DNA from: an uncultured Oscillospiraceae bacterium
GTDB lineage: Bacteria; Bacillota; Clostridia; Oscillospirales; Oscillospiraceae
DNA: 64,000 nt
Assembly (NCBI GenBank): GCA_947629775.1
Contig: CANRFA010000001.1
Coordinates: 1-64,000, forward strand
Reading direction: 5' to 3'
The translations under genes and the position numbers were made by a program. The notes beneath the pieces are model-generated. The model ran no database searches, was not told where the DNA came from, and saw nothing but the letters and a program-made list of their open reading frames with translations. Positions 1-64,000 of this stretch are shown piece by piece; the stretch's first letter is position 1, and each line of letters opens with the position of its first letter.

Positions 1-119
1 GCCACGTTGGCCTCGCCGCCGCCGAAGGTGAATTCCAGGTGATCTGCCTGGACGAAGCGCTCGTAGTTGTAGGGCTGGAGCCGGATCATCAGCTCGCCGA
101 AGGTAATGATTTTCGCCAT
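1..119 (-). CDS. PfkB-family sugar kinase, probable 2-keto-3-deoxygluconate kinase (N-terminus only)
   Basis: Only the first 39 or so codons lie in the window; the gene continues past the left edge. The peptide starts MAKIITFGELMIRLQP and contains FGGGEANV, the N-terminal fold and substrate-site pattern of PfkB carbohydrate kinases. An AAGGAGG site lies 10 nt before the ATG. It follows another PfkB kinase and KDPG aldolase on the same strand, so a second KDG kinase or a related sugar kinase of the same operon is the likely role. The specificity is inferred from context. Confidence 0.7.
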   Translation of the reverse strand, partial: MAKIITFGELMIRLQPYNYERFVQADHLEFTFGGGEANV

Positions 120-203
120 GGATCTGTATCCTCCTTCTGTTCAGCGCTTCCCCTCCGTCTGAAGGGGAAGCCGGATCATGGGGTATGTAAGAGCGTCCCG
201 TGC

Positions 204-1289
204 TTACCGCCGGATATCATAGCTCATGGACATCAGAGCGCGGATGGACTCCGGATCGTCCGTGATGTTGCCGTCGCCCTGGATCGTGTGTTTGATGACA
301 GAGCTGGCGACCGCGAAGTTCACCATATCCATGGGCTTGTACCCGTTCATCATGGCGTAGATGAGACCGCTGGCGAAGGCGTCGCCGCCGCCCACCCGGT
401 CCAGGATATTGAAGGTGAACAGCTTGCTCTCAAAGGTGTGACCCTGATACCACATGTAGGCCATGAGGCTGTTTTCGCTGCCCGTGTGGGCGTAGCGCAC
501 GTGGCGGGCGATGCAGCGGAGGTTGGGATAGCGCTCGATGAAGTGATCGAAGATCTCGTCCTGCTGCTCGTAGCTGGGCTGCAGCGGGACGCCGTCCTTC
601 CAGTCGCCCTTGGAGTGGTCCTCTTCGTCCTTCCACAGGTGATAGGGCTCGATGCCCAGCAGGACGTCCACATAGGGAAGGCAGCGGGTGCAGAAGTCCC
701 GGGCCGCTCCCCAGCTCCACAGGGTGGAGCGGAAGTTGCCGTCGAAGCTGACGGTCAGGTTCTTCTCCCTGGCCTTCTGCAGAAGGGCGAGGATGAAGTC
801 CGCGCAGCTCGGAGAGAGAGCGGGCGTGATGCCGCTGAGGTGGAGCCAGTCCATGCCCTCCAGCAGCCAGTCGAGATCGACTTTGGAGAAGTCGTACTCC
901 GTAATGGCGCTGTGCCGGCGGTCGTAGGTGACCTTGCTGGGACGGATGCCGTAGCCGGTCTCCAGGTAGTAGGTCCCGAGACGGTGGGTTGGAGTCTCTT
1001 CCGGAGTACTGAGGATGACCGGCGTGCAGTGTACGTCGTTGGAGCGCAGCATACGGATGGCGCTCTTGCCCAGGGAGTTGTTGGGAACCACCGTGAAGAA
1101 GGTGCTGTCCACGCCCAGGTTGGCCAGGGCGAGGGCGATGTTGGCTTCGCTGCCGCCGTAGCTGGCGTCAAAGCTGCTGGAGACGCGGATCTTGCCGTAG
1201 TTTGGGGGCGTCAGGCGGAGCATGATCTCTCCGAAGGTGATGAAGCGGGGCGAGTGGGATCCATGGAGAATGGGATTGGAATGCTGCAT
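204..1289 (-). CDS. kdgK: 2-keto-3-deoxygluconate kinase (PfkB family)
   Basis: Predicted to phosphorylate 2-keto-3-deoxygluconate to KDPG, the substrate of the adjacent aldolase, in uronate or pectin breakdown in the cytoplasm. The protein (361 aa) opens with FITFGEIMLRL, has YGGSEANIALALANLG near residue 47 and the C-terminal PfkB signature DRVGGGDAFASG, whose Asp is the catalytic base. ATG at 1289 is preferred because a GAGGTGA site precedes it; an in-frame GTG at 1298 overlaps that site. It lies 42 nt after the aldolase gene. Other ketose or ribokinase-type specificities cannot be excluded from sequence alone. Confidence 0.85.
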   Translation of the reverse strand: MQHSNPILHGSHSPRFITFGEIMLRLTPPNYGKIRVSSSFDASYGGSEANIALALANLGVDSTFFTVVPNNSLGKSAIRMLRSNDVHCTPVILSTPEETPTHRLGTYYLETGYGIRPSKVTYDRRHSAITEYDFSKVDLDWLLEGMDWLHLSGITPALSPSCADFILALLQKAREKNLTVSFDGNFRSTLWSWGAARDFCTRCLPYVDVLLGIEPYHLWKDEEDHSKGDWKDGVPLQPSYEQQDEIFDHFIERYPNLRCIARHVRYAHTGSENSLMAYMWYQGHTFESKLFTFNILDRVGGGDAFASGLIYAMMNGYKPMDMVNFAVASSVIKHTIQGDGNITDDPESIRALMSMSYDIRR

Positions 1290-1331
1290 GATGCTCACCT
1301 CATTTCCGCTGTGTGCGGGCTTTGGGGGGAT

Positions 1332-1973
1332 TCAACCCCTGGCCTCTTTGACGATGGCCACGGACTTGCGGCACAGCTCGGTGATCTCGTCCCAGCGGTT
1401 GTTGTCGATGAGGTCCGCGGTGACCATATAGGAACCGCCGCAGGCGGCGATGATGGGGCTTTTCAGGTAGTCGCCCAGATTCTTCAGGGACACGCCGCCG
1501 GTGGGCATGACCTTGAACATGGGGAAGGGAGCGCTCATGGCCTTGATCTTCGCCAGACCGCCGGACTGCTCGGCGGGGAAGAACTTCAGCACTTCCAGCC
1601 CGAACTTCAGCGCGGCGTGGTAATCCGTGGGGGTGGTGCATCCCGGATAGATGGGCAGGCCCTTCTCCTGGGCATAGGCCACCAGTTCGGGGTCAAAGCC
1701 GGGGGTGACAATGAACTGGGCCCCGGCGGCGATGGCGGAGTCGATCTGGGCGGTGGTGGTGACCGTGCCGGCGCCCACGATCATCTCCGGCTGGGCTTCT
1801 TTCATGAGGCGGATGGCGGTTTCCGCTCCGGCGGCCCGGAAGGTGACCTCGGCGACGGGCACTCCGCCCTCCGTCAGAGCCTTCGCCAGAGGAGCTGCGT
1901 CCCGCTCCGGGTGATTGAGCTTGATGACGGGGACAACGCCGATATCAGAGATGGCCTGGCTGAGTGCATGCAT
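1332..1973 (-). CDS. eda: KDPG / 4-hydroxy-2-oxoglutarate aldolase
   Basis: Class I aldolase cleaving 2-keto-3-deoxy-6-phosphogluconate to pyruvate and glyceraldehyde-3-phosphate. The 213-aa length is normal for Eda. Seen in the protein: a start region with GVVPVIKLNHPE, EVTFRAAGAETAI (substrate Glu/Arg region), IVGAGTV, FIVTPGFDPE, and YPGCTTPTD followed by LKFFPAE, the block carrying the Schiff-base lysine. First gene of the operon; its promoter, with an operator-like palindrome, lies just upstream at 2064-2092. Confidence 0.93.
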   Translation of the reverse strand: MHALSQAISDIGVVPVIKLNHPERDAAPLAKALTEGGVPVAEVTFRAAGAETAIRLMKEAQPEMIVGAGTVTTTAQIDSAIAAGAQFIVTPGFDPELVAYAQEKGLPIYPGCTTPTDYHAALKFGLEVLKFFPAEQSGGLAKIKAMSAPFPMFKVMPTGGVSLKNLGDYLKSPIIAACGGSYMVTADLIDNNRWDEITELCRKSVAIVKEARG

Positions 1974-2063
1974 GACTGGTAACCTCTTTCCTTGTAAAAT
2001 TCGGGTGGCCTTCCGCCGGCGGGCGGTCCCGCGCCGGGAGACCTTTCTTTTCCTGATATCGCC

Positions 2064-2092
2064 ATTCTACATCAGACGTCAGATGTCGTCAA
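2064..2092 (-). promoter_or_regulatory. Promoter and operator of the KDG operon
   Basis: Read on the minus strand: -35 TTGACG (2087-2092), a 17-bp spacer, -10 TAGAAT (2064-2069). The spacer is filled by the 18-bp near-palindrome ACATCAGACGTCAGATGT (2069-2086, 16 of 18 positions symmetric). This placement suits repression by the divergent GntR/FCD regulator; the pairing of regulator and site is inference. Confidence 0.65.
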
Positions 2093-2243
2093 TCATCAAT
2101 CTTACAGATATTCCCTGGAATCCGGTTGCAGGATTGTACAGAATAACCAAAGTGGAGGCCGGGAAGAGGAGGCGTCTTTCCTGTTGCTCCAACCCGGAAA
2201 GGCGGGAGGTCGATTCCGGGACCGCTCCGGGAGGAAACAGGGC

Positions 2244-2272
2244 TTGCAATCCCGGAAAAAATAGCGTATAGT
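2244..2272 (+). promoter_or_regulatory. Putative promoter of the GntR-family regulator
   Basis: TTGCAA (2244-2249), 17 bp, TATAGT (2267-2272), 48 nt before the regulator ATG. Seen by eye only. Confidence 0.45.
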
Positions 2273-2320
2273 AACGGCATATGACGTCGGGCAGGAATAC
2301 CTGCGGGAAGGAGGGTCCTG

Positions 2321-3046
2321 ATGGATTCGGAAAACTTCAGCGCGCTCCAGGCGAAGAGGAGTTCGCTTCCGGAGCAGGCGGCGGACATGATTTCGGAGCT
2401 TATCAAACAGCGCAGGCTGGTGGCCGGGGAGCGGATCCCCACGGAGTTTGAACTGGCTTCGATGCTGAAGGTGGGCCGGGGCACGATCCGGGAGGCGGTG
2501 AAACTGCTGGTTTCCCGCAACGTTCTGGAGATCCGCCGGGGCGTTGGGACCTTTATCGCCGACCAGCCCGGTCAGATTGACGATCCCCTGGGGTTTGCCT
2601 ACTACCCGAATAAAAAGAGGCTGATCCAGGATCTGCTGGAGATACGCATCCAGCTGGAGCCATGGGCCGCGGCCCTGGCGGCCCAGCGGGCGACCGCGGA
2701 GAACCTGGAAGTGGTGCAGAACACCTGCCGGCAGGTGGAACTGGATATCGTTTCCGGCCTGGATCACCTTCCCCACGATGTGGAGTTTCATGTGGCCATC
2801 GCCAACTGCACCCAGAACATGGTGATGCCCAATCTGATCCCCATCATCTCCTACTCGGTGGGACTGTTTGGTACTCTGACCGGTAAGACGCTTCTTTCGG
2901 ATACCATCGTGTGCCACAGGGCCATCGCAGAGGCCATCTGCGAGCAGAATCCGGAGTTGGCCTCCCGGAAGATGCTCGAACATCTGGAGCAGAACCGGAA
3001 GGAGCTGACCCGGATCATCGCGGAGATGGACACCGAACCGATATAG
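2321..3046 (+). CDS. GntR-family transcriptional regulator, FadR/FCD subfamily
   Basis: 241 aa. The N-terminal winged helix-turn-helix covers about residues 12-80 (IPTEFELASMLKVGRGTIREAVKLL, then LEIRRGVGTFI). The C-terminal all-helical FCD ligand domain covers about 95-235, with HVAIANCTQN and HRAIAEAI carrying the His residues typical of metal and ligand binding in this family. AAGGAGG precedes the ATG. Divergent from the KDPG operon, so probably its local repressor responding to a hexuronate intermediate; that is inferred from gene order and the palindrome at 2069-2086. Confidence 0.87.
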   Translation: MDSENFSALQAKRSSLPEQAADMISELIKQRRLVAGERIPTEFELASMLKVGRGTIREAVKLLVSRNVLEIRRGVGTFIADQPGQIDDPLGFAYYPNKKRLIQDLLEIRIQLEPWAAALAAQRATAENLEVVQNTCRQVELDIVSGLDHLPHDVEFHVAIANCTQNMVMPNLIPIISYSVGLFGTLTGKTLLSDTIVCHRAIAEAICEQNPELASRKMLEHLEQNRKELTRIIAEMDTEPI

Positions 3047-3055
3047 TCAGAAGAC

Positions 3056-3084
3056 AGCGCTGTCCTTCGGGCCGGCGCTTTTTT
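3056..3084 (+). terminator. Intrinsic terminator after the GntR gene
   Basis: Ten-base arms AGCGCTGTCC and GGCCGGCGCT (one G-U pair, one mismatch) with a TTCG loop, followed by six T, 10 nt after the stop codon. Confidence 0.75.
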
Positions 3085-3404
3085 GCGCCCTTTTCAGGCG
3101 GGGAAGCGTCCGGAGCGGGGAGGAGGACGTGGGATTTCGGGGGCTGCAGCGGGAACCGGGCGACCGGCAGCCGGATTCTGTCGCAGTTTGACCTTCTCCA
3201 GAGGACAGATCAGGGGGCGGAGGCTGGCTGACATGATGGCTTCCCTGGTCGTGAAGGCGGAAGGAAAAAGCGGATTCCGGCAGGCGTTATAGCGTTTTAG
3301 CACTGCAGGGGATCCTCCCCAGGAGAGTTTCATGAACCGGAATTCGAAGAGGCAGAGAGCCGGCCCGCGTGGGAAGCGGATCAGCTCCCTGCCTTCTGGA
3401 GGGA
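3085..3404. other. Intergenic stretch without a convincing gene
   Basis: Short open frames exist on both strands (about 3083-3292 plus and 3094-3333 minus), but neither has a good ribosome site, a recognisable protein pattern or the local codon use. It separates the terminator from the end of yjbQ. Confidence 0.5.
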
Positions 3405-3857
3405 TTATTCGCCCATGACGGTGAAGACAATGTCACGGACCCGGTTTCGGGTGTCGCACTCGATGAGCGTGAAGTTCTGCCAGGGCCCGATGATCAGTTT
3501 GCCATCCTCAAAGGGCGCGGTGATGAAGGGAGAGAGAAGGGCGGCCTTGATGTGGGAGGAGCCGTTGTCGTCGTGCCAGGTCTCGTGGTGCCAGTAGGGG
3601 ATCACCTCTCCGTGTTCGTCCAGGTAGGGGGAGAAGACGTCCAGCGCCGCCTTCAGGTCGTGGTTCACGATGCCGGGTTCAAATTCCAGGGTGGTGAGTC
3701 CGGCCACGCCGCCGGTGGTAAAGCCGGTGACGGTGCCGGCGGAGATGTGGTGGCGGCGGCAGGCCTGCTCCACCGCGTGGCGGAAGTCCTCCGTCACGTC
3801 GATCATTCCCATGTTGGCCCGGGTGTGGCAGGTCTTTTTCTCTGTGTAGACTGCCAT
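3405..3857 (-). CDS. yjbQ: YjbQ family protein (UPF0047, secondary thiamine-phosphate synthase-like)
   Basis: 150 aa, the usual family length. Seen: DVTEDFRHAVEQA, ISAGTVTGFTTGGVAGLTTLE, a histidine cluster PYWHHETWHDDNGSSHIKAALL and a C-terminal GPWQNFTLIECD. These are the conserved blocks of this small trimeric family, for which weak thiamine-phosphate synthase activity has been reported. AAGGAGG precedes the ATG at 3857, which is why the longer upstream frame is not used. It has its own promoter at 3903-3931. Confidence 0.88.
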   Translation of the reverse strand: MAVYTEKKTCHTRANMGMIDVTEDFRHAVEQACRRHHISAGTVTGFTTGGVAGLTTLEFEPGIVNHDLKAALDVFSPYLDEHGEVIPYWHHETWHDDNGSSHIKAALLSPFITAPFEDGKLIIGPWQNFTLIECDTRNRVRDIVFTVMGE

Positions 3858-3902
3858 TACAGGGATTCCTCCTTGGTATTTGGTGGTGTGGGTACTGCGT
3901 TT

Positions 3903-3931
3903 ATTGTAGCACAAAAACCAGAAAGTTACAA
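3903..3931 (-). promoter_or_regulatory. Promoter of yjbQ
   Basis: On the minus strand TTGTAA (3926-3931), 17 bp, TACAAT (3903-3908), about 45 nt before the ATG. It lies just over the end of the upstream amidase gene. Confidence 0.55.
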
Positions 3932-3940
3932 ATGAAAGTA

Positions 3941-4690
3941 TCAGGTTGCGGGCGCCTGTTGCGTGCTTCCGGAATCCGGACTTTCTTCCGGGGCGCCGGC
4001 GGTCAGCCAGGCGGAGGTCAGGACGAGGGACAGACTGCGCTGGTAGTCCTCGCTGCGCAGCAGGGCTTCCTCCTCCGGATTGGTGAGAAAGCCGCACTCC
4101 ACCAGCGCGGCGGGGCAGTCGATGTGGTTCATCAGGAAGACGGTATCCGGAATGGGACGGCTGGCGCGGGTGTTCTCCGGCTGCAGGGCGGACTGAATGG
4201 CGCTCTGGATGTGAGAGGCCAGGGCCTCGGAGCCTTCGGTGGGAGCAAAGAAGACCTGAGTTCCCCGGTAGCGCGCCTCCGGAAAGCTGTTCTGGTGAAT
4301 GCTGAGCAGCACGGCATTCGGCTGGGCCTGAATGGCCGCCACCCGGTTTTTCAGGTCCGAGACCTTCTTTTCCCGCAGCGTGACGGCGTCCGCGCTGTGC
4401 AGCGAGATATCCTGGTCCCGAAGCAGAATGGGATCCGTGCCGCAGAAGGCCAGCAGGTCCCGCATCTTCAGGACGATGGACAGGTTGATGGAACTCTCCG
4501 GCACACCGGTGACGGAAACCGCCCCGCCATCCTCCCCTCCGTGGCCGGCATCCAGAATGAGGACGGGACCCTTCTCGATCGCGGCGCTTCCGGAGACCCG
4601 GGCCACCTGTTCCCGGAAGATTCCCACAGACAGCGAGAGTCCCACCAGGACCAGAGCCAGAGCCGCCGCCAGCAGCAGACAGCGTCTCAT
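3941..4690 (-). CDS. cwlD: CwlD-like N-acetylmuramoyl-L-alanine amidase (Amidase_3)
   Basis: Predicted zinc amidase; CwlD acts with PdaA to make muramic-lactam in spore cortex. The protein (249 aa) has an N-terminal signal/anchor (CLLLAAALALVLVGLSLSV), then ILDAGHGGEDGGA (first zinc His), the second ligand region, LLSIHQNSF (zinc His) and ALVECGFLTNPEEEALL with the catalytic Glu: the Amidase_3 order. ATG at 4690 is chosen because an AGGTGA site lies just upstream. The spore role is supported by the neighbouring cotJ genes; a vegetative CwlM/LytC-type amidase is the alternative. Confidence 0.82.
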   Translation of the reverse strand: MRRCLLLAAALALVLVGLSLSVGIFREQVARVSGSAAIEKGPVLILDAGHGGEDGGAVSVTGVPESSINLSIVLKMRDLLAFCGTDPILLRDQDISLHSADAVTLREKKVSDLKNRVAAIQAQPNAVLLSIHQNSFPEARYRGTQVFFAPTEGSEALASHIQSAIQSALQPENTRASRPIPDTVFLMNHIDCPAALVECGFLTNPEEEALLRSEDYQRSLSLVLTSAWLTAGAPEESPDSGSTQQAPAT

Positions 4691-4863
4691 ATGCGCATCA
4701 CCTCGCTTCATCCTATGGATCCCCCGCCGCCCTCTATGCCAGCGAAAAAAGTTTTCGGGCGCCCAATCCGGGAAACGGGGCCGGAACCGGGCGGAAGAGA
4801 CGAAGAATTCCGTTCTTTCACGGGAAGGCGGGCGGAGGCACGGGGACGGGAGGGGCAGACGCA

Positions 4864-4871
4864 CATAGAAT
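4864..4871 (+). promoter_or_regulatory. Possible sporulation sigma -10 element upstream of cotJ
   Basis: CATAGAAT resembles the CATA-N2-AT -10 pattern of sigma-E/sigma-K promoters and lies 56 nt before the TTG start of the cotJ gene. No convincing -35 was found, so this is tentative. Confidence 0.3.
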
Positions 4872-4926
4872 GGACCGAGGAATCCCCTCCGGGGTTTCTC
4901 GGATCAAAGCCAAGGAGGAATCCCCT

Positions 4927-5403
4927 TTGAACAAGGAACACAGCGGCTCCGGGAACTCCTGTCCCATGGTGGACTGTCCGGAGTACTACGGCTCCCTTCC
5001 GTCCTGCGCCGGTCTGGCGGTGCCCTACGTGCCCTTTCAGGCCAGCAATCCGCCGGTCTATTCCCAGGAGGAGGCTCTGAGCAACGGCACCCTGTTTCCC
5101 AGCCTCAACCTTCCCTTCCATCTGGCGGTGGACGGCAGCGATCTGCCCGGCAACCCCCTGGTGGAGCTGCAGGCGCTGGAGTTTGTGACCCTGGAACTGG
5201 GCCTCTATCTGGATACCCATCCGGACGATAAGGAGGCCTTTGACCTCTTCCGGCAGTACGCCGCCATGGAGAAGGCCGCCAAGGCCGCCTATGAGACCCG
5301 GTATGGCCCCCTGACGAAATCCGCTGCCGCCGCTTCGGGCGACTGCTACCGCTGGCTCCAGGAGCCCTGGCCCTGGAAGTATGCGCAGAACGAGGTGAAG
5401 TGA
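4927..5403 (+). CDS. Fused CotJA-CotJB spore coat protein
   Basis: 158 aa from a TTG start, chosen because AAGGAGG (4912-4918) lies 8 nt before it; an ATG at 4870 has no such site. Residues about 25-70 match CotJA (YVPFQ, then EEALSNGTLFPSLNLPF). Residues about 80-158 match CotJB (LQALEFVTLELGLYLDTHP, then a C-terminus ending EPWPWKY). In Bacillus these are separate adjacent genes; here the frame is continuous. The product would act with CotJC in the spore coat. Four nucleotides separate it from the cotJC start. Confidence 0.82.
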   Translation: MNKEHSGSGNSCPMVDCPEYYGSLPSCAGLAVPYVPFQASNPPVYSQEEALSNGTLFPSLNLPFHLAVDGSDLPGNPLVELQALEFVTLELGLYLDTHPDDKEAFDLFRQYAAMEKAAKAAYETRYGPLTKSAAAASGDCYRWLQEPWPWKYAQNEVK

Positions 5404-5406
5404 GCC

Positions 5407-5601
5407 ATGTTTATCTATGAGAAGAAGCTGCAGTTCCCGGTGAAGATCTCCAATCCGAATCCGAAACTTGCTTCATATATCATAACTCAGTACGGCGGTC
5501 CAGACGGCGAACTTGGCGCATCCATGCGCTATCTGACGCAGCGCTACGCCATGCCCTTCCCGGAAGCGCAGGGATTATTGACCGATGTCGGAACCGAAGA
5601 A
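5407..5601 (+). pseudogene. cotJC: cotJC (manganese-catalase-like coat protein), interrupted by the prophage
   Basis: The first 65 codons are typical CotJC: MFIYEKKLQFPVKI, QYGGPDGELGASMRYL with the first metal-ligand Glu, and GLLTDVGTEE. The family continues with LAHLEM and a total near 190 aa, but here the frame leaves the family after GTEE and runs into phage sequence. The open frame continues to 5940, but its tail is only antisense to the integrase. The missing two thirds would lie beyond the right prophage end, outside this window. Precise excision would rebuild the gene. Confidence 0.85.
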
Positions 5602-5605
5602 TCAG
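5585..5605. other. Left prophage attachment junction (attL region)
   Basis: Host cotJC similarity ends at about 5601 (codons for DVGTEE) and the integrase unit begins just beyond, so the crossover lies in or next to this stretch. The exact core cannot be set without attR, which is not in the window. Confidence 0.6.
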
Positions 5606-5646
5606 TACAGATAAGATATCAGTCAGAAAGACCGCCCCAAATAGAA

Positions 5647-5670
5647 ACCCACCCCCTGGAGGGGGTGGGT
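5647..5670 (-). terminator. Hairpin terminator after the integrase
   Basis: Perfect 10-bp stem (ACCCACCCCC / GGGGGTGGGT) with a 4-nt loop. On the minus strand it is followed by TTTCTATTT, a weak U-tract, 15 nt after the integrase stop. It also insulates cotJC from phage transcription. Confidence 0.6.
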
Positions 5671-5685
5671 ATGGGGGGAAAGGGG

Positions 5686-7278
5686 TCAGCCGGAACCGTC
5701 CGGAAGCCTGGGATAGAGAACGAGTTCAAAGTCGTCCGGGGAGACACCACGCCAACGGGCGCTGCGCTCCTTCGTATACACGACCTTCTCCAGTACCGCC
5801 CGAAGCATGTCGTTCTTCAGCTTGGGAGTCTCCAGGGTGTAGTAGACTTCAAGAAGATGCTCCACGGCTGGGATCACATCTTTTTTAGCCTCTTCTCTTT
5901 TGGATTCCAAGGCAATTTCCCCGTTGAGAGTCTCGATTGAGCCCTTCGCTGACTGGATACGCTCCGCTATGGTTCTGGAGCGCTGCAAAAAAGTCTCGGT
6001 GTCATAGACACCCTGCTCCAGCAGGTCGTGGACCGAAGAAAGCTGCCTGTCCAGCGCTACGAGGTCTTTCTCCAGCCTTTCCACAGACTTCCGTTTGATC
6101 TCAATCTGCGTGTTGGCTGAACTGGAGTCAGCTTCCCACTTAAGGCGGTAGGAGGACAGCCAGTCCTCAAGCCCACCGATTATCCTGCTTTCTACGAGAG
6201 CTAGATCGGATGAGACGTTGCTGCACATGGGGTCCGGACACATGAGAGTATCAGCCCTCGTGCGAGGGCCGTAGGGGCGTCTAGCCATTTTCCTTCCACA
6301 TTTGCCGCAAACGACAAGCCCGGCGAGAGGATTCTTAATAGTGGTATCCCCTTTAACTGGTCTGGGAGGTCTGTTTGCCATAAGCTCCTGAGCCATATCA
6401 AAGACCTGCTTGTCGATGATTGGAGGGTGAAACCCATCCACTATGAGCCATTCGCTCGGGTCTGCCTTCGGACGACTCACTACGAGTTTCCCATCCTCCA
6501 TTCTTTTGACGCTCTTCTTATAGTTCCAGCGCATCTTGCCAATGTAGACGGGATTGGTCAGCATACCTCTGATCGTGTGGGGACTCCAGGTGTTGCCCGA
6601 CTTCGTAGGAAACTTCATCTCGTTAAGCCGCCGACAGATAAGGCTTGGGCCGAGGCGCCTCCTCGATCCGTCTGGAAGGAGCTCTCCTTCTGTATAGAGG
6701 TTGAAGGCAAGCCTTACGATATCAGCCTCTGGTTCCAGAATTTCGAGCGTAAATCCCTTCCCACCTTCGATCTTAACCTTTCTGTATCCGTAGGGAGTTT
6801 TATTTCCAACATAATGACCTTCCTTGAAGGAAGCAATCCGCCCCCGCTGAAGTCTCCTGTTGATAACCTTATATTCCCTGCGAGACATGAAAAGGCCAAA
6901 CTCGAAGTATTCCTCATCGAACTCATTGTTCGGATCATAGGTCTTGAGAGGAGTGATAATCTTGGTATCAGAGAACTGAAATGTCTGAGCGACAATGCCC
7001 TGATCAATGGTGTCACCTCTTGCGAGGCGCTCCACTTCCATGACGAGGACGCCCTCCCAAGCGCCCTGTTCGACCTCGGAGAGAAGTCTCTGCATAACAG
7101 GCCTGGAGGCTATGGTATCCCCGGAGACAACTTCCCTGTATATCTCGGTGACGTTGAGATTGAGGCGCTTTGCAAGGTCAAGGAGAGCCCGCTCGTGGCG
7201 TGCCAGGACTTCCACTTCGGACGCAAGCGGGCCTTCGGAGTCGGACCTGGACTTTCTCAAGTATAAACAATACGGTAT
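5686..7278 (-). CDS. int: Large serine recombinase (phage integrase), apparent AUA start
   Basis: About 530 aa. The N-terminal catalytic domain begins PYCLYLRKSRSD, followed by GVLVMEVERLARGDTIDQGIV. The Recombinase domain covers roughly 160-290 (PYGYRKV, GMLTNPVYIGK). A zinc ribbon (CGKCGRKM, then CPDPMC) and a coiled coil (about 370-460) follow. It should integrate and excise the element at cotJC. The only standard start in frame, TTG at 7260, falls inside the first beta-strand. Reading from AUA at 7278 puts the catalytic Ser at residue 10, as usual, with a CGGAGG site 9 nt upstream; a stop closes the frame at 7303-7305. Confidence 0.9.
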   Translation of the reverse strand: MPYCLYLRKSRSDSEGPLASEVEVLARHERALLDLAKRLNLNVTEIYREVVSGDTIASRPVMQRLLSEVEQGAWEGVLVMEVERLARGDTIDQGIVAQTFQFSDTKIITPLKTYDPNNEFDEEYFEFGLFMSRREYKVINRRLQRGRIASFKEGHYVGNKTPYGYRKVKIEGGKGFTLEILEPEADIVRLAFNLYTEGELLPDGSRRRLGPSLICRRLNEMKFPTKSGNTWSPHTIRGMLTNPVYIGKMRWNYKKSVKRMEDGKLVVSRPKADPSEWLIVDGFHPPIIDKQVFDMAQELMANRPPRPVKGDTTIKNPLAGLVVCGKCGRKMARRPYGPRTRADTLMCPDPMCSNVSSDLALVESRIIGGLEDWLSSYRLKWEADSSSANTQIEIKRKSVERLEKDLVALDRQLSSVHDLLEQGVYDTETFLQRSRTIAERIQSAKGSIETLNGEIALESKREEAKKDVIPAVEHLLEVYYTLETPKLKNDMLRAVLEKVVYTKERSARWRGVSPDDFELVLYPRLPDGSG

Positions 7279-7318
7279 GGTGTCCCACCTCCGTTGTCTT
7301 AGTCAAAGGCGACGTAAA

Positions 7319-7915
7319 TTACATTGCCTGCCTTCTTCCGGATCCTCGCATGGCGTTCCTCTTGTCAGAGGCCAGAGAGATGTCTGCCTGCAGGAGCTGG
7401 TCCAGAAGGATGGAAACCTCATTCTTGAGGGAGTTCTGGGTGGACAGCAGGTTGGAGAGGGTAAAGGCGTCGGACAGGTCTCCGTTCTCAACGACGCCAA
7501 CGATCTCGGTGCGGCTGCTGAGAATGGTAGAGAACAGGCTGCCGTACAGTTCGAGGCGCTTCAGGGAGCTGGACCGCATTTCTCCCCCAACGAGGCTGTA
7601 CAGGGTACTGAGGACGCCTGCAACAGCGCTCTTAGCGTCCTTCTGAAGCCCGAGGTACTCGGCAGTGAAGATACCCGTGTCAGCGGCAAAGGAGGGATCG
7701 TCGCGGCTCCTGGAGTCGGAGAGACCTACCAGGTAGTCGGTAGTGACCCCGAAATGGTTCGCCAGTACGCAGAGGGCGTCGTAGCTGGGCTCTTTGTCCT
7801 CACTCTCGTAGCCCTGGATGGTAGACCTGGACCGCTGAATAAGCCGTCCGAGCTCAAGCTGGGACTCACCCTTTTCCTTGCGAAGCAGAGCCAGGCGCTC
7901 ACTGAATTTACTCAT
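7319..7915 (-). CDS. XRE-family phage repressor (cI-like)
   Basis: 198 aa. An N-terminal helix-turn-helix (residues about 3-60: FSERLALLRKEKGESQLELG, STIQGYESEDKEPSYDALCVLANHF, TTDYLVG) is followed by a mostly helical C-terminal region of unknown type without a LexA-like Ser/Lys protease motif. GGAGG precedes the ATG at 7915. It lies between the integrase and the divergent Cro-like gene, the standard place for the lysogeny repressor. The 5-5-5 palindromes at 8025-8039 and in the right block are candidate operators. Confidence 0.85.
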   Translation of the reverse strand: MSKFSERLALLRKEKGESQLELGRLIQRSRSTIQGYESEDKEPSYDALCVLANHFGVTTDYLVGLSDSRSRDDPSFAADTGIFTAEYLGLQKDAKSAVAGVLSTLYSLVGGEMRSSSLKRLELYGSLFSTILSSRTEIVGVVENGDLSDAFTLSNLLSTQNSLKNEVSILLDQLLQADISLASDKRNAMRGSGRRQAM

Positions 7916-7939
7916 AGCAATACCTCCGTCATAGAGAAC

Positions 7940-7968
7940 ATTATACACCAGATTGTCCCTTACGGCAA
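7940..7968 (-). promoter_or_regulatory. Promoter of the repressor gene
   Basis: Minus strand TTGCCG (7963-7968), 17 bp, TATAAT (7940-7945). Half-sites GTCCC (7955-7959) and GGGAC (7972-7976) flank the -35, suggesting self-control. Confidence 0.6.
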
Positions 7969-8016
7969 CACGGGACGGAAAAAGGGGCATGTGACCCGAA
8001 AATCGAATTTTGAGGG

Positions 8017-8045
8017 TTGACAAGGTCCCTAAAAGGGACTATAAT
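8017..8045 (+). promoter_or_regulatory. Early rightward promoter with operator in its spacer
   Basis: TTGACA (8017-8022), 17 bp, TATAAT (8040-8045): a perfect consensus promoter. The spacer holds the 15-bp palindrome GTCCCTAAAAGGGAC (8025-8039), so a bound repressor would block polymerase. Confidence 0.8.
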
Positions 8046-8087
8046 CCCATTGTTCGTCAGCGAGGACGGCTGAAAGGAGGTGGTTAA

Positions 8088-8279
8088 ATGCGGAAGAAGC
8101 TGCGAGAGCTCAGGGTGGCAAGCGGCATGACCCAGGAGATGCTTGCCGACCTCGTGGGCATCAGCCGGACCCACTATACGCAGATAGAGGCCGGGGACAA
8201 GGAGCCGTCTCTGAGCGTCGGTCTCAGGCTCAAGAAGGTCCTGTCGTACTGCAGGGACGACATTTTTGACAGGGAGTAG
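8088..8279 (+). CDS. Small XRE helix-turn-helix protein (Cro-like)
   Basis: 63 aa made almost entirely of one helix-turn-helix: KKLRELRVASGMTQEMLAD, then SRTHYTQIEAGDKEPSL. GAAAGGAGG precedes the ATG. First gene of the rightward early operon, divergent from the repressor, so a Cro-type switch protein is likely. Confidence 0.8.
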   Translation: MRKKLRELRVASGMTQEMLADLVGISRTHYTQIEAGDKEPSLSVGLRLKKVLSYCRDDIFDRE

Positions 8280-8400
8280 CTTCTTATACCCCTATAGGCC
8301 CCGAAAAGTGGCGCAAAACGGCAAATTACGTCATTATGCGTCCCTGAAGTCGGCCTGGCTTCATCCTGATACATTGTACCACAAGGAGGTGAGATGAAAG

Positions 8401-8886
8401 GTGCCAAGACAGGTAACAAAGGCGTCAGTAAACAGGTACTGCCAGGCACGTCTGGAGGCTGCAAAGTATAATGACAGGTTCTCCTCCAGAGCGAGTGCGG
8501 CAGCAGAGCTCGGGTGCGTAGCGGAGGCAAGCCTGAAAAAGTACGAGCTCGGATTGGTAAAGCCTCCGAACGACATCGTGGCCCTGATGGCAGACGCCTA
8601 CGGGACGCCGGAGCTGGCGGTCTGGTACTGCGCCAGCGAGTGTCCGCTCGGGAAGCACACGAGGCCGGTCCCGGAGATGCCGCCGGAGCGGATGGTAGTC
8701 AGACTGTCGAACAAACTGTCCACGCTGCAGGAAGTCATATCGGAGGTAAGCGGGATACTGGACGACGGAACGGTTGATACCGACGAAAGAAGCCGTCTCA
8801 TGGAGATCAGGGATGAACTTGTCGAGATCAACAGACGCCTTCAGGAAGCAGTCGTAACGGTAGAAAAGCTGATTCTCGGAAGGTAA
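8401..8886 (+). CDS. Phage XRE-like DNA-binding regulator
   Basis: 161 aa from a GTG start with AAGGAGG 11 nt upstream. Residues about 10-70 resemble a helix-turn-helix (SSRASAAAELGCVAEASLKKYELGLVKPP, then ALMADAYGTPEL). The C-terminal third is a predicted coiled coil (ISEVSGILDDGTVDTDERSRL onward). Second gene of the early operon, probably a regulator of early genes. The target is unknown. Confidence 0.6.
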   Translation: MPRQVTKASVNRYCQARLEAAKYNDRFSSRASAAAELGCVAEASLKKYELGLVKPPNDIVALMADAYGTPELAVWYCASECPLGKHTRPVPEMPPERMVVRLSNKLSTLQEVISEVSGILDDGTVDTDERSRLMEIRDELVEINRRLQEAVVTVEKLILGR

Positions 8887-8938
8887 GCGCATATACAGCC
8901 CGGAAGGGAAAATAGAATACAGTAAAGGAGGCGACCAT

Positions 8939-9130
8939 GTGACGGATGCGACAGACGTGCCCCACATCGTGAAGGAGTTCACGGTTGGAAAGACAAGAAT
9001 CAGGATAGCAGACAACTTCTGCCGGGATAAGACTCCAAACGATGTCAGCATGATTCTGCGAGAGATCGCAAGCATGACCAGGGATGCTGTCGTTGCATCG
9101 TCCAAGAGCCATGTACAGACTGGAAGATAA
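8939..9130 (+). CDS. Small hypothetical phage protein
   Basis: 63 aa, no recognised family. The GTG start overlaps an ATG-TGA start-stop pair (8937-8942) and follows AAAGGAGG. It begins VTDATDVPHIVKEFTVGKTR and is basic at the C-terminus. Its 3' end overlaps the transglycosylase gene by 20 nt, so the two are probably translated together. Confidence 0.55.
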   Translation: MTDATDVPHIVKEFTVGKTRIRIADNFCRDKTPNDVSMILREIASMTRDAVVASSKSHVQTGR

Positions 9131-9776
9131 AATACGGTTAGCAGCTGTGATCATAACCACGTTAATCTTCATGATCGTAGCGGGCGTAAGCGTAGTCAGA
9201 AGCGCTCGGGAAGAAGAATGGACGCAGACGGTTATCACAGACCCCATCGTCGATCATAACGTTATCATCGACGGATACAGCAACGTTCAGAAGCCGGAGG
9301 AGAAGCTGGAGCCCACTGTGGCAGCGGGAAACGAGGGGAAAAGTTACATTTACTTCGACGTACCTCTCAGCGATGAGCTCCAGGAATACATTCAGGACCT
9401 CTGCGGGGAATATGAATTCCCTCAGTTCGATACGGTAATAGCTCTCATTGAGCAGGAGAGCTCCTTCAGGCAAAACGTTGTAAGCTCCACGGAAGACTAC
9501 GGGTTAATGCAGATCAACAAGATCAATCACGAGTGGCTGAAGAAGGAACTTGGAGTACAGAACATAACGGACCCGAAGGAAAACATCAGGTGCGGCGTGT
9601 ATATCCTTCAGAGACTTTACCATAAGTACGGGGATATAGAGCAGGCGTTGATTGCCTACAACCGTGGAGAGACGGGAGCTGCAAAGCTGTTCCGGGCTGG
9701 CGTCTACAGGACTGAATACTCTGCCAGCATACTGGACAGGGCAGCAACTCTGCAAAGGAGAGAGACAGATGAATGA
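9111..9776 (+). CDS. Membrane-anchored lytic transglycosylase (SLT fold)
   Basis: 221 aa. One N-terminal membrane segment (about residues 9-29), a linker, then an SLT lysozyme-like domain (about 85-215): ALIEQESSFRQN with catalytic Glu at about 116, EDYGLMQIN and LIAYNRGETGA. This is the standard pattern of Slt/MltC-type muramidases that cut glycan strands to 1,6-anhydro ends. The ATG at 9111 is used because the earlier in-frame codon lies inside the previous gene. Its place in the early operon, 46 kb from the lysis genes, is unusual. Confidence 0.82.
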   Translation: MYRLEDKIRLAAVIITTLIFMIVAGVSVVRSAREEEWTQTVITDPIVDHNVIIDGYSNVQKPEEKLEPTVAAGNEGKSYIYFDVPLSDELQEYIQDLCGEYEFPQFDTVIALIEQESSFRQNVVSSTEDYGLMQINKINHEWLKKELGVQNITDPKENIRCGVYILQRLYHKYGDIEQALIAYNRGETGAAKLFRAGVYRTEYSASILDRAATLQRRETDE

Positions 9777-10095
9777 GCTGAAAAACGATAAGCGGAACCC
9801 GTCCGAAACTGTCATGGCAATTGCCCTTATGATCATCCTTGAGGTAGCAGCCGCAATCCTTGGAGCCTCACTGACCGGACTGATCGCACTGCCCGTTGGA
9901 TACCGTCTGCGTAATAGTGGGGGCATCGGTGGAGAGTGGATCGTGATGTATGCCGGAGCGCTTGCAGGAATCATGGTGTCGCATGGCGTCATATTTGGGA
10001 GGAAAAAGAACCGTGGGAGAAGGAAACACAAAACCCGCAAAGTGTGTCATGGCAATGTGCAAGCGGGCTCTGCTGAACGCTGGAAACAAACTTGA
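9769..10095 (+). CDS. Small membrane protein
   Basis: 108 aa with two hydrophobic segments (about 15-45 and 60-80) and a very basic C-terminus (RKKNRGRRKHKTRK). ATG overlaps the end of the transglycosylase gene by 8 nt, with AAAGGAG upstream. Function unknown; coupling to the transglycosylase suggests a shared envelope role. Confidence 0.6.
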   Translation: MNELKNDKRNPSETVMAIALMIILEVAAAILGASLTGLIALPVGYRLRNSGGIGGEWIVMYAGALAGIMVSHGVIFGRKKNRGRRKHKTRKVCHGNVQAGSAERWKQT

Positions 10096-10306
10096 CCGCA
10101 TCATAGCAAAGTACGGAAACGATAACGGAGAAAGGCTTCAGCCGTACTACCTCAATGAACTGATAGCGGAAGAGCTGCGAGTGGAGCTTCTGAAAGCGGA
10201 GCTGGCAGCAGAAACAGTAAACCACACAGATGAAAAAACAGGAGAGTGCATATGGAAAACAGAATGCAGCCGCAGACAAGCGGCGGGAACAGTTCAACTC
10301 TCGTGA
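10013..10306 (+). CDS. Small hypothetical phage protein
   Basis: 97 aa from GTG at 10013 (GGGAGG 10 nt upstream); ATG at 10049 is the alternative. Helical and mixed-charge (CKRALLNAGNKLDRIIAKYG, then AEELRVELLKAELAAE). Overlaps both neighbours in other frames, as is common in this compact operon. No family recognised. Confidence 0.5.
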   Translation: MGEGNTKPAKCVMAMCKRALLNAGNKLDRIIAKYGNDNGERLQPYYLNELIAEELRVELLKAELAAETVNHTDEKTGECIWKTECSRRQAAGTVQLS

Positions 10307-11343
10307 TAACGAACATGTATCCGGCGGACCAGTACAACCTTCTGGTGCCTATCCAGACGGTTGCGGAGATCTCCTCGGTATACAAGCCGGTCATGAACGT
10401 TGTCAGGATCAGCACCAATCTCAAGGACAATGAGATCTATGAGATTGAGCGTGCAAGAAAGGCATGGAGGGACCGGGACGGAGGATACCACGAAGGGACT
10501 CCTGCGAAGTATGCTCTGACCAAGAAGGGGCTGGCGAAGCTCATGAGAGCGGCAGGGATCAAGGTCCTTTCCAGCAAGCCCGTTATCCCTTCCACGTGCC
10601 AGAAGTGCATCATGATGAATCAGAGCATCGGGGATAGCGTCAATTGCAGCTCGTGCAGCAATAAGGACGTAAAGTACGAGGTAAGAGTAAGCGTCCCCCA
10701 GCTTACAGGGGAGAATACGGAGATTGTCGCACACAAGGAAGTTATCGTGGACGACGTTACGGCTGGAATGAGCGACAAGCAGAAAGCGGAGTTCATGAAG
10801 TACCGGTCCGAGATGTGCGAGAGTAAAGCCCTCAACCGTGCCTTAAGGACAGCTATGCTGATCAAGGGGTCCTACCAGATCGAGGAGTTCCAGAAGCCCT
10901 TTGTGGTAGCTTACCTCGTACCGAATCTGGACAATCCTGAAGTTCGTAAGGAGGCCGTGACAACATTCTTCGGAGAGACAAGCAGGCTGTTCGGAGGAGT
11001 GCAGACACCTTTGTTGCCTGAGCGGTCGGAGACGGTCTCGGAAGCCGTTACGGTGGCAGATCAGCGGGAGGAACCTGTGGAGCCGGAGAAAGTCCCTGAA
11101 GCGCCGACGCCCCAGGCAAGGACTCAACCCGTCGAAAGGAAGCCGGAACCTCAGAGGATTCCGGAGCCCCAGAGAAGGGTTCAGGCGCAGCAGGGAAGCC
11201 AAACACAGCCTCAGGAGACGTTTGCCTGCTCAAAGTGTGGAAAACGGATTACGGAAAGGGTCTACAGGTTCAGCATGCAACACTATAAGGCGTCTTTGTG
11301 CATGAAGTGCCAGAACGAGACCCCTGGAACCTGGGAGGGCTGA
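10252..11343 (+). CDS. Conserved phage protein with two zinc-ribbon motifs, upstream of SbcCD
   Basis: 363 aa; ATG at 10252 has AGGAG 7 nt upstream. A globular N-terminal domain includes YALTKKGLAKLMRAAGI and CQKC...CSSC (about residues 120-140), followed by a conserved helical part (RSEMCESKALNRALRTAMLIKG). A low-complexity Pro/Glu/Gln linker (about 260-325) leads to a C-terminal CSKC...CMKC ribbon. Its place directly before the SbcCD fusion (3 nt gap) suggests a DNA recombination or single-strand-handling role; no family name is claimed. Confidence 0.6.
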   Translation: MENRMQPQTSGGNSSTLVITNMYPADQYNLLVPIQTVAEISSVYKPVMNVVRISTNLKDNEIYEIERARKAWRDRDGGYHEGTPAKYALTKKGLAKLMRAAGIKVLSSKPVIPSTCQKCIMMNQSIGDSVNCSSCSNKDVKYEVRVSVPQLTGENTEIVAHKEVIVDDVTAGMSDKQKAEFMKYRSEMCESKALNRALRTAMLIKGSYQIEEFQKPFVVAYLVPNLDNPEVRKEAVTTFFGETSRLFGGVQTPLLPERSETVSEAVTVADQREEPVEPEKVPEAPTPQARTQPVERKPEPQRIPEPQRRVQAQQGSQTQPQETFACSKCGKRITERVYRFSMQHYKASLCMKCQNETPGTWEG

Positions 11344-11346
11344 TCG

Positions 11347-14300
11347 ATGAAGATACTGCATACAGCCGACTGGCATATCGGCAATTTCAACGGTCCCGTA
11401 GTAAACGGCGAGAACGCCCGGTTCCTGGACATCCGGAACTATCTCAGCAGAGTTGTCGGGATAGCGGTGGAGGAAAAGCCGGAGTTTATCATTGTAGCGG
11501 GAGACATTTTCCATCAGGCAAGGGTATGGAGCGACAGGGGACTCCGGGAAAGCCAGACGGCCATAGAGTGCGTCAGGCAGCTGGAGAAGGTTGCGCCCGT
11601 GATAATTGTCCGTGGGACGCCCAACCACGACAGCGAACAGCAGTTCAGAATGCTCCAGACGTCTTTTGAGGAGGACCGCAACGTTCACATTCTGACAGAA
11701 CCGGGCGTCCGTACCGTTACAGGCTACACGGGCCAGTCCATCGATGTAGCAGCGCTTCCAGGGTTCGACAGAGGGTACTTCAGGGCAATGAATCCTGGTC
11801 TCGACAGGGCCGAGGAGACAAAAGTGTTCAGCGAGGCTCTGAACGGAATCATTATGGGCATGAAAGCCCAATGCAGCGGAAGCAGGATGTCGGTTCTGGT
11901 AGGCCACTATACGGTAGCTGGGTCAAACATGGAGAGCGGACAGGTACAGCTGTTTTCACAATATGAACCGGTAATTGAACCCTACACGCTTGCAGCCGCC
12001 GGATTTGACCTCTCCTGTTTCGGACACATTCACCGCTGGCAGAAACTCGACGGTTGCGGAAGGGCGTACTACAGCGGAGCCATTGCAGCCTACAATTTCA
12101 ACGACGAAGGTCAGGAGAGAGGTCTGCTGATCCACGAAGATACAGGAACACGTTTCATTGAGATCGACTGCAGGAAGTTTAAAACAATCCGCCTGGCGGA
12201 TGAAGACATTCGTCTGTACAACAAAGAAGGTCTGATGCCGTGGGCCAGCGGAGTGGACAGCAGGATTGTAAGAGTGCTCTACAGCTGCACGGACGAACAT
12301 AATAAGGCATTAAACAAGACTGCGATGGAGAAAGAGCTGTATGCAAGGGGAACCTTCTGGGTGCAGGAGATAACTCCGGAGACTATCACGGTAGCAGCCA
12401 GCAGAAGCAGTCTGAGCACGGAGGACGGCCCGGAAGACAACCTGCGGAAGTATCTGCGGGAAAAGGAAATCGAGGAAGCTACAGCCGGAAGAATAGTCGA
12501 GAGGGCCAGGAAGTTCATAGCGGAGGCTGAACAGGCCACCATGAAAAGGCACGCAGGAGGTACGTTAGTTCCCGTAGAGATCGAGGTTAAGAACTACAGG
12601 AACTACAAAGAGGAAACGTTCAATTTCGACTGGGTGAAGTTCTGCACCATTAACGGCGAAAACGGAGCCGGCAAAAGCAGCCTTTTCATGGACGCCATGT
12701 GCGATGCGCTGTTTGAAGAGACACGGGAAGGAGATCTCTCCGGCTGGATAAGCAATTCTGAGGAAGCGAGAAGCGGGAGCATTAAGTTCACGTTCAGGCT
12801 CGGAGAAAGGCTCTACAGGGTCTCCAGGACAAGGATGAAAAGCGGACGTGCAACTCTTAACCTGGCCGAGATGGTTGAAGGCGTCTGGACTAACAGGAGT
12901 AAGGAGAAGCTCAGGGACACTCAGGCAGAAATACTGAATGCCATAGGCATGGACAGCCTTACCCTCAAGGCGACCGGTCTGATCATGCAGGACCAGTATG
13001 GTCTCTTTCTTACAGCGGACAAAGAGTCCCGTATGAGCATACTGGGGAAGATTCTTGGACTTGAGATCTACTCCCACATGGAGGAATCGACAGTCAACGC
13101 ACTTGCTGACTGCAACAGGGAAGTACGGTCCCTGAAAGAAAAAGCCTCGGAGTTGGACGGGTTGGACTCAAAAGAGAAGTCCGTACTGGCATACATCTCC
13201 AGATTGCAAGCCGACCTGCAGGAGCTTCAGGGCATGGATCAGGAGGTTCGGGCAAGGATCAGCGAGCTCTCCGCAGCTATGCTCGCAGCGGACGAGGTTT
13301 CAAGGCGAGTCGTATGGTTGAACTCGGAGATTGAGGCAGAAACGGGGAAAATCTCCATTGCCATCAGCAGCATAACAGCGCAGCAACTTATAGTCACAGA
13401 AGCAGAAAAGGCACTGAGTGAACGGGAGCGGATTGAAGCCGGCGTAGCGGAGTACGAGTCTATTGCAGTTAAGCTGTCTGCGCTGGAGAAGTCCGAGGAG
13501 GAATATTCGGACCTGATCTGCAGGATAAGCAGCGGGGAGAACCGTATAGCGCTGGCAACGTCCAAAGCAACTCAGCTGAAGCGCAAAGCGGAGGAAATTC
13601 AGCGGACAAGAATCGCCCCTGCAAACGCTCTGCTGCAAAACGAGGCTTCGCTGCGGGAGAAACACGGGGAGTATGAAGAACTGAGAGCCGAGCTGGAAAG
13701 ACTCGAATCTGCCCGTCCGGCATACCTGGAGGCCAAGCAGAAGGTCGAACTGACCAGGATGAGGCTGAAGGACCTCGAAAGGCGGGCTGTCCTGCTGGAG
13801 GACAATGGCTGCCCGTATGCAGAGGAGACGGAGTGCGTATTCCTGAAGGACGCCATTGAAGCCATGGAAATGATGCCAGGCGTGCGAGAGGAGCTTCTGA
13901 ACCTTATTGCGTTGACCCCCAAGGACTACACGGAAGACAGGGAAAGGGCTGTCAAAAGGCACCTGGAGGGCTTTCAGGAGTCGGAGGCAATGTACTCCAG
14001 ATTGGACATGGCGAAGACGGAAGTCGAACACGCCTCAGATATGATCAGGGAATTCAATGAGGAGATTGTAAGATACGAGGAGGAAACCCGTCAGGCACAA
14101 GCAGAAGTCCAGGAACTGACCGCCAGGAAGGACGTTTTAGGGCAGACCTCCAGGGAATACAAAAGTCTCAAGGGGAAGCTGGCGCAAGCGGAACGGTGGA
14201 AGAACAAAGAAAAGCAGCTTCCGGTCGCTCAGGAAAGGTACGATACAGCCAGCAGGCGTATCACTGAGCTGGAGGCTGAAGCGCAGGAGCGCAGAGGCAG

Positions 14301-15060
14301 AATCGTCGAGCTTGAAGCGGAAAAGTCTCAGGAAGAGGCAAAAGCGTCCGGACGTCAAGCCACCGAGCGGAAGCTGATGCAGGCGAAGGACGAAGAAAAG
14401 TGCATCTCTGACAGGATTATGGGAAAGAGCCTTGATCTGGGGGCTGCGCAGAAGGAGCTGCAGGAGGTCCGAGACAAAAAGAGTAAGCTGGCAGGGATAA
14501 GGCAGAAAGTGGACGAACTCAGCGTAGAGGCGTCTGATCTGGACATCCTCAAGAAAGCGTTCTCGCAGGACGGGATTCCTCACAACATTGTCAGAAGCAT
14601 CATACCGATCTTTGAGGCGACCGCAACAAACATACTTGGGCAGATGAGCAACGGCCATATGAGCGTCGAATTTGTCATGGAGAAGACGCTCAAAAGCAAC
14701 AGCAAGAAGGAAGTAACCGCTCTGGATATTGTGATCAACGACAGCCAGACCGGACGGCTTCCGTATATGAGTCGAAGCGGAGGAGAACGGGTAAAAGCAG
14801 CTCTGGCGGTAATACTGGCGCTTGCGGAGATCAAGAGCACCAAGGCAGGCGTACAGCTTGGCTTCCTTTTCATCGACGAGCCCCCTTTCCTGGACAGGCA
14901 GGGCGTCACTGCCTACTGCGATGCCCTGGAGACGATCCAGAGAAGGTACTCGGACCTGAAGGTTATGGCTATTACTCACGATCCGGAGATGAAAAGCAGG
15001 TTCCCTCAGAGCGTGGACGTCGTAAAGACGGAGAACGGAAGCAGGATCATTTACAACTGA
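11347..15060 (+). CDS. SbcD-SbcC (Mre11-Rad50) single-chain fusion
   Basis: 1237 aa. Residues 1-about 400 are a Mre11/SbcD metallophosphatase: HTADWHIG, VAGDIFH, RGTPNHD, VGHYT, CFGHIHRW. From about 413 the Rad50/SbcC ATPase begins: GENGAGKSS Walker A near 437, long coiled coils about 580-1040, a hook-like CPYAEETEC near 822 in place of the usual CxxC, ABC signature RSGGERV and Walker B GFLFIDEPP. In most bacteria and T4-like phages (gp47/gp46) these are two proteins. Expected to process DNA ends or hairpins. The frame is continuous, with 3 nt to the upstream gene. Confidence 0.9.
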   Translation: MKILHTADWHIGNFNGPVVNGENARFLDIRNYLSRVVGIAVEEKPEFIIVAGDIFHQARVWSDRGLRESQTAIECVRQLEKVAPVIIVRGTPNHDSEQQFRMLQTSFEEDRNVHILTEPGVRTVTGYTGQSIDVAALPGFDRGYFRAMNPGLDRAEETKVFSEALNGIIMGMKAQCSGSRMSVLVGHYTVAGSNMESGQVQLFSQYEPVIEPYTLAAAGFDLSCFGHIHRWQKLDGCGRAYYSGAIAAYNFNDEGQERGLLIHEDTGTRFIEIDCRKFKTIRLADEDIRLYNKEGLMPWASGVDSRIVRVLYSCTDEHNKALNKTAMEKELYARGTFWVQEITPETITVAASRSSLSTEDGPEDNLRKYLREKEIEEATAGRIVERARKFIAEAEQATMKRHAGGTLVPVEIEVKNYRNYKEETFNFDWVKFCTINGENGAGKSSLFMDAMCDALFEETREGDLSGWISNSEEARSGSIKFTFRLGERLYRVSRTRMKSGRATLNLAEMVEGVWTNRSKEKLRDTQAEILNAIGMDSLTLKATGLIMQDQYGLFLTADKESRMSILGKILGLEIYSHMEESTVNALADCNREVRSLKEKASELDGLDSKEKSVLAYISRLQADLQELQGMDQEVRARISELSAAMLAADEVSRRVVWLNSEIEAETGKISIAISSITAQQLIVTEAEKALSERERIEAGVAEYESIAVKLSALEKSEEEYSDLICRISSGENRIALATSKATQLKRKAEEIQRTRIAPANALLQNEASLREKHGEYEELRAELERLESARPAYLEAKQKVELTRMRLKDLERRAVLLEDNGCPYAEETECVFLKDAIEAMEMMPGVREELLNLIALTPKDYTEDRERAVKRHLEGFQESEAMYSRLDMAKTEVEHASDMIREFNEEIVRYEEETRQAQAEVQELTARKDVLGQTSREYKSLKGKLAQAERWKNKEKQLPVAQERYDTASRRITELEAEAQERRGRIVELEAEKSQEEAKASGRQATERKLMQAKDEEKCISDRIMGKSLDLGAAQKELQEVRDKKSKLAGIRQKVDELSVEASDLDILKKAFSQDGIPHNIVRSIIPIFEATATNILGQMSNGHMSVEFVMEKTLKSNSKKEVTALDIVINDSQTGRLPYMSRSGGERVKAALAVILALAEIKSTKAGVQLGFLFIDEPPFLDRQGVTAYCDALETIQRRYSDLKVMAITHDPEMKSRFPQSVDVVKTENGSRIIYN

Positions 15061-15072
15061 CCAAAGCAGAAT

Positions 15073-15107
15073 CCCGTAGTCCCCGGACCCCTTTCGGGGA
15101 CTACGGG
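15073..15107. other. Strong hairpin between SbcCD and the replication genes
   Basis: Perfect 12-bp stem (CCCGTAGTCCCC / GGGGACTACGGG) with an 11-nt loop, 12 nt after the stop codon. No U-tract follows, so it may protect mRNA 3' ends or act in a factor-dependent way rather than as a classic terminator. Confidence 0.6.
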
Positions 15108-15122
15108 AAGGGGGTAGAAGAA

Positions 15123-15938
15123 TTGCCAAAGAACAACAGACTGATTGCTGAGTATTTTCCCCACTACGTCGGCATCAGCAAAACGAAGTTCATACTGGAA
15201 CATAACTGGGGAAATGACGGGTATGCGTTCTGGTTTAAGCTCCTGGAGATTTTAAGAATCAGCGATGGACACTATTACGATTGCTCTATGGCGGCAGACA
15301 TGCAGTACCTTACAGCCTACACTGGCGTAGACGAAAAGAAGGCCCTGGACATTCTGAATTTTCTGTCGCAAAGGGAGAAAATCGACATGGAGCTCTGGGA
15401 GAAAAGAAAAATCATCTGGTGCCAGTCATTCGTGAATAATCTTGAAGCGCTTTACTCTACGAGGGGGATGGAAATCCCTAAGAGACCGGAGTGTCCGAAG
15501 GAACAGCCCAGAAGAAACGCAAGAAAGCGCAGGACGAAATCACAAAGCACGGAAGAAGAACCAGAGCGGGGGAATGCACAAAGCGACGAACAGCCAACGG
15601 AAGTCCCTGTGAACCGGGGGCAAAAGGGAGGAAAGCAGCAGCCTGAGAAAAAGAAGTACGGCGAAAACGTATCTCTGACAGACGCCGAATACAGGAAGCT
15701 CGTAGAAAAGTACGGGGAAGAGACTACTCAGAAACTGATCGAAAAGCTCGATAACGCAAAAGGGGCGAAAGGCTATAAGTACAAGAGCGATTTCAGAGCG
15801 ATTCTGTCATGGGTCGTAAACGCAGTAATAGGTCAGGACCAAAAAGGAGTAACCAGCAATGGAAGAACTAAACGGCCGGAAGAATTCAGGTCCTCGGAAG
15901 GATTCAGACCGTCAGAGGGTTTTACCCCAACAGAATAA
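15123..15938 (+). CDS. Phage replisome organiser (Lin1244/Lin1753-type N-terminus)
   Basis: 271 aa from TTG with AAGGGGG upstream. The N-terminal domain FPHYVGISKTKFILEHNWG, GYAFWFKLLEILR, then DEKKALDILNFL is the winged-helix domain of phage replisome organisers. A charged linker and a short DnaD-like tail (GAKGYKYKSDFRAILSWV) follow. It would bind the phage origin and recruit the loader encoded next, whose gene overlaps by 80 nt. Confidence 0.78.
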   Translation: MPKNNRLIAEYFPHYVGISKTKFILEHNWGNDGYAFWFKLLEILRISDGHYYDCSMAADMQYLTAYTGVDEKKALDILNFLSQREKIDMELWEKRKIIWCQSFVNNLEALYSTRGMEIPKRPECPKEQPRRNARKRRTKSQSTEEEPERGNAQSDEQPTEVPVNRGQKGGKQQPEKKKYGENVSLTDAEYRKLVEKYGEETTQKLIEKLDNAKGAKGYKYKSDFRAILSWVVNAVIGQDQKGVTSNGRTKRPEEFRSSEGFRPSEGFTPTE

Positions 15939-16833
15939 ACCGGCGACCGACAGCAAACAGACCATATCTGTGTGGTCCGAGGAGGAAGCGAGAAAAGCAG
16001 GATTCGGGATCCGTGTTCCACAGCCGCCTGACGAGACGTGCGAGTTCTGCGGAAGGGTTCTGAGGCATCAGGGGGCAGTTTTTTTCGGGTGGGTTATGGT
16101 ATGGAACCCGTACGCCGAAAGGTGTACCTGCAAGCGTGCTACTGAAAAGTGGAGACGATACGACGAAGAGCGGAAACACATCGAGGAGGAAGAACGGGAA
16201 TCCAGCAGGCGGCGAGAAATGGAGTTGAAGATAGCTTCCCGCATTGACAGCAGCGGAATCAGGAAAAGGTTTACAACGAGAACGTTCAACAGCTTTGTCA
16301 CGAATACCGCTCCTCGTAAGCGTGCCTTTGATATTGCAAAGAGGTATGCCGACGGGTGGGATGAAATCTCTGAGAACGGCACGGGACTCTACATCGAAGG
16401 AACAAACGGAACCGGAAAAACCCATCTGGCTGTAGCGATTGCGCTTCAGCTTATGCAGGGAGATAAGGCGTCTGTGTTGTTCCGTACAGCCGGAGATATG
16501 TTTCTGGATATCAGGAACTCCTTCAATAATCCGTCAAGAACCGAAAAACAGGTGCTTGATGTATACAGGAAGGTAGATCTGCTGATCATAGACGATCTCG
16601 GCAAGGAACAGTGCACAGACTGGGCTATCAGTACACTGTATTCAATAGTGAATGAAAGGTATGAAGACCTCAAGCCGATCATCATCACTACGAACTACAA
16701 CAGCGACGGGCTTGTAGAAGCCTTAACGCCAAAAGGCTGCGACGACCTTAAAGTAAGGGCCATCGTAAGCAGGCTGAGAGAAATGTGCCAGGTTATCACT
16801 ATGGCCTGGAAAGATTACAGAATAGGAAAGTAG
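15859..16833 (+). CDS. DnaC/IstB-like helicase loader ATPase
   Basis: 324 aa. An N-terminal zinc-ribbon-like part (CEFCGRV...CTCK, about 60-95) and a charged helix precede an AAA+ domain with Walker A GTNGTGKTH (about residue 182), Walker B LLIIDDLGKE and sensor IIITTNYNSD. Organisation matches DnaC/DnaI loaders that deliver the replicative helicase. AAAGGAG precedes the ATG. No phage helicase gene is recognised nearby, so it probably uses the host DnaB. Confidence 0.87.
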   Translation: MEELNGRKNSGPRKDSDRQRVLPQQNKPATDSKQTISVWSEEEARKAGFGIRVPQPPDETCEFCGRVLRHQGAVFFGWVMVWNPYAERCTCKRATEKWRRYDEERKHIEEEERESSRRREMELKIASRIDSSGIRKRFTTRTFNSFVTNTAPRKRAFDIAKRYADGWDEISENGTGLYIEGTNGTGKTHLAVAIALQLMQGDKASVLFRTAGDMFLDIRNSFNNPSRTEKQVLDVYRKVDLLIIDDLGKEQCTDWAISTLYSIVNERYEDLKPIIITTNYNSDGLVEALTPKGCDDLKVRAIVSRLREMCQVITMAWKDYRIGK

Positions 16834-16845
16834 GAGGAAAACAGT

Positions 16846-17463
16846 ATGGGACACATTCTGATCAGTACGGCTAAGTATCAGCCGGAAACCGCAGACAGCT
16901 TTGAAAAAGTAACTGTCGACGTGTATGAAGGTGCAGAGGTCGTCGGGAGCTGCACGCTGAAGGTCAGACTCCTGGAGTACGGCATCAAGAACTTTGAGGA
17001 CAGCCTCGGGCGTAACCTTCGCATGAGACTGGATACCCTTGCCGCTTTGTGCGACTTCGCACTCAGCAAGCGCCACGAAAGGATTGTCACTCCGAAGACG
17101 TATGAGAACTGGTCTGCGTCGTACATCCAGTTCCCTGAGTACTTTGCCCCTGGAGACGAAGTTGACGATGAGACCCTGGAGCACTTCCTCTGCATTCTCC
17201 CGCCCGCTTACTATTCGGAGAACTTTCTCCAGACCGGAGAGCCTGTCTGCTTCACCATGACCGAGGACGGGAAGTACCTCATGACCTATTACACGTTCGA
17301 GCGGGAAGACGGGCAGTGGTACTATAAGGGGGTCTGCGCTTACATGGACGACAAGGCTGTCGACAGCTATGTCCCCTATCTGGAGAAAAGGTCGAGGGAG
17401 TACAAGGAGATGCTCTGCAGTCCCTTCGAGATCAAAGATTGCTATATGTACGAGGAGGAATAA
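16846..17463 (+). CDS. Hypothetical phage protein
   Basis: 205 aa with AGGAGG before the ATG. Acidic, with a beta-rich N-terminal half (VTVDVYEGAEVVGSCTLKVR) and many Tyr residues near the C-terminus. No family recognised. It lies between the helicase loader and a zinc-ribbon protein. Confidence 0.6.
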   Translation: MGHILISTAKYQPETADSFEKVTVDVYEGAEVVGSCTLKVRLLEYGIKNFEDSLGRNLRMRLDTLAALCDFALSKRHERIVTPKTYENWSASYIQFPEYFAPGDEVDDETLEHFLCILPPAYYSENFLQTGEPVCFTMTEDGKYLMTYYTFEREDGQWYYKGVCAYMDDKAVDSYVPYLEKRSREYKEMLCSPFEIKDCYMYEEE

Positions 17464-17465
17464 TC

Positions 17466-17930
17466 GTGAATGTCCAACTGAAAACCAGCAAGTATCAGGA
17501 AGAGTTTGAGATGGACGAGCGCCTCGCTGGCGTACTGTCCCAGATGGCCGGTCTGATGGCTGCGTCGTCCCCGATCTTGCCCCGCAAGGAACCGTCCAAG
17601 GTCGCCAGGGGAGAAGGCGTGAAGGGGTTTATCCTGACGGAGTGCAGGCACTGCGGAGCGCTCCGGGGTTTCTGCGTAAAAACTCCGGTAAACTACACCC
17701 GGTGCAAGAACTGCGGAGCCAAGCAGACCATCGGAGAAGTGAAGCCCGCCACTATCTACTGCAACTGTGGAAGCGTGTTCCGCTATATGACGAATGCGAA
17801 AAGCAAAATGCTGCCCTACTACTGCATCTCCTGCAACTCCAACGCACTTCTCAAGCTGACGGACGATGAAAGCGAGTACGTTTCCGGAACTCCAAAGTTT
17901 GAACCTGCGGTGAAGGAGGAGGGGGTCTGA
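17466..17930 (+). CDS. Zinc-ribbon phage protein
   Basis: 154 aa from GTG (GAGGAGG 7 nt upstream). Four Cys pairs (CRHC, CKNC, CNC, CISC) spaced over about residues 60-125 suggest two zinc ribbons, as in small transcription or nucleic-acid adaptors. Function unknown. Confidence 0.55.
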   Translation: MNVQLKTSKYQEEFEMDERLAGVLSQMAGLMAASSPILPRKEPSKVARGEGVKGFILTECRHCGALRGFCVKTPVNYTRCKNCGAKQTIGEVKPATIYCNCGSVFRYMTNAKSKMLPYYCISCNSNALLKLTDDESEYVSGTPKFEPAVKEEGV

Positions 17931-17937
17931 AAGCGGG

Positions 17938-18195
17938 TTGACCCGCTTCAGCTGCGCCATGATCAAGTATCAGGACGAACAGGGCACACTTTATGAGGCG
18001 TGTTTCCTGTACACCAGGAATATATACAGAGTCCGAGCGACAAAGCCGAGAGGGATGCCAAAGAACGTAAAAGGCCTCCCGCCCAGGAAGACACGGGAGG
18101 AAGCAGAGGCAGACCTTGTCCAATACGCAAGGGAACATGGTCTCCGTAAAGCGCCTGTAAGTGCCCCCTGGACATATGGCTCTGTTACCTGGTGA
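17938..18195 (+). CDS. Small basic hypothetical protein
   Basis: 85 aa from TTG; ATG at 17959 is an alternative start and neither has an ideal ribosome site. Basic and Arg/Lys-rich in the middle (YRVRATKPRGMPKNVKGLPP). Its form resembles small AP2-like phage proteins, but this is not firm. Confidence 0.45.
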   Translation: MTRFSCAMIKYQDEQGTLYEACFLYTRNIYRVRATKPRGMPKNVKGLPPRKTREEAEADLVQYAREHGLRKAPVSAPWTYGSVTW

Positions 18196-18209
18196 GAAAG
18201 CGAGCGACA

Positions 18210-18569
18210 ATGAAGAAATATAAAGACTTAACGTTGAATGAATTCCTTGCCTGGTGCGATATTCGCCACCGCAAGTCTGCCAGCTCGTTCGATCCTTGCG
18301 ACGACTGCCCGTTTCTGGCTTTTGATGGCGTCAGTATTGGATGCAGCCTGTCGGTCCCGTTTGGATGGAGCCGGAAGCACTTCGCCGAAGCTGGCGTTGA
18401 CTTGGACGTGATGACCCTTGGAGAACTCTACCAGACCTGCAAAAACAGTCATCTGTGCATGGTTTGCAGGTTCCGAATGGACGGAGCTCTCTATTGCCCG
18501 CTTACTTGGGTGATTACGTCCAGACCGGAAACAGACAAAGGAATGGAGGAGATCGTCGTGGATCCGTGA
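18210..18569 (+). CDS. Small Cys-rich hypothetical protein
   Basis: 119 aa, ATG at 18210; a GTG at 18192 overlapping the previous stop is possible. Cys residues in CDDCP and CRF...CP suggest metal binding. No family recognised. Confidence 0.5.
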   Translation: MKKYKDLTLNEFLAWCDIRHRKSASSFDPCDDCPFLAFDGVSIGCSLSVPFGWSRKHFAEAGVDLDVMTLGELYQTCKNSHLCMVCRFRMDGALYCPLTWVITSRPETDKGMEEIVVDP

Positions 18570-18620
18570 GAAAGGCTACTGCCACTATTTTATACCGCCG
18601 AGAAAAGAGGAGGAAGCAAA

Positions 18621-19172
18621 ATGGAAGTTACACTCATACGAAGCCCTTCCGAGGACGACTGGATTCAGGTTAAGAGGAGGGCATTAATAACCGTTGGGAA
18701 GAAGCCCATAACTCTGCCCGACAGCACGTGGAAGCACTCAATACTGGGGGCCCGGCACAGTCCCATCAGGTATCTGACCTTCAGCTATTCGCTGGAAGGT
18801 GTTCCGTACTGGGTAGCGATGCATCTCAGGACCCACGTCCACGCCCAATGCTATATTCGCTCCCAGAGGAACGACGTCCAAAACATGTACGACAGAAACG
18901 ACGCCCCTCAAAGCACTCCTGTCGATATGATCATGGACGTGAACGCCGAAGAGCTCATGAACATAGCGAATAAAAGGCTCTGCGCCAAAGCAAGCTCCGA
19001 GACCAGAGACGTTGTCCGCAGAATGTGCGATCTGGCAACAGATGTCTGCCCGGAACTGGATGGCCTTCTCGTGCCAAACTGTATGAGACACGGCAATATC
19101 TGCTATGAGATGAAGCCGTGTGGAGCTTGCGTCTCCTACGAAAGCATACTGTACGGAGGTGACGGGGTTTAG
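18621..19172 (+). CDS. ThyX-like (FAD-dependent thymidylate synthase family) protein
   Basis: 183 aa, AGGAGG before the ATG. It contains LGARHSPIRYLTFSY and a block HLRTHVHAQCYIRSQRND that resembles a shifted ThyX signature (RHR-x7-S-x-R), followed by helices with ANKRLCAKASSETRDVVRRM and a Cys-rich C-terminus (CGAC). Such divergent ThyX-like proteins occur in phages. The true enzyme makes dTMP from dUMP with FAD, but the altered motif leaves activity open. Confidence 0.5.
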   Translation: MEVTLIRSPSEDDWIQVKRRALITVGKKPITLPDSTWKHSILGARHSPIRYLTFSYSLEGVPYWVAMHLRTHVHAQCYIRSQRNDVQNMYDRNDAPQSTPVDMIMDVNAEELMNIANKRLCAKASSETRDVVRRMCDLATDVCPELDGLLVPNCMRHGNICYEMKPCGACVSYESILYGGDGV

Positions 19173-19375
19173 TGTTCCGTGTTATCGACCCTGAAACCGG
19201 CAGATATCCCGATCTGGAGGAAGTCGCCAGGGATGAGGGATGGGCCACAGGTCTTGTCTATTGCGACATGAATCAGTTCTACATCGGCGAGGATGGTTCG
19301 CTGGTACTTGCCGACGACTGTGGGAATATAGCCGAAGTCCCAGAAGGACGTTTCTGGATAATTGAAGAAAGGTAA
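19172..19375 (+). CDS. Small acidic hypothetical protein
   Basis: 67 aa from GTG sharing one base with the stop of the previous gene (TAGTG). Acidic (DPETGRYPDLEEVARDEG). No family recognised; its coupling to the ThyX-like gene is the main support. Confidence 0.5.
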   Translation: MFRVIDPETGRYPDLEEVARDEGWATGLVYCDMNQFYIGEDGSLVLADDCGNIAEVPEGRFWIIEER

Positions 19376-19388
19376 GGTGGAATACGCC

Positions 19389-19592
19389 ATGGGTATGGTC
19401 CTGAAACTTTGCGTCAGATGCAAAGACATCCTGAGCGAGGCATATGCTGTCGAACCTGTTAATATGAACAGGTACAGCACCGGAAAGAAGTCGAAGCAGC
19501 GGTGCGACTTCTGCAGGAAAGACTTCAAAGATGAAGCGCTTGTCTGCTGCGAGGTGGGAGCTGCGCTGCGTCGGTCCAAGGAGGTAAGCTGA
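19389..19592 (+). CDS. Small zinc-ribbon protein
   Basis: 67 aa; ATG at 19389 with AAGGTGG upstream. Two Cys pairs (CVRC near residue 8, CDFC near 40) suggest one treble-clef or ribbon. Function unknown. Confidence 0.5.
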   Translation: MGMVLKLCVRCKDILSEAYAVEPVNMNRYSTGKKSKQRCDFCRKDFKDEALVCCEVGAALRRSKEVS

Positions 19593-19593
19593 T

Positions 19594-19956
19594 ATGACTC
19601 GTATGCCGACCTACATAGATGTGGAGCTGAACCCCGGAAGGCTCTGCAAAGTCCTCAGAGACTTTCCCGAGATCCCTCTGATCGTTCTCGTGAAGGAGGG
19701 GACTGAGTGCGCAGACTTCGAATACACCGCCGCCACAAGGTATTTTGCCGAGCCGGGGTTCTACATGAGCGCACAGCAGCCTTTTCACTCTGAATTCGTC
19801 TACACGGATGCGGACGAATTTGAGAGTGACCTGGAAGAATACCTCTGGGAGAAGAATCCGGACATCGACGATGACCAGTTTGAAGAACTGTTTCGCTCGG
19901 AGATCAGCAAGTATGAATCCTACTGGAAGCAGGCCGTCCTGCTCTGGATCGAATGA
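19594..19956 (+). CDS. Hypothetical phage protein
   Basis: 120 aa, ATG with AAGGAGG upstream. Strongly acidic second half (DADEFESDLEEYLWEKNPDI). Could be a DNA-mimic-type small protein, but there is no evidence beyond charge. Confidence 0.55.
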   Translation: MTRMPTYIDVELNPGRLCKVLRDFPEIPLIVLVKEGTECADFEYTAATRYFAEPGFYMSAQQPFHSEFVYTDADEFESDLEEYLWEKNPDIDDDQFEELFRSEISKYESYWKQAVLLWIE

Positions 19957-19970
19957 AAGGGTGAGAAAGC

Positions 19971-20159
19971 ATGAAAGGGATCAAAAAGGTATCTCCCCTG
20001 AAGGCCATTTTCTGCTACTGCAAAACCTGCCCGTACAGCAACGGGCAGAGGAATCTCGGGTGCACTCTGACCGACTGCGCTCTCCATCCCTTCCGTACCG
20101 GAAGGAACCCGTACCTCAAGAAGCAACTCAACGAGGAACAGCTCCAGAAGCTGAGATAG
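19971..20159 (+). CDS. Small Cys-rich protein
   Basis: 62 aa. CYCKTCPYSNG...CTLTDCALHPFRTG gives a CxxC...C...C pattern typical of short phage zinc-binding proteins. Function unknown. Confidence 0.55.
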   Translation: MKGIKKVSPLKAIFCYCKTCPYSNGQRNLGCTLTDCALHPFRTGRNPYLKKQLNEEQLQKLR

Positions 20160-20220
20160 CACGCAAAGCGGCTGAACGAGATGCGCAAGGAGAAGCCCTC
20201 CCCCGACAACAGCAGGTAAC

Positions 20221-20565
20221 ATGGGAAAGAAGAAAAGCCCGAGACCTCAAATGGCCGGCAAGAGTGCTCTGAGGAAGAAGCAGAAAGAGCAGGTACTGGC
20301 GGGAATACGAATCGCATCAGCAGCCAGAACCGCTATGGACCTGAAAGAGAGAGCCGACCTGATCCACAATACCGTCGTGACGGTTATGGAGGCGTACGGG
20401 GTTGCGCTTCACCAGAAGTACGGATTTGGCAAGTCGAGACTCCAACTCCTGGAAAAGCTCGTGAATGAGACGATTGAGGAGTGGGGAGACATGCAGGCAG
20501 ATGGTCTGGATTACGCCAACAGCAAGCTCCAGGAGGCGTACGATCAGGCAATGGGGAAGAAATAG
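20221..20565 (+). CDS. Hypothetical phage protein
   Basis: 114 aa, basic N-terminus (GKKKSPRPQMAGKSALRKKQ), helical middle and an acidic, helical C-terminus. No family recognised. Followed by a hairpin. Confidence 0.55.
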   Translation: MGKKKSPRPQMAGKSALRKKQKEQVLAGIRIASAARTAMDLKERADLIHNTVVTVMEAYGVALHQKYGFGKSRLQLLEKLVNETIEEWGDMQADGLDYANSKLQEAYDQAMGKK

Positions 20566-20577
20566 GCCACCAGCAGC

Positions 20578-20627
20578 GCAACCACAGAGCGGACGTAAGT
20601 CCGGAATTACACCCGCTCTGTGGTTGC
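20578..20627. other. Long hairpin between early operon segments
   Basis: A 15-bp stem (CAACCACAGAGCGG core, pairing with CCGCTCTGTGGTTG) encloses a 20-nt loop. No U-tract follows. It begins 13 nt after a stop codon and could be an RNA-processing or weak termination site. Confidence 0.5.
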
Positions 20628-20651
20628 TGATACGAAAGGAGATTGTAAAGC

Positions 20652-20987
20652 ATGAACCTTGTAAAGCAAATCGGCATAGCTCCGACGTTGGAGCAGACAG
20701 CGGAGGAATGCAATGAGCTCATCATCGCATGCTCGGCGCTGGCTCACGCATGCCTCAAGGAGGCCAGAATCGTAAGGGGAGAGAATCCCCATGAAGCCTG
20801 CGAGAATACGGTTATCGAGAACCTCTGCGAAGAGATCGCAGACGTCAGAATCATGATCCAGGAAATCTGCGACAGCAACCACCACCTCAGTGAAAACGTT
20901 GATAAGTGGGACCGGTACAAGAGGAACCGCATGCTGAGGCGCTTTGCCGCCAACTGCACTGTAGAAGAGGCCAATACCGATGGATGA
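20652..20987 (+). CDS. MazG-like nucleotide pyrophosphohydrolase
   Basis: 111 aa. EECNEL near residue 18 and ENLCEEIADVRIMI near 55-70 match the ExxE...ExxD metal-binding helices of MazG/all-alpha NTP pyrophosphatases, common in phages where they alter nucleotide or ppGpp pools. AAAGGAG precedes the ATG. Confidence 0.65.
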   Translation: MNLVKQIGIAPTLEQTAEECNELIIACSALAHACLKEARIVRGENPHEACENTVIENLCEEIADVRIMIQEICDSNHHLSENVDKWDRYKRNRMLRRFAANCTVEEANTDG

Positions 20988-21174
20988 GGAAAAGGACCCT
21001 GTCTTCTACGGCGACCTCGGGCCGTACCAGACAATCTATGACAAACTGAGCGCCTGCAGAGATAAGGTAGACAGACTCAGCTTGGATCTTTACTTCATCA
21101 TGGAGCACATCATCGACGTCTGCGAGGAAAACAGTGAGGTCGGAGAGGAGGTGAAACATAGTGGAAGCGAATGA
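20980..21174 (+). CDS. Small acidic hypothetical protein
   Basis: 64 aa, start overlaps the MazG-like gene by 8 nt, end overlaps the next gene by 14 nt. Acidic, probably helical. No family recognised. Confidence 0.5.
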   Translation: MDEEKDPVFYGDLGPYQTIYDKLSACRDKVDRLSLDLYFIMEHIIDVCEENSEVGEEVKHSGSE

Positions 21175-21433
21175 CCAGGGGTGGAACAGGAGCTTCGCAG
21201 CCCACGTCCGCAAGATGTCGGACGAACAGCTTGTCGGCTACATCGGGAAGCTGAAGGACATGTCGTACGAAGACGGCTATAAAGCCGGAAAGGAAAAGCC
21301 TGTTCGCTCGGACACCGGAAAGACGGTGCTGTCGTTCATCGAAGAGCTCTCCTACGGGGACTGCAAGGGAGTCAAAAGCAGCACGGTTCGCAAGATTCTG
21401 GATTTTGCAAAGGAACGTGGTTTTGTGCAATGA
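21161..21433 (+). CDS. Small hypothetical phage protein
   Basis: 90 aa from GTG with GGAGGTG upstream. Helical, with GKLKDMSYEDGYKAGKEKP. It overlaps the RecU-like gene by 4 nt (ATGA). No family recognised. Confidence 0.5.
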   Translation: MEANDQGWNRSFAAHVRKMSDEQLVGYIGKLKDMSYEDGYKAGKEKPVRSDTGKTVLSFIEELSYGDCKGVKSSTVRKILDFAKERGFVQ

Positions 21434-21969
21434 TAGAGTCAAAGACGTACATGAAGTCCATCCAGGGCGCCAGGAACAGAAGTGCTGGCGCCCTGTTCGA
21501 GGAACTGATAGAGTCCTCCCTGTATATCCACAGGAGCCGTGGGGAAGCAGTCATAACGAAAACCCCTGAGCCGATTCGCATAATCAGCAGACCGGACAGT
21601 AAGGGGTATTTCAAAGCCTGCTTCCGCAAGAAAGGGGAAGCGGACTACAAGGGCGTTGTCTCTGGCGGCAGAGGAATCGTTCTGGAGGCCAAGAGCACTG
21701 CAACCGGGAAGTTACCAGCGGGAACAGTAAAAGGGCATCAGAGGGACTTCCTGGACGCCTCGCTGGCTTGCGGGGCTCTGGTGTATATACTTGCCTGGTT
21801 CGGAGGTCCGGACACCTACAGGATCTCTTGGCCTCTGTGGCGGAACATGCGAGAACACTTCGGCCACAGCTACGTTACGCAAGAGGACGTGCAGCCGTTC
21901 AGGCTTCCCAGGATGAATGGACTCTGTCCGGACATTCTGTACGGCATACGCAACGGAGGAAAGAGCTGA
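21430..21969 (+). CDS. RecU-like Holliday junction resolvase
   Basis: 179 aa. GARNRSAGALFEELIESSLYIHRSRGEAVITKTPEP at the start, then DYKGVVSGGRGIVLEAKST with the Asp/Glu-x-Lys nuclease core, and GALVYILAWF: the restriction-endonuclease-like fold of RecU. It would cut recombination intermediates before packaging. Start coupled to the previous gene by ATGA. Confidence 0.75.
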   Translation: MIESKTYMKSIQGARNRSAGALFEELIESSLYIHRSRGEAVITKTPEPIRIISRPDSKGYFKACFRKKGEADYKGVVSGGRGIVLEAKSTATGKLPAGTVKGHQRDFLDASLACGALVYILAWFGGPDTYRISWPLWRNMREHFGHSYVTQEDVQPFRLPRMNGLCPDILYGIRNGGKS

Positions 21970-21994
21970 CGGCCAATCAGCACAGGAGGGTATC

Positions 21995-22414
21995 ATGACA
22001 AAGAAAGAGCTGTCTCAGTACTACTGGATCAGGAGGGAAATTGAAGCGGACGAAAGGAGGCTGTATGCTCTCAGGGAATCCATACAGGCTCCCAAAATAA
22101 TGCGGCTTACTTCAACCCCGACTTCCGGAAGCCCACACGATACCATAGGCGACGCAGTTGCCGAGATGACCGACCTGGAGGCCATCATAGCAGCCAAGCA
22201 GATACAGTGCATCCACGTCCGGCAACGGATAGAGCGTTTTATCTGCTCGCAGGAAGACAGTATGGTACGTCAGGTACTGATGTACAGATGTATCGACGGG
22301 CAGACCTGGAAGGAGGTAGCAGCCAGTATGGGGCACCGGATGTCGGAGGAAAACGCCCGCCAGATTTTCCACAGAGCCCTGAAACAGCAGGAGAAAAAGC
22401 TCTCCGACAGCTGA
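21995..22414 (+). CDS. ArpU/sigma-70-region-4-like late regulator
   Basis: 139 aa. The C-terminal half holds a helix-turn-helix resembling sigma region 4 (DSMVRQVLMYRCIDGQTWKEVAASMG, then SEENARQIFHRALKQ), as in ArpU/RinA-type phage proteins that turn on late genes. It lies just before the late region and directly upstream of the GTCAC repeats at 22419-22441. AGGAGG precedes the ATG. Confidence 0.7.
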   Translation: MTKKELSQYYWIRREIEADERRLYALRESIQAPKIMRLTSTPTSGSPHDTIGDAVAEMTDLEAIIAAKQIQCIHVRQRIERFICSQEDSMVRQVLMYRCIDGQTWKEVAASMGHRMSEENARQIFHRALKQQEKKLSDS

Positions 22415-22418
22415 ACTT

Positions 22419-22460
22419 GTCACAAAAGTCACCTATGTCACATTTTGGGGCTTAAAATGA
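22419..22460 (+). promoter_or_regulatory. Three GTCAC direct repeats and a -10-like element
   Basis: GTCAC occurs at 22419, 22428 and 22437, exactly 9 nt apart, followed by TAAAAT (about 22454-22459). No -35 consensus is present; the repeats take its place, as expected for an activator-dependent promoter. The upstream ArpU-like protein is the obvious candidate activator (inference). Confidence 0.5.
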
Positions 22461-22471
22461 TAGACTGTGCA

Positions 22472-22518
22472 AAAGGCAGGAGGGGAGTGACCCTGTTCGG
22501 GCCCTTCCTCCTGCTTTT
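22472..22518 (+). terminator. Hairpin terminator or attenuator in the leader of the membrane-protein gene
   Basis: GCAGGAGG pairs with CCTCCTGC and is extended by flanking A/T pairs, followed by TTTT, 26 nt before the GTG of the next gene. It lies downstream of the GTCAC/-10 element, so transcripts started there would meet it first. Confidence 0.55.
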
Positions 22519-22543
22519 ACTATGCCTCAAAGGAGGGGACTAA

Positions 22544-23545
22544 GTGATCACAAGCATAAAGCAGAAGTTTAAAAGCAGGCCGACGACCTATTACGCAATG
22601 AGTATCGCAGCCTCATGGGCAGCTGTCGGGTCCATTTTGAACTTCAGAACACTGGCACGGACCAACGGTCTCGTACCGGTGCTGATGTGGGCCATTGCCA
22701 ATACGGTAGCATGCGGATTGTTCGGCATGGTGGCGTGCCACATGCCGGAGCTGCGAAAGGTGATGAAGACCAAGGGCGTCGCATACGCCTTGGGAGTCAT
22801 TAATGTTTTCCAGATGTGGGTCAACATGAATGGCATCAGAGAGGTATTTGAGGATACCCCGCTGGGAGCGTCAGGGGGTACCGTGATAGCGTATGCCATA
22901 GCGATTCTGTTTATCGTTATCCTTCTCACCCAGGGAATGATACGGAACGTCCTGACGGACAGTGTCTCATGGGTAATTGTCTACGGACTTCTGTACTTGC
23001 TTTGCTGTCTGGCCTACGTCACAAACGGGTGGGATCTGAGTTCCGTCTCCCTTGGCCTGGAGCCGGAAAACCTTAAGATAGGCCTATGGAAGGCGATTCT
23101 TCTGATACCCGGCCCCTATTCTTACGCTTACTTCTTTGAGCTGCTGGACTACAACGATGAGAACAGGGACTCTGTGACCAAGGTCGATATCGTCAAATCC
23201 TTCAAACTGTCTTCTGCCTTATTCGGGTTTTACATGCTGTTCTCTGCAGCGCTTGCACTGATAAACTTCACTCCATGGCAGAACGTGATCAAGGCGGTTC
23301 TGATAACGCTGGTGGCAACGTCAAGCATTTCAAGCTTTCTTTACTCGGAGTACCTCCTGTTCGGACGAAAGTTCGGACTCCTGCTGGACGTTGCGTCGGT
23401 TGTCCTGTGGAGACTGGCGGTCCCAATGGGAGTCATGGGAGCGTGGACCCTTATGTCTGAGATACGGATATATGCAGTCGCAGTGATCCTCATAATAGCA
23501 GCCGTCAGAAGCTACAGGAAGAGAACCGTAGGGGAGACCATATGA
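22544..23545 (+). CDS. Polytopic membrane protein (about 10 TM), transporter-like
   Basis: 333 aa from GTG (AAAGGAGG upstream). About ten hydrophobic segments are visible, including LVPVLMWAIANTVACGLFGM, GTVIAYAIAILFIVILLT and IYAVAVILIIAAV. No family is recognised with confidence; the layout recalls amino-acid permeases. The stop overlaps the start of the ornithine-cyclodeaminase-like gene (ATGA), so the two are almost certainly co-translated. A transporter of this size is rare in a phage. Confidence 0.65.
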   Translation: MITSIKQKFKSRPTTYYAMSIAASWAAVGSILNFRTLARTNGLVPVLMWAIANTVACGLFGMVACHMPELRKVMKTKGVAYALGVINVFQMWVNMNGIREVFEDTPLGASGGTVIAYAIAILFIVILLTQGMIRNVLTDSVSWVIVYGLLYLLCCLAYVTNGWDLSSVSLGLEPENLKIGLWKAILLIPGPYSYAYFFELLDYNDENRDSVTKVDIVKSFKLSSALFGFYMLFSAALALINFTPWQNVIKAVLITLVATSSISSFLYSEYLLFGRKFGLLLDVASVVLWRLAVPMGVMGAWTLMSEIRIYAVAVILIIAAVRSYRKRTVGETI

Positions 23546-24384
23546 CAGCATACGAACTGCTGAAGCAGGACTATCTGGAGTGCATGAGCACCTGGGAGGA
23601 CAGGTACAAATACTGTCCGCCAAAGACCGTGCTGAGCCTGGACGGTAAAACTCCAACGGGGGTAACAGCCAGCGTACTTCCGGCAATGGACCGACACGGC
23701 AACTTCGGATCAAAGACAATATACCTCAACGATTGCACGGGAGAAGTCAGAGAGTTCTATGTCCTCAACGGAGAACCTGTAAACTACACCGGCATGACTC
23801 GGGTAAGATGCGCCCTCATGAACAGGCTGGCGATGGACCTGATGGGTAAGCTGGACGCTTGTAAGATCGGCTTTATAGGCAACGGGAAGACTAACCTGAC
23901 CACCGCCTGTATGCTTAAGGGACGCCAGTTTGTGATCCACGGCTCCAAAAGAGACAGAGGCAAAAACCTGGACAGGTTCAGCAAGTACGGCCCCACAGAG
24001 GTGGACGAGGACTTCTCCAAGCTCAAGGACTGCGACGTCACATTCGTATGCACTAACTCGCTCAAACAGGAAGACATGATAGACCGGAAAGAAATCGGCA
24101 GGGATATCGTTGTACTGGACTGTGGGTATTGCCTTTCTGAATGGTACAGAGACGACAACAGGTTCTTCCGCCTCTCGGACTTCCCGGAACAGCTTGAGAC
24201 CTGCTACGAGGAGGAGTTCCCGTACGACAAAGAAGTGTACAGCTTTGCCCCTCTGGCAAGAGCGTCCGAGTACAACAGAAATCCGTTTGAAGTCCACAGA
24301 GCGGTCTACATGCACGGAGTGGGCATAGCGGACCTGAGCCTGGCAAAGCACATTTCAGCCAGAGGAGTGAAAAACCTGTGGTAA
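23542..24384 (+). CDS. Ornithine cyclodeaminase / mu-crystallin-like protein
   Basis: 280 aa. A substrate-binding N-terminal part (RVRCALMNRLAMDLM near residue 95) is followed by a Rossmann domain with CKIGFIGNGKTNL (about 110-123), CDVTFVCTNS and DIVVLDCGYCLSEW, the order seen in the OCD/mu-crystallin family of NAD(P)-dependent amino-acid or imine enzymes. The reaction is unknown; L-ornithine to proline is only the founding member's activity. Coupled to the preceding membrane protein. Confidence 0.65.
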   Translation: MTAYELLKQDYLECMSTWEDRYKYCPPKTVLSLDGKTPTGVTASVLPAMDRHGNFGSKTIYLNDCTGEVREFYVLNGEPVNYTGMTRVRCALMNRLAMDLMGKLDACKIGFIGNGKTNLTTACMLKGRQFVIHGSKRDRGKNLDRFSKYGPTEVDEDFSKLKDCDVTFVCTNSLKQEDMIDRKEIGRDIVVLDCGYCLSEWYRDDNRFFRLSDFPEQLETCYEEEFPYDKEVYSFAPLARASEYNRNPFEVHRAVYMHGVGIADLSLAKHISARGVKNLW

Positions 24385-24447
24385 AACAGCTTCCACAGAA
24401 ACCTGCTTACGGTAAGCTGACACATTGAATTGAAAGGAGATGCGAAT

Positions 24448-25167
24448 ATGCAAGTCGTAAAAATGCCACTGGATCGGCTGAAAGAGATGGACAAAAACGT
24501 CCGGGTTCACACCAAGATCCAGATCAAGGAGTACGTAAGGTCCCTTAAGATGTTCGGTCAGACAAAGCCTATTGTAATCGACGAGAACGGGAATATCATC
24601 ATCGGCAATGGCCTCTACCAGGCACTGCTGGAGATGGGAAAGACGGAAGCCGATTGCATTGTCATGAACGGCATCTCGGAGAAGCAGAAGAAAAAACTCA
24701 TGCTGGCGGACAACCGGGTATATGAGCTTGGCGCTACTGACGCCCAGATGTTCGACGAGATCATCAAGGACCTCGGGGGAGATATAGACGTACCCGGCTG
24801 GAGCGAGGACGTTATGCGGATGCTCAACCAGAGCGTCGAGGAGACCAACCGCATGATTGAAAACTACGGGGTGTTCGACAGCAAAGAAGTCGACCGCATG
24901 AACCGCAAGACGTATACGCCGCAGGACGAGGAGGACGTGGAAAGCCCTGAGGCGGCTCCTGACCATGGACAGCATACTTTCCAGACCCAAGGACAGCCTG
25001 CGCCTCAGCAGCCTCAGACAGCTTCTCATGGGCAAGCCGATGCGACGGAAGCCCCTTTTACCGCTCAGAGCACGTCAGAGACGCCTGACGGTCCCGCAGA
25101 AGCCAAGGGAGAGGAGAACCGGGATTATATCATTTGCCCGCACTGCGGAGGCAAGATATGGCTGTAA
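24448..25167 (+). CDS. ParB-like nuclease-domain protein with C-terminal zinc ribbon half-site
   Basis: 239 aa; ATG at 24448 with AAAGGAG upstream. ParB N-terminal fold: VVKMPLDRLKEMDKNVRVHT, QTKPIVIDENGNIIIGNGLYQAL, then QKKKLMLADNRV. A Pro/Gln-rich linker follows and the C-terminus ends CPHCGGKIW. Phage ParB-like proteins of this kind often accompany DNA-modification or packaging genes. It overlaps the PAPS reductase-like gene. Confidence 0.72.
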   Translation: MQVVKMPLDRLKEMDKNVRVHTKIQIKEYVRSLKMFGQTKPIVIDENGNIIIGNGLYQALLEMGKTEADCIVMNGISEKQKKKLMLADNRVYELGATDAQMFDEIIKDLGGDIDVPGWSEDVMRMLNQSVEETNRMIENYGVFDSKEVDRMNRKTYTPQDEEDVESPEAAPDHGQHTFQTQGQPAPQQPQTASHGQADATEAPFTAQSTSETPDGPAEAKGEENRDYIICPHCGGKIWL

Positions 25168-26297
25168 AGAGCATCAAGGGCTCCCTTACAGTTCTGGATG
25201 CAGCCAAGATCAGGATCAGGAACCTCTTCCACTCCGGATGTAAGGTTTACCTGAGCTTCTCAGCCGGTAAGGACTCCCTGTGCGTTTCCTCCCTCATTTA
25301 CGACCTTATACTGGCGGGGGAAATAGACAGGAAGCAGCTTACCGTCATATTCTTCGATGAAGAGGGTATCTACCGTTCCATGGTTCAAATGGCGACGGAA
25401 TGGCGGGATAAGTTTATCGGCATAGGCGTACCCTTCCTGTGGTATTGCCTGCCGTTCAAACAGCTGTCCTGTCTCGACAAGCTGTCCAGTACGGAAACGT
25501 GGATCACATGGGACCAGACGAAGAGAGACGCATGGATCAGAGAGCCTCCACCGTATGCGATCATGGAGCACCCGGAAGCAAAAGTCCCTGGAAAGTACAA
25601 CTATGTGCAGTTTTCTGACATCGTGTTCAGAGATGGCGTCCAGGTACTGGGACTGAGAGTCGCAGAGTCCATGACCAGAAGGCGGTCTCTCAGTGCTATG
25701 AAGTATGGGAGACTGAATGAACGTTTCTATCCTATCTACGACTGGGGCAACCACGACGTCTGGCTGTACATCAAGGAGAAAAACCTCTACTTCCCCGAGA
25801 TATACATCCGTCTCTATGAAGCGGGAGTGAAAAAGCACCTGCTGCGACTGAGCTGCTTTTTTGGAGCCGACAGTATTATCGGTCTTCAGTGGGTAGCGCA
25901 AACGGATCCGGAACTGTGGGAGAGAATTGAGAAGCGTGAACCCAATGCGTATCTCGCCCTTCTTTACTGGGACAGCGAGATGTTTGCAAGGAAGACGAGG
26001 AAAAGAACGCAGCTCGAATCCGGCTCCGGCCAGAAGAACTACTACGAGCTCTGCAAAGAGCTGTTCCTCAATCCGGACGCTTTCAACATACCACCCGATA
26101 CCAAAAAGCTGCTTCCGAGATGGAGGTGGCTTTTCATCAGGGCCGACGGGATGATGCTCGAAGAGCACTACCAGAAGATGTTCGAGTCTATCATCAAGGG
26201 CGATCCAAAGATGAGAAACTTCAGAACTCTCTACTCAGCTATATTCAGCACTTACACCAAGAGTGCAGTACAGGAGGCTGGAAGATGCACGAAATGA
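25158..26297 (+). CDS. Phage PAPS reductase-like (PP-loop) protein
   Basis: 379 aa. The PP-loop SFSAGKDSLCV at about residue 34-44 is the nucleotide-binding motif of the PAPS reductase/ATP-pyrophosphatase superfamily. YPIYDWGNHDVWLYI and a Cys in RLSCFFGADSI match the phage branch (DUF3440-like). In phages this family is linked to DNA or tRNA modification; the target here is unknown. Flanked by two ParB-like genes, with overlaps on both sides, so one functional unit is likely. Confidence 0.75.
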   Translation: MAVKSIKGSLTVLDAAKIRIRNLFHSGCKVYLSFSAGKDSLCVSSLIYDLILAGEIDRKQLTVIFFDEEGIYRSMVQMATEWRDKFIGIGVPFLWYCLPFKQLSCLDKLSSTETWITWDQTKRDAWIREPPPYAIMEHPEAKVPGKYNYVQFSDIVFRDGVQVLGLRVAESMTRRRSLSAMKYGRLNERFYPIYDWGNHDVWLYIKEKNLYFPEIYIRLYEAGVKKHLLRLSCFFGADSIIGLQWVAQTDPELWERIEKREPNAYLALLYWDSEMFARKTRKRTQLESGSGQKNYYELCKELFLNPDAFNIPPDTKKLLPRWRWLFIRADGMMLEEHYQKMFESIIKGDPKMRNFRTLYSAIFSTYTKSAVQEAGRCTK

Positions 26298-26812
26298 ACC
26301 TGTTCGCCCCGCTTGCGTCTCTCCAATGGGTGGATCATGACAGTCTTACTGCCAACGACTACAACCCCAACAAAGTAGGGGAGGAAAACCTGAAGCTGCT
26401 GGAACAGTCGATTCTGGCGAACGGATGGACCCTCCCAATTGTGGTCAAACCGGACTTTACCATCATCGACGGGTTCCACAGGTGGACAGTCTCCGGCAGG
26501 GAACCGCTGAAAAGCAAGCTCGGAGGCAAAGTCCCGGTGGTTATCGTTGACCACCAGGGAGACAAGGATGCCGACATCTACGGGACGATCACTCATAACA
26601 GAGCCAGAGGCACACATCTCCTCGAACCGATGAAAGCCATCGTTAAGAGGCTTCTCGACGAAGGGAAAAGCGTTAAGGAGATCAGTAAGCAGCTCGGCAT
26701 GAGGCCGGAGGAAGTCTTCAGGCTGTCCGGCTTTACAAGAGATGAATTCCTGGAGCTCATGACAAGCAATCAGGTTGGCTACAGCAAAGCGGTCATGTAT
26801 GGAAGGGCCTGA
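26285..26812 (+). CDS. Second ParB-like protein
   Basis: 175 aa, ATG at 26285 overlapping the PAPS reductase-like gene. ParB fold: DYNPNKVGEENLKLLEQSILANGW, TLPIVVKPDFTIIDGFHRW, then THNRARGTH and a C-terminal helix-turn-helix-like part (KEISKQLGMRPEEVFRLSG). Last gene before the terminase, where phage ParB-like proteins often lie. Confidence 0.72.
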   Translation: MHEMNLFAPLASLQWVDHDSLTANDYNPNKVGEENLKLLEQSILANGWTLPIVVKPDFTIIDGFHRWTVSGREPLKSKLGGKVPVVIVDHQGDKDADIYGTITHNRARGTHLLEPMKAIVKRLLDEGKSVKEISKQLGMRPEEVFRLSGFTRDEFLELMTSNQVGYSKAVMYGRA

Positions 26813-26876
26813 TCAGTGAAAGGGTAGATACCTCACAAGATAAGTGTACAAAGCGGCTTCTACCAGCCTGTGTGTG

Positions 26877-26904
26877 GAGAGGGGCCGCATAGCGGTCGCC
26901 TCTC
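26877..26904. other. Strong hairpin upstream of the terminase genes
   Basis: GAGAGG pairs with CCTCTC and, past one bulged G, GGCCGC pairs with GCGGTC (one G-U) around an ATA loop, within the 134-nt gap before the small terminase. It could be an mRNA leader structure or part of a packaging site; a tRNA fold was tried and does not fit. Confidence 0.4.
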
Positions 26905-26946
26905 AAGCTCGTACTCCGAGTGCAAATCAGAGAGGAGAGGAGTGAC

Positions 26947-27687
26947 ATGGCTAAGATACCGCCGGAAGTGATCAAAAAGGCGGAGCGCATGTTCCGTCGT
27001 GGCAAGTCACAGGCGGAAATAGCGAGATCACTCAATGTCTCATACAAAACAGTCAGGGCATGGAGAAAGAAGTACGACTGGCAGGGCGAAGTAAAGAAAG
27101 GTCCGCCAAAAGGCAACAGAAACGCAGCAGGAGCACCGGGCAACCCACATCCGAATCCACCTCCGGACAGGACTGTACACGGGGCATACAGCAAAGTCTA
27201 TCTGGACGCTCTCTCAGACGAGGAAAAGGACCTCTTGTTAGAGATCCCTATGGACGAGGAAGATATGCTGATCGAGCAGATACAGGTCTTCTACATACGG
27301 GAAAGAAGAATCCTCAAAGCAATACGGAAGTACATGGAGGCAAAGGAACCGCTTGTCCCATCAGACGTCATCAGGACGGAGGAAAGGCGCTCTTTCAATG
27401 ACCCCAAGGATGAGGTAAAGTACGAGAACATGATGGCAAAGAAGGTCGAGGCGGGTGTGATGCTCCCCGGCAAGCCCTACAGCATACAGACCAGAATGAC
27501 CAACAAAGACACCATCATCATCAGACTGGAGACGGAGCTGTCCACTGTCCAACGCAGTAAAACACGCTCCATCGAAGCGCTTGCCAGGCTGAGAGCTGAA
27601 AAGGCAAGGGTCGAGGGCGAGAAGGCCGGAGACTCCGCCGTAGACGAATGGCTTGCAAGTGTACTGGAGGTTGATGCCAATGGCTGA
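26947..27687 (+). CDS. terS: Terminase small subunit
   Basis: 246 aa. The N-terminal helix-turn-helix (AERMFRRGKSQAEIARSLNVSYKTVRAWRKKYDWQG) is the DNA-recognition domain of small terminases. A GNRNAAGAPGNPHP linker typical of Gram-positive phage TerS follows, then a helical oligomerisation region. It binds the packaging site and feeds DNA to the large subunit, whose gene overlaps by 8 nt. Confidence 0.85.
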   Translation: MAKIPPEVIKKAERMFRRGKSQAEIARSLNVSYKTVRAWRKKYDWQGEVKKGPPKGNRNAAGAPGNPHPNPPPDRTVHGAYSKVYLDALSDEEKDLLLEIPMDEEDMLIEQIQVFYIRERRILKAIRKYMEAKEPLVPSDVIRTEERRSFNDPKDEVKYENMMAKKVEAGVMLPGKPYSIQTRMTNKDTIIIRLETELSTVQRSKTRSIEALARLRAEKARVEGEKAGDSAVDEWLASVLEVDANG

Positions 27688-29125
27688 GAGGCGCTCTCCG
27701 TCGGCGAGAAAGGCATTCTTTACACGTCGCCTGCCTCTGTACCGCAAAGACCCTGAACTGTTTGCCAGGGAGGTATGCCGCTTTGAACCAGACAGATGGC
27801 AGAAGGAAGCCCTTGCGGATATAGCCGCCTATCCAAGGGTAGCGATCAAGTCCGGGCAGGGAGTAGGCAAGACAAGCCTGGAGTCTATTGTCCTGCTCTG
27901 GTTTCTCTCGTGTTTCCCCTATGCGAGGATAGTTGCGACGGCTCCGACATACCACCAGCTGAACGACGTCCTCTGGACAGAGGTCAGCAAGTGGATGTCC
28001 AACTCCCCACTGCTGAATGAACTCCTCAAGTGGATGAATACCTACGTCTGTGTAAGGAAGAACGAAAAACGCTGGTTTGCCGTAGCAAGGGCTCCGTTCA
28101 AACCTGAGAGCATGCAGGGCTACCATGCGGACAACATGCTTTTCATAGTAGACGAGGCCTCAGGCGTCCCTGAGCCCATCATGGAGGCTATCCTTGGCAC
28201 TCTCTCCGGGGACAACAACAAACTGTTGCTTTGCGGCAACCCGACAAGGACCACAGGAACGTTTTACGAGGCTTTCCACGGCGACGCCTCCATTTACAGG
28301 CAAAGGACCGTCTCATCCCTGGACAGCTCAAGGACCAGCAAGGAAAACATCGAGTCTCTGGTCCGTAAATACGGCAAGGACAGCAACGTTGTCAAAGTCC
28401 GTGTTTACGGAGAGTTCCCTGACCAGGACGACGACGTATTCATCCCGCTCTCTATCGTCGAAAGAGCTGTTATGACTGAGTACATACCAAAAGCGAAGCC
28501 GGACCTGATCCACATAGGCTGCGACGTCGCGAGGTTCGGAGATGACTTCACCGTCATTGGCTTCAAGGTGGACGAGAAGGTTGAATTCCACAAAAAAGTC
28601 AACGGGCAGGATACCATGAAAACGGCAGACGAGATTGTATTACTTGGCAATAGCCTCGTAAGAAAGTACAACCTCAAACGTGGCGTTGATCTGTCGATAC
28701 CTGTAAAGGTTGACGATGGTGGCGTTGGTGGTGGCGTAACAGATCGCCTTCGCCAGATGAAGCGCATGAATCCTGATGGCCTGTGGTGGATGGACGTGTA
28801 TCCTGTTTATTTCGGCCAAAGGATCAACCACAAGTACTACTACGACTCCACGACGTACATGATGGCTATTGTAAAGTCTCTGTTGCAGCCATTCGACGAC
28901 GACGGCAATCCAAAGCCTGTTGAGCTTGTCCTGCCGAACGACAATGAGCTCGTAGCTCAGCTCTCTAGCAGAAAGTATTCGCTTACAGATTCAAGTAAGA
29001 TCATCATCGAAAGTAAGGCGGAATTTAAGAAGCGTATACTAAGGTCTCCTGACGAGGCCGACTGTGTACTGCTTCTCTGCCTGCCCGTTAAACCCAAAAA
29101 GGAAAGAAAGGCGGTGAATCTGTGA
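27680..29125 (+). CDS. terL: Terminase large subunit
   Basis: 481 aa; ATG at 27680 is favoured over the one at 27674 because of spacing from CTGGAGG. ATPase: VAIKSGQGVGKTS Walker A (about residue 58), LFIVDEASG Walker B and CGNPT coupling motif. RNase-H-like nuclease: IGCDVARFGDD, VDDGGVGGGV and a C-terminal PDEADCVLL acidic motif. Motor that cuts and packages phage DNA. Confidence 0.93.
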   Translation: MAERRSPSARKAFFTRRLPLYRKDPELFAREVCRFEPDRWQKEALADIAAYPRVAIKSGQGVGKTSLESIVLLWFLSCFPYARIVATAPTYHQLNDVLWTEVSKWMSNSPLLNELLKWMNTYVCVRKNEKRWFAVARAPFKPESMQGYHADNMLFIVDEASGVPEPIMEAILGTLSGDNNKLLLCGNPTRTTGTFYEAFHGDASIYRQRTVSSLDSSRTSKENIESLVRKYGKDSNVVKVRVYGEFPDQDDDVFIPLSIVERAVMTEYIPKAKPDLIHIGCDVARFGDDFTVIGFKVDEKVEFHKKVNGQDTMKTADEIVLLGNSLVRKYNLKRGVDLSIPVKVDDGGVGGGVTDRLRQMKRMNPDGLWWMDVYPVYFGQRINHKYYYDSTTYMMAIVKSLLQPFDDDGNPKPVELVLPNDNELVAQLSSRKYSLTDSSKIIIESKAEFKKRILRSPDEADCVLLLCLPVKPKKERKAVNL

Positions 29126-30757
29126 TTGAGTAAACCTGGAAAGGTAACAGTAAAGCTGATCGGCTCCGAGATTAAGAAAGCTGACGCACCTACTCAGCTA
29201 TCTCCGGATGAATCTGTCACCGCTTCTGACTGGATAATGCATCCCTACGACATGAGGGCGATGCAAACCATCGTAGACAGCAGCAGCATACTACCTCAGT
29301 GCATTCAGGCATACAAGAGTAACATCTGCGGTTTTGGCATAGGCGTCAAGTACAGAGACGACATTGACGAAATGCCTGAAATGGCAGAGGAATTTGCTAC
29401 CGCTGAGAGAATCGTCGAACTGCTTAACACAGAGAAGGATACCAAAGAGGTATTCGAGGACCTCATTGTAGCAAGGGAGACCTTTGGTATTGCATACCTC
29501 GAAGTGATCCGAAACATGTCCGGCGAGGTCGTGCAGATCGAGTTTGTAAGAGATATCCCATCCGTGAGCAAGACACTACCGCTTCTCCCTTACATTGAGA
29601 CACCTTACTTTCACAGGGGTGAGCAGGTGCCAAGGCGTAAGAGGTACTGCAAGTATCGTCAGGAGCTCGGAGGGAAAACGGTCTACTTCAAAGAGTTCGG
29701 TGATCCAAGGATCATGGACAATCGAACCGGGGAATATGTTATTCCCGGGTCCATAGAACTGGACTATGAGGCGAACGAAATCCTGGAATTCCCCATTGGG
29801 AATGACAACTACGGAAAGGTTCGGTGGATAGGCCAGATCATGGGCATAGACGGCTCCAGACGTGCTGAAAGCCTCAACAATAACTACTTCATAAATGGCA
29901 GGCATACGCCTCTGATGATCATGGTTCAAGGCGGTACGCTTTCCGATGAGAGCTTTGCCAAGCTACAGCAGTACATCGAGGGGATCAAGGGCGAAGCCGG
30001 CCAGCATGCGTTCATTGTCCTTGAGACCGAGGCAACGGACGCCAGAGTAGACTTTGACCAGGCCAATAAGCCAACGGTCGAAATCAAGGACCTTGCTAAC
30101 ATTCTTCAGAATGACGAGCTTTTCCAGAACTACCTGGAGAACAATCGTAAGCGAGTGCAGTCTTCCTTCCGACTCCCTGACCTGTACACCGGGTATACAA
30201 CGGACTTCAACAGGGCAACCGCTCAGACAGCCATGGAGGTAACAGAGGAACAGGTATTTCAGCCGGAGAGAAAGTCGCTTGCCTGGATGATCAATAATCG
30301 GCTCCTTAACGGATACGGCTTCCGCTTCTGCGAGGTATACTTCAAGGAGCCTAACATAAGCAACCCAGACGACCTCTCAAAGGTGCTCACGGTCGCCAAT
30401 CAGGCAGGAGGCTTGACCCCGAACAAAGCGAAAGACATCATCTTCAACCTTCTCGGGGAGACTTCCGAGCCGTACCCGGAAGAATGGGGCGACGTCCCGC
30501 TTGTCGTACAGCAAGCTCAGAAGCCGGAGGAAGCGCTGGGATCGCCGACAGGGGCTGAGACGGATATTCTTCCAGAAGTCCCTGGAGAGGAGCCAGCAGA
30601 CCAGCCTGCCCCTGACACAGCTGCTATTGACCAACTGCTTCAGGCCTCCCTGGAGAAGCAGATAGCAAAAGCTACCGTAAACCACGACGATGAAATTGTA
30701 GCCGTCCTGAAGGAGGTCAGAGCCCTCCTGAGGCAGGGATCACCCCTGGGAGGTTAG
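29126..30757 (+). CDS. Portal protein (PBSX family)
   Basis: 543 aa from TTG, directly abutting terL. ASDWIMHPYDMRAMQTIVDSS, LPQCIQAYKSNICGFG, ETFGIAYLEVIRN and VQSSFRLPDLYTGYTTDFN are portal-type segments. The C-terminal 80 aa is a Pro/Glu-rich tail. Forms the dodecameric entry ring for DNA and contacts the MuF protein encoded next. Confidence 0.87.
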   Translation: MSKPGKVTVKLIGSEIKKADAPTQLSPDESVTASDWIMHPYDMRAMQTIVDSSSILPQCIQAYKSNICGFGIGVKYRDDIDEMPEMAEEFATAERIVELLNTEKDTKEVFEDLIVARETFGIAYLEVIRNMSGEVVQIEFVRDIPSVSKTLPLLPYIETPYFHRGEQVPRRKRYCKYRQELGGKTVYFKEFGDPRIMDNRTGEYVIPGSIELDYEANEILEFPIGNDNYGKVRWIGQIMGIDGSRRAESLNNNYFINGRHTPLMIMVQGGTLSDESFAKLQQYIEGIKGEAGQHAFIVLETEATDARVDFDQANKPTVEIKDLANILQNDELFQNYLENNRKRVQSSFRLPDLYTGYTTDFNRATAQTAMEVTEEQVFQPERKSLAWMINNRLLNGYGFRFCEVYFKEPNISNPDDLSKVLTVANQAGGLTPNKAKDIIFNLLGETSEPYPEEWGDVPLVVQQAQKPEEALGSPTGAETDILPEVPGEEPADQPAPDTAAIDQLLQASLEKQIAKATVNHDDEIVAVLKEVRALLRQGSPLGG

Positions 30758-30759
30758 TC

Positions 30760-32553
30760 ATGTGCAGCTGCTGCATTCCCCTCATAAAGGCCATTGACAA
30801 ATACCTCGAAAAGGCAGATAATGACCTGAAGGGTGAGCTCGGGGACGAAGGGTACGAAAACCCGGAAGAGATTGTTGACTGCATCAGCGAGATGGAAGAG
30901 GGCGTCACAGAGGCCCTTGAGGCAGAGTCAAAGCACATCGTCAGCGGCCTTAAGGACGCTGGTTCCCTCATGGACTTCGCAGAACGTGTCTGGCCCAAGA
31001 TATCTCAAGACGATATAGCGGACAAGTCCATCCGGGACGTCGTGGAACCCCTGTTCTCAACCTACATCCCTAGATACACCACTGCATACATCCAGGCAAC
31101 GGACCGGCAGCTTACGTGTCAACGCCTTAGCAAGCCGACCATAAGCTGGATCGGGCGGTGGGCTGCTGACCTCGGGAAGCTCATGAAGCTCAGCACCCAT
31201 CAGCAGCTCCAGGACATACTCCAGAAGGGCCTCGGAGAAGGCATAGGAATGGAGGAGTTCACCCGACGTATCCTGGACAGTGGCATAAGAGATGTCCGTT
31301 ACAAAGCACGCAGAGTGGCCGTCACAGAGGTTCTTACGGCTCACAGGGTAGCCCAGCAGGAAGCGTACAGCCAGTCCCCTTCCGTGGAATACAAGGCATG
31401 GAAACACTCCAGCGGCTACAGGATAAAGCCAAGAGAGAACCATGTCCGCATGAACGGCCAGACCGTTAAGGTTGAAGAGCCGTACAACCTTACCGGAGCG
31501 GACGGAACACTCTATCACCCCATGTACCCGGGCGACACCGATCTCCCGGCAAAAGAGCGCATTAACTGCCACTGCATCAGTCAACCCGTAGTATCCGAAG
31601 AGATTCTCGGGCTATCCCTGGAAGAACGCCAGCGCTTACAGCAACAGGCCATCGATGAGATGGACGATAACTGGATGCGGGAGCTGGACGAACAGAACAG
31701 ACGGAAAGCAGGGATTGATCCTTCCACTCCCGGAGATACCGGGGAAGAGAAGTACGACAACCCGATAAGCGACAGCAACAATCAGCAGCAACAGCTTCAG
31801 AGAAAGTATAAAGCGCCTCCATCCGATGCTGATAAGTGCAAAACGACTGAAGAAGTAACTGATTTAATCAAAGATCAGAAATGGTTCAGGACTTCTCTTC
31901 CCACGGTTAAAGTCGACGGTAAAGAAGTGGCCGATCCTAAGTATGCTGGTTTACACCCGTTCTTAAATAACAGTATTTCCTTGGATGGAGTTGACTTGGA
32001 AAGTGCCAGACTTGTCTACCGAGGCCTAAATCTCTTCTTTACTTCATACCCTTTCTTGAATGGAAAGTTATTTGGAGTTCGCTCTGAAGAAATTCCAGCA
32101 ACGAAAGATGGAATTGCAATTGCGACCGGCCATTCTGGTGGTTACGGCTCTATAAAAGTGAATACCTTATTTTTCAATAATATCGACACGCTTGTGAACG
32201 CTTATTACGATGGAACTGAAGATAAGACATTCACGCAAACTGATGACCCCGCTGCTGTTATTGCTCATGAATTAGGGCATAACCTTGAAGGTTACTTAAC
32301 AAGATTATTAAGTAGTCGCATAGGAAACATCAGGGTTTCAACTTATCTTATTGAAAAACTTTGTAGAAGGACAAAGAAAACCAAAGAGGAACTTGCCCGT
32401 AGTATCTCCTTAGATGCATCATTTTCTGACAATGAATTTTTTGCTGAATGCATAGCTAATTTACAGTATGCTTCAAAGCGGTCTCAAACAGCTCTCCTGT
32501 TTAAACTCGAACTTAATTTGCTGTTAAAGGAGTACAAAAAATATGTATCCTGA
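30760..32553 (+). CDS. MuF-like minor head protein fused to an HExxH metallopeptidase-like C-terminus (candidate polymorphic toxin)
   Basis: 597 aa. Residues 1-about 290 are a phage head-morphogenesis (MuF) domain, ending in the block RRVAVTEVLTAHRVAQQEAY, MYPGDTDLP and INCHCI. After a Gln-rich linker (about 340-350), residues about 355-597 form a different domain with AAVIAHELGHNLEG (His503, Glu504, His507) and FFAECIANLQ (Glu563) as a possible third ligand. The DNA of this second part, from about 31.8 kb, is clearly more AT-rich than its surroundings, suggesting transfer. MuF-linked toxins in temperate phages are known. Confidence 0.85.
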   Translation: MCSCCIPLIKAIDKYLEKADNDLKGELGDEGYENPEEIVDCISEMEEGVTEALEAESKHIVSGLKDAGSLMDFAERVWPKISQDDIADKSIRDVVEPLFSTYIPRYTTAYIQATDRQLTCQRLSKPTISWIGRWAADLGKLMKLSTHQQLQDILQKGLGEGIGMEEFTRRILDSGIRDVRYKARRVAVTEVLTAHRVAQQEAYSQSPSVEYKAWKHSSGYRIKPRENHVRMNGQTVKVEEPYNLTGADGTLYHPMYPGDTDLPAKERINCHCISQPVVSEEILGLSLEERQRLQQQAIDEMDDNWMRELDEQNRRKAGIDPSTPGDTGEEKYDNPISDSNNQQQQLQRKYKAPPSDADKCKTTEEVTDLIKDQKWFRTSLPTVKVDGKEVADPKYAGLHPFLNNSISLDGVDLESARLVYRGLNLFFTSYPFLNGKLFGVRSEEIPATKDGIAIATGHSGGYGSIKVNTLFFNNIDTLVNAYYDGTEDKTFTQTDDPAAVIAHELGHNLEGYLTRLLSSRIGNIRVSTYLIEKLCRRTKKTKEELARSISLDASFSDNEFFAECIANLQYASKRSQTALLFKLELNLLLKEYKKYVS

Positions 32554-32704
32554 TTTCCTTACCAAACTATTCTACTCCGATGAATCCGGAGTCCATATGG
32601 TCGAGGACCCTCCAGAAGACCTTTTAAAGCAGTATGAGGAATTTCTGCAAAGATTTAAGGAAAACGAGGATTCCGGGTGGGACATATATTACAGCTTCAC
32701 ATGA
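32543..32704 (+). CDS. Candidate immunity protein for the MuF-linked C-terminal domain
   Basis: 53 aa, short and acidic (DPPEDLLKQYEEFLQRFKEN). ATG lies inside the 3' end of the MuF-fusion gene with AAAGGAG 9 nt upstream, and the gene ends just before a terminator. Same AT-rich composition as the toxin-like domain. The position, size and charge fit an immunity gene; no family is recognised. Confidence 0.6.
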   Translation: MYPDFLTKLFYSDESGVHMVEDPPEDLLKQYEEFLQRFKENEDSGWDIYYSFT

Positions 32705-32712
32705 ATCACTAT

Positions 32713-32740
32713 AAAAAGCGGAGCGAAAGCCCCGCTTTTT
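32713..32740 (+). terminator. Intrinsic terminator after the toxin/immunity-like cassette
   Basis: AAAAAGCGG pairs with CCGCTTTTT around a 10-nt loop; the distal arm gives the T-run. Unusual inside a late operon, where it would lower downstream transcription or belong to the transferred cassette. Confidence 0.7.
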
Positions 32741-32776
32741 ATATACCCAAATGACAGCTGAAAGGAGGAAAGACAC

Positions 32777-34171
32777 TTGAAAAAACCTCTCAACAAAGCC
32801 TTTGAAATCAGGAATGCAAAGATCTCCTTTGTGTCTCTGGTGGATAAGGCTGCTAACAAAAGGACCTTCCTCATTGTAAAGCAGGAGGGCAACACGGCAA
32901 AGTTCCAGACGAACGGGCGTATCCTTAAGGCTGAACCCGGCAGCCACTATGTGACCGGTATCGTCTATGAACCCTCAGTAGAGGACACCGACGGCAACTT
33001 CATGACAGAGGAAGAGATCACCAAAGCTGCCCACTGGTTCATGAAGAATGGGAACAAAATTGACCTTCAGCACAGCTTTGAACCCATGAAAGACGCAAGG
33101 GTTGTAGAAAGCTGGGTCGCTAAGACGGATACCACCATTGAGGGGCAACCTGTTAAGAAGGGGACCTGGCTCATGACTGTTGAGGTCAACAATGGACCCG
33201 TCTGGAAAGCAATTGAGAAGGGCGAGATTACCGGCTTTTCCATGGGAGGCGTCGGGGACTACAGCTCGGAGGACGTCCAACTTGAGAAAGCAGATAAACC
33301 CTCTTTCCAGGAGACGTTTCTCGCCCGCATGAAGGAACAGGGCATATGGGCTGCAACCGACTGCCTGATGGATTCGCTCAGGAAGATCGACCCCTTCTCA
33401 GGAGGCGCTGTTTTCACCAGTGACGAATCCTACATCCGTGAAAACCTGGAAGCCTTCAACAAAGCCCTTACAGGTCTCCTTGCAGGCGACCAGCCTCTCT
33501 TCAAGAGCATTTCACAGGGGACGGCTGTTCTCAAGGCGGGACGTGCCATGAGCATAAAGAACCTGGAAACGCTTCGCACTATTCGGCAAAGCATCGACGA
33601 GTTCATCAAAGTCTTTGAGCCGACGGTCGAAGACGATAGCCAGCAGCCCGCAAGTCAGCAGCCTGTGGGACAACAGGAGCCCCTGGCACAGCCTGCAAGC
33701 CCTGGAACCGCTCCCAGCCCTGAGACGCCCCAGGAAGGGACTGCACAGCAGAAGCCCGCCGAAGCGACTGAGGAGCCTCAGAGCGCCCCTGACGCCCAGC
33801 CTGCGCTCCAGCCGAGCCCTGAAGACGAAGAGGACGGGGAAGACGCGGCAGACAGAAGCAGGCGAACATCCAAGTCAAAGAAAGGAGAAACCTCCATGAG
33901 TGAATCCGCAAAGACACCTACCATCGACGAGACGTTTGTGGAGCAGGCCGTTGATAAGGCCATCAAGAAGGCACTCGACGTCTCCCAGAAGGCTCCCGCT
34001 GCCCCGGAGGCTCAGCCCACCGCAGAGCAGATCGAGAGCATGATCGAGAAAGCTGTCCAGAAGGCTATGGACCCCATCCTCAAGGCAAGGGGCAACCCCA
34101 CCAACCTCAACGACAGCGGGAAGCAGCCCGACAAGCCCCAGGAGCAGCACTATCTGCACGGGCTGCTCTGA
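32777..34171 (+). CDS. xkdF: Prohead protease (XkdF-like serine protease) with scaffold-type C-terminus
   Basis: 464 aa from TTG (AAAGGAGG upstream). Residues about 10-170 match XkdF: AKISFVSLVDKAANKRTF, VTGIVYEPSVEDTDGNFM, IDLQHSFEP with the active-site His and ITGFSMGGVG with the likely Ser. Then follow a helical segment, a Pro/Gln/Glu-rich stretch (about 275-370) and a C-terminal scaffold-like part beginning at Met374, which has its own ribosome site. It would mature the prohead, as in lambda C/Nu3. Confidence 0.82.
   Translation: MKKPLNKAFEIRNAKISFVSLVDKAANKRTFLIVKQEGNTAKFQTNGRILKAEPGSHYVTGIVYEPSVEDTDGNFMTEEEITKAAHWFMKNGNKIDLQHSFEPMKDARVVESWVAKTDTTIEGQPVKKGTWLMTVEVNNGPVWKAIEKGEITGFSMGGVGDYSSEDVQLEKADKPSFQETFLARMKEQGIWAATDCLMDSLRKIDPFSGGAVFTSDESYIRENLEAFNKALTGLLAGDQPLFKSISQGTAVLKAGRAMSIKNLETLRTIRQSIDEFIKVFEPTVEDDSQQPASQQPVGQQEPLAQPASPGTAPSPETPQEGTAQQKPAEATEEPQSAPDAQPALQPSPEDEEDGEDAADRSRRTSKSKKGETSMSESAKTPTIDETFVEQAVDKAIKKALDVSQKAPAAPEAQPTAEQIESMIEKAVQKAMDPILKARGNPTNLNDSGKQPDKPQEQHYLHGLL
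33896..34171 (+). CDS. Nested in-frame scaffolding protein (internal start within the protease gene)
   Basis: 91 aa, same frame as the protease C-terminus. AAAGGAG at 33881-33887 lies 8 nt before the ATG, as good as the gene starts in this operon. The product is helical, Ala/Gln-rich and charged (VEQAVDKAIKKALDVSQKA), as expected of scaffolds. The arrangement mirrors lambda Nu3 inside gene C. Confidence 0.6.
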   Translation: MSESAKTPTIDETFVEQAVDKAIKKALDVSQKAPAAPEAQPTAEQIESMIEKAVQKAMDPILKARGNPTNLNDSGKQPDKPQEQHYLHGLL

Positions 34172-34193
34172 TACTGCAAAGGAGGAGATAACC

Positions 34194-35135
34194 ATGAGAA
34201 CCAACGAGCAAATCATCAAGGACACTATCCAGACTACCTCGCTGTCCAATGGTCTTCTGAACCCCGAACAGGCGAGAAAGTTCATCCAGCAGACCTTTGA
34301 GGCCACCAACCTGGGGCCTCTGCTCCGGCACGAAATGCGCACTGCACGTACCGGAGAAATCGACAAGATCGGCATCGGACGTCGCCTGCTGCGTCAGAAG
34401 ACGGAGAACACCGACGATAACTACAGGGCTGGCGTAAATACGGGAAGTATCGTGTACTCCACCACCGCTATCCGTCTGCCCTGGGAGATCACGGAGGAAA
34501 CTCTCCGGGAGAACATTGAGGGTTCCAACTTCGAGACCATCACGACCAACCTCATGACTACCCAGCTGGGAGTGGACCTCGAAGACCTCTATCTCAACGG
34601 AGATGAATCCACCGATCCCAAGGACCCGGACTACGACTTCCTGAAGATCAACGACGGCTTTATCAAGCAGATCACCAAGGGCGGTCACAACGTAAAGGGC
34701 GACAAGGGGAAGACCATGGACCTGAACACCTTCTATAAGGCCGTGCAGTCCATGCCCAACAAATACAACAACGGCAGACTCCGCTGGCTGATGTCTCCCC
34801 GGCGTTCTCAGCAGTGGGAGCTGTACCTGCTGAACAAGATCATCGAGGCAGGCGGAGCCGTTCCTGACTCCCTGTACAAGTCTCCGGCGGGCATCCCGAC
34901 CGTTTCCTGCCCGTCCCTCAGCGACGGAGTCATTCTGCTGACCGACCCGAAGAACCTCATCGTGGTCAATACGTACAGCATGCAGATCCGTAAGACCACA
35001 GAGGGCAAGGAGGCCATCATGCAGGATAAGCGGTTCTACGTGGTCCACCTGGACTATGACTGCATCATCGAGGAACCCGATGCGACCGCCATTATCACGG
35101 ACCTCCCCGATATCGAAGCAGCTGCGGAGGGGTAA
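34194..35135 (+). CDS. xkdG: Major capsid protein (XkdG-like)
   Basis: 313 aa, AGGAGG before the ATG. An N-terminal helix is followed by an HK97-type body: LRHEMRTARTGEIDKIGIGRRLLR, STTAIRLPWEITEETLRENI and a C-terminal IRKTTEGKEAIMQDKRFYVVHLDYDCIIEEPDA. It directly follows the protease/scaffold gene, the conserved place of the capsid gene. Confidence 0.87.
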   Translation: MRTNEQIIKDTIQTTSLSNGLLNPEQARKFIQQTFEATNLGPLLRHEMRTARTGEIDKIGIGRRLLRQKTENTDDNYRAGVNTGSIVYSTTAIRLPWEITEETLRENIEGSNFETITTNLMTTQLGVDLEDLYLNGDESTDPKDPDYDFLKINDGFIKQITKGGHNVKGDKGKTMDLNTFYKAVQSMPNKYNNGRLRWLMSPRRSQQWELYLLNKIIEAGGAVPDSLYKSPAGIPTVSCPSLSDGVILLTDPKNLIVVNTYSMQIRKTTEGKEAIMQDKRFYVVHLDYDCIIEEPDATAIITDLPDIEAAAEG

Positions 35136-35138
35136 GCC

Positions 35139-35894
35139 ATGGAGTACCCGACTACTATCAGAATCCCGGCCCAGGACGAGACCTTCTATGGCCGTCGGGC
35201 CGGGGAGCTCATCTATCCGGGAGCATTCGTTCGTGGGGACGGGATTGTAAAGGCCCGTCTCCACTATACCGAATGGCCTGAGCTCTTCAACGATCCTAAC
35301 ATGAAGGACGGCTACTACTTCCCGTTCTGGATCACCGTTCCCGGCAAGAAGCAGGAAGTTTTCAAGAACGGCGAAAGTAAGGGAAAGGCAGCGAACGACG
35401 GTTTTGTCGTTCTAAGGGTTGACGCCACCCAGAAATGGGAGGTCAAACTCGACGGGGAGTCCATCGTGAAACTGGACTTCTCCAAATGCCTCTACGACGA
35501 GAAAGGAGACAACGCCCCCATGTTTACGAGCTTCGACACTGGCCTCTGCGGCATCGAGCAGACCGCCTACATCGGCTCCCTGGACAAGGAGTCCAGCACG
35601 GAGAAGGTGACGTTTGAACGCACCGTCCCGGATGGCTTCATGCTGACCGGCGTCATTCTGGTTCCCAGCAGCGACTTCAAAGAAAACGAAGAGCATAAGA
35701 TCAAGGTTGGGAACAGCACCAAGCCGGATGCCTACGTCTCCGAAGAGGACGTAACGGTAACGGCTGGGAAACCCGTGAGGAAGGATCTGGTTCTGGTTTC
35801 CCCTTCCGACAACACCATCACGGCGACTGCCGGTGGAGCTATCACAGAAGGGCACGTAGACATCTACGTTTCCGTCATCCGCCTGCAGGTGTAA
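35139..35894 (+). CDS. Virion protein, possible capsid decoration protein
   Basis: 251 aa, beta-rich throughout (KVTFERTVPDGFMLTGVILV, TAGKPVRKDLVLVSPSDNTI). It lies between capsid and head-tail connector genes, the usual place of head decoration or accessory proteins. Assignment is from position only. Confidence 0.6.
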   Translation: MEYPTTIRIPAQDETFYGRRAGELIYPGAFVRGDGIVKARLHYTEWPELFNDPNMKDGYYFPFWITVPGKKQEVFKNGESKGKAANDGFVVLRVDATQKWEVKLDGESIVKLDFSKCLYDEKGDNAPMFTSFDTGLCGIEQTAYIGSLDKESSTEKVTFERTVPDGFMLTGVILVPSSDFKENEEHKIKVGNSTKPDAYVSEEDVTVTAGKPVRKDLVLVSPSDNTITATAGGAITEGHVDIYVSVIRLQV

Positions 35895-35898
35895 TACC

Positions 35899-36282
35899 AT
35901 GGCGGAGAGACCGTGGGTGAAGCCGAAGGAGGTCCGAGCGTACAGCGACGTCCCGGAAGTGCAGAAGCGCTCCAATGCCCGCCTCAAGGTGGATATCACC
36001 AGGGCGGAACAGTACGTCATAACGTACACGCATAACGACTTCTCCGACTATGAGGAGATACCTGCTGAGGTTAAGACAGCCGTGATCATCCTTGCGGCCA
36101 ATTACGCCCATAATACCGTTCTGGTCTCCAAGGGGCTGAAGTCTGAGACGTTCGACGACTACAGTTACACTGCGTCTGACTCTGCGTTCAGCGTTGACGA
36201 TCTGGACCTTTCCGCTCTGTTGGATCCGTTTGTCAAAGCACTGCCCACCCACGGTGTTACACTCCGCATGAGGAGGCTGTAA
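35899..36282 (+). CDS. Head-tail connector (YqbG-like, DUF3199)
   Basis: 127 aa. Helical, with ADITRAEQYVITYTHN-like segment DITRAEQYVITYTHNDFSDY and VKTAVIILAANYAHNT, as in YqbG/gp6-like connectors that join portal and tail. First of four small connector genes. Confidence 0.7.
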   Translation: MAERPWVKPKEVRAYSDVPEVQKRSNARLKVDITRAEQYVITYTHNDFSDYEEIPAEVKTAVIILAANYAHNTVLVSKGLKSETFDDYSYTASDSAFSVDDLDLSALLDPFVKALPTHGVTLRMRRL

Positions 36283-36285
36283 GCT

Positions 36286-36657
36286 ATGGCCCTGGAAGAC
36301 TTCTTCGACCATACCTGCGACATCTATCACATCCTGGAGGAGGCGGTCAGCCCTGGCTATGGGTTGCCCGCCTCTCCTGCTTTCAGCTATCCTGAGGCTC
36401 CGGACATAGCTGCCCTTAAGTGCCACTTTGGTATTAAGACAGACGGAACAGAGCTCCAGCAAACACGCCCTGTAAACTACATGGTTTCAGCGACCAAGCT
36501 CACTCTGCCGGCAGGCACGGACGTCCGCCTGAACGACAGGATTGTTGACTGCGGCACCGGGTATGTGTACACTGCAAGAGTCCCACATAGCATCCGAGGC
36601 CACCACGTGTATGTCTGGGTGGAGATGCGGGACATGGACCGGCAGAAGGATCTGTAA
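36286..36657 (+). CDS. Head-tail joining protein (YqbH/XkdH-like)
   Basis: 123 aa. Starts MALEDFFDHTCDIYH, followed by a beta-rich part ending with a VRLNDRIVDCGTGYVY segment, as in YqbH/XkdH. Position after YqbG supports the call. Confidence 0.68.
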   Translation: MALEDFFDHTCDIYHILEEAVSPGYGLPASPAFSYPEAPDIAALKCHFGIKTDGTELQQTRPVNYMVSATKLTLPAGTDVRLNDRIVDCGTGYVYTARVPHSIRGHHVYVWVEMRDMDRQKDL

Positions 36658-36658
36658 T

Positions 36659-37174
36659 ATGGCTACGACTGTTCAGGTGGACTTCTCTGAGGTCCAGGAG
36701 TTCTTCGCTACGCTTGAGAGAGCTGCTTCCGACGGCTTCCGTAATGAGCTTGAAACGTTCCTGGACGGAATCGGGTTTGAGTTCCTGCGTATTATCCAGG
36801 ATGAGATTGTACGGCTCCAGGTAATGGACAGCCGACAACTTCTCGCATCTTTCACCAAGGACGCCGAAGGTAATATCTGGCGCATGGAGGAAGGCGGTCT
36901 TGTCCTGGAAGTAGGATCAAGCACCAGCTATGCAGGCTACGTCAATGACGGCCACTGGACCAATCCGAGAGGAGTTGCAAAGCGTTTTGTTCCCGGATTC
37001 TGGGAAGGCCACCGCTTTATCTACGATCCATCGGCAAGCACGGGGATGATCCTCAAACAGCACTGGGTCGAGGGGAAGCACTATTTTGACAGCGCTCTCC
37101 GCATTTTGGACCGCATGTTTCCGACTCTCCTTGAGGCTAAACTTCAGCAGTGGCTGAACCGATACTTCCAGTAG
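36659..37174 (+). CDS. Tail-neck protein (HK97 gp10 / XkdI-like)
   Basis: 171 aa; ATG overlaps the TAA of the previous gene (TAATATG context). Helical start with VQEFFATLERAASDGFRNEL and a GRLRRSW-like central region replaced here by SRQLLASFTKDAEGNIW, then a YAGYVNDGHWTN segment characteristic of gp10-type neck proteins. Confidence 0.72.
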   Translation: MATTVQVDFSEVQEFFATLERAASDGFRNELETFLDGIGFEFLRIIQDEIVRLQVMDSRQLLASFTKDAEGNIWRMEEGGLVLEVGSSTSYAGYVNDGHWTNPRGVAKRFVPGFWEGHRFIYDPSASTGMILKQHWVEGKHYFDSALRILDRMFPTLLEAKLQQWLNRYFQ

Positions 37175-37188
37175 GAGGCGATTGGAAT

Positions 37189-37692
37189 ATGCAGATTGAG
37201 CAGGAGGTTGCGAGTATTGTGGCCTATCTGTTGCCACATACAGGGAACCCCTACCCTTACTACTACAGCATACCGGAGGACTTCCGGTATCCAGCCGTCT
37301 ACTTCCCATCCCCGGAGTTCACCACTGACGGAGACACTTTCCTTAGCTACGGAATGGAACTTACGATATACGTCAAGTTCTTTGCCCTGACCTCGGAGAA
37401 TGCCTATGACCTCGCACTTGCAGGAGCCACGTCGATAAGGGCGGACAGAAACCTGCTTCCCCTGATCGATACAGCGGGCGAAGTCATAAAACGGCAATGG
37501 CTGCGAGTAAGAGATCCTTCCGTGAAGGTCCTGGACGATGGAGCGGCGCAGCTGACAGTCTCCTGGCGCAGCAGACGACCTTATAACGCACCAGAAGCAA
37601 TCAAAACACAAACGTTCTACACCGACATCTACGACTCGGCTTATTTCCAGGGAAACCCCTGGGGCAAGCCGATACCAAAGGAGGATGAGTAA
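37189..37692 (+). CDS. Tail terminator-type protein (YqbJ/XkdJ-like)
   Basis: 167 aa; ATG at 37189 has AGGAGG upstream. N-terminal helix, PYPYYYSIPEDFRYPAVYFPSP, then a beta-rich core and VSWRSRRPYN. Last of the connector genes before the sheath, matching the YqbJ/XkdJ position. Confidence 0.65.
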   Translation: MQIEQEVASIVAYLLPHTGNPYPYYYSIPEDFRYPAVYFPSPEFTTDGDTFLSYGMELTIYVKFFALTSENAYDLALAGATSIRADRNLLPLIDTAGEVIKRQWLRVRDPSVKVLDDGAAQLTVSWRSRRPYNAPEAIKTQTFYTDIYDSAYFQGNPWGKPIPKEDE

Positions 37693-37884
37693 ATGCCTGG
37701 CAAGAAGAACCCGCAACCCGCCGAGAAGAAGTTCGCCCTGGAGAAGCTCCGGGAGAACTGCAAAGCGCTTTTCGGCGTCTCCACCAGCACCTTTGCCGGC
37801 GCCACACTGGGCATGACGGGCAGATACAGCGTGGAGGAAATGAAGGCCCACCTGGAGAAGTGGGGAAAGGAGAAGGTGAAGTAA
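37693..37884 (+). CDS. Small tail-region protein
   Basis: 63 aa, basic, beginning MPGKKNPQPAEKKFALEKLR. It directly abuts the previous stop. Many PBSX-like phages have such a short gene before the sheath. No function known. Confidence 0.6.
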   Translation: MPGKKNPQPAEKKFALEKLRENCKALFGVSTSTFAGATLGMTGRYSVEEMKAHLEKWGKEKVK

Positions 37885-37885
37885 T

Positions 37886-39319
37886 ATGGCTGGAGGCACC
37901 TTTGACAAGTATGTCGGCAAGGTCCGTCCCGGCACCTATATCAACTTCGTATCCGGCAGAGATGCGGACGTCCTGATGGGCGGCGTACGGGGAACCGTTA
38001 TCATCCCTCTGCCGAAGGCAAACTACGGACCGGCCAAGAAGTATATCAAGCTGACCAGCGCAAGCCCTGACGCTGGCGCTCCCATGTTCGGATACAGCAT
38101 CTATGACAACGATCCGAACCGGCAGATGCTTCTGATCCGGGAAGCCTTTAAGAAGGCCACCACCGTCTATGTCTACATCATGACCGAGGGCAAGCAGGCT
38201 ACTGCCGATATCACCATGACCGTTGAGCCTGCCCAGACTATACCCGAAGAAAAGGAAGCAGTCACCAAGACGCTCAAGGCAACTGCGAAGTACGGAGGCA
38301 CCCGTGGCAACGATCTGACTGTCACTCTGGACGCCAATCCGCTGGGTGGCTTTGATGTCCTGGTGCACCTCGGAGGCGTCAAGGTATGCGAATACGACGG
38401 GCTGAAGACCGTGGACGAACTCATCGCCATGGAATGCCCCTATATCGATTTCACCAGCGAAGAGGTGGACGACCGCAGGCTTGGTGAGGCCGCTGGAATC
38501 AATCTGGCGAATGGCACCGATGGAGAGCTGACCAATAACGATATCTCCGGCTTCGTGGATACCTGGGAGAGCGTTCACTTCAACACCGTCGCCTTCCCCT
38601 TCGATGGAGAGGACGATGAGAAGGTGAACTATGACACCATCAAGCAGGCCGCCTTCACCAAGATCAAGTACATGCGTGAGAACATGGGGAAAGGCGTTCA
38701 GGTGGTCATCCCCAATTCCGGGAAGATGGACTACGAGGGCGTTATCAACGTCACCAACAGTATCAGCCTGGACGGCGACGACCTGTCCATCCCCGAGGCC
38801 TGCGCATGGGTTGCAGCCGCTACGGCGGGAGCCGACTACATCGAGAGCCTGACCTATGTCCCCTATGCGGGCGCAACTGCGGTCGTAGGAGAGAAGACCA
38901 ACGAAGACGCCGTTCTGGCGATCAACAACGGCGAGTTCTTTTTCTCCCTCTCCGAGAACGGGGATGTGGTCGTAGAGTACGATATCAACAGCCTGACGAC
39001 CTTCATCCCGAAGGTAAAGGATAAGAGCTATCGGAAGAATCGGGTGATCCGTGCCCACGACGCCCTGCAGGAGACCATCCAGCTCAACTTTATCCCGAAC
39101 AAGTTCAATAACGACGACGAGGGCTGGAGCGTCATGGAGGGCATCGGAAAGACTATCCTCCGGCAGTTCGACGACAAGGGCGCTATCACCAACGTGGACA
39201 TGGACAACGACTTCCTCGTTGACCGTGAAATGAGTAAGGACGACGAGACCTACTTCAACGTTGGAGCCCAGTTCGTGGATAGCGCTGAAAAGCTCTACTT
39301 TACCATCACCACCCGCTGA
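37886..39319 (+). CDS. xkdK: Tail sheath protein (XkdK-like)
   Basis: 477 aa. The N-terminus GGTFDKYVGKVRPGTYINF and the GVRGTVIIPLPKANYGP block are XkdK-like; an inserted domain (about 115-200) and the C-terminal sheath domain (FIPKVKDKSYRKNRVIRAHDAL) follow. It forms the contractile sheath, which makes this a myovirus. Confidence 0.92.
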   Translation: MAGGTFDKYVGKVRPGTYINFVSGRDADVLMGGVRGTVIIPLPKANYGPAKKYIKLTSASPDAGAPMFGYSIYDNDPNRQMLLIREAFKKATTVYVYIMTEGKQATADITMTVEPAQTIPEEKEAVTKTLKATAKYGGTRGNDLTVTLDANPLGGFDVLVHLGGVKVCEYDGLKTVDELIAMECPYIDFTSEEVDDRRLGEAAGINLANGTDGELTNNDISGFVDTWESVHFNTVAFPFDGEDDEKVNYDTIKQAAFTKIKYMRENMGKGVQVVIPNSGKMDYEGVINVTNSISLDGDDLSIPEACAWVAAATAGADYIESLTYVPYAGATAVVGEKTNEDAVLAINNGEFFFSLSENGDVVVEYDINSLTTFIPKVKDKSYRKNRVIRAHDALQETIQLNFIPNKFNNDDEGWSVMEGIGKTILRQFDDKGAITNVDMDNDFLVDREMSKDDETYFNVGAQFVDSAEKLYFTITTR

Positions 39320-39338
39320 GAAAGGAGGTTAGAGCATT

Positions 39339-39773
39339 ATGCCCATGGTCTATAACAAAAACCCTATCTCCCTCAGGGAGGGCAAGGTCTTCATCGATGG
39401 CGTCTGCGTGGTGGACAGCATCACCTGCCAGATTGACGTCACTCCTGACGTTTGGACGGGCCGTCAGCTCGGAGAGATGACTCCCAGCAGCCGCTGGCTT
39501 GGCTATGCGGTCACCGGGACCATTACCCGCAGGCGCTCTACCAACTGGCTGGAGCAGAAGATCAAGCAGTACAAGAACAGCCGGGAGACTCCGGAATTCA
39601 CCCTTACTGGCCTCATGAACGACGCCTCCAGCGACTACTATGCAAGCTATGGCGCCAATACGGTCACTGTGGTTGGCTGCGTTCTGACTGGTGCCCTGCC
39701 CCTGACCCGACTGGACAGCGGCGGAGAGGTCGTCGAAGACTCCCTCGCCTTCAACGGCAAAGACATCATGTAA
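39339..39773 (+). CDS. xkdM: Tail tube protein (XkdM-like)
   Basis: 144 aa. NPISLREGKVFIDGVCVVD, WTGRQLGEMTPSSRW and TGTITRRRSTNWL are XkdM blocks. It polymerises to the inner tube. AAAGGAGG before the ATG suggests high expression. Confidence 0.9.
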   Translation: MPMVYNKNPISLREGKVFIDGVCVVDSITCQIDVTPDVWTGRQLGEMTPSSRWLGYAVTGTITRRRSTNWLEQKIKQYKNSRETPEFTLTGLMNDASSDYYASYGANTVTVVGCVLTGALPLTRLDSGGEVVEDSLAFNGKDIM

Positions 39774-39780
39774 TTCACTG

Positions 39781-39812
39781 CGCCCCTTCACAGGCTTCTC
39801 TGTGGAGGGGCG
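39781..39812. other. Hairpin between tail tube and tail chaperone genes
   Basis: 13-bp stem (CGCCCCTTCACAG / CTGTGGAGGGGCG, one G-U) with a 6-nt loop, 7 nt after the tube stop codon. No T-run. It may protect the abundant tube mRNA or lower downstream expression. Confidence 0.55.
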
Positions 39813-39836
39813 AATTCGTACTATGGAGGTGTACCC

Positions 39837-40298
39837 ATGAAGAAGGATCTCAAATACTTCATGCACGCAAAGCAGCCGGAGGTCGTGACCGTCCCCGGAC
39901 CTTCCAGCTTCAAAGACGAGGAAGGCAACGTGATCGAGCTGGAGGTCAAAGTGCTTTCTCAGTCCGACATCCAGCGCATCAACGATTCCTATCGGACCAG
40001 AAAGATTGCCACGGACAAACGTGGAAACCCCATCGTGGTCAACGGGGAGGTCGTCTGGCAGACCGAACGGGACAGCAGTCGTGCAGCCCGTCACATTATC
40101 GTGGAGGCCCTGCAGTATCCGGACCTGAAGGACCAGGAGCTCATGAAGTACTACAACTGCGTCGATGTTACGGATATGCCCCTACACGTCTTCCCCAAAA
40201 CGGACGATTATCAGCAGGTCATGGAGATCGTCATGAAAGTCCTGGGTATTACTCCTACGGACGAAGAAGAGGAGCTTGAGGCTGCAAAAAAGCAATAA
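39837..40298 (+). CDS. xkdN: Tail assembly chaperone (XkdN-like)
   Basis: 153 aa. DLKYFMHAKQPEVVTVPGPSSFKDEEGN and IVEALQYPDLKDQELMKYY match XkdN. Like lambda gpG it precedes the tape measure gene. The last codons contain a slippery A-AAA-AAG, and a second frame continues to 40474. Confidence 0.85.
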   Translation: MKKDLKYFMHAKQPEVVTVPGPSSFKDEEGNVIELEVKVLSQSDIQRINDSYRTRKIATDKRGNPIVVNGEVVWQTERDSSRAARHIIVEALQYPDLKDQELMKYYNCVDVTDMPLHVFPKTDDYQQVMEIVMKVLGITPTDEEEELEAAKKQ

Positions 40299-40474
40299 CC
40301 TCCAAGGGCTCGGACGCCTACTGGGCTCACGTGCTATGGCAGCGACATAACCTGCGCCCGGAGGAGTTTGCAGCCATGCCCCGGCTTCAGCAGCTTTTCT
40401 ATGTAGCGTCCGAGCTCGTGGAGGACAAAGAAGGGGTCAGAACAGACGTTATTCCGAAGGGAGGTAAGAAGTAG
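40286..40474 (+). CDS. Frameshift extension of the tail chaperone (gpGT-like product)
   Basis: At 40286-40292 A-AAA-AAG is positioned for a -1 slip in the chaperone frame. The -1 frame then runs open for 60 codons from 40292 to a TAG at 40472-40474. It encodes a Trp-rich helical segment (DAYWAHVLWQRHNLRPEEF, then PRLQQLFYVASELVE) like the T part of other phage G/GT chaperones. It has no start codon with a ribosome site of its own, and its stop overlaps the tape measure GTG. Confidence 0.75.
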   Translation, partial: KKAITSKGSDAYWAHVLWQRHNLRPEEFAAMPRLQQLFYVASELVEDKEGVRTDVIPKGGKK

Positions 40475-43400
40475 TGCCAGACATAACCGCAAGATTTACC
40501 CTGATAGACGAAATGTCAGACCGCCTTGCCAATATGGCAGAGAGCGGGCAGAGAATGGCGGACGCCCTGACACGTGCGGGCAGCTCGGCGAATGGAGCCT
40601 TTGACAACCTGGAGTCCAGTCTGGACAGAGCCGGGAGAAACGCAGACGACGCAGCAGACAGAATCACCCGAATCGGGGACGCCGCTGGCGACGCTTCCCA
40701 CGGAGCTGATGATCTGGCAGACTCCCTCAACGGCAGCGGAGACGCCGGGGATCACGCAGCAGACGGAGCGGACGCAGCTGCTTCCGCAGAGGAACGTCTC
40801 AGGCGTGCGTTCGCCTCCGGCGCTCAATCCGTCGAAGCGCTTTCCCAAGCCATGAGCAGGACGAGTCAGGTCGAAAGCAGTCTCACAGCTGCCATGCAGC
40901 GAGGCCAGCAAGTCTCCGAGCGGGCGGCAAACTGCGACAGGTTGAGCGCAGAGACGAGAGAACGGTTGGAGCAGGCAAGTCGGGAAGCTGAAGAGGCTCA
41001 GGAAGCGCTCACGCAAGCTCAGCAGCGTGCAGACGCAGCAATGGAAGCATACAACCAGGCCCTGGATCACGGAGCAGACAACGTTGAGGAGCTTGAGAGA
41101 GCCGCCCGAGAAGCCGCCGACGCAGCGGAAGACCTTGCGGAAGCGCAGCGACGATCCGAGGATGCAACCAGAGAACTCGGAGACGCCTCTGATGAAGCCT
41201 CGGACGAAATGGACAATCTGCGGGAGCACGGCACGAGTACCTTCGCCGGACTGCAATCCGCTCTTGCAGCAGCAGGTTTGACTGCTACAATCGGGCAGAT
41301 CACGCAAGCGCTTCTGGAGTGTTCACAGGCGGCAGCAACCACGGAGACGGCTTTCAAGCAACTTCAGACTATTGCTGGCGCAAGCCCTATGCCCATGCTT
41401 ACCGAGCAGATCAAGGAGCTCTCAGCGTCCACAGGAATCGCTCAGAGCGACCTCGCAGGAGTTGCGTATAACGCCATATCCGCCGGTTCAGCCGTGGAGG
41501 ACGCAGTAGCAACTGCGGAGTCCGCTTCCAAGCTGGCTGTCGCAGGCTTTACTGATACGGCATCTGCACTTTCCGTGCTGTCCACCACCATGAACTCCTA
41601 CGGAGACGCAGCGGGCGACGCAATGGACATAGCGGACAGCCTTATCATGGTTCAGAACCTCGGCGTCACAACCGTCGCCGAACTGTCCTCCTCCATGGGC
41701 GCAGCTATCTCCATGGCATCCGCTTTCAACGTCTCCATGGGCAACCTGGAATCTGCCTATATCAGCGTAACCAAGGCAGGTATCGGAACCGCAGAAGCCA
41801 CCACCTATATTTCCGGCCTGATGAGCGAACTTGGCAGCGCTTCTTCTGTGGCAGCTGGCGTTCTGTCTGAATCAACCGGAAAGACCTTCGGACAGCTGAT
41901 GGCAGACGGCTATTCGCTGGCAGACGTCCTCGGGATTCTGTACGATGCAGTCGGGCAGGACAACGAGGCCCTTATGAACCTGTGGGGCACGCAAACCGCC
42001 GGACTTGCCTCCGCTGCTATCGTGAACCAGGGGCTGGAACAGTTTAACGAAAACCTCAATACGGTCACCAACAGCGCAGGAGCGACGGAGAGCGCCTACG
42101 CCACCATGGCAAACACCACGGAGCATGCTCAGCAGATGCTCGCAACGAGCACTCAGAACCTCCAGATCGCTATCGGAGATGCGCTCAACCCGACGCTTAC
42201 GAAGCTCTACAACATCGGCTCTCAGGCGTTCTCCTGGGCCGCAGACTTTGCGGCGGAGAATCCCGTCATAATCAAGTGCCTGACCGCCTTGGGCGCAGCG
42301 TTGGCGGTTGCCACGGTAGGTATCGCCGGAGCAGCCGTTGCAACGTCCTCCCTGGGCGCAGCCATATCCGCTGCTGTCGCAGCTGCTACGCCTTTCCTGC
42401 CCATCATCGCAGGCGTCGCAGCCGTTGTAGGCGTCGCAGTCGGAGCCTTTATGATGCTTGGGGACGCCATGAAGGAAGACCTCGGGGAAGCGGAGGGCCT
42501 CACAGCGCAAAGCAGAGAGCAGTACTACGCCATCCAGGACCTGAACTCCCAATACGAAGCAGCTGTGGCTGAACATGGCGAATATTCCGAGGAGGCACTT
42601 TCCCTCAAGTACCAGGTGGACCAGTTGTCGGACTCCTTTGAGCATAATAAGGAGACTGTCGCACAGGTACAGACCAGAGTGGACGACCTCTGTACCAGCG
42701 TCTCCGATCTAAGCAGTTCATACAATGAGAACATGCAAAGCATCGGTGCGGATGAGGGCAATACGCTCGCCCTGATCCAGCGCCTCAAGGAACTCGGCAA
42801 CCAGACGTCCTGGACCTACTCCCAGTATACAGAGATGGAGGCCATCACGCAGAAACTTGCGGACGCCTACCCGGAACTGAATGTCAACATCGGAACCGTC
42901 ACGAAAAGCACGGACAAACTCGTTGAATCCATGGTCAAGCAGTGCGAAGCGGAGGCCGAGGAGAAGCGTCTGCAGGAGTCCAAGGACACCTACATTCAGG
43001 CACTCCAGAAACGAACAGAGCTAACGGAGGAACTAAAGAAGGCACAGGAAAATCTCGCCTTGGAGCAGGAGCGCCTTGACGGCATGAACTGGTTCCAGCA
43101 GCAGTTCAACAAAGAGGACCTGGAAGCCTACCAGTCGCAGATAGAAGAGCTCAATGCAGCCATGGCCGAAAACGAGGACGTAATCTCGGACATCGAGAGC
43201 CAGTGGTCCGACATGGGAGACCGTGCTTCCGAGACGAATGAAAAGACGATCAGCGAACAGGAAGCAGTCTCCATCGCCCTGTCAGAAGTACAGAGCCAAA
43301 TCGAGGAACTTGGGGCGGCGTACGATGAAGCCTACGAGAAAGCCTACAGCAGCTTCGACGGACAGTTCGGTCTCTTCGATAAAGCCAAGGCAGACATGGA

Positions 43401-44442
43401 CAACACGGTATCAGCCGCCCAGCAGGCACAGGAGTCTCAGCTTGCTTTCTGGACCTCCTACAACGAAAACATCTCCACCCTGAAAGACCTTACTGCGGAA
43501 GACCTCGGAGTATCCCAGGAAAACCTCGAACAGACACAGGCGAACCTGGACGCCCTCATGCAATACGTTCAGTCCGGCACTCCGGAAGCCGCTGGCCTTG
43601 CCCAGTCCATGGTGAATAACATCAAGCAGGGCAACGAAGAGGCAATTCTGAACCTCGCTGACACCGTCGGAAAGGTCGAGGAGCAGAAGGAACAGGCTGC
43701 TACAACCGTCGCAGACTGGCAGACGGACTTCAACTCCAAGATGGACGAAATCACCAACAAAATGGGAGAGACCGTGGACGGCCTGAACCTCAGCAGCGAT
43801 GCCACTGCATCCGCCAAAGCCACTATGGACGCCTACGCAAAGGAGATAGAAACCTCCGGCGGTCACGCCGTGGAAAAGGCGCAGGATATCGCAAAGCGGG
43901 TTGCCGCAGCCCTTTCCAGCGCCAGCACGACGGTCTCCGTAGGCACTTCTGTACCCGGCCATGCAAAAGGCACGACCAACGCCGAGAGCGCCTTTATCGC
44001 AGGCGAGAAGGGACCGGAGCTTATCGTTCGTCATGCGGATGCGTATGCCAACGGGACGACAGACAGCTCCCCGTTCTACCTGGCGGGTGAAAACGGACCG
44101 GAACTGATCATGGGCGAACAGGGGAGCACCGTATTCCCCTCCAGCGAAACCAATCGCATTATCAGTGCGCTTGAGAGAAGCCCTGCGAATGAAGCAGAAC
44201 CGCTTCCCTCTCTGACCAACCCGGTTTCAGCAGCTCCCGTGCCCGCTCCCGTTTCCTACCCTGCAAGTGGAGGCGAACGGCATATCTCCATAGACATCAA
44301 CGGAACCGGGAGCATCCAGGTAGACAGCAGCGTAAACAAAGAGGACCTCCTGGAAGTTCTTCAGGACAACCTCAGACCCGTCCTCATGGGTATCATTCAG
44401 AACGAAATCTACGAGGAGGGAGACAACTCCTATGACTACTGA
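40474..44442 (+). CDS. Tail tape measure protein
   Basis: 1322 aa from GTG overlapping the frameshift product's stop. The N-terminal 250 aa are coiled coil with Ala/Asp/Glu repeats. The conserved TMP core follows (about 265-520: FKQLQTIAGASPMP, GSAVEDAVATAESASKLA, AVGQDNEALMNLWGTQ), then hydrophobic segments (about 590-660) and a Gly/Ser-rich tail. At roughly 0.15 nm per residue it implies a tail near 200 nm (inference). Confidence 0.92.
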   Translation: MPDITARFTLIDEMSDRLANMAESGQRMADALTRAGSSANGAFDNLESSLDRAGRNADDAADRITRIGDAAGDASHGADDLADSLNGSGDAGDHAADGADAAASAEERLRRAFASGAQSVEALSQAMSRTSQVESSLTAAMQRGQQVSERAANCDRLSAETRERLEQASREAEEAQEALTQAQQRADAAMEAYNQALDHGADNVEELERAAREAADAAEDLAEAQRRSEDATRELGDASDEASDEMDNLREHGTSTFAGLQSALAAAGLTATIGQITQALLECSQAAATTETAFKQLQTIAGASPMPMLTEQIKELSASTGIAQSDLAGVAYNAISAGSAVEDAVATAESASKLAVAGFTDTASALSVLSTTMNSYGDAAGDAMDIADSLIMVQNLGVTTVAELSSSMGAAISMASAFNVSMGNLESAYISVTKAGIGTAEATTYISGLMSELGSASSVAAGVLSESTGKTFGQLMADGYSLADVLGILYDAVGQDNEALMNLWGTQTAGLASAAIVNQGLEQFNENLNTVTNSAGATESAYATMANTTEHAQQMLATSTQNLQIAIGDALNPTLTKLYNIGSQAFSWAADFAAENPVIIKCLTALGAALAVATVGIAGAAVATSSLGAAISAAVAAATPFLPIIAGVAAVVGVAVGAFMMLGDAMKEDLGEAEGLTAQSREQYYAIQDLNSQYEAAVAEHGEYSEEALSLKYQVDQLSDSFEHNKETVAQVQTRVDDLCTSVSDLSSSYNENMQSIGADEGNTLALIQRLKELGNQTSWTYSQYTEMEAITQKLADAYPELNVNIGTVTKSTDKLVESMVKQCEAEAEEKRLQESKDTYIQALQKRTELTEELKKAQENLALEQERLDGMNWFQQQFNKEDLEAYQSQIEELNAAMAENEDVISDIESQWSDMGDRASETNEKTISEQEAVSIALSEVQSQIEELGAAYDEAYEKAYSSFDGQFGLFDKAKADMDNTVSAAQQAQESQLAFWTSYNENISTLKDLTAEDLGVSQENLEQTQANLDALMQYVQSGTPEAAGLAQSMVNNIKQGNEEAILNLADTVGKVEEQKEQAATTVADWQTDFNSKMDEITNKMGETVDGLNLSSDATASAKATMDAYAKEIETSGGHAVEKAQDIAKRVAAALSSASTTVSVGTSVPGHAKGTTNAESAFIAGEKGPELIVRHADAYANGTTDSSPFYLAGENGPELIMGEQGSTVFPSSETNRIISALERSPANEAEPLPSLTNPVSAAPVPAPVSYPASGGERHISIDINGTGSIQVDSSVNKEDLLEVLQDNLRPVLMGIIQNEIYEEGDNSYDY

Positions 44443-45094
44443 GACCGGCAAGTATGAAATGTGGCTCACCTACGACGCCGAGAAGCAGAAGATACAGCTC
44501 CCTGTCCTACCGGAGTCCATACAGACCAAGCTGGGAGCAAAGAACGATACCATGGACATCACCGGCCTTGGCGAGATCGTTATCATGCAGAGCCGCCCGG
44601 CCATCCAGTTTTCCTTCTCCAGCTTCTTCCCGGCTGCGAAGTTCCCTGGCATTCAGGTAGAGGAGCTTACGCCTCCCATCGATATCATCAATATGATCAA
44701 AGAATGGAAGGAAGGGAAGCTGCCTGTCCACTTCATAGCCACTGCCTGCGGAATCGATATGTTCTGCTCCATTGAGGAGTTTACCTACACTGAGAAAGGC
44801 GGAGACCCTGGGACCTACCACTACAGCATAACGCTGAAGGAGTACCGGGAGATCACCATACGGCAGGTCAAGGTGGAAAACGAGAAAGCCACCGTCCAGA
44901 AAGAGGAGCCCAGGGTTGACAATACGGCGAAGCCCAAAACCTACACGGTGAAAAAGGGCGATTGCCTCTGGAACATTGCCAAGAAGCTCTGCGGAAGCGG
45001 AAGCGACTATAAGAAGATCTACGACGCCAACAAAAAGACCATAGGCGGCAACCCGAACCTCATCTATCCCGGGCAGGTGCTTACCATTCCGTAG
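44432..45094 (+). CDS. xkdP: LysM baseplate-hub protein (XkdP-like)
   Basis: 220 aa, overlapping the tape measure end by 11 nt. An N-terminal tail-hub part (YEMWLTYDAEKQKIQLPVLPE) precedes a C-terminal LysM domain (TYTVKKGDCLWNIAKKLCG, PNLIYPGQVLTIP) that binds peptidoglycan. Matches XkdP. Confidence 0.88.
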   Translation: MTTETGKYEMWLTYDAEKQKIQLPVLPESIQTKLGAKNDTMDITGLGEIVIMQSRPAIQFSFSSFFPAAKFPGIQVEELTPPIDIINMIKEWKEGKLPVHFIATACGIDMFCSIEEFTYTEKGGDPGTYHYSITLKEYREITIRQVKVENEKATVQKEEPRVDNTAKPKTYTVKKGDCLWNIAKKLCGSGSDYKKIYDANKKTIGGNPNLIYPGQVLTIP

Positions 45095-45105
45095 GAGGTC
45101 GCAGC

Positions 45106-46083
45106 ATGGCAGACGGCATTAACCTTCTCATCATCAAGGGTGGCTCCACGGAGGATATGACCCAGCTGGTGGAAACCGTCAAATGGGCAGGCCGCAAAGG
45201 CAGTTCCTCCCGAACCCTCTCTGTTACCCTCATAGACGATGACGGCTATAAACACGCCAGAAGCGGGATCAACTGCGAGGAAGGGCACCAGTGCATCTTC
45301 AGCTATAATGGCACGGAGCTTTTTCGAGGCATTATCATGGCGCAGACGCAGTCCAATAAGAAGAAGCTCCAGTTCACGGCCTATGACAACGGCATATACC
45401 TGGCAAACAATAAGGACACCTTCTGCTATAAGAAAAAGACTGCTTCCCAGATTTTCAGCGACTGCTGCACACGGTTCGGCATTCCAACGGGCTCCGTGGC
45501 GTCTTGCTCGTACGTGATCCCAGAGCTGACCAAAAGCAAGACAACCGCCTGGGACGCTATAGAGGACGCTCTCAGCCAGGACTACAAGGCCACCAACGTA
45601 CGTCACTACGTGAGCAGCAGTGGTGGTCAGCTGTCCCTCCTGACCCGCAAAGAGAACATTCTCCAGTGGGTTATAGAGGTGGGCCAGAACCTGTCCACCT
45701 ACACGTACTCACGCAGTATCGAGAGCGTGAAGACGAGGGTCAAGATGGTTTCTAAGGAAGGAACCTCAGTAGCCGAAAAGACGAATTCCACCCTGGAAAG
45801 CAAGATAGGCATATTCCAGGAGATCGACCAGCCGGACGAGAGCCTTTCCAAGGCGCAGGTCAAAGCGCTGGTTGCCTCCATGCTTCAGGAGAAAAGCGCT
45901 CCCAAGAGGACTCTCAACGTGGACTGCCTTGGGATCCCGGAAGTCATCTCCGGGATAGGCGTCATGATCATAATCCCCGAGCTGGAGCTGAACCAGACTT
46001 TCTACGTCGATTCCGATTCCCATACGTTCAAGGACAATATGCACACCATGAGCCTTCAGCTCAACTACGCAAACGACATCTGA
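45106..46083 (+). CDS. xkdQ: Baseplate hub protein (XkdQ/YqbQ-like)
   Basis: 325 aa. VKWAGRKGSSSRTLSVTLIDDD at the N-terminus and TAYDNGIYLANNKDTFCYKKKTASQIF match XkdQ, related to the gp27/VgrG hub fold. It joins the tube to the spike. Confidence 0.85.
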   Translation: MADGINLLIIKGGSTEDMTQLVETVKWAGRKGSSSRTLSVTLIDDDGYKHARSGINCEEGHQCIFSYNGTELFRGIIMAQTQSNKKKLQFTAYDNGIYLANNKDTFCYKKKTASQIFSDCCTRFGIPTGSVASCSYVIPELTKSKTTAWDAIEDALSQDYKATNVRHYVSSSGGQLSLLTRKENILQWVIEVGQNLSTYTYSRSIESVKTRVKMVSKEGTSVAEKTNSTLESKIGIFQEIDQPDESLSKAQVKALVASMLQEKSAPKRTLNVDCLGIPEVISGIGVMIIIPELELNQTFYVDSDSHTFKDNMHTMSLQLNYANDI

Positions 46084-46097
46084 AGGAGGTGACCGGC

Positions 46098-46466
46098 GTG
46101 AATGGTACAAGCCTGAAGCAACTCATTCAGGGGATGTCTCCAGGCGGGCCCACAGTACTGCAGGGGACCGTCATATCCGCATCCCCTCTTAAAATCCAGA
46201 TGGAGAACGACGAAAAGCTGGTCAGCGAGGCAGAGAACACCATAGTGCCCTGGCAGCTCACGGACTACGAGACGGAAGTCACTGTCCAGTGGGAGACAGA
46301 GGAAGTGGGTGGCGGAAGCGGAGAAGCAGCCTACGAGCGTCATAAGCATCCCATCCAGGGGCGGAAGAAGATTCTCGTCCACAACAGCCTGAAAGCGGGC
46401 GACAAGGTTCACGTGCTGGCCTTCAACGATGGGAAGCAGTACTATGTCCTGGATCGGGTGAGCTGA
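46098..46466 (+). CDS. xkdR: Baseplate protein (XkdR-like, DUF2577)
   Basis: 122 aa; GTG at 46098 has AAGGAGG 8 nt upstream, the GTG at 46089 overlaps it. Short beta-rich protein with VLQGTVISASPLKIQMEND and KAGDKVHVLAFNDGKQYYVLDR, as in DUF2577/XkdR. Confidence 0.78.
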   Translation: MNGTSLKQLIQGMSPGGPTVLQGTVISASPLKIQMENDEKLVSEAENTIVPWQLTDYETEVTVQWETEEVGGGSGEAAYERHKHPIQGRKKILVHNSLKAGDKVHVLAFNDGKQYYVLDRVS

Positions 46467-46467
46467 T

Positions 46468-46875
46468 ATGGCAAGCGTATTCATTCCCATTCCCATTCAG
46501 ACCATTGAAGAGGCGCAGGAGCTGCCTTCCCTTACCTACCGTCTGGACCTGGACGCAGGCAGAATCGTTGGCAAGATAGACGGCAGGGAGGCGGTGGAGC
46601 AGGCAATCCGCAAGGCCATTATTACTCCCCGGTTCAAGTGCCTTATCTATGACCACCAGTACGGCTCCGAGCTGGAAGACGTGATTATTGCCAACAGCGC
46701 TGCCAGGGGCTACATCCTGGCAGCAGCCGAGGGCTTTCTCCGGGACTGCCTGAAACCGGACACCAGAATCCTTTCCATCTCAAACTTCAATATTGACCTG
46801 CAGGATGATAAGGCTGCAATCTCATTCGACGCAGAGACAATTTTCGGCAACATGCAGATAACGGAGGTGATCTGA
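46468..46875 (+). CDS. xkdS: Baseplate wedge protein (XkdS-like, DUF2634)
   Basis: 135 aa. TYRLDLDAGRIVGKIDGREAVEQAIRKAI and YDHQYGSELED are the conserved gp25/XkdS-type segments. One nucleotide after the previous stop. Confidence 0.83.
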   Translation: MASVFIPIPIQTIEEAQELPSLTYRLDLDAGRIVGKIDGREAVEQAIRKAIITPRFKCLIYDHQYGSELEDVIIANSAARGYILAAAEGFLRDCLKPDTRILSISNFNIDLQDDKAAISFDAETIFGNMQITEVI

Positions 46876-46877
46876 GC

Positions 46878-47993
46878 GTGTTTGAAGATAAGACTTACGA
46901 GAACCTCCTGGCAGACGTGCTCAGGAACGCCCCAAAAGGTATTGATACCCGCCAGGGCAGTATCTTCTACGACGCTGTATCCGGCCCCCTCCTTCATATA
47001 GCGAAGCTGTGGACCGACCTGGACCTTATATTCACCATGACCACCGTCGCAACCGCCGCAGGCGACGCACTGGACGCAAGGGCAAGCGAGTTCGGCCTCT
47101 ACCGCAAGCAGGCGACTCCGGCGATGTATAAAGCCATCTTCGTAGGCGTCACTCCCATGGACGGCGAGCGCTTCTACTATGACGGTCTGTACTTCATCCT
47201 TAAAACAGCACGTGACCCGGAAGGCAACCAGCCTGTCTTTGAGGCGGAGATACCCGGAGAAAGCGGCAACCGCATCTACGTCGGAACGCCTGCCGTCCCA
47301 GTCAATACGATTGAAGGGCTCGTATCCGCTACTTCCGGCGACATCTATGCCAACGGTACGGATACGGAAGACGACGATAGTCTGCGACTCCGGGTGCAGG
47401 AGAAAATAGCCGGACCCGCAGAGAACGGCAACAAACAGCATTATAAAACATGGTGCGAGAGTTTCGAGGGAGTTGGAAAGGCACGGATTTACCCTCTCTG
47501 GAATGGGCCCAATACGGTCAAGGCGGTTCTCATAGGCGGTGACGGCAGTCCATGCAGCGCCGAACTGGTCGCCAAAGTTCAGGAGTACGTTGATCCTGCT
47601 ACCAAGGGATACAAGGCGGTGGTCAACGGAAAGACCTACACCGTCGGCGACGGCCTCGGAGAAGGGGTTGCCAACCTGGGAGCGCACTTTACCGCAGCCG
47701 CAGCCGAAACCGTCACAGTGGACGTCTCATTCGACGCAGACCTGGCAGATGGAGTAACGGATGATAACGCCAAAGAGGAAGCCAGGGAGGCTATAAAGAA
47801 CTATCTCAAAGAGCTGGTTCTCAACGCCAAAGAGGCAGTGGACGTGGTGGTACGTGTTTCTGCTGTCGGAGCCATTATCGTCGGCCTTGACAGCATTCTG
47901 GACTATCACGACCTTACCCTCAACGGCTCAACCGATAACATTCTCCCGGGAGAGGATGGTGTACCTGTTCTCGGGGAGGTGTCCATCACGTGA
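46878..47993 (+). CDS. xkdT: Baseplate J-like wedge protein (XkdT)
   Basis: 371 aa from GTG. KGIDTRQGSIFYDAVSGPLLHIA, GDALDARASEFGLYRKQATPA and the central SGNRIYVGTPAV segment are baseplate_J (gp47/XkdT) features. Last four bases overlap the next gene. Confidence 0.88.
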   Translation: MFEDKTYENLLADVLRNAPKGIDTRQGSIFYDAVSGPLLHIAKLWTDLDLIFTMTTVATAAGDALDARASEFGLYRKQATPAMYKAIFVGVTPMDGERFYYDGLYFILKTARDPEGNQPVFEAEIPGESGNRIYVGTPAVPVNTIEGLVSATSGDIYANGTDTEDDDSLRLRVQEKIAGPAENGNKQHYKTWCESFEGVGKARIYPLWNGPNTVKAVLIGGDGSPCSAELVAKVQEYVDPATKGYKAVVNGKTYTVGDGLGEGVANLGAHFTAAAAETVTVDVSFDADLADGVTDDNAKEEAREAIKNYLKELVLNAKEAVDVVVRVSAVGAIIVGLDSILDYHDLTLNGSTDNILPGEDGVPVLGEVSIT

Positions 47994-49561
47994 AGTTTTA
48001 CAATCGTACTTACGCAAGCGACTATGACGAGCTGATCACTTACTATCCCAGGTATTACAGAGACGTTTTTGAGATGGACGCCATTCTCAGAGCTGTCGGG
48101 TCTGTTACGGATGACCTGACAGACGACATTGAACGGGTCTACTTCAATAATTTCCTGGACCATTGCGACGAGGAAACGCTGCGACGATACGAGGCGTTCC
48201 TTGGCATCCAGCTCAACCGCTTCCGGACTCTGGACGAGCGGCGACGGTTTATCAAGGCATTTATCGCCGGGTTCGGAAAAATAAGCGCATCCATGATCGC
48301 CGGGATGATATACGAATATACCCATGCGGACGTTGACATCTGGTTTGAGCCGTCTGACGAGATCGGGAACAATACCCTTTACATCCACTTCAAGCGAGGC
48401 AATATTTCAACGCTCTACATGAGCGATATCATCACGCTGCTGTCCAAGAAACTTCCGGCGCATATAGACTGGCACCTGGCGATTGTTTACAGCTATTCGG
48501 TGGTAACCAGCGCAAAACGTGTGAACTACCGCATTGACTACCCTATTGCAGGCACACGTCCGGAAGCCGCTCAGCAGGCCAGCTACCTGAAAACAGGCGT
48601 GGCTGTCAGCGAGAAGAATACCAGGATCAAAGCGGACCACGCTCCCACCCAGGAGGATGGCATATGCGGGACGTTGCCTGACAGCTCCGCTCTTGGCTTT
48701 GTCCATAATAACCCGGTAGTTACCAGCACCAGCGAAACGAGGGCTCTGACGGACTTTGAGGCGGTCTCAGAGGATTGCAGACGTTCCGGCACTTTCCCGG
48801 ACACTTCAACCCTGGCGGAGATCAATACCGTTTCCGTTGCGGTGGAAAAGTCTGAGGAGAATGTGCATACGGACCACAGGGCAACCGGCGTCCATCCGGA
48901 GGCTTCCGTTCTGGCCCAGGTATCCCGGACAGCAGCCGTTATCCGTAAGCAGGAGAACGATTACATCCAGGACCTGCCTGCAACAGGCGTCCATCCTGAG
49001 CAGTCTGTCATAGCGGGCATTCAGAGGGCGTCTGCGGCTGTCTCCGAAAAGATGGGAAACTACATGGCCGACCACGCCGAAACGGCTGAGGACGGTCCCA
49101 AGGCCGGAACCGTGCCTGATACAGCTATGCTGGCAGGTATCGTCTCCACAGAGGTAGCCTCAGAAGCGCTCAGAAGCTCCTGTGCCACGGACATCCCCAA
49201 GACAGACGGGACTGTGACTGGACTTCACCCGGAGGCCTCCTTGCTGGCTTCTGCCGTTGGCGCCAAAGCTGGTATCGGGGAGAAAGACGAAAGCGCCCTT
49301 GCGGACTATCCCTCTGCGGGCACTGCGCCGGAGACTTCCACCTTTGGCAGAGTGAAGAAGCTGCCCGCCGGTGTCACTCTCCGGATTGACTTTCACACGC
49401 TGGACCTCCCTGGGACCAGCGAGGAACGCACTTCCGGTACAGTCCCGCTGGAGGCCCTTAAGGGTTCCACCTTCACCGCAAGCGTGGAGATCGACAGTGG
49501 CATACGCAGGGCAGATTACAAAGTGGACCCGCCCACCTGTGGTGAGCTCAAACTTGACTAA
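47990..49561 (+). CDS. Baseplate protein: XkdU-like N-terminus plus a long repeat array
   Basis: 523 aa from GTG. Residues 1-about 180 match XkdU/DUF2313 (tail protein I-like: YYPRYYRDVFEMDAILRAV, DEETLRRYEAFLGIQ). Residues about 185-480 carry at least eight imperfect repeats of 35-42 aa centred on G-[TVL]-x-P-[ED]-x-[SA]-x-L (for example ATGVHPEASVLAQ, ATGVHPEQSVIAG, KAGTVPDTAMLAG). A second part ends LDLPGTSEERTSGTVPLEALKG. The array is probably a fibrous spacer or fibre attachment; ordinary XkdU lacks it. Confidence 0.8.
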   Translation: MKFYNRTYASDYDELITYYPRYYRDVFEMDAILRAVGSVTDDLTDDIERVYFNNFLDHCDEETLRRYEAFLGIQLNRFRTLDERRRFIKAFIAGFGKISASMIAGMIYEYTHADVDIWFEPSDEIGNNTLYIHFKRGNISTLYMSDIITLLSKKLPAHIDWHLAIVYSYSVVTSAKRVNYRIDYPIAGTRPEAAQQASYLKTGVAVSEKNTRIKADHAPTQEDGICGTLPDSSALGFVHNNPVVTSTSETRALTDFEAVSEDCRRSGTFPDTSTLAEINTVSVAVEKSEENVHTDHRATGVHPEASVLAQVSRTAAVIRKQENDYIQDLPATGVHPEQSVIAGIQRASAAVSEKMGNYMADHAETAEDGPKAGTVPDTAMLAGIVSTEVASEALRSSCATDIPKTDGTVTGLHPEASLLASAVGAKAGIGEKDESALADYPSAGTAPETSTFGRVKKLPAGVTLRIDFHTLDLPGTSEERTSGTVPLEALKGSTFTASVEIDSGIRRADYKVDPPTCGELKLD

Positions 49562-49578
49562 AAGGAGGAGAATGCAAT

Positions 49579-49884
49579 ATGGCTTTCTGGACCGACACCT
49601 TCATGGACAAAATGCGAAAAGAATGGCTCCGTCGGATTTACAAGATCCAGTACCAGGCTGGGGACACCTGGCGGGATGCCCAGATTACGGACAAGCATAT
49701 CGAAGGCGACACCATGTACGTCACAACCGCCACCACGGACAGCGAGAATCTGACGATCACTGCTATCCGTGTGGTAGACACCAGCGGAGACGTCGCCGGG
49801 CTGACGTCCGAGAACATCGTAAAGAACTCCAACCAGGGCGTCATTACACTCTGGGAGTTCCCACTCTACGAGGTCGCTCAGTAA
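49579..49884 (+). CDS. Small tail-fibre-region protein
   Basis: 101 aa, beta-rich (VYTT-like MYVTTATTDSENLTITAIRV), AAAGGAGG upstream. Lies between the baseplate genes and the DGR target; probably a tail-fibre network part. No family recognised. Confidence 0.6.
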   Translation: MAFWTDTFMDKMRKEWLRRIYKIQYQAGDTWRDAQITDKHIEGDTMYVTTATTDSENLTITAIRVVDTSGDVAGLTSENIVKNSNQGVITLWEFPLYEVAQ

Positions 49885-49898
49885 GGAGGTGAATACAG

Positions 49899-50399
49899 AT
49901 GGCATACAGCAGAACCTACTGGCAGGACGAGGCAAGGCTGCCCCAGCATACCTTCCAGATGACAACCAACGGAGATAAAAGCGTAACCCTGACGAAAGTC
50001 GGCAAGGAGATCCAGGCCGGCACTCCTCAGAGCGCTGCCAACTTCAATAACATGGAGACTGGCATCTTTGCGGCCAATCTGGCTGCAATGGAGTTTGGCT
50101 CCCTCTTCCGGCTGGTCAGCGAAAGGGTGGAAGCGCTGGTTGGCTTTTTCGTTGAGGACACTCTGACCAACAAAAGCACGAATACCTATCCTTTCGTGGA
50201 CACCGAGAAGATCGTTACCCTCAGCGGTGCCGATACCCGTACTAGGCAGGACTACACGGTTACCGTGGAGGCTGAGCCCACTGGAGGCTTCGTCAAGGAA
50301 ATTCTGGTCTACGACAAGATGACCAACGGCTTCAAGGTTGCCTACACTGGCAGCGCTCAGTCCTGCAAGATCAGGTGCTTCATCCAGGGAGGTAAGTAA
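49899..50399 (+). CDS. Tail-fibre-region protein
   Basis: 166 aa. An N-terminal part typical of fibre-attachment proteins (TKVGKEIQAGTPQSAANFNNMETGI) is followed by a beta-sandwich-like C-terminus (VTLSGADTRTRQDYTVTVEAEPTGG). The following gene starts at its stop codon (TAATG). Confidence 0.62.
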   Translation: MAYSRTYWQDEARLPQHTFQMTTNGDKSVTLTKVGKEIQAGTPQSAANFNNMETGIFAANLAAMEFGSLFRLVSERVEALVGFFVEDTLTNKSTNTYPFVDTEKIVTLSGADTRTRQDYTVTVEAEPTGGFVKEILVYDKMTNGFKVAYTGSAQSCKIRCFIQGGK

Positions 50400-50566
50400 T
50401 GGCCTACGTAATTATCAAGTCCCCTGAGCGCCAGGCGCTGGAGCGCCGGGTCGCTGACACTTTCTATGCCAGGACCGGACGGCCTGAAGATGCGGATGCT
50501 GTCTCCGTCATCGCCGCCCGCTCCCAGGAGGCATACGACGAGATGAAAAGAATGGAGGGAAACTGA
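50399..50566 (+). CDS. Small helical protein in the tail-fibre operon
   Basis: 55 aa, ATG overlapping the previous TAA and preceded by GGGAGG. Sequence MAYVIIKSPERQALERRV, then a charged helix ending MKRMEGN. Too short for most gene callers but well placed with good start signals. Function unknown. Confidence 0.6.
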   Translation: MAYVIIKSPERQALERRVADTFYARTGRPEDADAVSVIAARSQEAYDEMKRMEGN

Positions 50567-50567
50567 C

Positions 50568-50900
50568 ATGAAAGAAGTCTTTATGACGCCCGGGAAGTAC
50601 ATCCACTATGAGACTACTTCCAAGTCCATCACCTACGGTGACGAGGACCTCACCATCAACCTGAAGAACCGGGAGAGGGACGAGCGGGTCCTGATCGACG
50701 TCTGCGCCGACATCAACGGCGAACTCACCATGGGAACCGCCGCTGGCTATCGCTACGTCTCCCAGATTGAGATTCCTGCCCGTGAGTACACGGAGACCCC
50801 CGGCGACCCCGACCCGGAAGGCAATCCCACTGTCATCCGGACCCCCGTGCCCTTCGACATCGAGAAGTGCACGAACTATCTCTTTGGAATGGAGGGCTGA
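50568..50900 (+). CDS. Small structural protein upstream of the DGR target
   Basis: 110 aa, beta-rich, start ATG after GGAGG. Ends PFDIEKCTNYLFGMEG. Three nucleotides before the DGR target gene; possibly its carrier on the tail. Confidence 0.58.
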   Translation: MKEVFMTPGKYIHYETTSKSITYGDEDLTINLKNRERDERVLIDVCADINGELTMGTAAGYRYVSQIEIPAREYTETPGDPDPEGNPTVIRTPVPFDIEKCTNYLFGMEG

Positions 50901-50903
50901 TAA

Positions 50904-52010
50904 ATGCCTAACTTCGATGATCTCAAGCTCGCCGTGCAAGCAGTTTCCGGCGGGAAAAATACCGTCCTCTTCGACGACACCGGCATGCCGTCTATCATGG
51001 TAATCATTCCGCAGTTCACCTCCAAGCAGGTGCTCGGCGATACCGTGCAGAACGGAAGCGCTCCCACCGACAACGTTCACCCTGCCTTCCAGGTCGGCAA
51101 CAAGACCCTGCAGAAGGTGGCGATCTCCAAGTACCAAAACATCGTCGTGAATAGCCGGGCCTACTCCCTGCCCATGCAGGATCCCAGGACCAGCATCACT
51201 TTCGATGCTGCGCAGGACGCCTGCAAGGCCAAGGGCGATTTCTGGGGCGTCACTCCCTTCTCCCTCTGGAGCGCTCTCGCTCTCTGGTGCAAGAAGAATG
51301 GCACCATGCCCAACGGCAATAACCAGTGGGGCCACGACGTCACTGCTACCTGGGAGCACGGCGTTCAGACTGCTACCGAAGGTGGCGAGAGCCACAAGGG
51401 TGAGACTTCCCGCACCGCAACCGGCAGCGGCCCTGCTACCTGGTTCCACGACCACACCAGCTTCGGGATCGCAGATCTCAATGGGAACGTCTGGGAGTGG
51501 TGCGCGGGTATGCGCCTGCGCAAGGGTAAAATCCAGATCATCCCCTATGCCGACTGCATGATGCCCTCCTGTGACTTCAGCCTCAACAGCTCCGCCTGGC
51601 GGGAGATCACGGAGGACGGCTCCCTGGTAGCTGTCGGCACTGCCGACACTCTCTGCTACGACTACTCCACCGACAAGTTCGTGATCGCCAAGAAGGTTAC
51701 GACCACTAAGGGCGAGGAAGGGAACGGCACCGGCGCTGGACACGTCTTTGCCAACATCGGTAATGGCGAGATCGAGACCATTCCCCAGATCCTGTTTGAC
51801 CTCGCTCTGTATCCCGCCGATGCAACCGCCGAAAACTACAAGGGCGATTACTTCTACTGCAACAACTTCGCCGACGAGCGGTTCCCGCTCCGTGGCGGCC
51901 ATTGGGGCCACGGTGCGGGTGCGGGCGTGTTCGACGTCAACCTGCACAACGCCCGGTCCGACTCGGCTGGCCACATCGGGTTCCGCTCCGCTTTCTATGG
52001 GGAACTGTAA
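50904..52010 (+). CDS. DGR variable protein (FGE/C-type-lectin-like fold), predicted receptor-binding tail protein
   Basis: 368 aa. Residues about 70-220 resemble formylglycine-generating-enzyme/CLec domains: VAISKYQN, AQDACKAKGDFWG and DLNGNVWEWCAG. The C-terminus RFPLRGGHWGHGAGAGVF...GFRSAFYGEL is a classic DGR variable CLec end. The last 39 residues are encoded by VR, whose changes fall almost wholly in Asn codons of the template. Located after baseplate and fibre genes, so it probably sits at the tail tip like Bordetella Mtd and binds the host surface. Confidence 0.93.
   Translation: MPNFDDLKLAVQAVSGGKNTVLFDDTGMPSIMVIIPQFTSKQVLGDTVQNGSAPTDNVHPAFQVGNKTLQKVAISKYQNIVVNSRAYSLPMQDPRTSITFDAAQDACKAKGDFWGVTPFSLWSALALWCKKNGTMPNGNNQWGHDVTATWEHGVQTATEGGESHKGETSRTATGSGPATWFHDHTSFGIADLNGNVWEWCAGMRLRKGKIQIIPYADCMMPSCDFSLNSSAWREITEDGSLVAVGTADTLCYDYSTDKFVIAKKVTTTKGEEGNGTGAGHVFANIGNGEIETIPQILFDLALYPADATAENYKGDYFYCNNFADERFPLRGGHWGHGAGAGVFDVNLHNARSDSAGHIGFRSAFYGEL
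51878..51992 (+). repeat. DGR variable repeat (VR)
   Basis: 115 bp aligned without gaps to TR (52626-52740). There are 14 differences, and all 14 are A in TR (A to G or C). The 18-bp 3' end (ATCGGGTTCCGCTCCGCT) is identical and G/C-rich, as expected of the mutagenic-homing initiation end. Matching stops just before the last codons of the gene. Confidence 0.97.
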
Positions 52011-52033
52011 ACTGAAGGCTGGATAACTGATCG

Positions 52034-52051
52034 GGCGGGCGGTAGCCCGCC
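52034..52051. other. DGR target-site hairpin/cruciform downstream of VR
   Basis: GGCGGGC (52034-52040), loop GGTA, GCCCGCC (52045-52051): perfect 7-bp stem, plus one possible G-T pair. It lies 24 nt after the target stop codon. GC-rich hairpins with 4-nt GRNA-type loops just after VR are known DGR target-recognition elements; GGTA fits. Confidence 0.8.
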
Positions 52052-52080
52052 TATGCCAACTCGAAATGGAGGGGAAACGT

Positions 52081-52599
52081 ATGCCGATCTACCCGAACGC
52101 GACTTCCAACAGGAGGCCGTACTACCCGAAACAGCAGCAGACGCAGACAGGTCAGCAACCGCAGCAGCCGTCCGGCCATACAACCACGGAGACGCCGGAG
52201 ACGCAGCAGAACGCTTCCCCTCCTTCCGGGCAAAGCAGACCGGATACCCGGCCATTCATGATCCAGGAGAAGATACTGGACATGATGAAGTACGGGAAAC
52301 CGGCGGTTGCCAACTTTCCAGGGCGTGAAAGGGTACTAGCAGACGAAATCAGGCGGAGCATGCAGACCATGCTCCGCCTCGCCATAATCGTCAAGAAGAA
52401 GTACTATAAGAAGACCACGCTCCAGGAGCTGGACGTCGAGCTTGAGATACTTCAGAAGCTGATCCAGATAGCACAGGACAAAAGCTACTATGGGCAGAAA
52501 TTCTCGCCGCCTCTGTCAGCTCAGAAGTACAAGCACTGGTCAGGACTCCTGACCGAAATCGGCAAGATGATAGGCGGCTACATGAAGTCATTCAAGTAG
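52081..52599 (+). CDS. avd: DGR accessory variability determinant (Avd-like four-helix bundle)
   Basis: 172 aa; ATG at 52081 has GGAGGGG 6 nt upstream, the ATG at 52066 overlaps that site. The first 60 residues are a disordered Gln/Pro/Thr-rich extension. Residues about 65-172 match Avd: ILDMMKYGKPAVANFPGRER, long basic helices, and the ending HWSGLLTEIGKMIGGYMKS, close to the family's EIG+M(I/L)GGW end. Avd forms a pentamer that binds the RT and template RNA. The extension is unusual (known Avd is about 125 aa). Confidence 0.9.
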   Translation: MPIYPNATSNRRPYYPKQQQTQTGQQPQQPSGHTTTETPETQQNASPPSGQSRPDTRPFMIQEKILDMMKYGKPAVANFPGRERVLADEIRRSMQTMLRLAIIVKKKYYKKTTLQELDVELEILQKLIQIAQDKSYYGQKFSPPLSAQKYKHWSGLLTEIGKMIGGYMKSFK

Positions 52600-52625
52600 C
52601 TGCTTCTCATAGGGAGCAGGCCATT

Positions 52626-52740
52626 GCGGTTCCCGATCCGTGGCGGCAATTGGAACAACGGTGCGAATGCGGGCGTGTTCAACGTCAACCTGAACAACGC
52701 CCGGTCCAACTCGAATAGCAACATCGGGTTCCGCTCCGCT
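52626..52740 (+). repeat. DGR template repeat (TR)
   Basis: 115 bp between avd and the RT gene, not itself in a coding frame that is used. It holds 25 adenines: 11 AAY (Asn) codons in the target's frame, two ATC and one AGC. It pairs with VR at 51878-51992. Fourteen of the 25 adenines are replaced in VR; no other base differs. Confidence 0.97.
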
Positions 52741-52930
52741 CTGCTGCCGTGCCAGGGGAGATGTCCATCCCACGGGAGGACATACGGAGCACGGCTTCAA
52801 AGGGGTCTGTTTCCTCGCCCGAGAGAAGCATCTCGGGGGAAAGATTGCAATGCTGTGAAAACACGTCAGAGAACGTTCAGCGATGGACGGGCGTGAGGCA
52901 GAAATGTCTCGCACAGCCAGGGGAGGTAAA
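52741..52930 (+). ncRNA. TR-RT spacer of the DGR template RNA
   Basis: The 190 nt between TR and the RT start have no gene but do have structure, notably CCCGAGA (52818-52824), GAAGCA loop, TCTCGGG (52831-52837). In known DGRs, RNA downstream of TR is needed for cDNA priming, so this is read as part of the template RNA. RNA ends are not determined. Confidence 0.6.
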
Positions 52931-54115
52931 ATGGACAGGAAACCTCTTTCTATGATTACGGAAGGAGCCTACAACCGTATAACGGAGTTTGAATGGCTCT
53001 ATAATGCTCACCTGGAGGCCAGAAAGCAGAAACGCTACCGGACGGACGTTCTGCTTTTCTCGGACAATCTGGAAGCCAACCTGTTCCAGCTCAGAGACGA
53101 ACTGAGGTCCGGCGAATACCGGATTGGCCCATACAGGAAGTTCTTTGTATTTGAACCGACTCAGCGCCTGATCATGGCGCTGCAATATAGAGACAGGGTG
53201 GTCCAATGGGCGGTCTACAGTCTTCTGTACCCGTTCTTCGACCGGATGATGATAGAGGACAGCTTTGCCTGCAGGAGGGGAAAGGGAACGCACAGGGCGG
53301 CGGACCGCCTCCAATACTGGCTGCGGCAGGTGCATAGGAAGGCCGGGAAATGGTACTACCTGAAGACGGACGTCAGCAAGTACTTCTACCGGATTGACCA
53401 CAGAATCCTGCTTGAGATATTCGAGCGGCGGGTAAAGGATAGAGCCCTTCTCTCCCTTCTGCGTCTCATCATCAACAGCGAGGACACGAGGTTCGGATTG
53501 CCTGCTGGCTTTGCCCCTTGGGCCTGCCCGGAGGACATGTGGCTGTACGACGTCGGCGTTCCGATAGGAAACCTGACCAGCCAGCTCTTTGCCAACGTCT
53601 ATTTGAACGAACTTGACCAGTTCATAAAGCACGGGCTGAAGGTCCACCACTATATCCGCTACATGGACGATGGAATCCTCCTCTCGGATAGCAAGTCGCA
53701 GCTTCACGACTGGGAGGGAGCCATAGAGGAATTCCTCGTGGCACACCTTCATCTGGACCTGAACAATAAGACGGTTGTCCGCCCGGTGGACGAGGGAGTT
53801 CCATTCGTCGGATATCGACTCTCCGGCACTCACAGGATTCTCCGGAAGCAGACCTCCAGGCGGATCATACGCAACACGAAAAGCCTCTGCAGGAGCCTGG
53901 CAGAAGGGGCTATCACAAGGGAACAGTTCGACCGGGTAATCGCCTCTTATAACGGCATTCTCCAGTACTGCGAAAGCGGAGGCCTCCGTTCCCACCTGAA
54001 CGACATATACTGCGACCTGGTGCTCCAGCTACCTCACCCGAGGTTGCAGGAGCGCCTTTTATTCCATGAACAGGATGGAGGGATACGATGTACATTGACG
54101 CCAGCACTATCATAA
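52931..54115 (+). CDS. DGR reverse transcriptase
   Basis: 394 aa; ATG at 52931 follows GGGGAGGT. Motifs in order: a YRTDVLLFSDNL start region, YRKFFVFEPTQRLIMALQYRDRVVQ, EDSFACRRGKGTH, KTDVSKYFYRID (first catalytic Asp), GVPIGNLTSQLFANVYLNELD with SQ at about 217-218, characteristic of DGR RTs (group II introns have SP), YMDD (about 244-247) and GVPFVGYRL. It copies TR RNA with errors at adenines, together with Avd. The 3' end overlaps the next gene by 28 nt. Confidence 0.95.
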   Translation: MDRKPLSMITEGAYNRITEFEWLYNAHLEARKQKRYRTDVLLFSDNLEANLFQLRDELRSGEYRIGPYRKFFVFEPTQRLIMALQYRDRVVQWAVYSLLYPFFDRMMIEDSFACRRGKGTHRAADRLQYWLRQVHRKAGKWYYLKTDVSKYFYRIDHRILLEIFERRVKDRALLSLLRLIINSEDTRFGLPAGFAPWACPEDMWLYDVGVPIGNLTSQLFANVYLNELDQFIKHGLKVHHYIRYMDDGILLSDSKSQLHDWEGAIEEFLVAHLHLDLNNKTVVRPVDEGVPFVGYRLSGTHRILRKQTSRRIIRNTKSLCRSLAEGAITREQFDRVIASYNGILQYCESGGLRSHLNDIYCDLVLQLPHPRLQERLLFHEQDGGIRCTLTPALS

Positions 54116-54369
54116 CGTTTGCCAGCCTGCTTTCCGCCCTGGCGGTAATCGGCGGAGTACTTCTCTGGTGCTTCAAGTTCGTGGAGAGGCAGAAACGGCA
54201 GGATGAAGAGCTGAAAAGCATCCGGCGGGAGCTTACTCTCATATGCTTTGGCACCCGAGCGTGCCTGGAGGGATTAAAGGAGCAGGGCTGCGACGGCCCT
54301 GTCTCAGAGGCACTGGACCGCCTGAATAAGCACCTGAACAATACCGCCCATGATCAGCCTGTTCGGTGA
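54088..54369 (+). CDS. Small membrane protein, holin-like
   Basis: 93 aa. One N-terminal membrane segment (FASLLSALAVIGGVLLWCFKF) followed by a charged coiled coil (ERQKRQDEELKSIRREL). Starts inside the RT gene. Holin or lysis-regulator role is inferred from position. Confidence 0.6.
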   Translation: MYIDASTIITFASLLSALAVIGGVLLWCFKFVERQKRQDEELKSIRRELTLICFGTRACLEGLKEQGCDGPVSEALDRLNKHLNNTAHDQPVR

Positions 54370-54371
54370 CC

Positions 54372-54608
54372 ATGAAAAAGAAGAAAGATAAAATTCCTCA
54401 CCTTTTCGGGAAGGTGATGGTCGTCTGGTGCGTGCTATGCGGGACGGCCTTTTCCTTCCTCGCCCTGCGGATTCTCAGCAGGACCGGAAACGACCCCTCC
54501 GCCCTTCTCGGAATCATACTTGCTTTCTTTGGAGGGGAACTCGCCCTGATGTTCGGGCGGGACGCCCTCTCCGGAAAATCGAAAGGAGACGATAGTGATG
54601 AAAGTTGA
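54372..54608 (+). CDS. Small membrane protein
   Basis: 78 aa from ATG; a GTG at 54366 is also possible. Two membrane segments (VMVVWCVLCGTAFSFLAL and ALLGIILAFFGGELALMF) between charged ends. Second membrane gene of the lysis module, possibly an additional holin. Confidence 0.6.
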   Translation: MKKKKDKIPHLFGKVMVVWCVLCGTAFSFLALRILSRTGNDPSALLGIILAFFGGELALMFGRDALSGKSKGDDSDES

Positions 54609-54915
54609 CCTTACCTCGCTCATTGTAGCGATCATCGGCGTTCTGACCGCCGCCCTCGTCCGCTTTGTCATTCCCTGGCTGAAAAGCAAGACGACGGAGA
54701 CCCAGCGGACGGAACTTCTCAAGTGGGTCGATATCGCAGTCACAGCGGCTCAGCAGCTGTACTACGACCTCTCCGGCCCGGAGCGTAAAAAGTACGTCCT
54801 CGACTTTCTCTCGGGGCAGGGGTTCGACGTCAACGACCCGGAGATCAACGCAGCGATAGAATCTGCGGTTCTGGAGCTGCACCACTGGATGGAGCAGGGG
54901 ACGGATGAATCTTAA
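54598..54915 (+). CDS. Phage holin, LLH family
   Basis: 105 aa; ATG at 54598, or GTG at 54595, after AAAGGAG. N-terminal membrane segment SLIVAIIGVLTAALVRFVIPWL, then a conserved soluble domain with WVDIAVTAAQQLYYDLSGPERKKYVLDFLS, as in LLH holins. It permeabilises the membrane for the endolysin. Confidence 0.82.
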   Translation: MKVDLTSLIVAIIGVLTAALVRFVIPWLKSKTTETQRTELLKWVDIAVTAAQQLYYDLSGPERKKYVLDFLSGQGFDVNDPEINAAIESAVLELHHWMEQGTDES

Positions 54916-55222
54916 GTACACGGAGCTGACCGTCTGCGGCTACAGCCCCATCAACCGGATTGTCCGGATCGGAGAGGAAACGTCCGGCAAAGAGTGCCTG
55001 TTCTACGAGGTGGAGCCGGATATTCCCCACCCGCCCGTCTTCCGCATTCCCTTCCAGGCGGGCAGCAGAGAAGACGCAGGCTCCTATACAGGTGTCACGA
55101 ATTGTGACCTGCTGGAGATCGTCGCAGACAGGCTGGAGTACTCTCCTCCAGGTGATATATCGCTGAAGAGGATTGCCAGTGCGGTTGAGCATATCCGGTC
55201 TGCCATAGAACTTCTTACGTGA
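54905..55222 (+). CDS. Hypothetical protein in the lysis module
   Basis: 105 aa, ATG inside the holin end. Soluble, ending with a helix (KRIASAVEHIRSAIELL). No family recognised. Confidence 0.58.
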   Translation: MNLKYTELTVCGYSPINRIVRIGEETSGKECLFYEVEPDIPHPPVFRIPFQAGSREDAGSYTGVTNCDLLEIVADRLEYSPPGDISLKRIASAVEHIRSAIELLT

Positions 55223-55233
55223 GGTGAATTGCA

Positions 55234-55671
55234 ATGTACTATATCGGCACAAAGTTTGTGACGGCGGAGCCCGAGGAGAAGGATGGCAAGCCCGGTTACA
55301 CGATCTGCTATCCGGACGGCTACGTCTCCTGGTGTCCAAAGGAGGTTTTCGAGAAGTGGTATCTCCCGATTGAACTGGATCCCATGAAGAAGGAGCCGAC
55401 TCCCCTTGTCACAACCGAGATGATCTCAGACTTCATTACGGACACCCAGGATTGCTGTCTCACGAAGCAAAGCTATGTTCTGGTTGCCACCCTCCGAAAT
55501 GGGATGGAGATCGCGGAAAGCGCCACACTTTCCCACGGGGAGTTCTTCAGACCAAATCCGGGTCACCAGATCACAAGGAACGGCATCCGCCTGGCCTGCA
55601 TGGGGGAGATCAAGAGCAAGGTCTCGGATTACCTTTATTTCCTCGCCAGAACGGCGTTCAACGGAGTGTAA
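55234..55671 (+). CDS. Gp49/66-like phage protein
   Basis: 145 aa. YYIGTKFVTAEPEEKDGKPGY and WCPKEVFEKWYLP, then a second half with CLTKQSYVLVATLRNGMEIAESA, as in the phage gp49/gp66 family found near lysis genes. Function unknown. Confidence 0.68.
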   Translation: MYYIGTKFVTAEPEEKDGKPGYTICYPDGYVSWCPKEVFEKWYLPIELDPMKKEPTPLVTTEMISDFITDTQDCCLTKQSYVLVATLRNGMEIAESATLSHGEFFRPNPGHQITRNGIRLACMGEIKSKVSDYLYFLARTAFNGV

Positions 55672-55682
55672 AGGAGGCCACA

Positions 55683-56579
55683 GTGAAGTATACGAAAACC
55701 AACCCGCCTCTCGTCTGCATGCAAACGACTTCCACGTGCTACAAGGGTACCAGGAACATGGTGGTACGAGGAGTGCTATGGCATAGCACCGGGGCGAACA
55801 ATCCGACGTTGAAGCGGTATGTTCAACCCTCGGACGATGCCCCTGATAAAGAGCAAATGATCAGGATCCTTGGGAAGAATACCAATGGGAACGACTGGAA
55901 CCATATCTATCGGGAGGCCGGTTTGAATGCCTGGGTGGGCAAACTTGCGAATGGAGAGGTGGCAGCCATCCAGACTATGCCCTGGAGCTACCGCCCGTGG
56001 GGTTGCGGGTCTGGGCGTAGTGGATCATGTAACAGCGGCTGGATCCAGTTCGAGATCTGCGAGGACTCTCTGACCAGTAAGGAGTATTTCGATGCGGTGT
56101 ACAAGGAGGCTGTCGAACTCACCGCCTTCCTCTGCACGCTGTACAACCTGGATCCGCTGGGATCCGTTACTTACAAGGGCGTGAAAGTTCCCGTGATCCT
56201 CTGCCACCAGGACAGCTATCGCCTTGGCCTGGGCAGCAATCACGGAGACGTCTATCTGTGGTTCAGCAAACACGGAAAGACGATGGACGACGTCCGCAGA
56301 GACGTCGAATCGGCTATGACCGCAAAGGAGGAAGAAGACATGACAGAAGCGCAGACCCGGAAGCTCATTCAGGAGCTTGTGCCTCAGCTGGTCCCCCAGA
56401 TCGTTCGCTCTACCGTCCAGCAGATGGAGGCGGACGCAGCGACCTCTCCGCTGCCCGCCTGGGCCAAGGCTGAGAGCGCAGCGGCGAAGGCCGCAGGCAT
56501 CTACGACGAGACCCGCCCGGAAGCATACTGCACCCGCCTGGAGGCTGCTATCATGGCGTCCAGGGCGGCTAAAGGGTAG
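55683..56579 (+). CDS. Endolysin: N-acetylmuramoyl-L-alanine amidase (Amidase_2/PGRP)
   Basis: 298 aa from GTG with AAGGAGG 5 nt upstream; the longer frame upstream overlaps the previous gene. Zinc ligands: GVLWHSTGANN (first His), NWDHIY-like WNHIYREAGLNAWVG, and LCHQDSYRLGLGSNHGDV (second His). A C-terminal helical part follows (about 220-298), probably wall binding. It cuts the peptidoglycan amide bond at lysis. Confidence 0.9.
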   Translation: MKYTKTNPPLVCMQTTSTCYKGTRNMVVRGVLWHSTGANNPTLKRYVQPSDDAPDKEQMIRILGKNTNGNDWNHIYREAGLNAWVGKLANGEVAAIQTMPWSYRPWGCGSGRSGSCNSGWIQFEICEDSLTSKEYFDAVYKEAVELTAFLCTLYNLDPLGSVTYKGVKVPVILCHQDSYRLGLGSNHGDVYLWFSKHGKTMDDVRRDVESAMTAKEEEDMTEAQTRKLIQELVPQLVPQIVRSTVQQMEADAATSPLPAWAKAESAAAKAAGIYDETRPEAYCTRLEAAIMASRAAKG

Positions 56580-56593
56580 ACATGAGACGCAGG

Positions 56594-56636
56594 AAGGGCA
56601 GGAACCTCGGAATTTCACCGGGTCCCTGCCCTTTTT
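56594..56636 (+). terminator. Strong terminator of the late operon
   Basis: AAGGGCAGG pairs with CCTGCCCTT and, past one mismatch, ACC with GGT. Five T follow (56632-56636). 15 nt after the endolysin stop. Confidence 0.82.
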
Positions 56637-56760
56637 CACGTACAATCCTGTACCCGCCAGGAAGTCCAACGATATGCCGCAGAACAAACGTAACACAGCG
56701 TCCAGTGAGCCATGCCGGTACGTCTTCACGAGAATTTCATGGAGTCACGTCATGATCTGC

Positions 56761-57000
56761 TTGCAAACCGAGAGACAACCTGTTATACTGATCTTTGAGA
56801 GGGGGCCGGCGGGTGAACCCGCCGGCCCGGGCATTGCTTAATCGGTGCTGTCGATCAGTTCTTGCCCTTTACCTCATCCAGGAGTTCCTGGAGCCCCTGG
56901 AGCGCTTCGGGCAGGTCTTTGCTCATCTTCACGATGAGGATGGCCTGTTCGAGGCGTGCCTGGATGGCTTGACTGAACTGGAAGTCGGTCATCTCTTCCA
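56761..57000 (+). ncRNA. Small-RNA-like unit 1, antisense to the 48-aa gene
   Basis: Promoter TTGCAA (56761-56766), 17 bp, TATACT (56784-56789). Near the expected 5' end is a 12-bp hairpin (GGCCGGCGGGT / ACCCGCCGGCC, 56804-56827). The following sequence runs antisense to the 48-aa gene and matches unit 2 (57181-57386) in pieces such as ACCTCATC, CCAGGA and GATGAGGA. The 3' end is unknown; 57000 is only the end of the similarity. Confidence 0.45.
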
Positions 57001-57001
57001 T
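56855..57001 (-). CDS. 48-residue hypothetical protein under a phage module promoter
   Basis: 48 aa. AAAGGAGGG lies 6 nt before the ATG. The peptide is one amphipathic helix (RLEQAILIVKMSKDLPEALQ, then a charged end DEVKGKN). Promoter module 57041-57090 reads into it. Its coding region is fully overlapped by the plus-strand small-RNA-like unit 1, so antisense control is possible. Confidence 0.55.
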   Translation of the reverse strand: MEEMTDFQFSQAIQARLEQAILIVKMSKDLPEALQGLQELLDEVKGKN

Positions 57002-57040
57002 ATTCCCTCCTTTCTGTGCCGGATGGCTCACTGGAAGTTG

Positions 57041-57116
57041 GTTCCTTCCAGGAACAATATGATTGTACCACACCACAGGACGTTTGTCAAGGACCTTTCT
57101 CAAACTTTTTGAAAAA
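57041..57116 (-). promoter_or_regulatory. Promoter-operator module, minus-strand copy
   Basis: Minus strand: AT-rich upstream element (GGAAAATTTTTCAAAAAG), TTGACA (57085-57090), 17 bp, TACAAT (57062-57067), then palindrome GTTCCTGGAAGGAAC (57041-57055). Same build as the four plus-strand copies. Confidence 0.75.
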
Positions 57117-57145
57117 TTTTCCAGACATACTTTCACCATACCCTC

Positions 57146-57386
57146 TTGCAAAACGTGAAGCTGTCTGCTATAATGACCTTCGTGAGGGAGCCGGTGATCG
57201 CAACTACCGGCCATGGGCATCGTTTCTGTGGGGGTAAACGGACTTTGCCCAGAACCTCATCATCCAGGAAGTCCTGGACCGTCTCGGTCGCTCCGTCCAA
57301 GCCCATACCCGTCTTCGGGATGAGGAGGACCTGCCCGGAGTGTGTCCGGCTGCCATCTCTTTGAGAGGCAGCCGGACTTTTCTTTT
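57146..57386 (+). ncRNA. Small-RNA-like unit 2 with promoter and terminator
   Basis: Promoter TTGCAA (57146-57151), 17 bp, TATAAT (57169-57174). A 5' hairpin (GCCGGT / ACCGGC) follows, then sequence similar to unit 1, and a perfect 11-bp terminator stem (GTCCGGCTGCC / GGCAGCCGGAC, 57344-57377) with TTTTCTTTTT. About 200 nt. No frame has both a start and a ribosome site, so an RNA product is favoured. On the opposite strand a remnant of the 48-aa coding pattern can be seen but lacks start and stop. Confidence 0.55.
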
Positions 57387-57387
57387 T

Positions 57388-58080
57388 GCCTGCCGGGCCG
57401 TGACGGCAACAGCACCTGAAGAGGCATTTGCACGCACTCTTTTGACCTCGGTCACATGTCGGCAACGTTGCGACGTTGCCTCCGCTCGATGAAAGGAGAG
57501 AAGGAAGGGGGGACTATAGGGGGAATAGAAAAGAGAAAAGAAAAAAGGGGAGGGGAGGAGAGGAGAGAAAACACAAACGCAAAGCCCCTGCGTGTGTTCT
57601 GGCTGTCACCAGTGGGAGCCGGAGGCTGCGTCTGTAAGCAGATTGACACCACCTGCAGAAGCACCTGGGCGGCATGCTTCCTTACCTGCTGCTGAGCCGC
57701 TGCCCCTGAGAAACCAAGCCTGCAACCCGTACGTCGGCACAGGAAGGTGAAGCGTCGCCCCGTACAGCGGCGAGTACCTCCTGTCTGCTACCAAATGCGG
57801 AAGCACAGGCCTTGAAATGGTGGCACTCTGCCAAGACCCTTCGCCACCGCCTGTTCGCAGAGCTGGGGAGCACGTTCCACCCTGGAACCCATTCTCCGGC
57901 CCAGAGAAGCCATCTGACGGCCTTTTGGCGTCCCAGCCGGATAAATACCCATCCTGAGCCTCGAAGCCGTTCTGGGGCTTTCCAGAGCCTTTTAGCTCAG
58001 CGAGGTCCTGACACCGCCAGCAGAGGTCTTCGACCTCAAGGGGCCTCTGGAAAATTTTCTCAAAAACTTGAAAGATCTCC
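57388..58080. other. Gene-poor stretch with an inverted repeat and a polypurine tract
   Basis: No convincing gene. GGCAACGT (57461-57468) and ACGTTGCC (57473-57480) form an 8-bp inverted repeat. From about 57489 to 57570 the plus strand is almost all purines. The remaining 500 nt holds open frames on the minus strand (57606-58175) and plus strand without ribosome sites. The segment ends in the AT-rich element of the next promoter module. Confidence 0.45.
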
Positions 58081-58130
58081 TTGACAAAGCTCCGACAGCA
58101 TGGTAGACTGCGATTGTTCCCAAGGGGAAC
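58048..58130 (+). promoter_or_regulatory. Promoter-operator module copy 1
   Basis: AT-rich element, TTGACA (58081-58086), 17 bp, TAGACT (58104-58109), then GTTCCCAAGGGGAAC (58116-58130). The leader ACAAAACACAGGAGGT is shared with copy 4. Confidence 0.8.
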
Positions 58131-58155
58131 GAACAAAACACAGGAGGTACACACC

Positions 58156-58533
58156 ATGAAGTACATTGAGATCAACAGGAAGTACTCCGAGGTCGTCTCC
58201 AGCTACCTCGTGAACGGGTACGTGATCAACACGTCCACGATGGATGGGTCCCAGGGCGACAGGGCTCACATCGACCTGACCAACGGTTCCGAGATCGTTC
58301 GCATCCTTGTCCGGGACGTCCGGAACCAGAGCACTTTCACCTACGACGTCGAGATCATCGTTGGCAAGTGCGCCGACAAGCGCATCGCCCCGAACAGCTC
58401 CACTCAGTACGGAACCATTTGGAACAACGAGCTTGAAGTGATCAGCGCCATCCGTTATCGCCAGATCAGCGTGGACCGGTACGACGAGAAGGAGTACGAA
58501 GCTGCCATCGACCAGTGCGCTGACCAGAACTAA
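58156..58533 (+). CDS. Hypothetical phage accessory protein
   Basis: 125 aa, ATG at 58156 after CAGGAGG. Beta-rich N-terminal part (YLVNGYVINTSTMDG, VRILVRDVRNQSTFTYDVEI), acidic end. Sole gene behind promoter module copy 1; no family recognised. Confidence 0.65.
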   Translation: MKYIEINRKYSEVVSSYLVNGYVINTSTMDGSQGDRAHIDLTNGSEIVRILVRDVRNQSTFTYDVEIIVGKCADKRIAPNSSTQYGTIWNNELEVISAIRYRQISVDRYDEKEYEAAIDQCADQN

Positions 58534-58590
58534 GCAATCTCTCTATCGGTTAGACACCTCTAATCGTTCGGACCGACAGGCCCAGCCGAA

Positions 58591-58606
58591 ACGGCCTTCG
58601 GGCCGT
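58591..58606. other. UUCG-loop hairpin after the accessory gene
   Basis: ACGGCC-TTCG-GGCCGT, a very stable tetraloop hairpin 57 nt after the stop codon, without a T-run. May stabilise the transcript or help termination. Confidence 0.4.
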
Positions 58607-58770
58607 CTGCCGAGGGTTGACCGCCCGGCACTGATGAGGCAGGTCAGAAAGAGACGTGCTCGCAAGTCCCCCTGAGAACCTTATGTCCCTTCCTGTAGGG
58701 GTAGACATCAGGTAGGGAAGCATCCAATCGCAGGTAGCGCCTCAGGGACGTGCAGCGCCGCTGAACGCCT

Positions 58771-58850
58771 GAAAAATTTCAGGAACTTCGCAAAATCTCC
58801 TTGACAACCCTCTCCCGCTATGGTAGAATGGCATTGTTCCCAAGGGGAAC
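58771..58850 (+). promoter_or_regulatory. Promoter-operator module copy 2
   Basis: AT-rich element, TTGACA (58801-58806), 17 bp, TAGAAT (58824-58829), GTTCCCAAGGGGAAC (58836-58850). The leader then has CAGCTG-CTAA-CAGCTG, a small hairpin shared in form with copy 3. Confidence 0.82.
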
Positions 58851-58913
58851 ACGAAAACAGCACATCAAACGGACAGCTGCTAACAGCTGACAGACAGAAA
58901 AGGAGTTTTGATC

Positions 58914-60497
58914 ATGGCAAGCATTCTGAACCTCTGCAAGGAGTACATCAACGAGCTCGACGAAATGATCGCCTGGGCCGTCGTGTGGAAGGAAGGACGT
59001 TCCTGGGGCATGGAGATGGTCTGGCCCGAATACGACGAGAAGTCCGGCGTACTGACCATCATCGAGGACGAGTACACCCGCCTCACCGAGATCGCTGCCC
59101 TCGACGACAAAGCGATTCTCCTCAACCCCCTCTACAACAACATGGGGATCTATGCGGACGAGCGCACCAACCCGGCAGTGGTTGCCAGCTGCATCCGCGA
59201 GTTCTACGAGAAAGAGTACACGCTCACCTTCTCCGAGTTCCTGAAGGGCGATGCGGTTGTGGTTGAGTCCGATGAGGAGTCCGCCGTGGAGACCGCCGAG
59301 CCCGTGATCTCTGACAACGTGGTCGAGAGGTCCGAGAATGAGGTGGAGACCACCCACCCCAATCACATCTTCATGGTGGGCGATACTTTCCTTGCTGAGG
59401 ATCTCACCACCCGCCGTATCACCCTGATGATCGTTTCCCGTGGAGAGTTCCATGTCACTGCCCGTGTCTCTGACTGGGACATATATGCCGGTAAGGAGGT
59501 CGTCAAGGAAAAGATCTTCGCCATCGCCCTGGACGACAACAACGATGAGTACTTCCACGTATGGGACAACGACGGATGCCTCGGAACTCCTGTTGCTACC
59601 CTGACTGCCACCTACTCTGCCCCCACCGGTGGAGCCTATCAGGTGGCAACGGAACTCGCTGACCAGAAGCGCCAGAACCTTGCCGAGTACCTTGCGAACG
59701 TCAGCAAGGAGGTCGTGAAGGCTGCCGATGAGGCCATGGCCAGGGCGGAGTACTCCCGCATTGAGAGTGCTTACGGGCCCGAGATCCGCTACGCATCCGC
59801 CTACCACGACGTCATCTGCTTTGACTCCTTCGAGGAGGCTATCGAGTGGGAAAAGGAGTGGGCGAAGGACCACTTCACCCGCCAGGGTGGCAGCGAGGAG
59901 ACCTCTCCCGAGGCTCCTGCTACCTCCCCCGAGAAGGAGGAAGAGGAGCCCACGGACGACGGCCAGATCCAGAAGGTCGAGGAGACCTCTCCTACCAAGA
60001 AGATCTCCGCCAACGACAAGCCCGCCGGAGAAGTCTCCGACGGAGAGAGGAAGGAGGTGAAGGAAGTGAAGAAGAAGATTGCCGTCGAGCGCCAGGAGCC
60101 CGACACCGACTGGACCGAGATCGACACCGACGACGATTGGTTCAAGGACTCCCATAACGCCGTGATCGCTAAGTGCTCCACCGGCTGGGTGGTGCTCAAC
60201 CGGTTCCGGGGAGTGGTCCAGATCGTGTTCCAGGGTATCAACGTCGTGGATTGCCTCTGCTACTGCCTGCGGGAGCAGCTGTTCATCTGCGGATACTACA
60301 TGCCCCTGACCACTGTCGAGCGGGAGCTCCGGCGGGAGATCGCCGAGAAGATGGAGAGCATCACCGTTGTGGACGGTCGCATCAAGGCGGTGCTCAAGAA
60401 GGGCTACAGGTCCATCTGGGGCGACGGAGGGACCTCGTGCCTGGGGGACTTCATAGACGTGCGGTGCTTGGTCAACCGGGCCGTGAAGGGCGTCTGA
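58914..60497 (+). CDS. Large hypothetical accessory protein
   Basis: 527 aa; ATG at 58914 with AAAAGGAG 8 nt upstream. Three parts are visible: an acidic N-terminal domain (1-about 140), a beta-rich middle (about 150-250, FLAEDLTTRRITLMIVSRGEFHV), and a Glu/Ser/Pro/Lys-rich low-complexity stretch (about 325-390) before a compact C-terminal domain with SHNAVIAKCSTGWVVLNRF and CLCYCLREQLFICGYY. No family recognised. Largest gene of the right block; a counter-defence or host-takeover role is only a guess from position. Confidence 0.68.
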   Translation: MASILNLCKEYINELDEMIAWAVVWKEGRSWGMEMVWPEYDEKSGVLTIIEDEYTRLTEIAALDDKAILLNPLYNNMGIYADERTNPAVVASCIREFYEKEYTLTFSEFLKGDAVVVESDEESAVETAEPVISDNVVERSENEVETTHPNHIFMVGDTFLAEDLTTRRITLMIVSRGEFHVTARVSDWDIYAGKEVVKEKIFAIALDDNNDEYFHVWDNDGCLGTPVATLTATYSAPTGGAYQVATELADQKRQNLAEYLANVSKEVVKAADEAMARAEYSRIESAYGPEIRYASAYHDVICFDSFEEAIEWEKEWAKDHFTRQGGSEETSPEAPATSPEKEEEEPTDDGQIQKVEETSPTKKISANDKPAGEVSDGERKEVKEVKKKIAVERQEPDTDWTEIDTDDDWFKDSHNAVIAKCSTGWVVLNRFRGVVQIVFQGINVVDCLCYCLREQLFICGYYMPLTTVERELRREIAEKMESITVVDGRIKAVLKKGYRSIWGDGGTSCLGDFIDVRCLVNRAVKGV

Positions 60498-60537
60498 GCA
60501 CAGCACGCCCACCAAACTACCAGAAAGAAGGGTAATC

Positions 60538-60948
60538 ATGTACAGTGGAATCGGGACTCCGTATGCTTTGCATACCAAGGTTGAGATCTATGGCCTCGGA
60601 TACGAGGACGGTTTCATGCACCTGAAGGAAGGAAACGTAATCATCAGCGGAGCCGAAAGGCTCAATGACGGAACTTTGTCCGCCTTTGCGGGGAAAATCC
60701 TGCACATGACTGAGGACTGGTTTGAGGCGGAGATCACCAGGGTCCTCACTTTGGGAGAGAACAGCGAGGACCTCAAAAGCCGCCCCCACAAGCCTCGCAG
60801 AATGACAACCTTCTGGTGGGACTGGGACCGGGCTGAAGAAAGAGACATCTGGATCAGCAACATCTACGGAACCCTGGTGGCATCCGGGAGCCGGAGCGAA
60901 ATTGCCAGGAACGCAGAAGCGCTCATGAGGACAGGGAAAGTTTCCTGA
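60538..60948 (+). CDS. Hypothetical accessory protein
   Basis: 136 aa, with AGAAGGG before the ATG. Mixed alpha/beta, Trp-rich middle (TFWWDWDRAEERDIW). Downstream of the 527-aa gene without a promoter of its own, so probably the same transcript. No family recognised. Confidence 0.6.
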   Translation: MYSGIGTPYALHTKVEIYGLGYEDGFMHLKEGNVIISGAERLNDGTLSAFAGKILHMTEDWFEAEITRVLTLGENSEDLKSRPHKPRRMTTFWWDWDRAEERDIWISNIYGTLVASGSRSEIARNAEALMRTGKVS

Positions 60949-60998
60949 CATTACACCGCCAGCCCGCTATCTCGTTCCTGCAATGGGGATCCATTCCG

Positions 60999-61035
60999 TT
61001 CCCATGCGCCTTCCGGCCAGGAGGGCGTATGGGAA
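60999..61035. other. Hairpin between accessory genes
   Basis: TTCCCATGCGCC pairs with GGCGTATGGGAA (one G-U) around a 13-nt loop. No T-run. Lies in the 153-nt gap before the next gene. Confidence 0.45.
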
Positions 61036-61101
61036 GCGGATGGAGGGATACAGCCAGCGCAGGCTGCAAGCATGCCTGCATACACAGAAAGGAGATCACA
61101 C

Positions 61102-61365
61102 ATGAATCCGTACGAGCTGAGAGATCAGTACTACAGACATAACCCGTCCGGGCACTTCTTCGACCGGAATACGCTCCGCTTCTTCGGAGAGCGTATGTGC
61201 GAGATGAGGGTATTCAGGAAGGTCGAGAACGTCGAGACGTGCGACGGCAAGCCTCACGCCTGCTACGTGCTGAGCACGTTGCAGCGGAAGCGCCCGGGAG
61301 GCCCGGTGCGCTGCTACCACTACTTCGACACGGACACCTACGACGTTATCTTCCCGAAAGACTGA
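61102..61365 (+). CDS. Hypothetical accessory protein
   Basis: 87 aa, AAAGGAG before the ATG. Basic and aromatic-rich (YELRDQYYRHNPSGHFFDR; RCYHYFDTDTYDVIF). No family recognised. Confidence 0.58.
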   Translation: MNPYELRDQYYRHNPSGHFFDRNTLRFFGERMCEMRVFRKVENVETCDGKPHACYVLSTLQRKRPGGPVRCYHYFDTDTYDVIFPKD

Positions 61366-61379
61366 GAGGAGGAAGGCTC

Positions 61380-61583
61380 ATGGAATTGTCGTTCCTGGAA
61401 AGCAGGGACCTCCTGTACCTGTGGGAGGCTCTACTGACCGCCGAACACTATCACAGGAAGAGCGTGGAAGCGCTGAGCCAGGCAGGCTCCGAAGAGATTA
61501 TCAGCTATCTCGTCGAGTACCACAGAGAACGTGCCATCGAGTTCGAGCGGATCAGAACGGCTCTCGAACACTTTACAGGCTGA
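61380..61583 (+). CDS. Small helical accessory protein
   Basis: 67 aa, GAGGAGG before the ATG. All-helical and acidic (SRDLLYLWEALLTAEHYH; EEIISYLVEYHRERAIEFER). Size and helicity recall small phage regulators or inhibitors, but nothing firmer can be said. Confidence 0.58.
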   Translation: MELSFLESRDLLYLWEALLTAEHYHRKSVEALSQAGSEEIISYLVEYHRERAIEFERIRTALEHFTG

Positions 61584-61603
61584 ACACGAAAGGAGTTTTC
61601 ACA

Positions 61604-62272
61604 GTGACAGACAGGAATAACGTTGAAATCAGGACCGGAGACATTGTCTACGTCGAAGGGACCTACTTCCAGGACGATACCGGGGTCTTCCTGGTGACCA
61701 GATCCCCTGGAGACCCCTGCTGGGTCGGAGACAGCTACTCGTTGAACAGGCTCGTGGGAAAGGGAAAGATCAGCACCGCCGCAAACAGCGTCTCCTCGTG
61801 GCCTGTCCGGTCCTACGTAACTAACCACGGTGTCCGGGAGGAAGCGGACCGGTGGAACCGGGACAATGCGACGATAAGGGTCATGAAGCCCCTGGAGAAC
61901 ATGTCGCACGTTGAGAAGTACTTCCTGGATGAGGCAAGGTACGCCAGCAGGCAAGCTAAGCGAATGGAAGCCAGGGGTCTGTCCGACTGCCCCCAGCACG
62001 ACAACCTGAAGCGCTCCGAGGAGTTCTTCAGGCAGGTAGCGGACCGGGTGTCCGGAAGGACTACGGAGGAAGGCAGAAGGAACACCGGCAAGGAGTACCG
62101 GTACGGTATGAGACTTCGGGGCTTCAGTATGGGGACTGCCCCTACGCAGAACCTGAAAGGGGTTCGGGACACGGATAAGGCCATCACCGGCTACTGGTCA
62201 ATCCTTATCTACAGCGTTCCACTGACCCGGGAGCAGGTGGAACAGTACGAGCTGACCCCTTTGAAAGCCTGA
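61604..62272 (+). CDS. Hypothetical accessory protein
   Basis: 222 aa from GTG with AAAGGAG upstream; the longer open frame upstream overlaps the previous gene. A small beta-barrel-like start (RNNVEIRTGDIVYVEGTYFQDDTG) is followed by a helical, basic middle. No family recognised. Last gene of the transcript that begins at module copy 2. Confidence 0.6.
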   Translation: MTDRNNVEIRTGDIVYVEGTYFQDDTGVFLVTRSPGDPCWVGDSYSLNRLVGKGKISTAANSVSSWPVRSYVTNHGVREEADRWNRDNATIRVMKPLENMSHVEKYFLDEARYASRQAKRMEARGLSDCPQHDNLKRSEEFFRQVADRVSGRTTEEGRRNTGKEYRYGMRLRGFSMGTAPTQNLKGVRDTDKAITGYWSILIYSVPLTREQVEQYELTPLKA

Positions 62273-62378
62273 GAACGTGCAGTAGGCGTATGTCTACCTG
62301 ATCGAGTACCAGCGGACAGGAGTCCTTTTTAAGGAAGACTGTTGTCTACCATATAAGCGGGGAGGGATCGAGAACGTC

Positions 62379-62462
62379 TGGAAAATTTTTTCAGGAACTT
62401 TGCAAAATCTCCTTGACAACCTTCTCCTCCTATGGTAGAATGGCATTGTTCCCAAGGGGAAC
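62379..62462 (+). promoter_or_regulatory. Promoter-operator module copy 3 (no gene of its own)
   Basis: AT-rich element, TTGACA (62413-62418), 17 bp, TAGAAT (62436-62441), GTTCCCAAGGGGAAC (62448-62462). Leader with CAGCTG-ATCAC-CAGCTG like copy 2. Copy 4 follows 148 bp downstream with no gene between. Confidence 0.8.
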
Positions 62463-62524
62463 ACGGAACCGCAAGCCCACCGGACAGCTGATCACCAGCT
62501 GGTGCCTACCTTGGCAGTCAGAGC

Positions 62525-62610
62525 TCTGGAAAATTTTTTCAAAAAGTTTTCAAGATCTCCTTGACAAGTGCAAAGGCCTATGGTAGAATGACAATGTTCC
62601 CAAGAGGAAC
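62525..62610 (+). promoter_or_regulatory. Promoter-operator module copy 4
   Basis: AT-rich element, TTGACA (62561-62566), 17 bp, TAGAAT (62584-62589), GTTCCCAAGAGGAAC (62596-62610), then the leader CACAAAACACAGGAGGT as in copy 1. Confidence 0.82.
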
Positions 62611-62633
62611 ACAAAACACAGGAGGTCAGAACA

Positions 62634-62966
62634 ATGACAGCTTACTTCTCCGTTATCGATTCCGAAGCCATAAAGGCTGATCCCTCTCGCCCCTGCAATG
62701 AGTTCGTAGCAATAACCGTTGCTATCCACGACATCCCCGAGTGCGGGAACGATGAGGAAGACACCGCCGCAGTGTTCGGCGCAATCCAGGACTGGAAGTT
62801 CGACAACTCCAAGCGCTTCTCCCCCGACCGGTACGACATTGATGACGTCAACTGGCTGACCGAAGCCGAGACCGAAAAGGCCCGCCGGTTCGGCTGGGAG
62901 CTCCCCTTCTGCGGGGAACACGATTTCTGGGACCGCCTGGATCACGACTGGTACGAGGCCCACTGA
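62634..62966 (+). CDS. Acidic hypothetical accessory protein
   Basis: 110 aa, CAGGAGG before the ATG. Very acidic (NDEEDTAAVFGAIQDW; HDFWDRLDHDWYE). High acidity and small size fit DNA-mimic inhibitors, but also many other proteins. No family recognised. Confidence 0.6.
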   Translation: MTAYFSVIDSEAIKADPSRPCNEFVAITVAIHDIPECGNDEEDTAAVFGAIQDWKFDNSKRFSPDRYDIDDVNWLTEAETEKARRFGWELPFCGEHDFWDRLDHDWYEAH

Positions 62967-62974
62967 TCCCAGCA

Positions 62975-63013
62975 GTTAGCATAGTCAAACCCGTCGGTTA
63001 GCGACGTCAAACC
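62975..63013 (+). repeat. Two direct repeats GTTAGC-N3-GTCAAACC
   Basis: Copies at 62975-62991 and 62997-63013, exactly 22 bp apart (about two helical turns), in the gap before the next accessory gene. Possible protein-binding sites. Confidence 0.5.
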
Positions 63014-63062
63014 ATTGAAAGCTGGCCTATCGGCTATACGGGGAACAGAAAGGACGGTTACA

Positions 63063-63458
63063 ATGAAAGAGCTTACCAGGAAAGAGTTTACAAGGGCGCT
63101 GTACGGACACAGCTATCCCACCATCGTCATGGACATGGCGAACGTTAAGCAGGGCGTCGTGAAAGGCCCCAAGGTCCTCATCAATATGGGCGAATACAAC
63201 CGCCCGGGACACGTCTGCATCTTCGAGTCCGGCGAGCTGTCTATTCAGACGGACTGTGCGTGCCTGATCCAGGACCTGACCTACAGCGATGTGCTCGATC
63301 TGTTTGAGGCGTCTCAGGCTCCGGTGATTACGCCCGGAAAGCCCATCCTCTTCTGCAGGTACAACAGCGTCATCAAAGAGGCCCTTGCCCCCGTCCTTCT
63401 GGAGACCCGCAAGAACTGGGACATCGACCGGCCAATCAGCGTGGAATCCTTCACCTGA
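63063..63458 (+). CDS. Hypothetical accessory protein
   Basis: 131 aa, AAAGGACGG before the ATG. Mixed fold with a KGPKVLINMGEYNRPGHVCIF core. No family recognised; part of the right accessory block. Confidence 0.58.
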   Translation: MKELTRKEFTRALYGHSYPTIVMDMANVKQGVVKGPKVLINMGEYNRPGHVCIFESGELSIQTDCACLIQDLTYSDVLDLFEASQAPVITPGKPILFCRYNSVIKEALAPVLLETRKNWDIDRPISVESFT

Positions 63459-63538
63459 GCCAGAGACCTGTCCGAGTACTTCTTCGATACACTGATACAG
63501 CTGACCTACCGGCTTGACGGGGAGAAAGGCAGAACATC

Positions 63539-63730
63539 ATGGAACACCTGAAAGCTGTGGAACTTCCCTATACCGTCTACTTCAGCTGCTGGGAGGACGC
63601 TCCCTCCGATATCACCGTTTACGCCGCCGACGAAGACACCGCCTGCGATTTCGTCTGGGAGCTCTTCCAGGACACCATCTCCAGCATCGACCGTGTGGAG
63701 CGGTACTACCCCGAGATGCATCGCATCTGA
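63539..63730 (+). CDS. Small acidic hypothetical protein
   Basis: 63 aa, GGGGAGAAAGG before the ATG. Acidic, with TVYAADEDTACDFVWELFQD. No family recognised. Confidence 0.52.
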   Translation: MEHLKAVELPYTVYFSCWEDAPSDITVYAADEDTACDFVWELFQDTISSIDRVERYYPEMHRI

Positions 63731-63801
63731 GCGGTTTGCAGACGATACAAACAGTTGCAGCGCCGAGCCCGGGCCTCGTACGGGGCAGAAAGGAATCGAT
63801 C

Positions 63802-64000
63802 ATGCGTAAAGCCAAGTCCTATTACAGCTTCTGGTACACCTATCACCAGGGATTCCGCCGGGAGACGGAGAAAGCTATCGCTTTGGAGTACGACGAGGGG
63901 AACGGCCGTGAGGCGGTCCGCTGGATTCCCAAGTCCATCATCCTCTGGGGTCCCGTGAACAGCTGCGGCAACCAGTTCTTTTACGTCCCCAAGTGGTTCT
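63802..64000 (+). CDS. Hypothetical accessory protein (runs off the right edge)
   Basis: At least 66 codons, starting MRKAKSYYSFWYTYHQGFRR after GAAAGGA. Aromatic- and basic-rich, then acidic (EYDEGNGREAVRW). No stop in the window. No family recognised. Confidence 0.5.
   Translation, partial: MRKAKSYYSFWYTYHQGFRRETEKAIALEYDEGNGREAVRWIPKSIILWGPVNSCGNQFFYVPKWF

Follow-up and report, generated by a model that had tools for sequence, protein, structure and literature searches.

Does the DNA in the tail module of this prophage hold a complete diversity-generating retroelement (DGR), has that element been active, and what does it diversify? The window, the 64,000-nucleotide stretch of DNA analyzed here, belongs to a source contig (C1) of 180,063 bases. 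The element is almost certainly a canonical phage DGR, because of its anatomy, its adenine specificity here and in relatives, the existence of near-twin loci and the homology of its target to TaqVP. The cassette itself is of an ordinary kind and adds one more well-formed example, for which many relatives are available.

Anatomy of the cassette

The original prediction described a complete DGR, and target, VR, hairpin, Avd, TR and RT are indeed all present in order (Table 1). The locus combines an A-only TR/VR pair, a DGR-type RT, Avd, a GRNA hairpin and a structured TR RNA spacer, the features expected of a DGR.

Table 1. Coordinates of the DGR, the prophage recombinase and the split host gene (window positions unless a contig is named)
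Feature	Position	Strand	Description
5' piece of split Mn-catalase/CotJC-like host gene	5407..5601	+	PF05067 profile 1-66
Large serine recombinase of prophage	5686..7260	-	ORF of 524 aa, just inside the left end
Target (variable) protein gene	50904..52010	+	368 aa; C-type-lectin DGR protein by homology
VR	51878-51992	+	3' end of target gene; 115-bp ungapped copy of TR with 14 differences
Hairpin after VR	52034-52051	+	7-bp all-GC stem, GGTA loop; fits 5'-GRNA
avd	52081..52599	+	Longest ORF from 52066; 52081 start read from ribosome-binding site
TR	52626-52740	+	115 bp, from repeat comparison with VR
TR-RNA 3' spacer	52741..52882	+	142 bases, structured RNA by covariation
DGR reverse transcriptase (RT)	52883..54115	+	Longest ORF, 410 aa, unbroken; probable start 52931
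3' piece of split Mn-catalase/CotJC-like host gene	C1:66417-66788, outside window		PF05067 profile 63-198

Read directly from the window, TR and VR are direct repeats with a spacing of 748, 88% identical and with zero gaps. All 14 mismatches fall on TR adenines (A to G 8, A to C 6, A to T 0), which account for 25 of the 115 TR bases, and no difference occurs at the other 90 positions. The downstream copy is assigned as TR because all 14 differences sit at its adenines. For 14 random mismatches to land exclusively on these 25 adenines, P = 1.3e-11, which rules out a chance repeat. The substitutions alter 11 codons, all non-synonymously, including nine of the 11 template Asn codons; the repeat lengths, the ungapped alignment, the A-only differences and the residue counts claimed earlier were thus confirmed base by base. 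VR ends 18 bases before the end of the target stop codon, and a distant blastn match to several phages spans TR. One Avd and no second VR or DGR were found in the draft genome (3.07 Mb, 204 contigs, 95% complete), where the TR region and spacer match themselves, VR and one 19-base stretch (E 0.4). A search of a plasmid collection at the 'near' setting returned no near copy.

Avd matches PF22296 over the whole profile (E 3.5e-24) and the Avd family phrog_3206 (E 4.5e-28). The RT matches PF00078 (RVT_1; E 3.6e-18) and phrog_1423 (E 4.8e-128), contains the motifs IGNLTSQ and YMDD, and shares 32.9% identity with the BPP-1 RT (E 1e-49). Its frame, predicted to be intact, is open throughout and of DGR type by phrog_1423, by homology to the BPP-1 RT and by its motifs. 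GGAGG-like sequences suggest the downstream starts of Avd and RT over those of the longest ORFs. When solved structures were searched with a profile of the RT alignment, 8ub7 matched strongly, a result that is not counted as independent because the alignment contains the BPP-1 RT itself; an RT scan of the genome contigs confirmed no relative.

Phage DGRs carry a hairpin with a 5'-GRNA loop after VR, at a distance of 4-34 bp in five earlier examples, according to the accessible text of PMC3240598. The hairpin in the window starts 41 bases past VR, beyond that range and near the median of 38 bases found for the 76 hairpins of our survey. Among the 106 distinct loci surveyed, which include the window and come from a locus list filtered for A-rich mismatches, 65 have a GRNA-loop hairpin, 11 a hairpin with another loop and 30 none, and a shuffled control produced a GRNA hairpin in one of 2620 trials.

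The TR-RNA spacer was aligned in 23 of 39 sequences picked by eye, the 16 omitted being some near-duplicates and some seemingly hard to align. In this alignment, both partners vary in 16 of the 18 predicted pairs, and 94.8% of cells are paired versus 38-45% with the partners slid, a test biased toward the structure since it was predicted from the same alignment. Shuffling reached the covariation score in 0 of 500 trials and the count of further pair types in 35 of 500. Folded as a single sequence, the spacer is mildly stable (z -1.56), with 13 of 200 shuffles equally good.

The target protein and known systems

The target belongs to phrog_2889 (E 1.2e-123), has weaker matches to two 'tail protein' PHROGs and scores below cut-off against PF03781 (20.5 of 23.3 bits). 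A phmmer search of solved structures returned one strong relative, PDB 5VF4 (E 1.7e-55, residues 5-364), from Thermus aquaticus, a member of a different phylum from the host of the window. According to PMC6328139, 5VF4 is TaqVP, the variable protein of a DGR in a T. aquaticus prophage; it adopts a C-type lectin fold, its VR covers residues 341-374, and the cassette order of that DGR matches the window. The window VR aligns at the VR end of TaqVP, and this sequence homology identifies the target as a C-type-lectin variable protein whose gene carries VR at its 3' end.

The gene is preceded by those for sheath, tape measure, baseplate wedge and a Mu Gp48-like protein and followed by holin and endolysin genes, and the proposed location in a tail module holds on the strength of the sheath, tape measure and baseplate genes upstream. 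The target is thus a protein of the tail module that presents a C-type-lectin display region, and its altered residues probably affect phage binding. Homology and gene position make a place at the tail tip plausible, and they likewise point to control of host range as a likely, or at least plausible, role.

The BPP-1 DGR (mtd, avd, TR, brt) resembles the window in part order, strand, A-specific TR/VR pair and GRNA-loop hairpin, with RTs that are 33% identical (E 1e-49). Unlike BPP-1, the window has a contractile-tail module (sheath) and a target that is TaqVP-like rather than Mtd-like by sequence, and its hairpin begins 41 bases after VR, whereas that of BPP-1 starts at the VR end. Closer relatives are the Faecalibacterium phage FP_Lagaffe and Dulem virus 37, in which the target is 39.5-39.6% and the RT 46.4-51.6% identical and the target-avd-RT order is the same; the FP_Lagaffe homologue of the target is annotated Mtd-like. 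BalMu-1 also has a window-like order, judged by its TR/VR pair and homology. Faecalibacterium prophages with DGRs have already been published, and the Lagaffe prophage has two VRs compared with the one found in the genome of the window, as far as the available part of PMC11792537 describes them.

Adenine-specific change in relatives and competing readings

A set of 87 RT-anchored loci lost six with too little upstream DNA, one with only a 17-base repeat and five duplicates, and the first 75 pairs gave 962 of 1032 mismatches at TR A. One locus (L063) was set aside, its 243-base repeat being unlike TR/VR with three of 31 mismatches at A. The 74 distinct TR/VR pairs have 959 of 1001 mismatches on TR adenines, which constitute 1839 of 8445 bases; 46 of the 74 are A-only and 71 are at least 80% A, counts that do not represent independent events because many loci are related. 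Non-A change at rates similar to A, which would have spoken against the original prediction, is therefore absent from the VR comparison across relatives. The share of A to T is 29% in relatives versus 0 of 14 in the window.

Near-twin loci, defined over the 500 bases upstream of VR within a set that carries the A-rich-mismatch filter, are more telling and reveal nearly A-only VR change from sequence, with no experiment needed. With identical TRs and flanks 99.8-100% identical, all VR differences lie on TR A in L059/L060 (16/16), L078/L091 (15/15), L076/L078 (14/14) and L122/L124 (12/12), and 13 of 15 do so in L114/L115. For L120/L121, at a flank identity of 99.2%, the count is 19 of 21. Pairs with differing TRs have more non-A change, namely L016/L096 (10 of 14 at A, three TR changes) and L128/L136 (20 of 26 at A, seven TR changes). 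Some VRs are the same on different contigs (L018, L019 and L020, for example), which counts against current activity, as do the lack of A to T changes in the window and a hairpin beyond the published distance range; no observation speaks against a DGR as such. Activity of the element in its lineage, as originally proposed, is supported by the A-only divergence in the window and by near-identical relatives whose VRs differ at TR adenines only, or nearly so.

Under the BPP-1 model, RT and Avd would copy the TR part of the structured TR RNA into cDNA, template adenines would be misread during cDNA synthesis, and the cDNA would replace VR at the 3' end of the target gene. This replacement would be guided by the 20 3'-end bases common to TR and VR and by the downstream GRNA-loop hairpin. 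The copy in the window has presumably undergone such retrohoming, and the DGR has probably been active recently.

Three other readings were weighed against a working DGR that varies a tail protein. The first, in which a gene end was simply duplicated next to an RT of group-II-intron or retron type and the A pattern arose by chance, would draw on the RVT_1 domain common to such enzymes; its probability is negligible, given the P of 1.3e-11 for the pattern, the presence of Avd, the phages with the same layout that are the nearest annotated relatives, and the A pattern in relatives as well. A once active DGR that has fallen silent, recording past homing in a cassette or prophage now defunct, is unlikely. 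A single genome snapshot cannot reveal current activity, and PMC11792537 describes DGR prophages whose VR showed no read variation in the samples studied, but the open DGR frames and the 90 identical non-A positions give no sign of decay.

It is also rather improbable that a working DGR diversifies another protein that the phage particle or the lysogen displays, one that does not determine host range. The annotation of the target has no experimental basis, and the DGR target of some Faecalibacterium phages resembles capsid decoration proteins in the text available from PMC11792537. The position of the target, directly behind baseplate genes and ahead of holin and endolysin, argues against this, as do its two weaker 'tail protein' matches and the Mtd-like annotation of its FP_Lagaffe homologue.

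The carrier prophage and its split host gene

The DGR was predicted to reside in a prophage, and its phage genes are indeed flanked by the separated parts of a single host gene, with a serine recombinase alongside. The element spans ~60.8 kb, a length set by the host gene pieces at its two ends. The recombinase domain (PF00239) maps to C1:6814-7266 on the minus strand (E 7.8e-13, 49.7 bits against a cut-off of 23.3). By family and neighboring genes, the split gene is classed as CotJC-like; its upstream neighbor presumably resembles CotJB, and to the right of the element are an AAA/Lon-type protein, taken for RadA, and AddB. Exact repeats of at least 13 bases between the prophage flanks include no convincing att core. 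A second, intact homologue of the split gene is present in the same genome (C2:155710-156315).

The element thus both splits a PF05067 (spore-coat-type) gene and encodes a serine recombinase, two features of a sporulation-gene intervening element, which makes it a candidate for this class. Comparable to sigK skin, spsM SP-beta and gerE gin, it divides a spore-coat-type gene with a serine recombinase beside the junction; unlike them, it occupies another gene and coexists with an intact second homologue. Such elements in sporulation genes are already known from the accessible parts of PMC5595907, PMC4191935 and PMC10747680, and a CotJC-like gene adjoins a Clostridioides difficile prophage in that of PMC11222575. 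Elements inside cotJC were not found among the matches listed from the open literature, which is weak evidence of absence.

Across the genus, 64 genomes including that of the window were surveyed for PF05067-family matches at E 0.001. The family was matched in 55, and in 11 of the 64 a family gene is split within a single contig, its two parts separated by about 5 to 61 kb. The breaks lie near profile position 65 in G000, G033 and G038, near position 150 in G003, G006, G007, G010, G017, G020 and G037, and near position 50-55 in G059. More than one family gene is involved, because G000, G003, G006 and G010 hold an extra, nearly full-length copy elsewhere. The splits in G007 and G017 are not contig-end artifacts because they lie on contigs of 3.67 Mb and 3.50 Mb; other genomes with pieces on separate contigs may reflect assembly breaks. 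Each of the eight elements covered in full encodes a protein related to the window recombinase (22-23% identity, E 1.7e-9 or better), and four part-stretches of the two largest other elements contained none.

We tentatively consider that the DGR prophage may double as an intervening element in a CotJC-like gene that would be a hotspot of the genus, with a putative excision in the sporulating mother cell restoring the gene, although the odds lean against this. Equally tentative is the companion proposal that serine-recombinase elements may have entered the hotspot at several separate sites. The setting may matter more than the DGR, as repeated invasion of a spore-coat-type gene by recombinase-bearing elements within a single Oscillospiraceae-like genus would make developmental excision testable there. 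If the prophage does act as an intervening element, the phage would go on diversifying its tail protein without harm to sporulation.

As a separate observation, a scan with the host AddB gave 17 relatives at 65-70% identity and so assigns the host to the kind of bacteria represented among them, which include entries labeled Pseudoflavonifractor, Flavonifractor, Lawsonibacter and uncultured Oscillospiraceae.

Base changes in the variable repeat and the Avd N-terminus

The variable repeat (VR, window 51878-51992) carries no A-to-T change among its 14 differences from the template repeat (TR). In the TR/VR pairs of relatives, A-to-T accounts for 29% of the changes at TR adenines (283/962), giving a naive chance of 0.008 for none in 14. 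T is likewise missing among the adenine changes of two true TR/VR pairs from relatives, at loci L028 and L086. The P/Q/T-rich N-terminal stretch of Avd is longer than that of most of the relatives listed.

Target homologues apart from a close reverse transcriptase

Three loci (L175, L176, and L177, from genomes G052, G029, and G051, respectively) encode target homologues that are 42-44% identical to the variable protein and differ at their C-termini. A close DGR reverse transcriptase was not found in these genomes at a cut-off of E 1e-40, nor was an A-rich TR/VR pair at the three short loci in a search for A-rich mismatch pairs. These homologues are possibly fixed, DGR-free versions of the target.

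Prophage cargo and the interrupted host gene

In the 1237-residue open reading frame, the N-terminal part matches an SbcD-like family and the remainder an SbcC-like one; the frame apparently encodes a phage-borne nuclease-ATPase fusion. The prophage interrupts a Mn-catalase/CotJC-like gene, whose pieces lie at window 5407-5601 and at 66417-66788 of the whole contig (C1). Genes of this family occur as two pieces on one contig in 11 of the 64 genomes of the genus survey, with recurrent break points at several positions. Among the stretches from elements splitting such genes (L216-L227), all eight wholly fetched elements encode serine-recombinase relatives. The hammerhead ribozyme lies within the prophage, downstream of the lysis genes.

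Features of the prophage (window coordinates)
Feature	Position	Strand	Basis or remark
SbcD-like + SbcC-like ORF, 1237 residues	11347-15057	+	family matches
Phosphoadenosine phosphosulfate reductase-like gene, cargo	25134-26294	+	E 3.8e-77
P/Q/T-rich N-terminal stretch of Avd, ~60 residues	52066-52257		precedes conserved domain
Type II hammerhead ribozyme	58584-58648	+	RF02276, 53.4 bits vs cut-off 37
Protein with DarA C-terminal domain, cargo	61421-62269	+	E 1.2e-12
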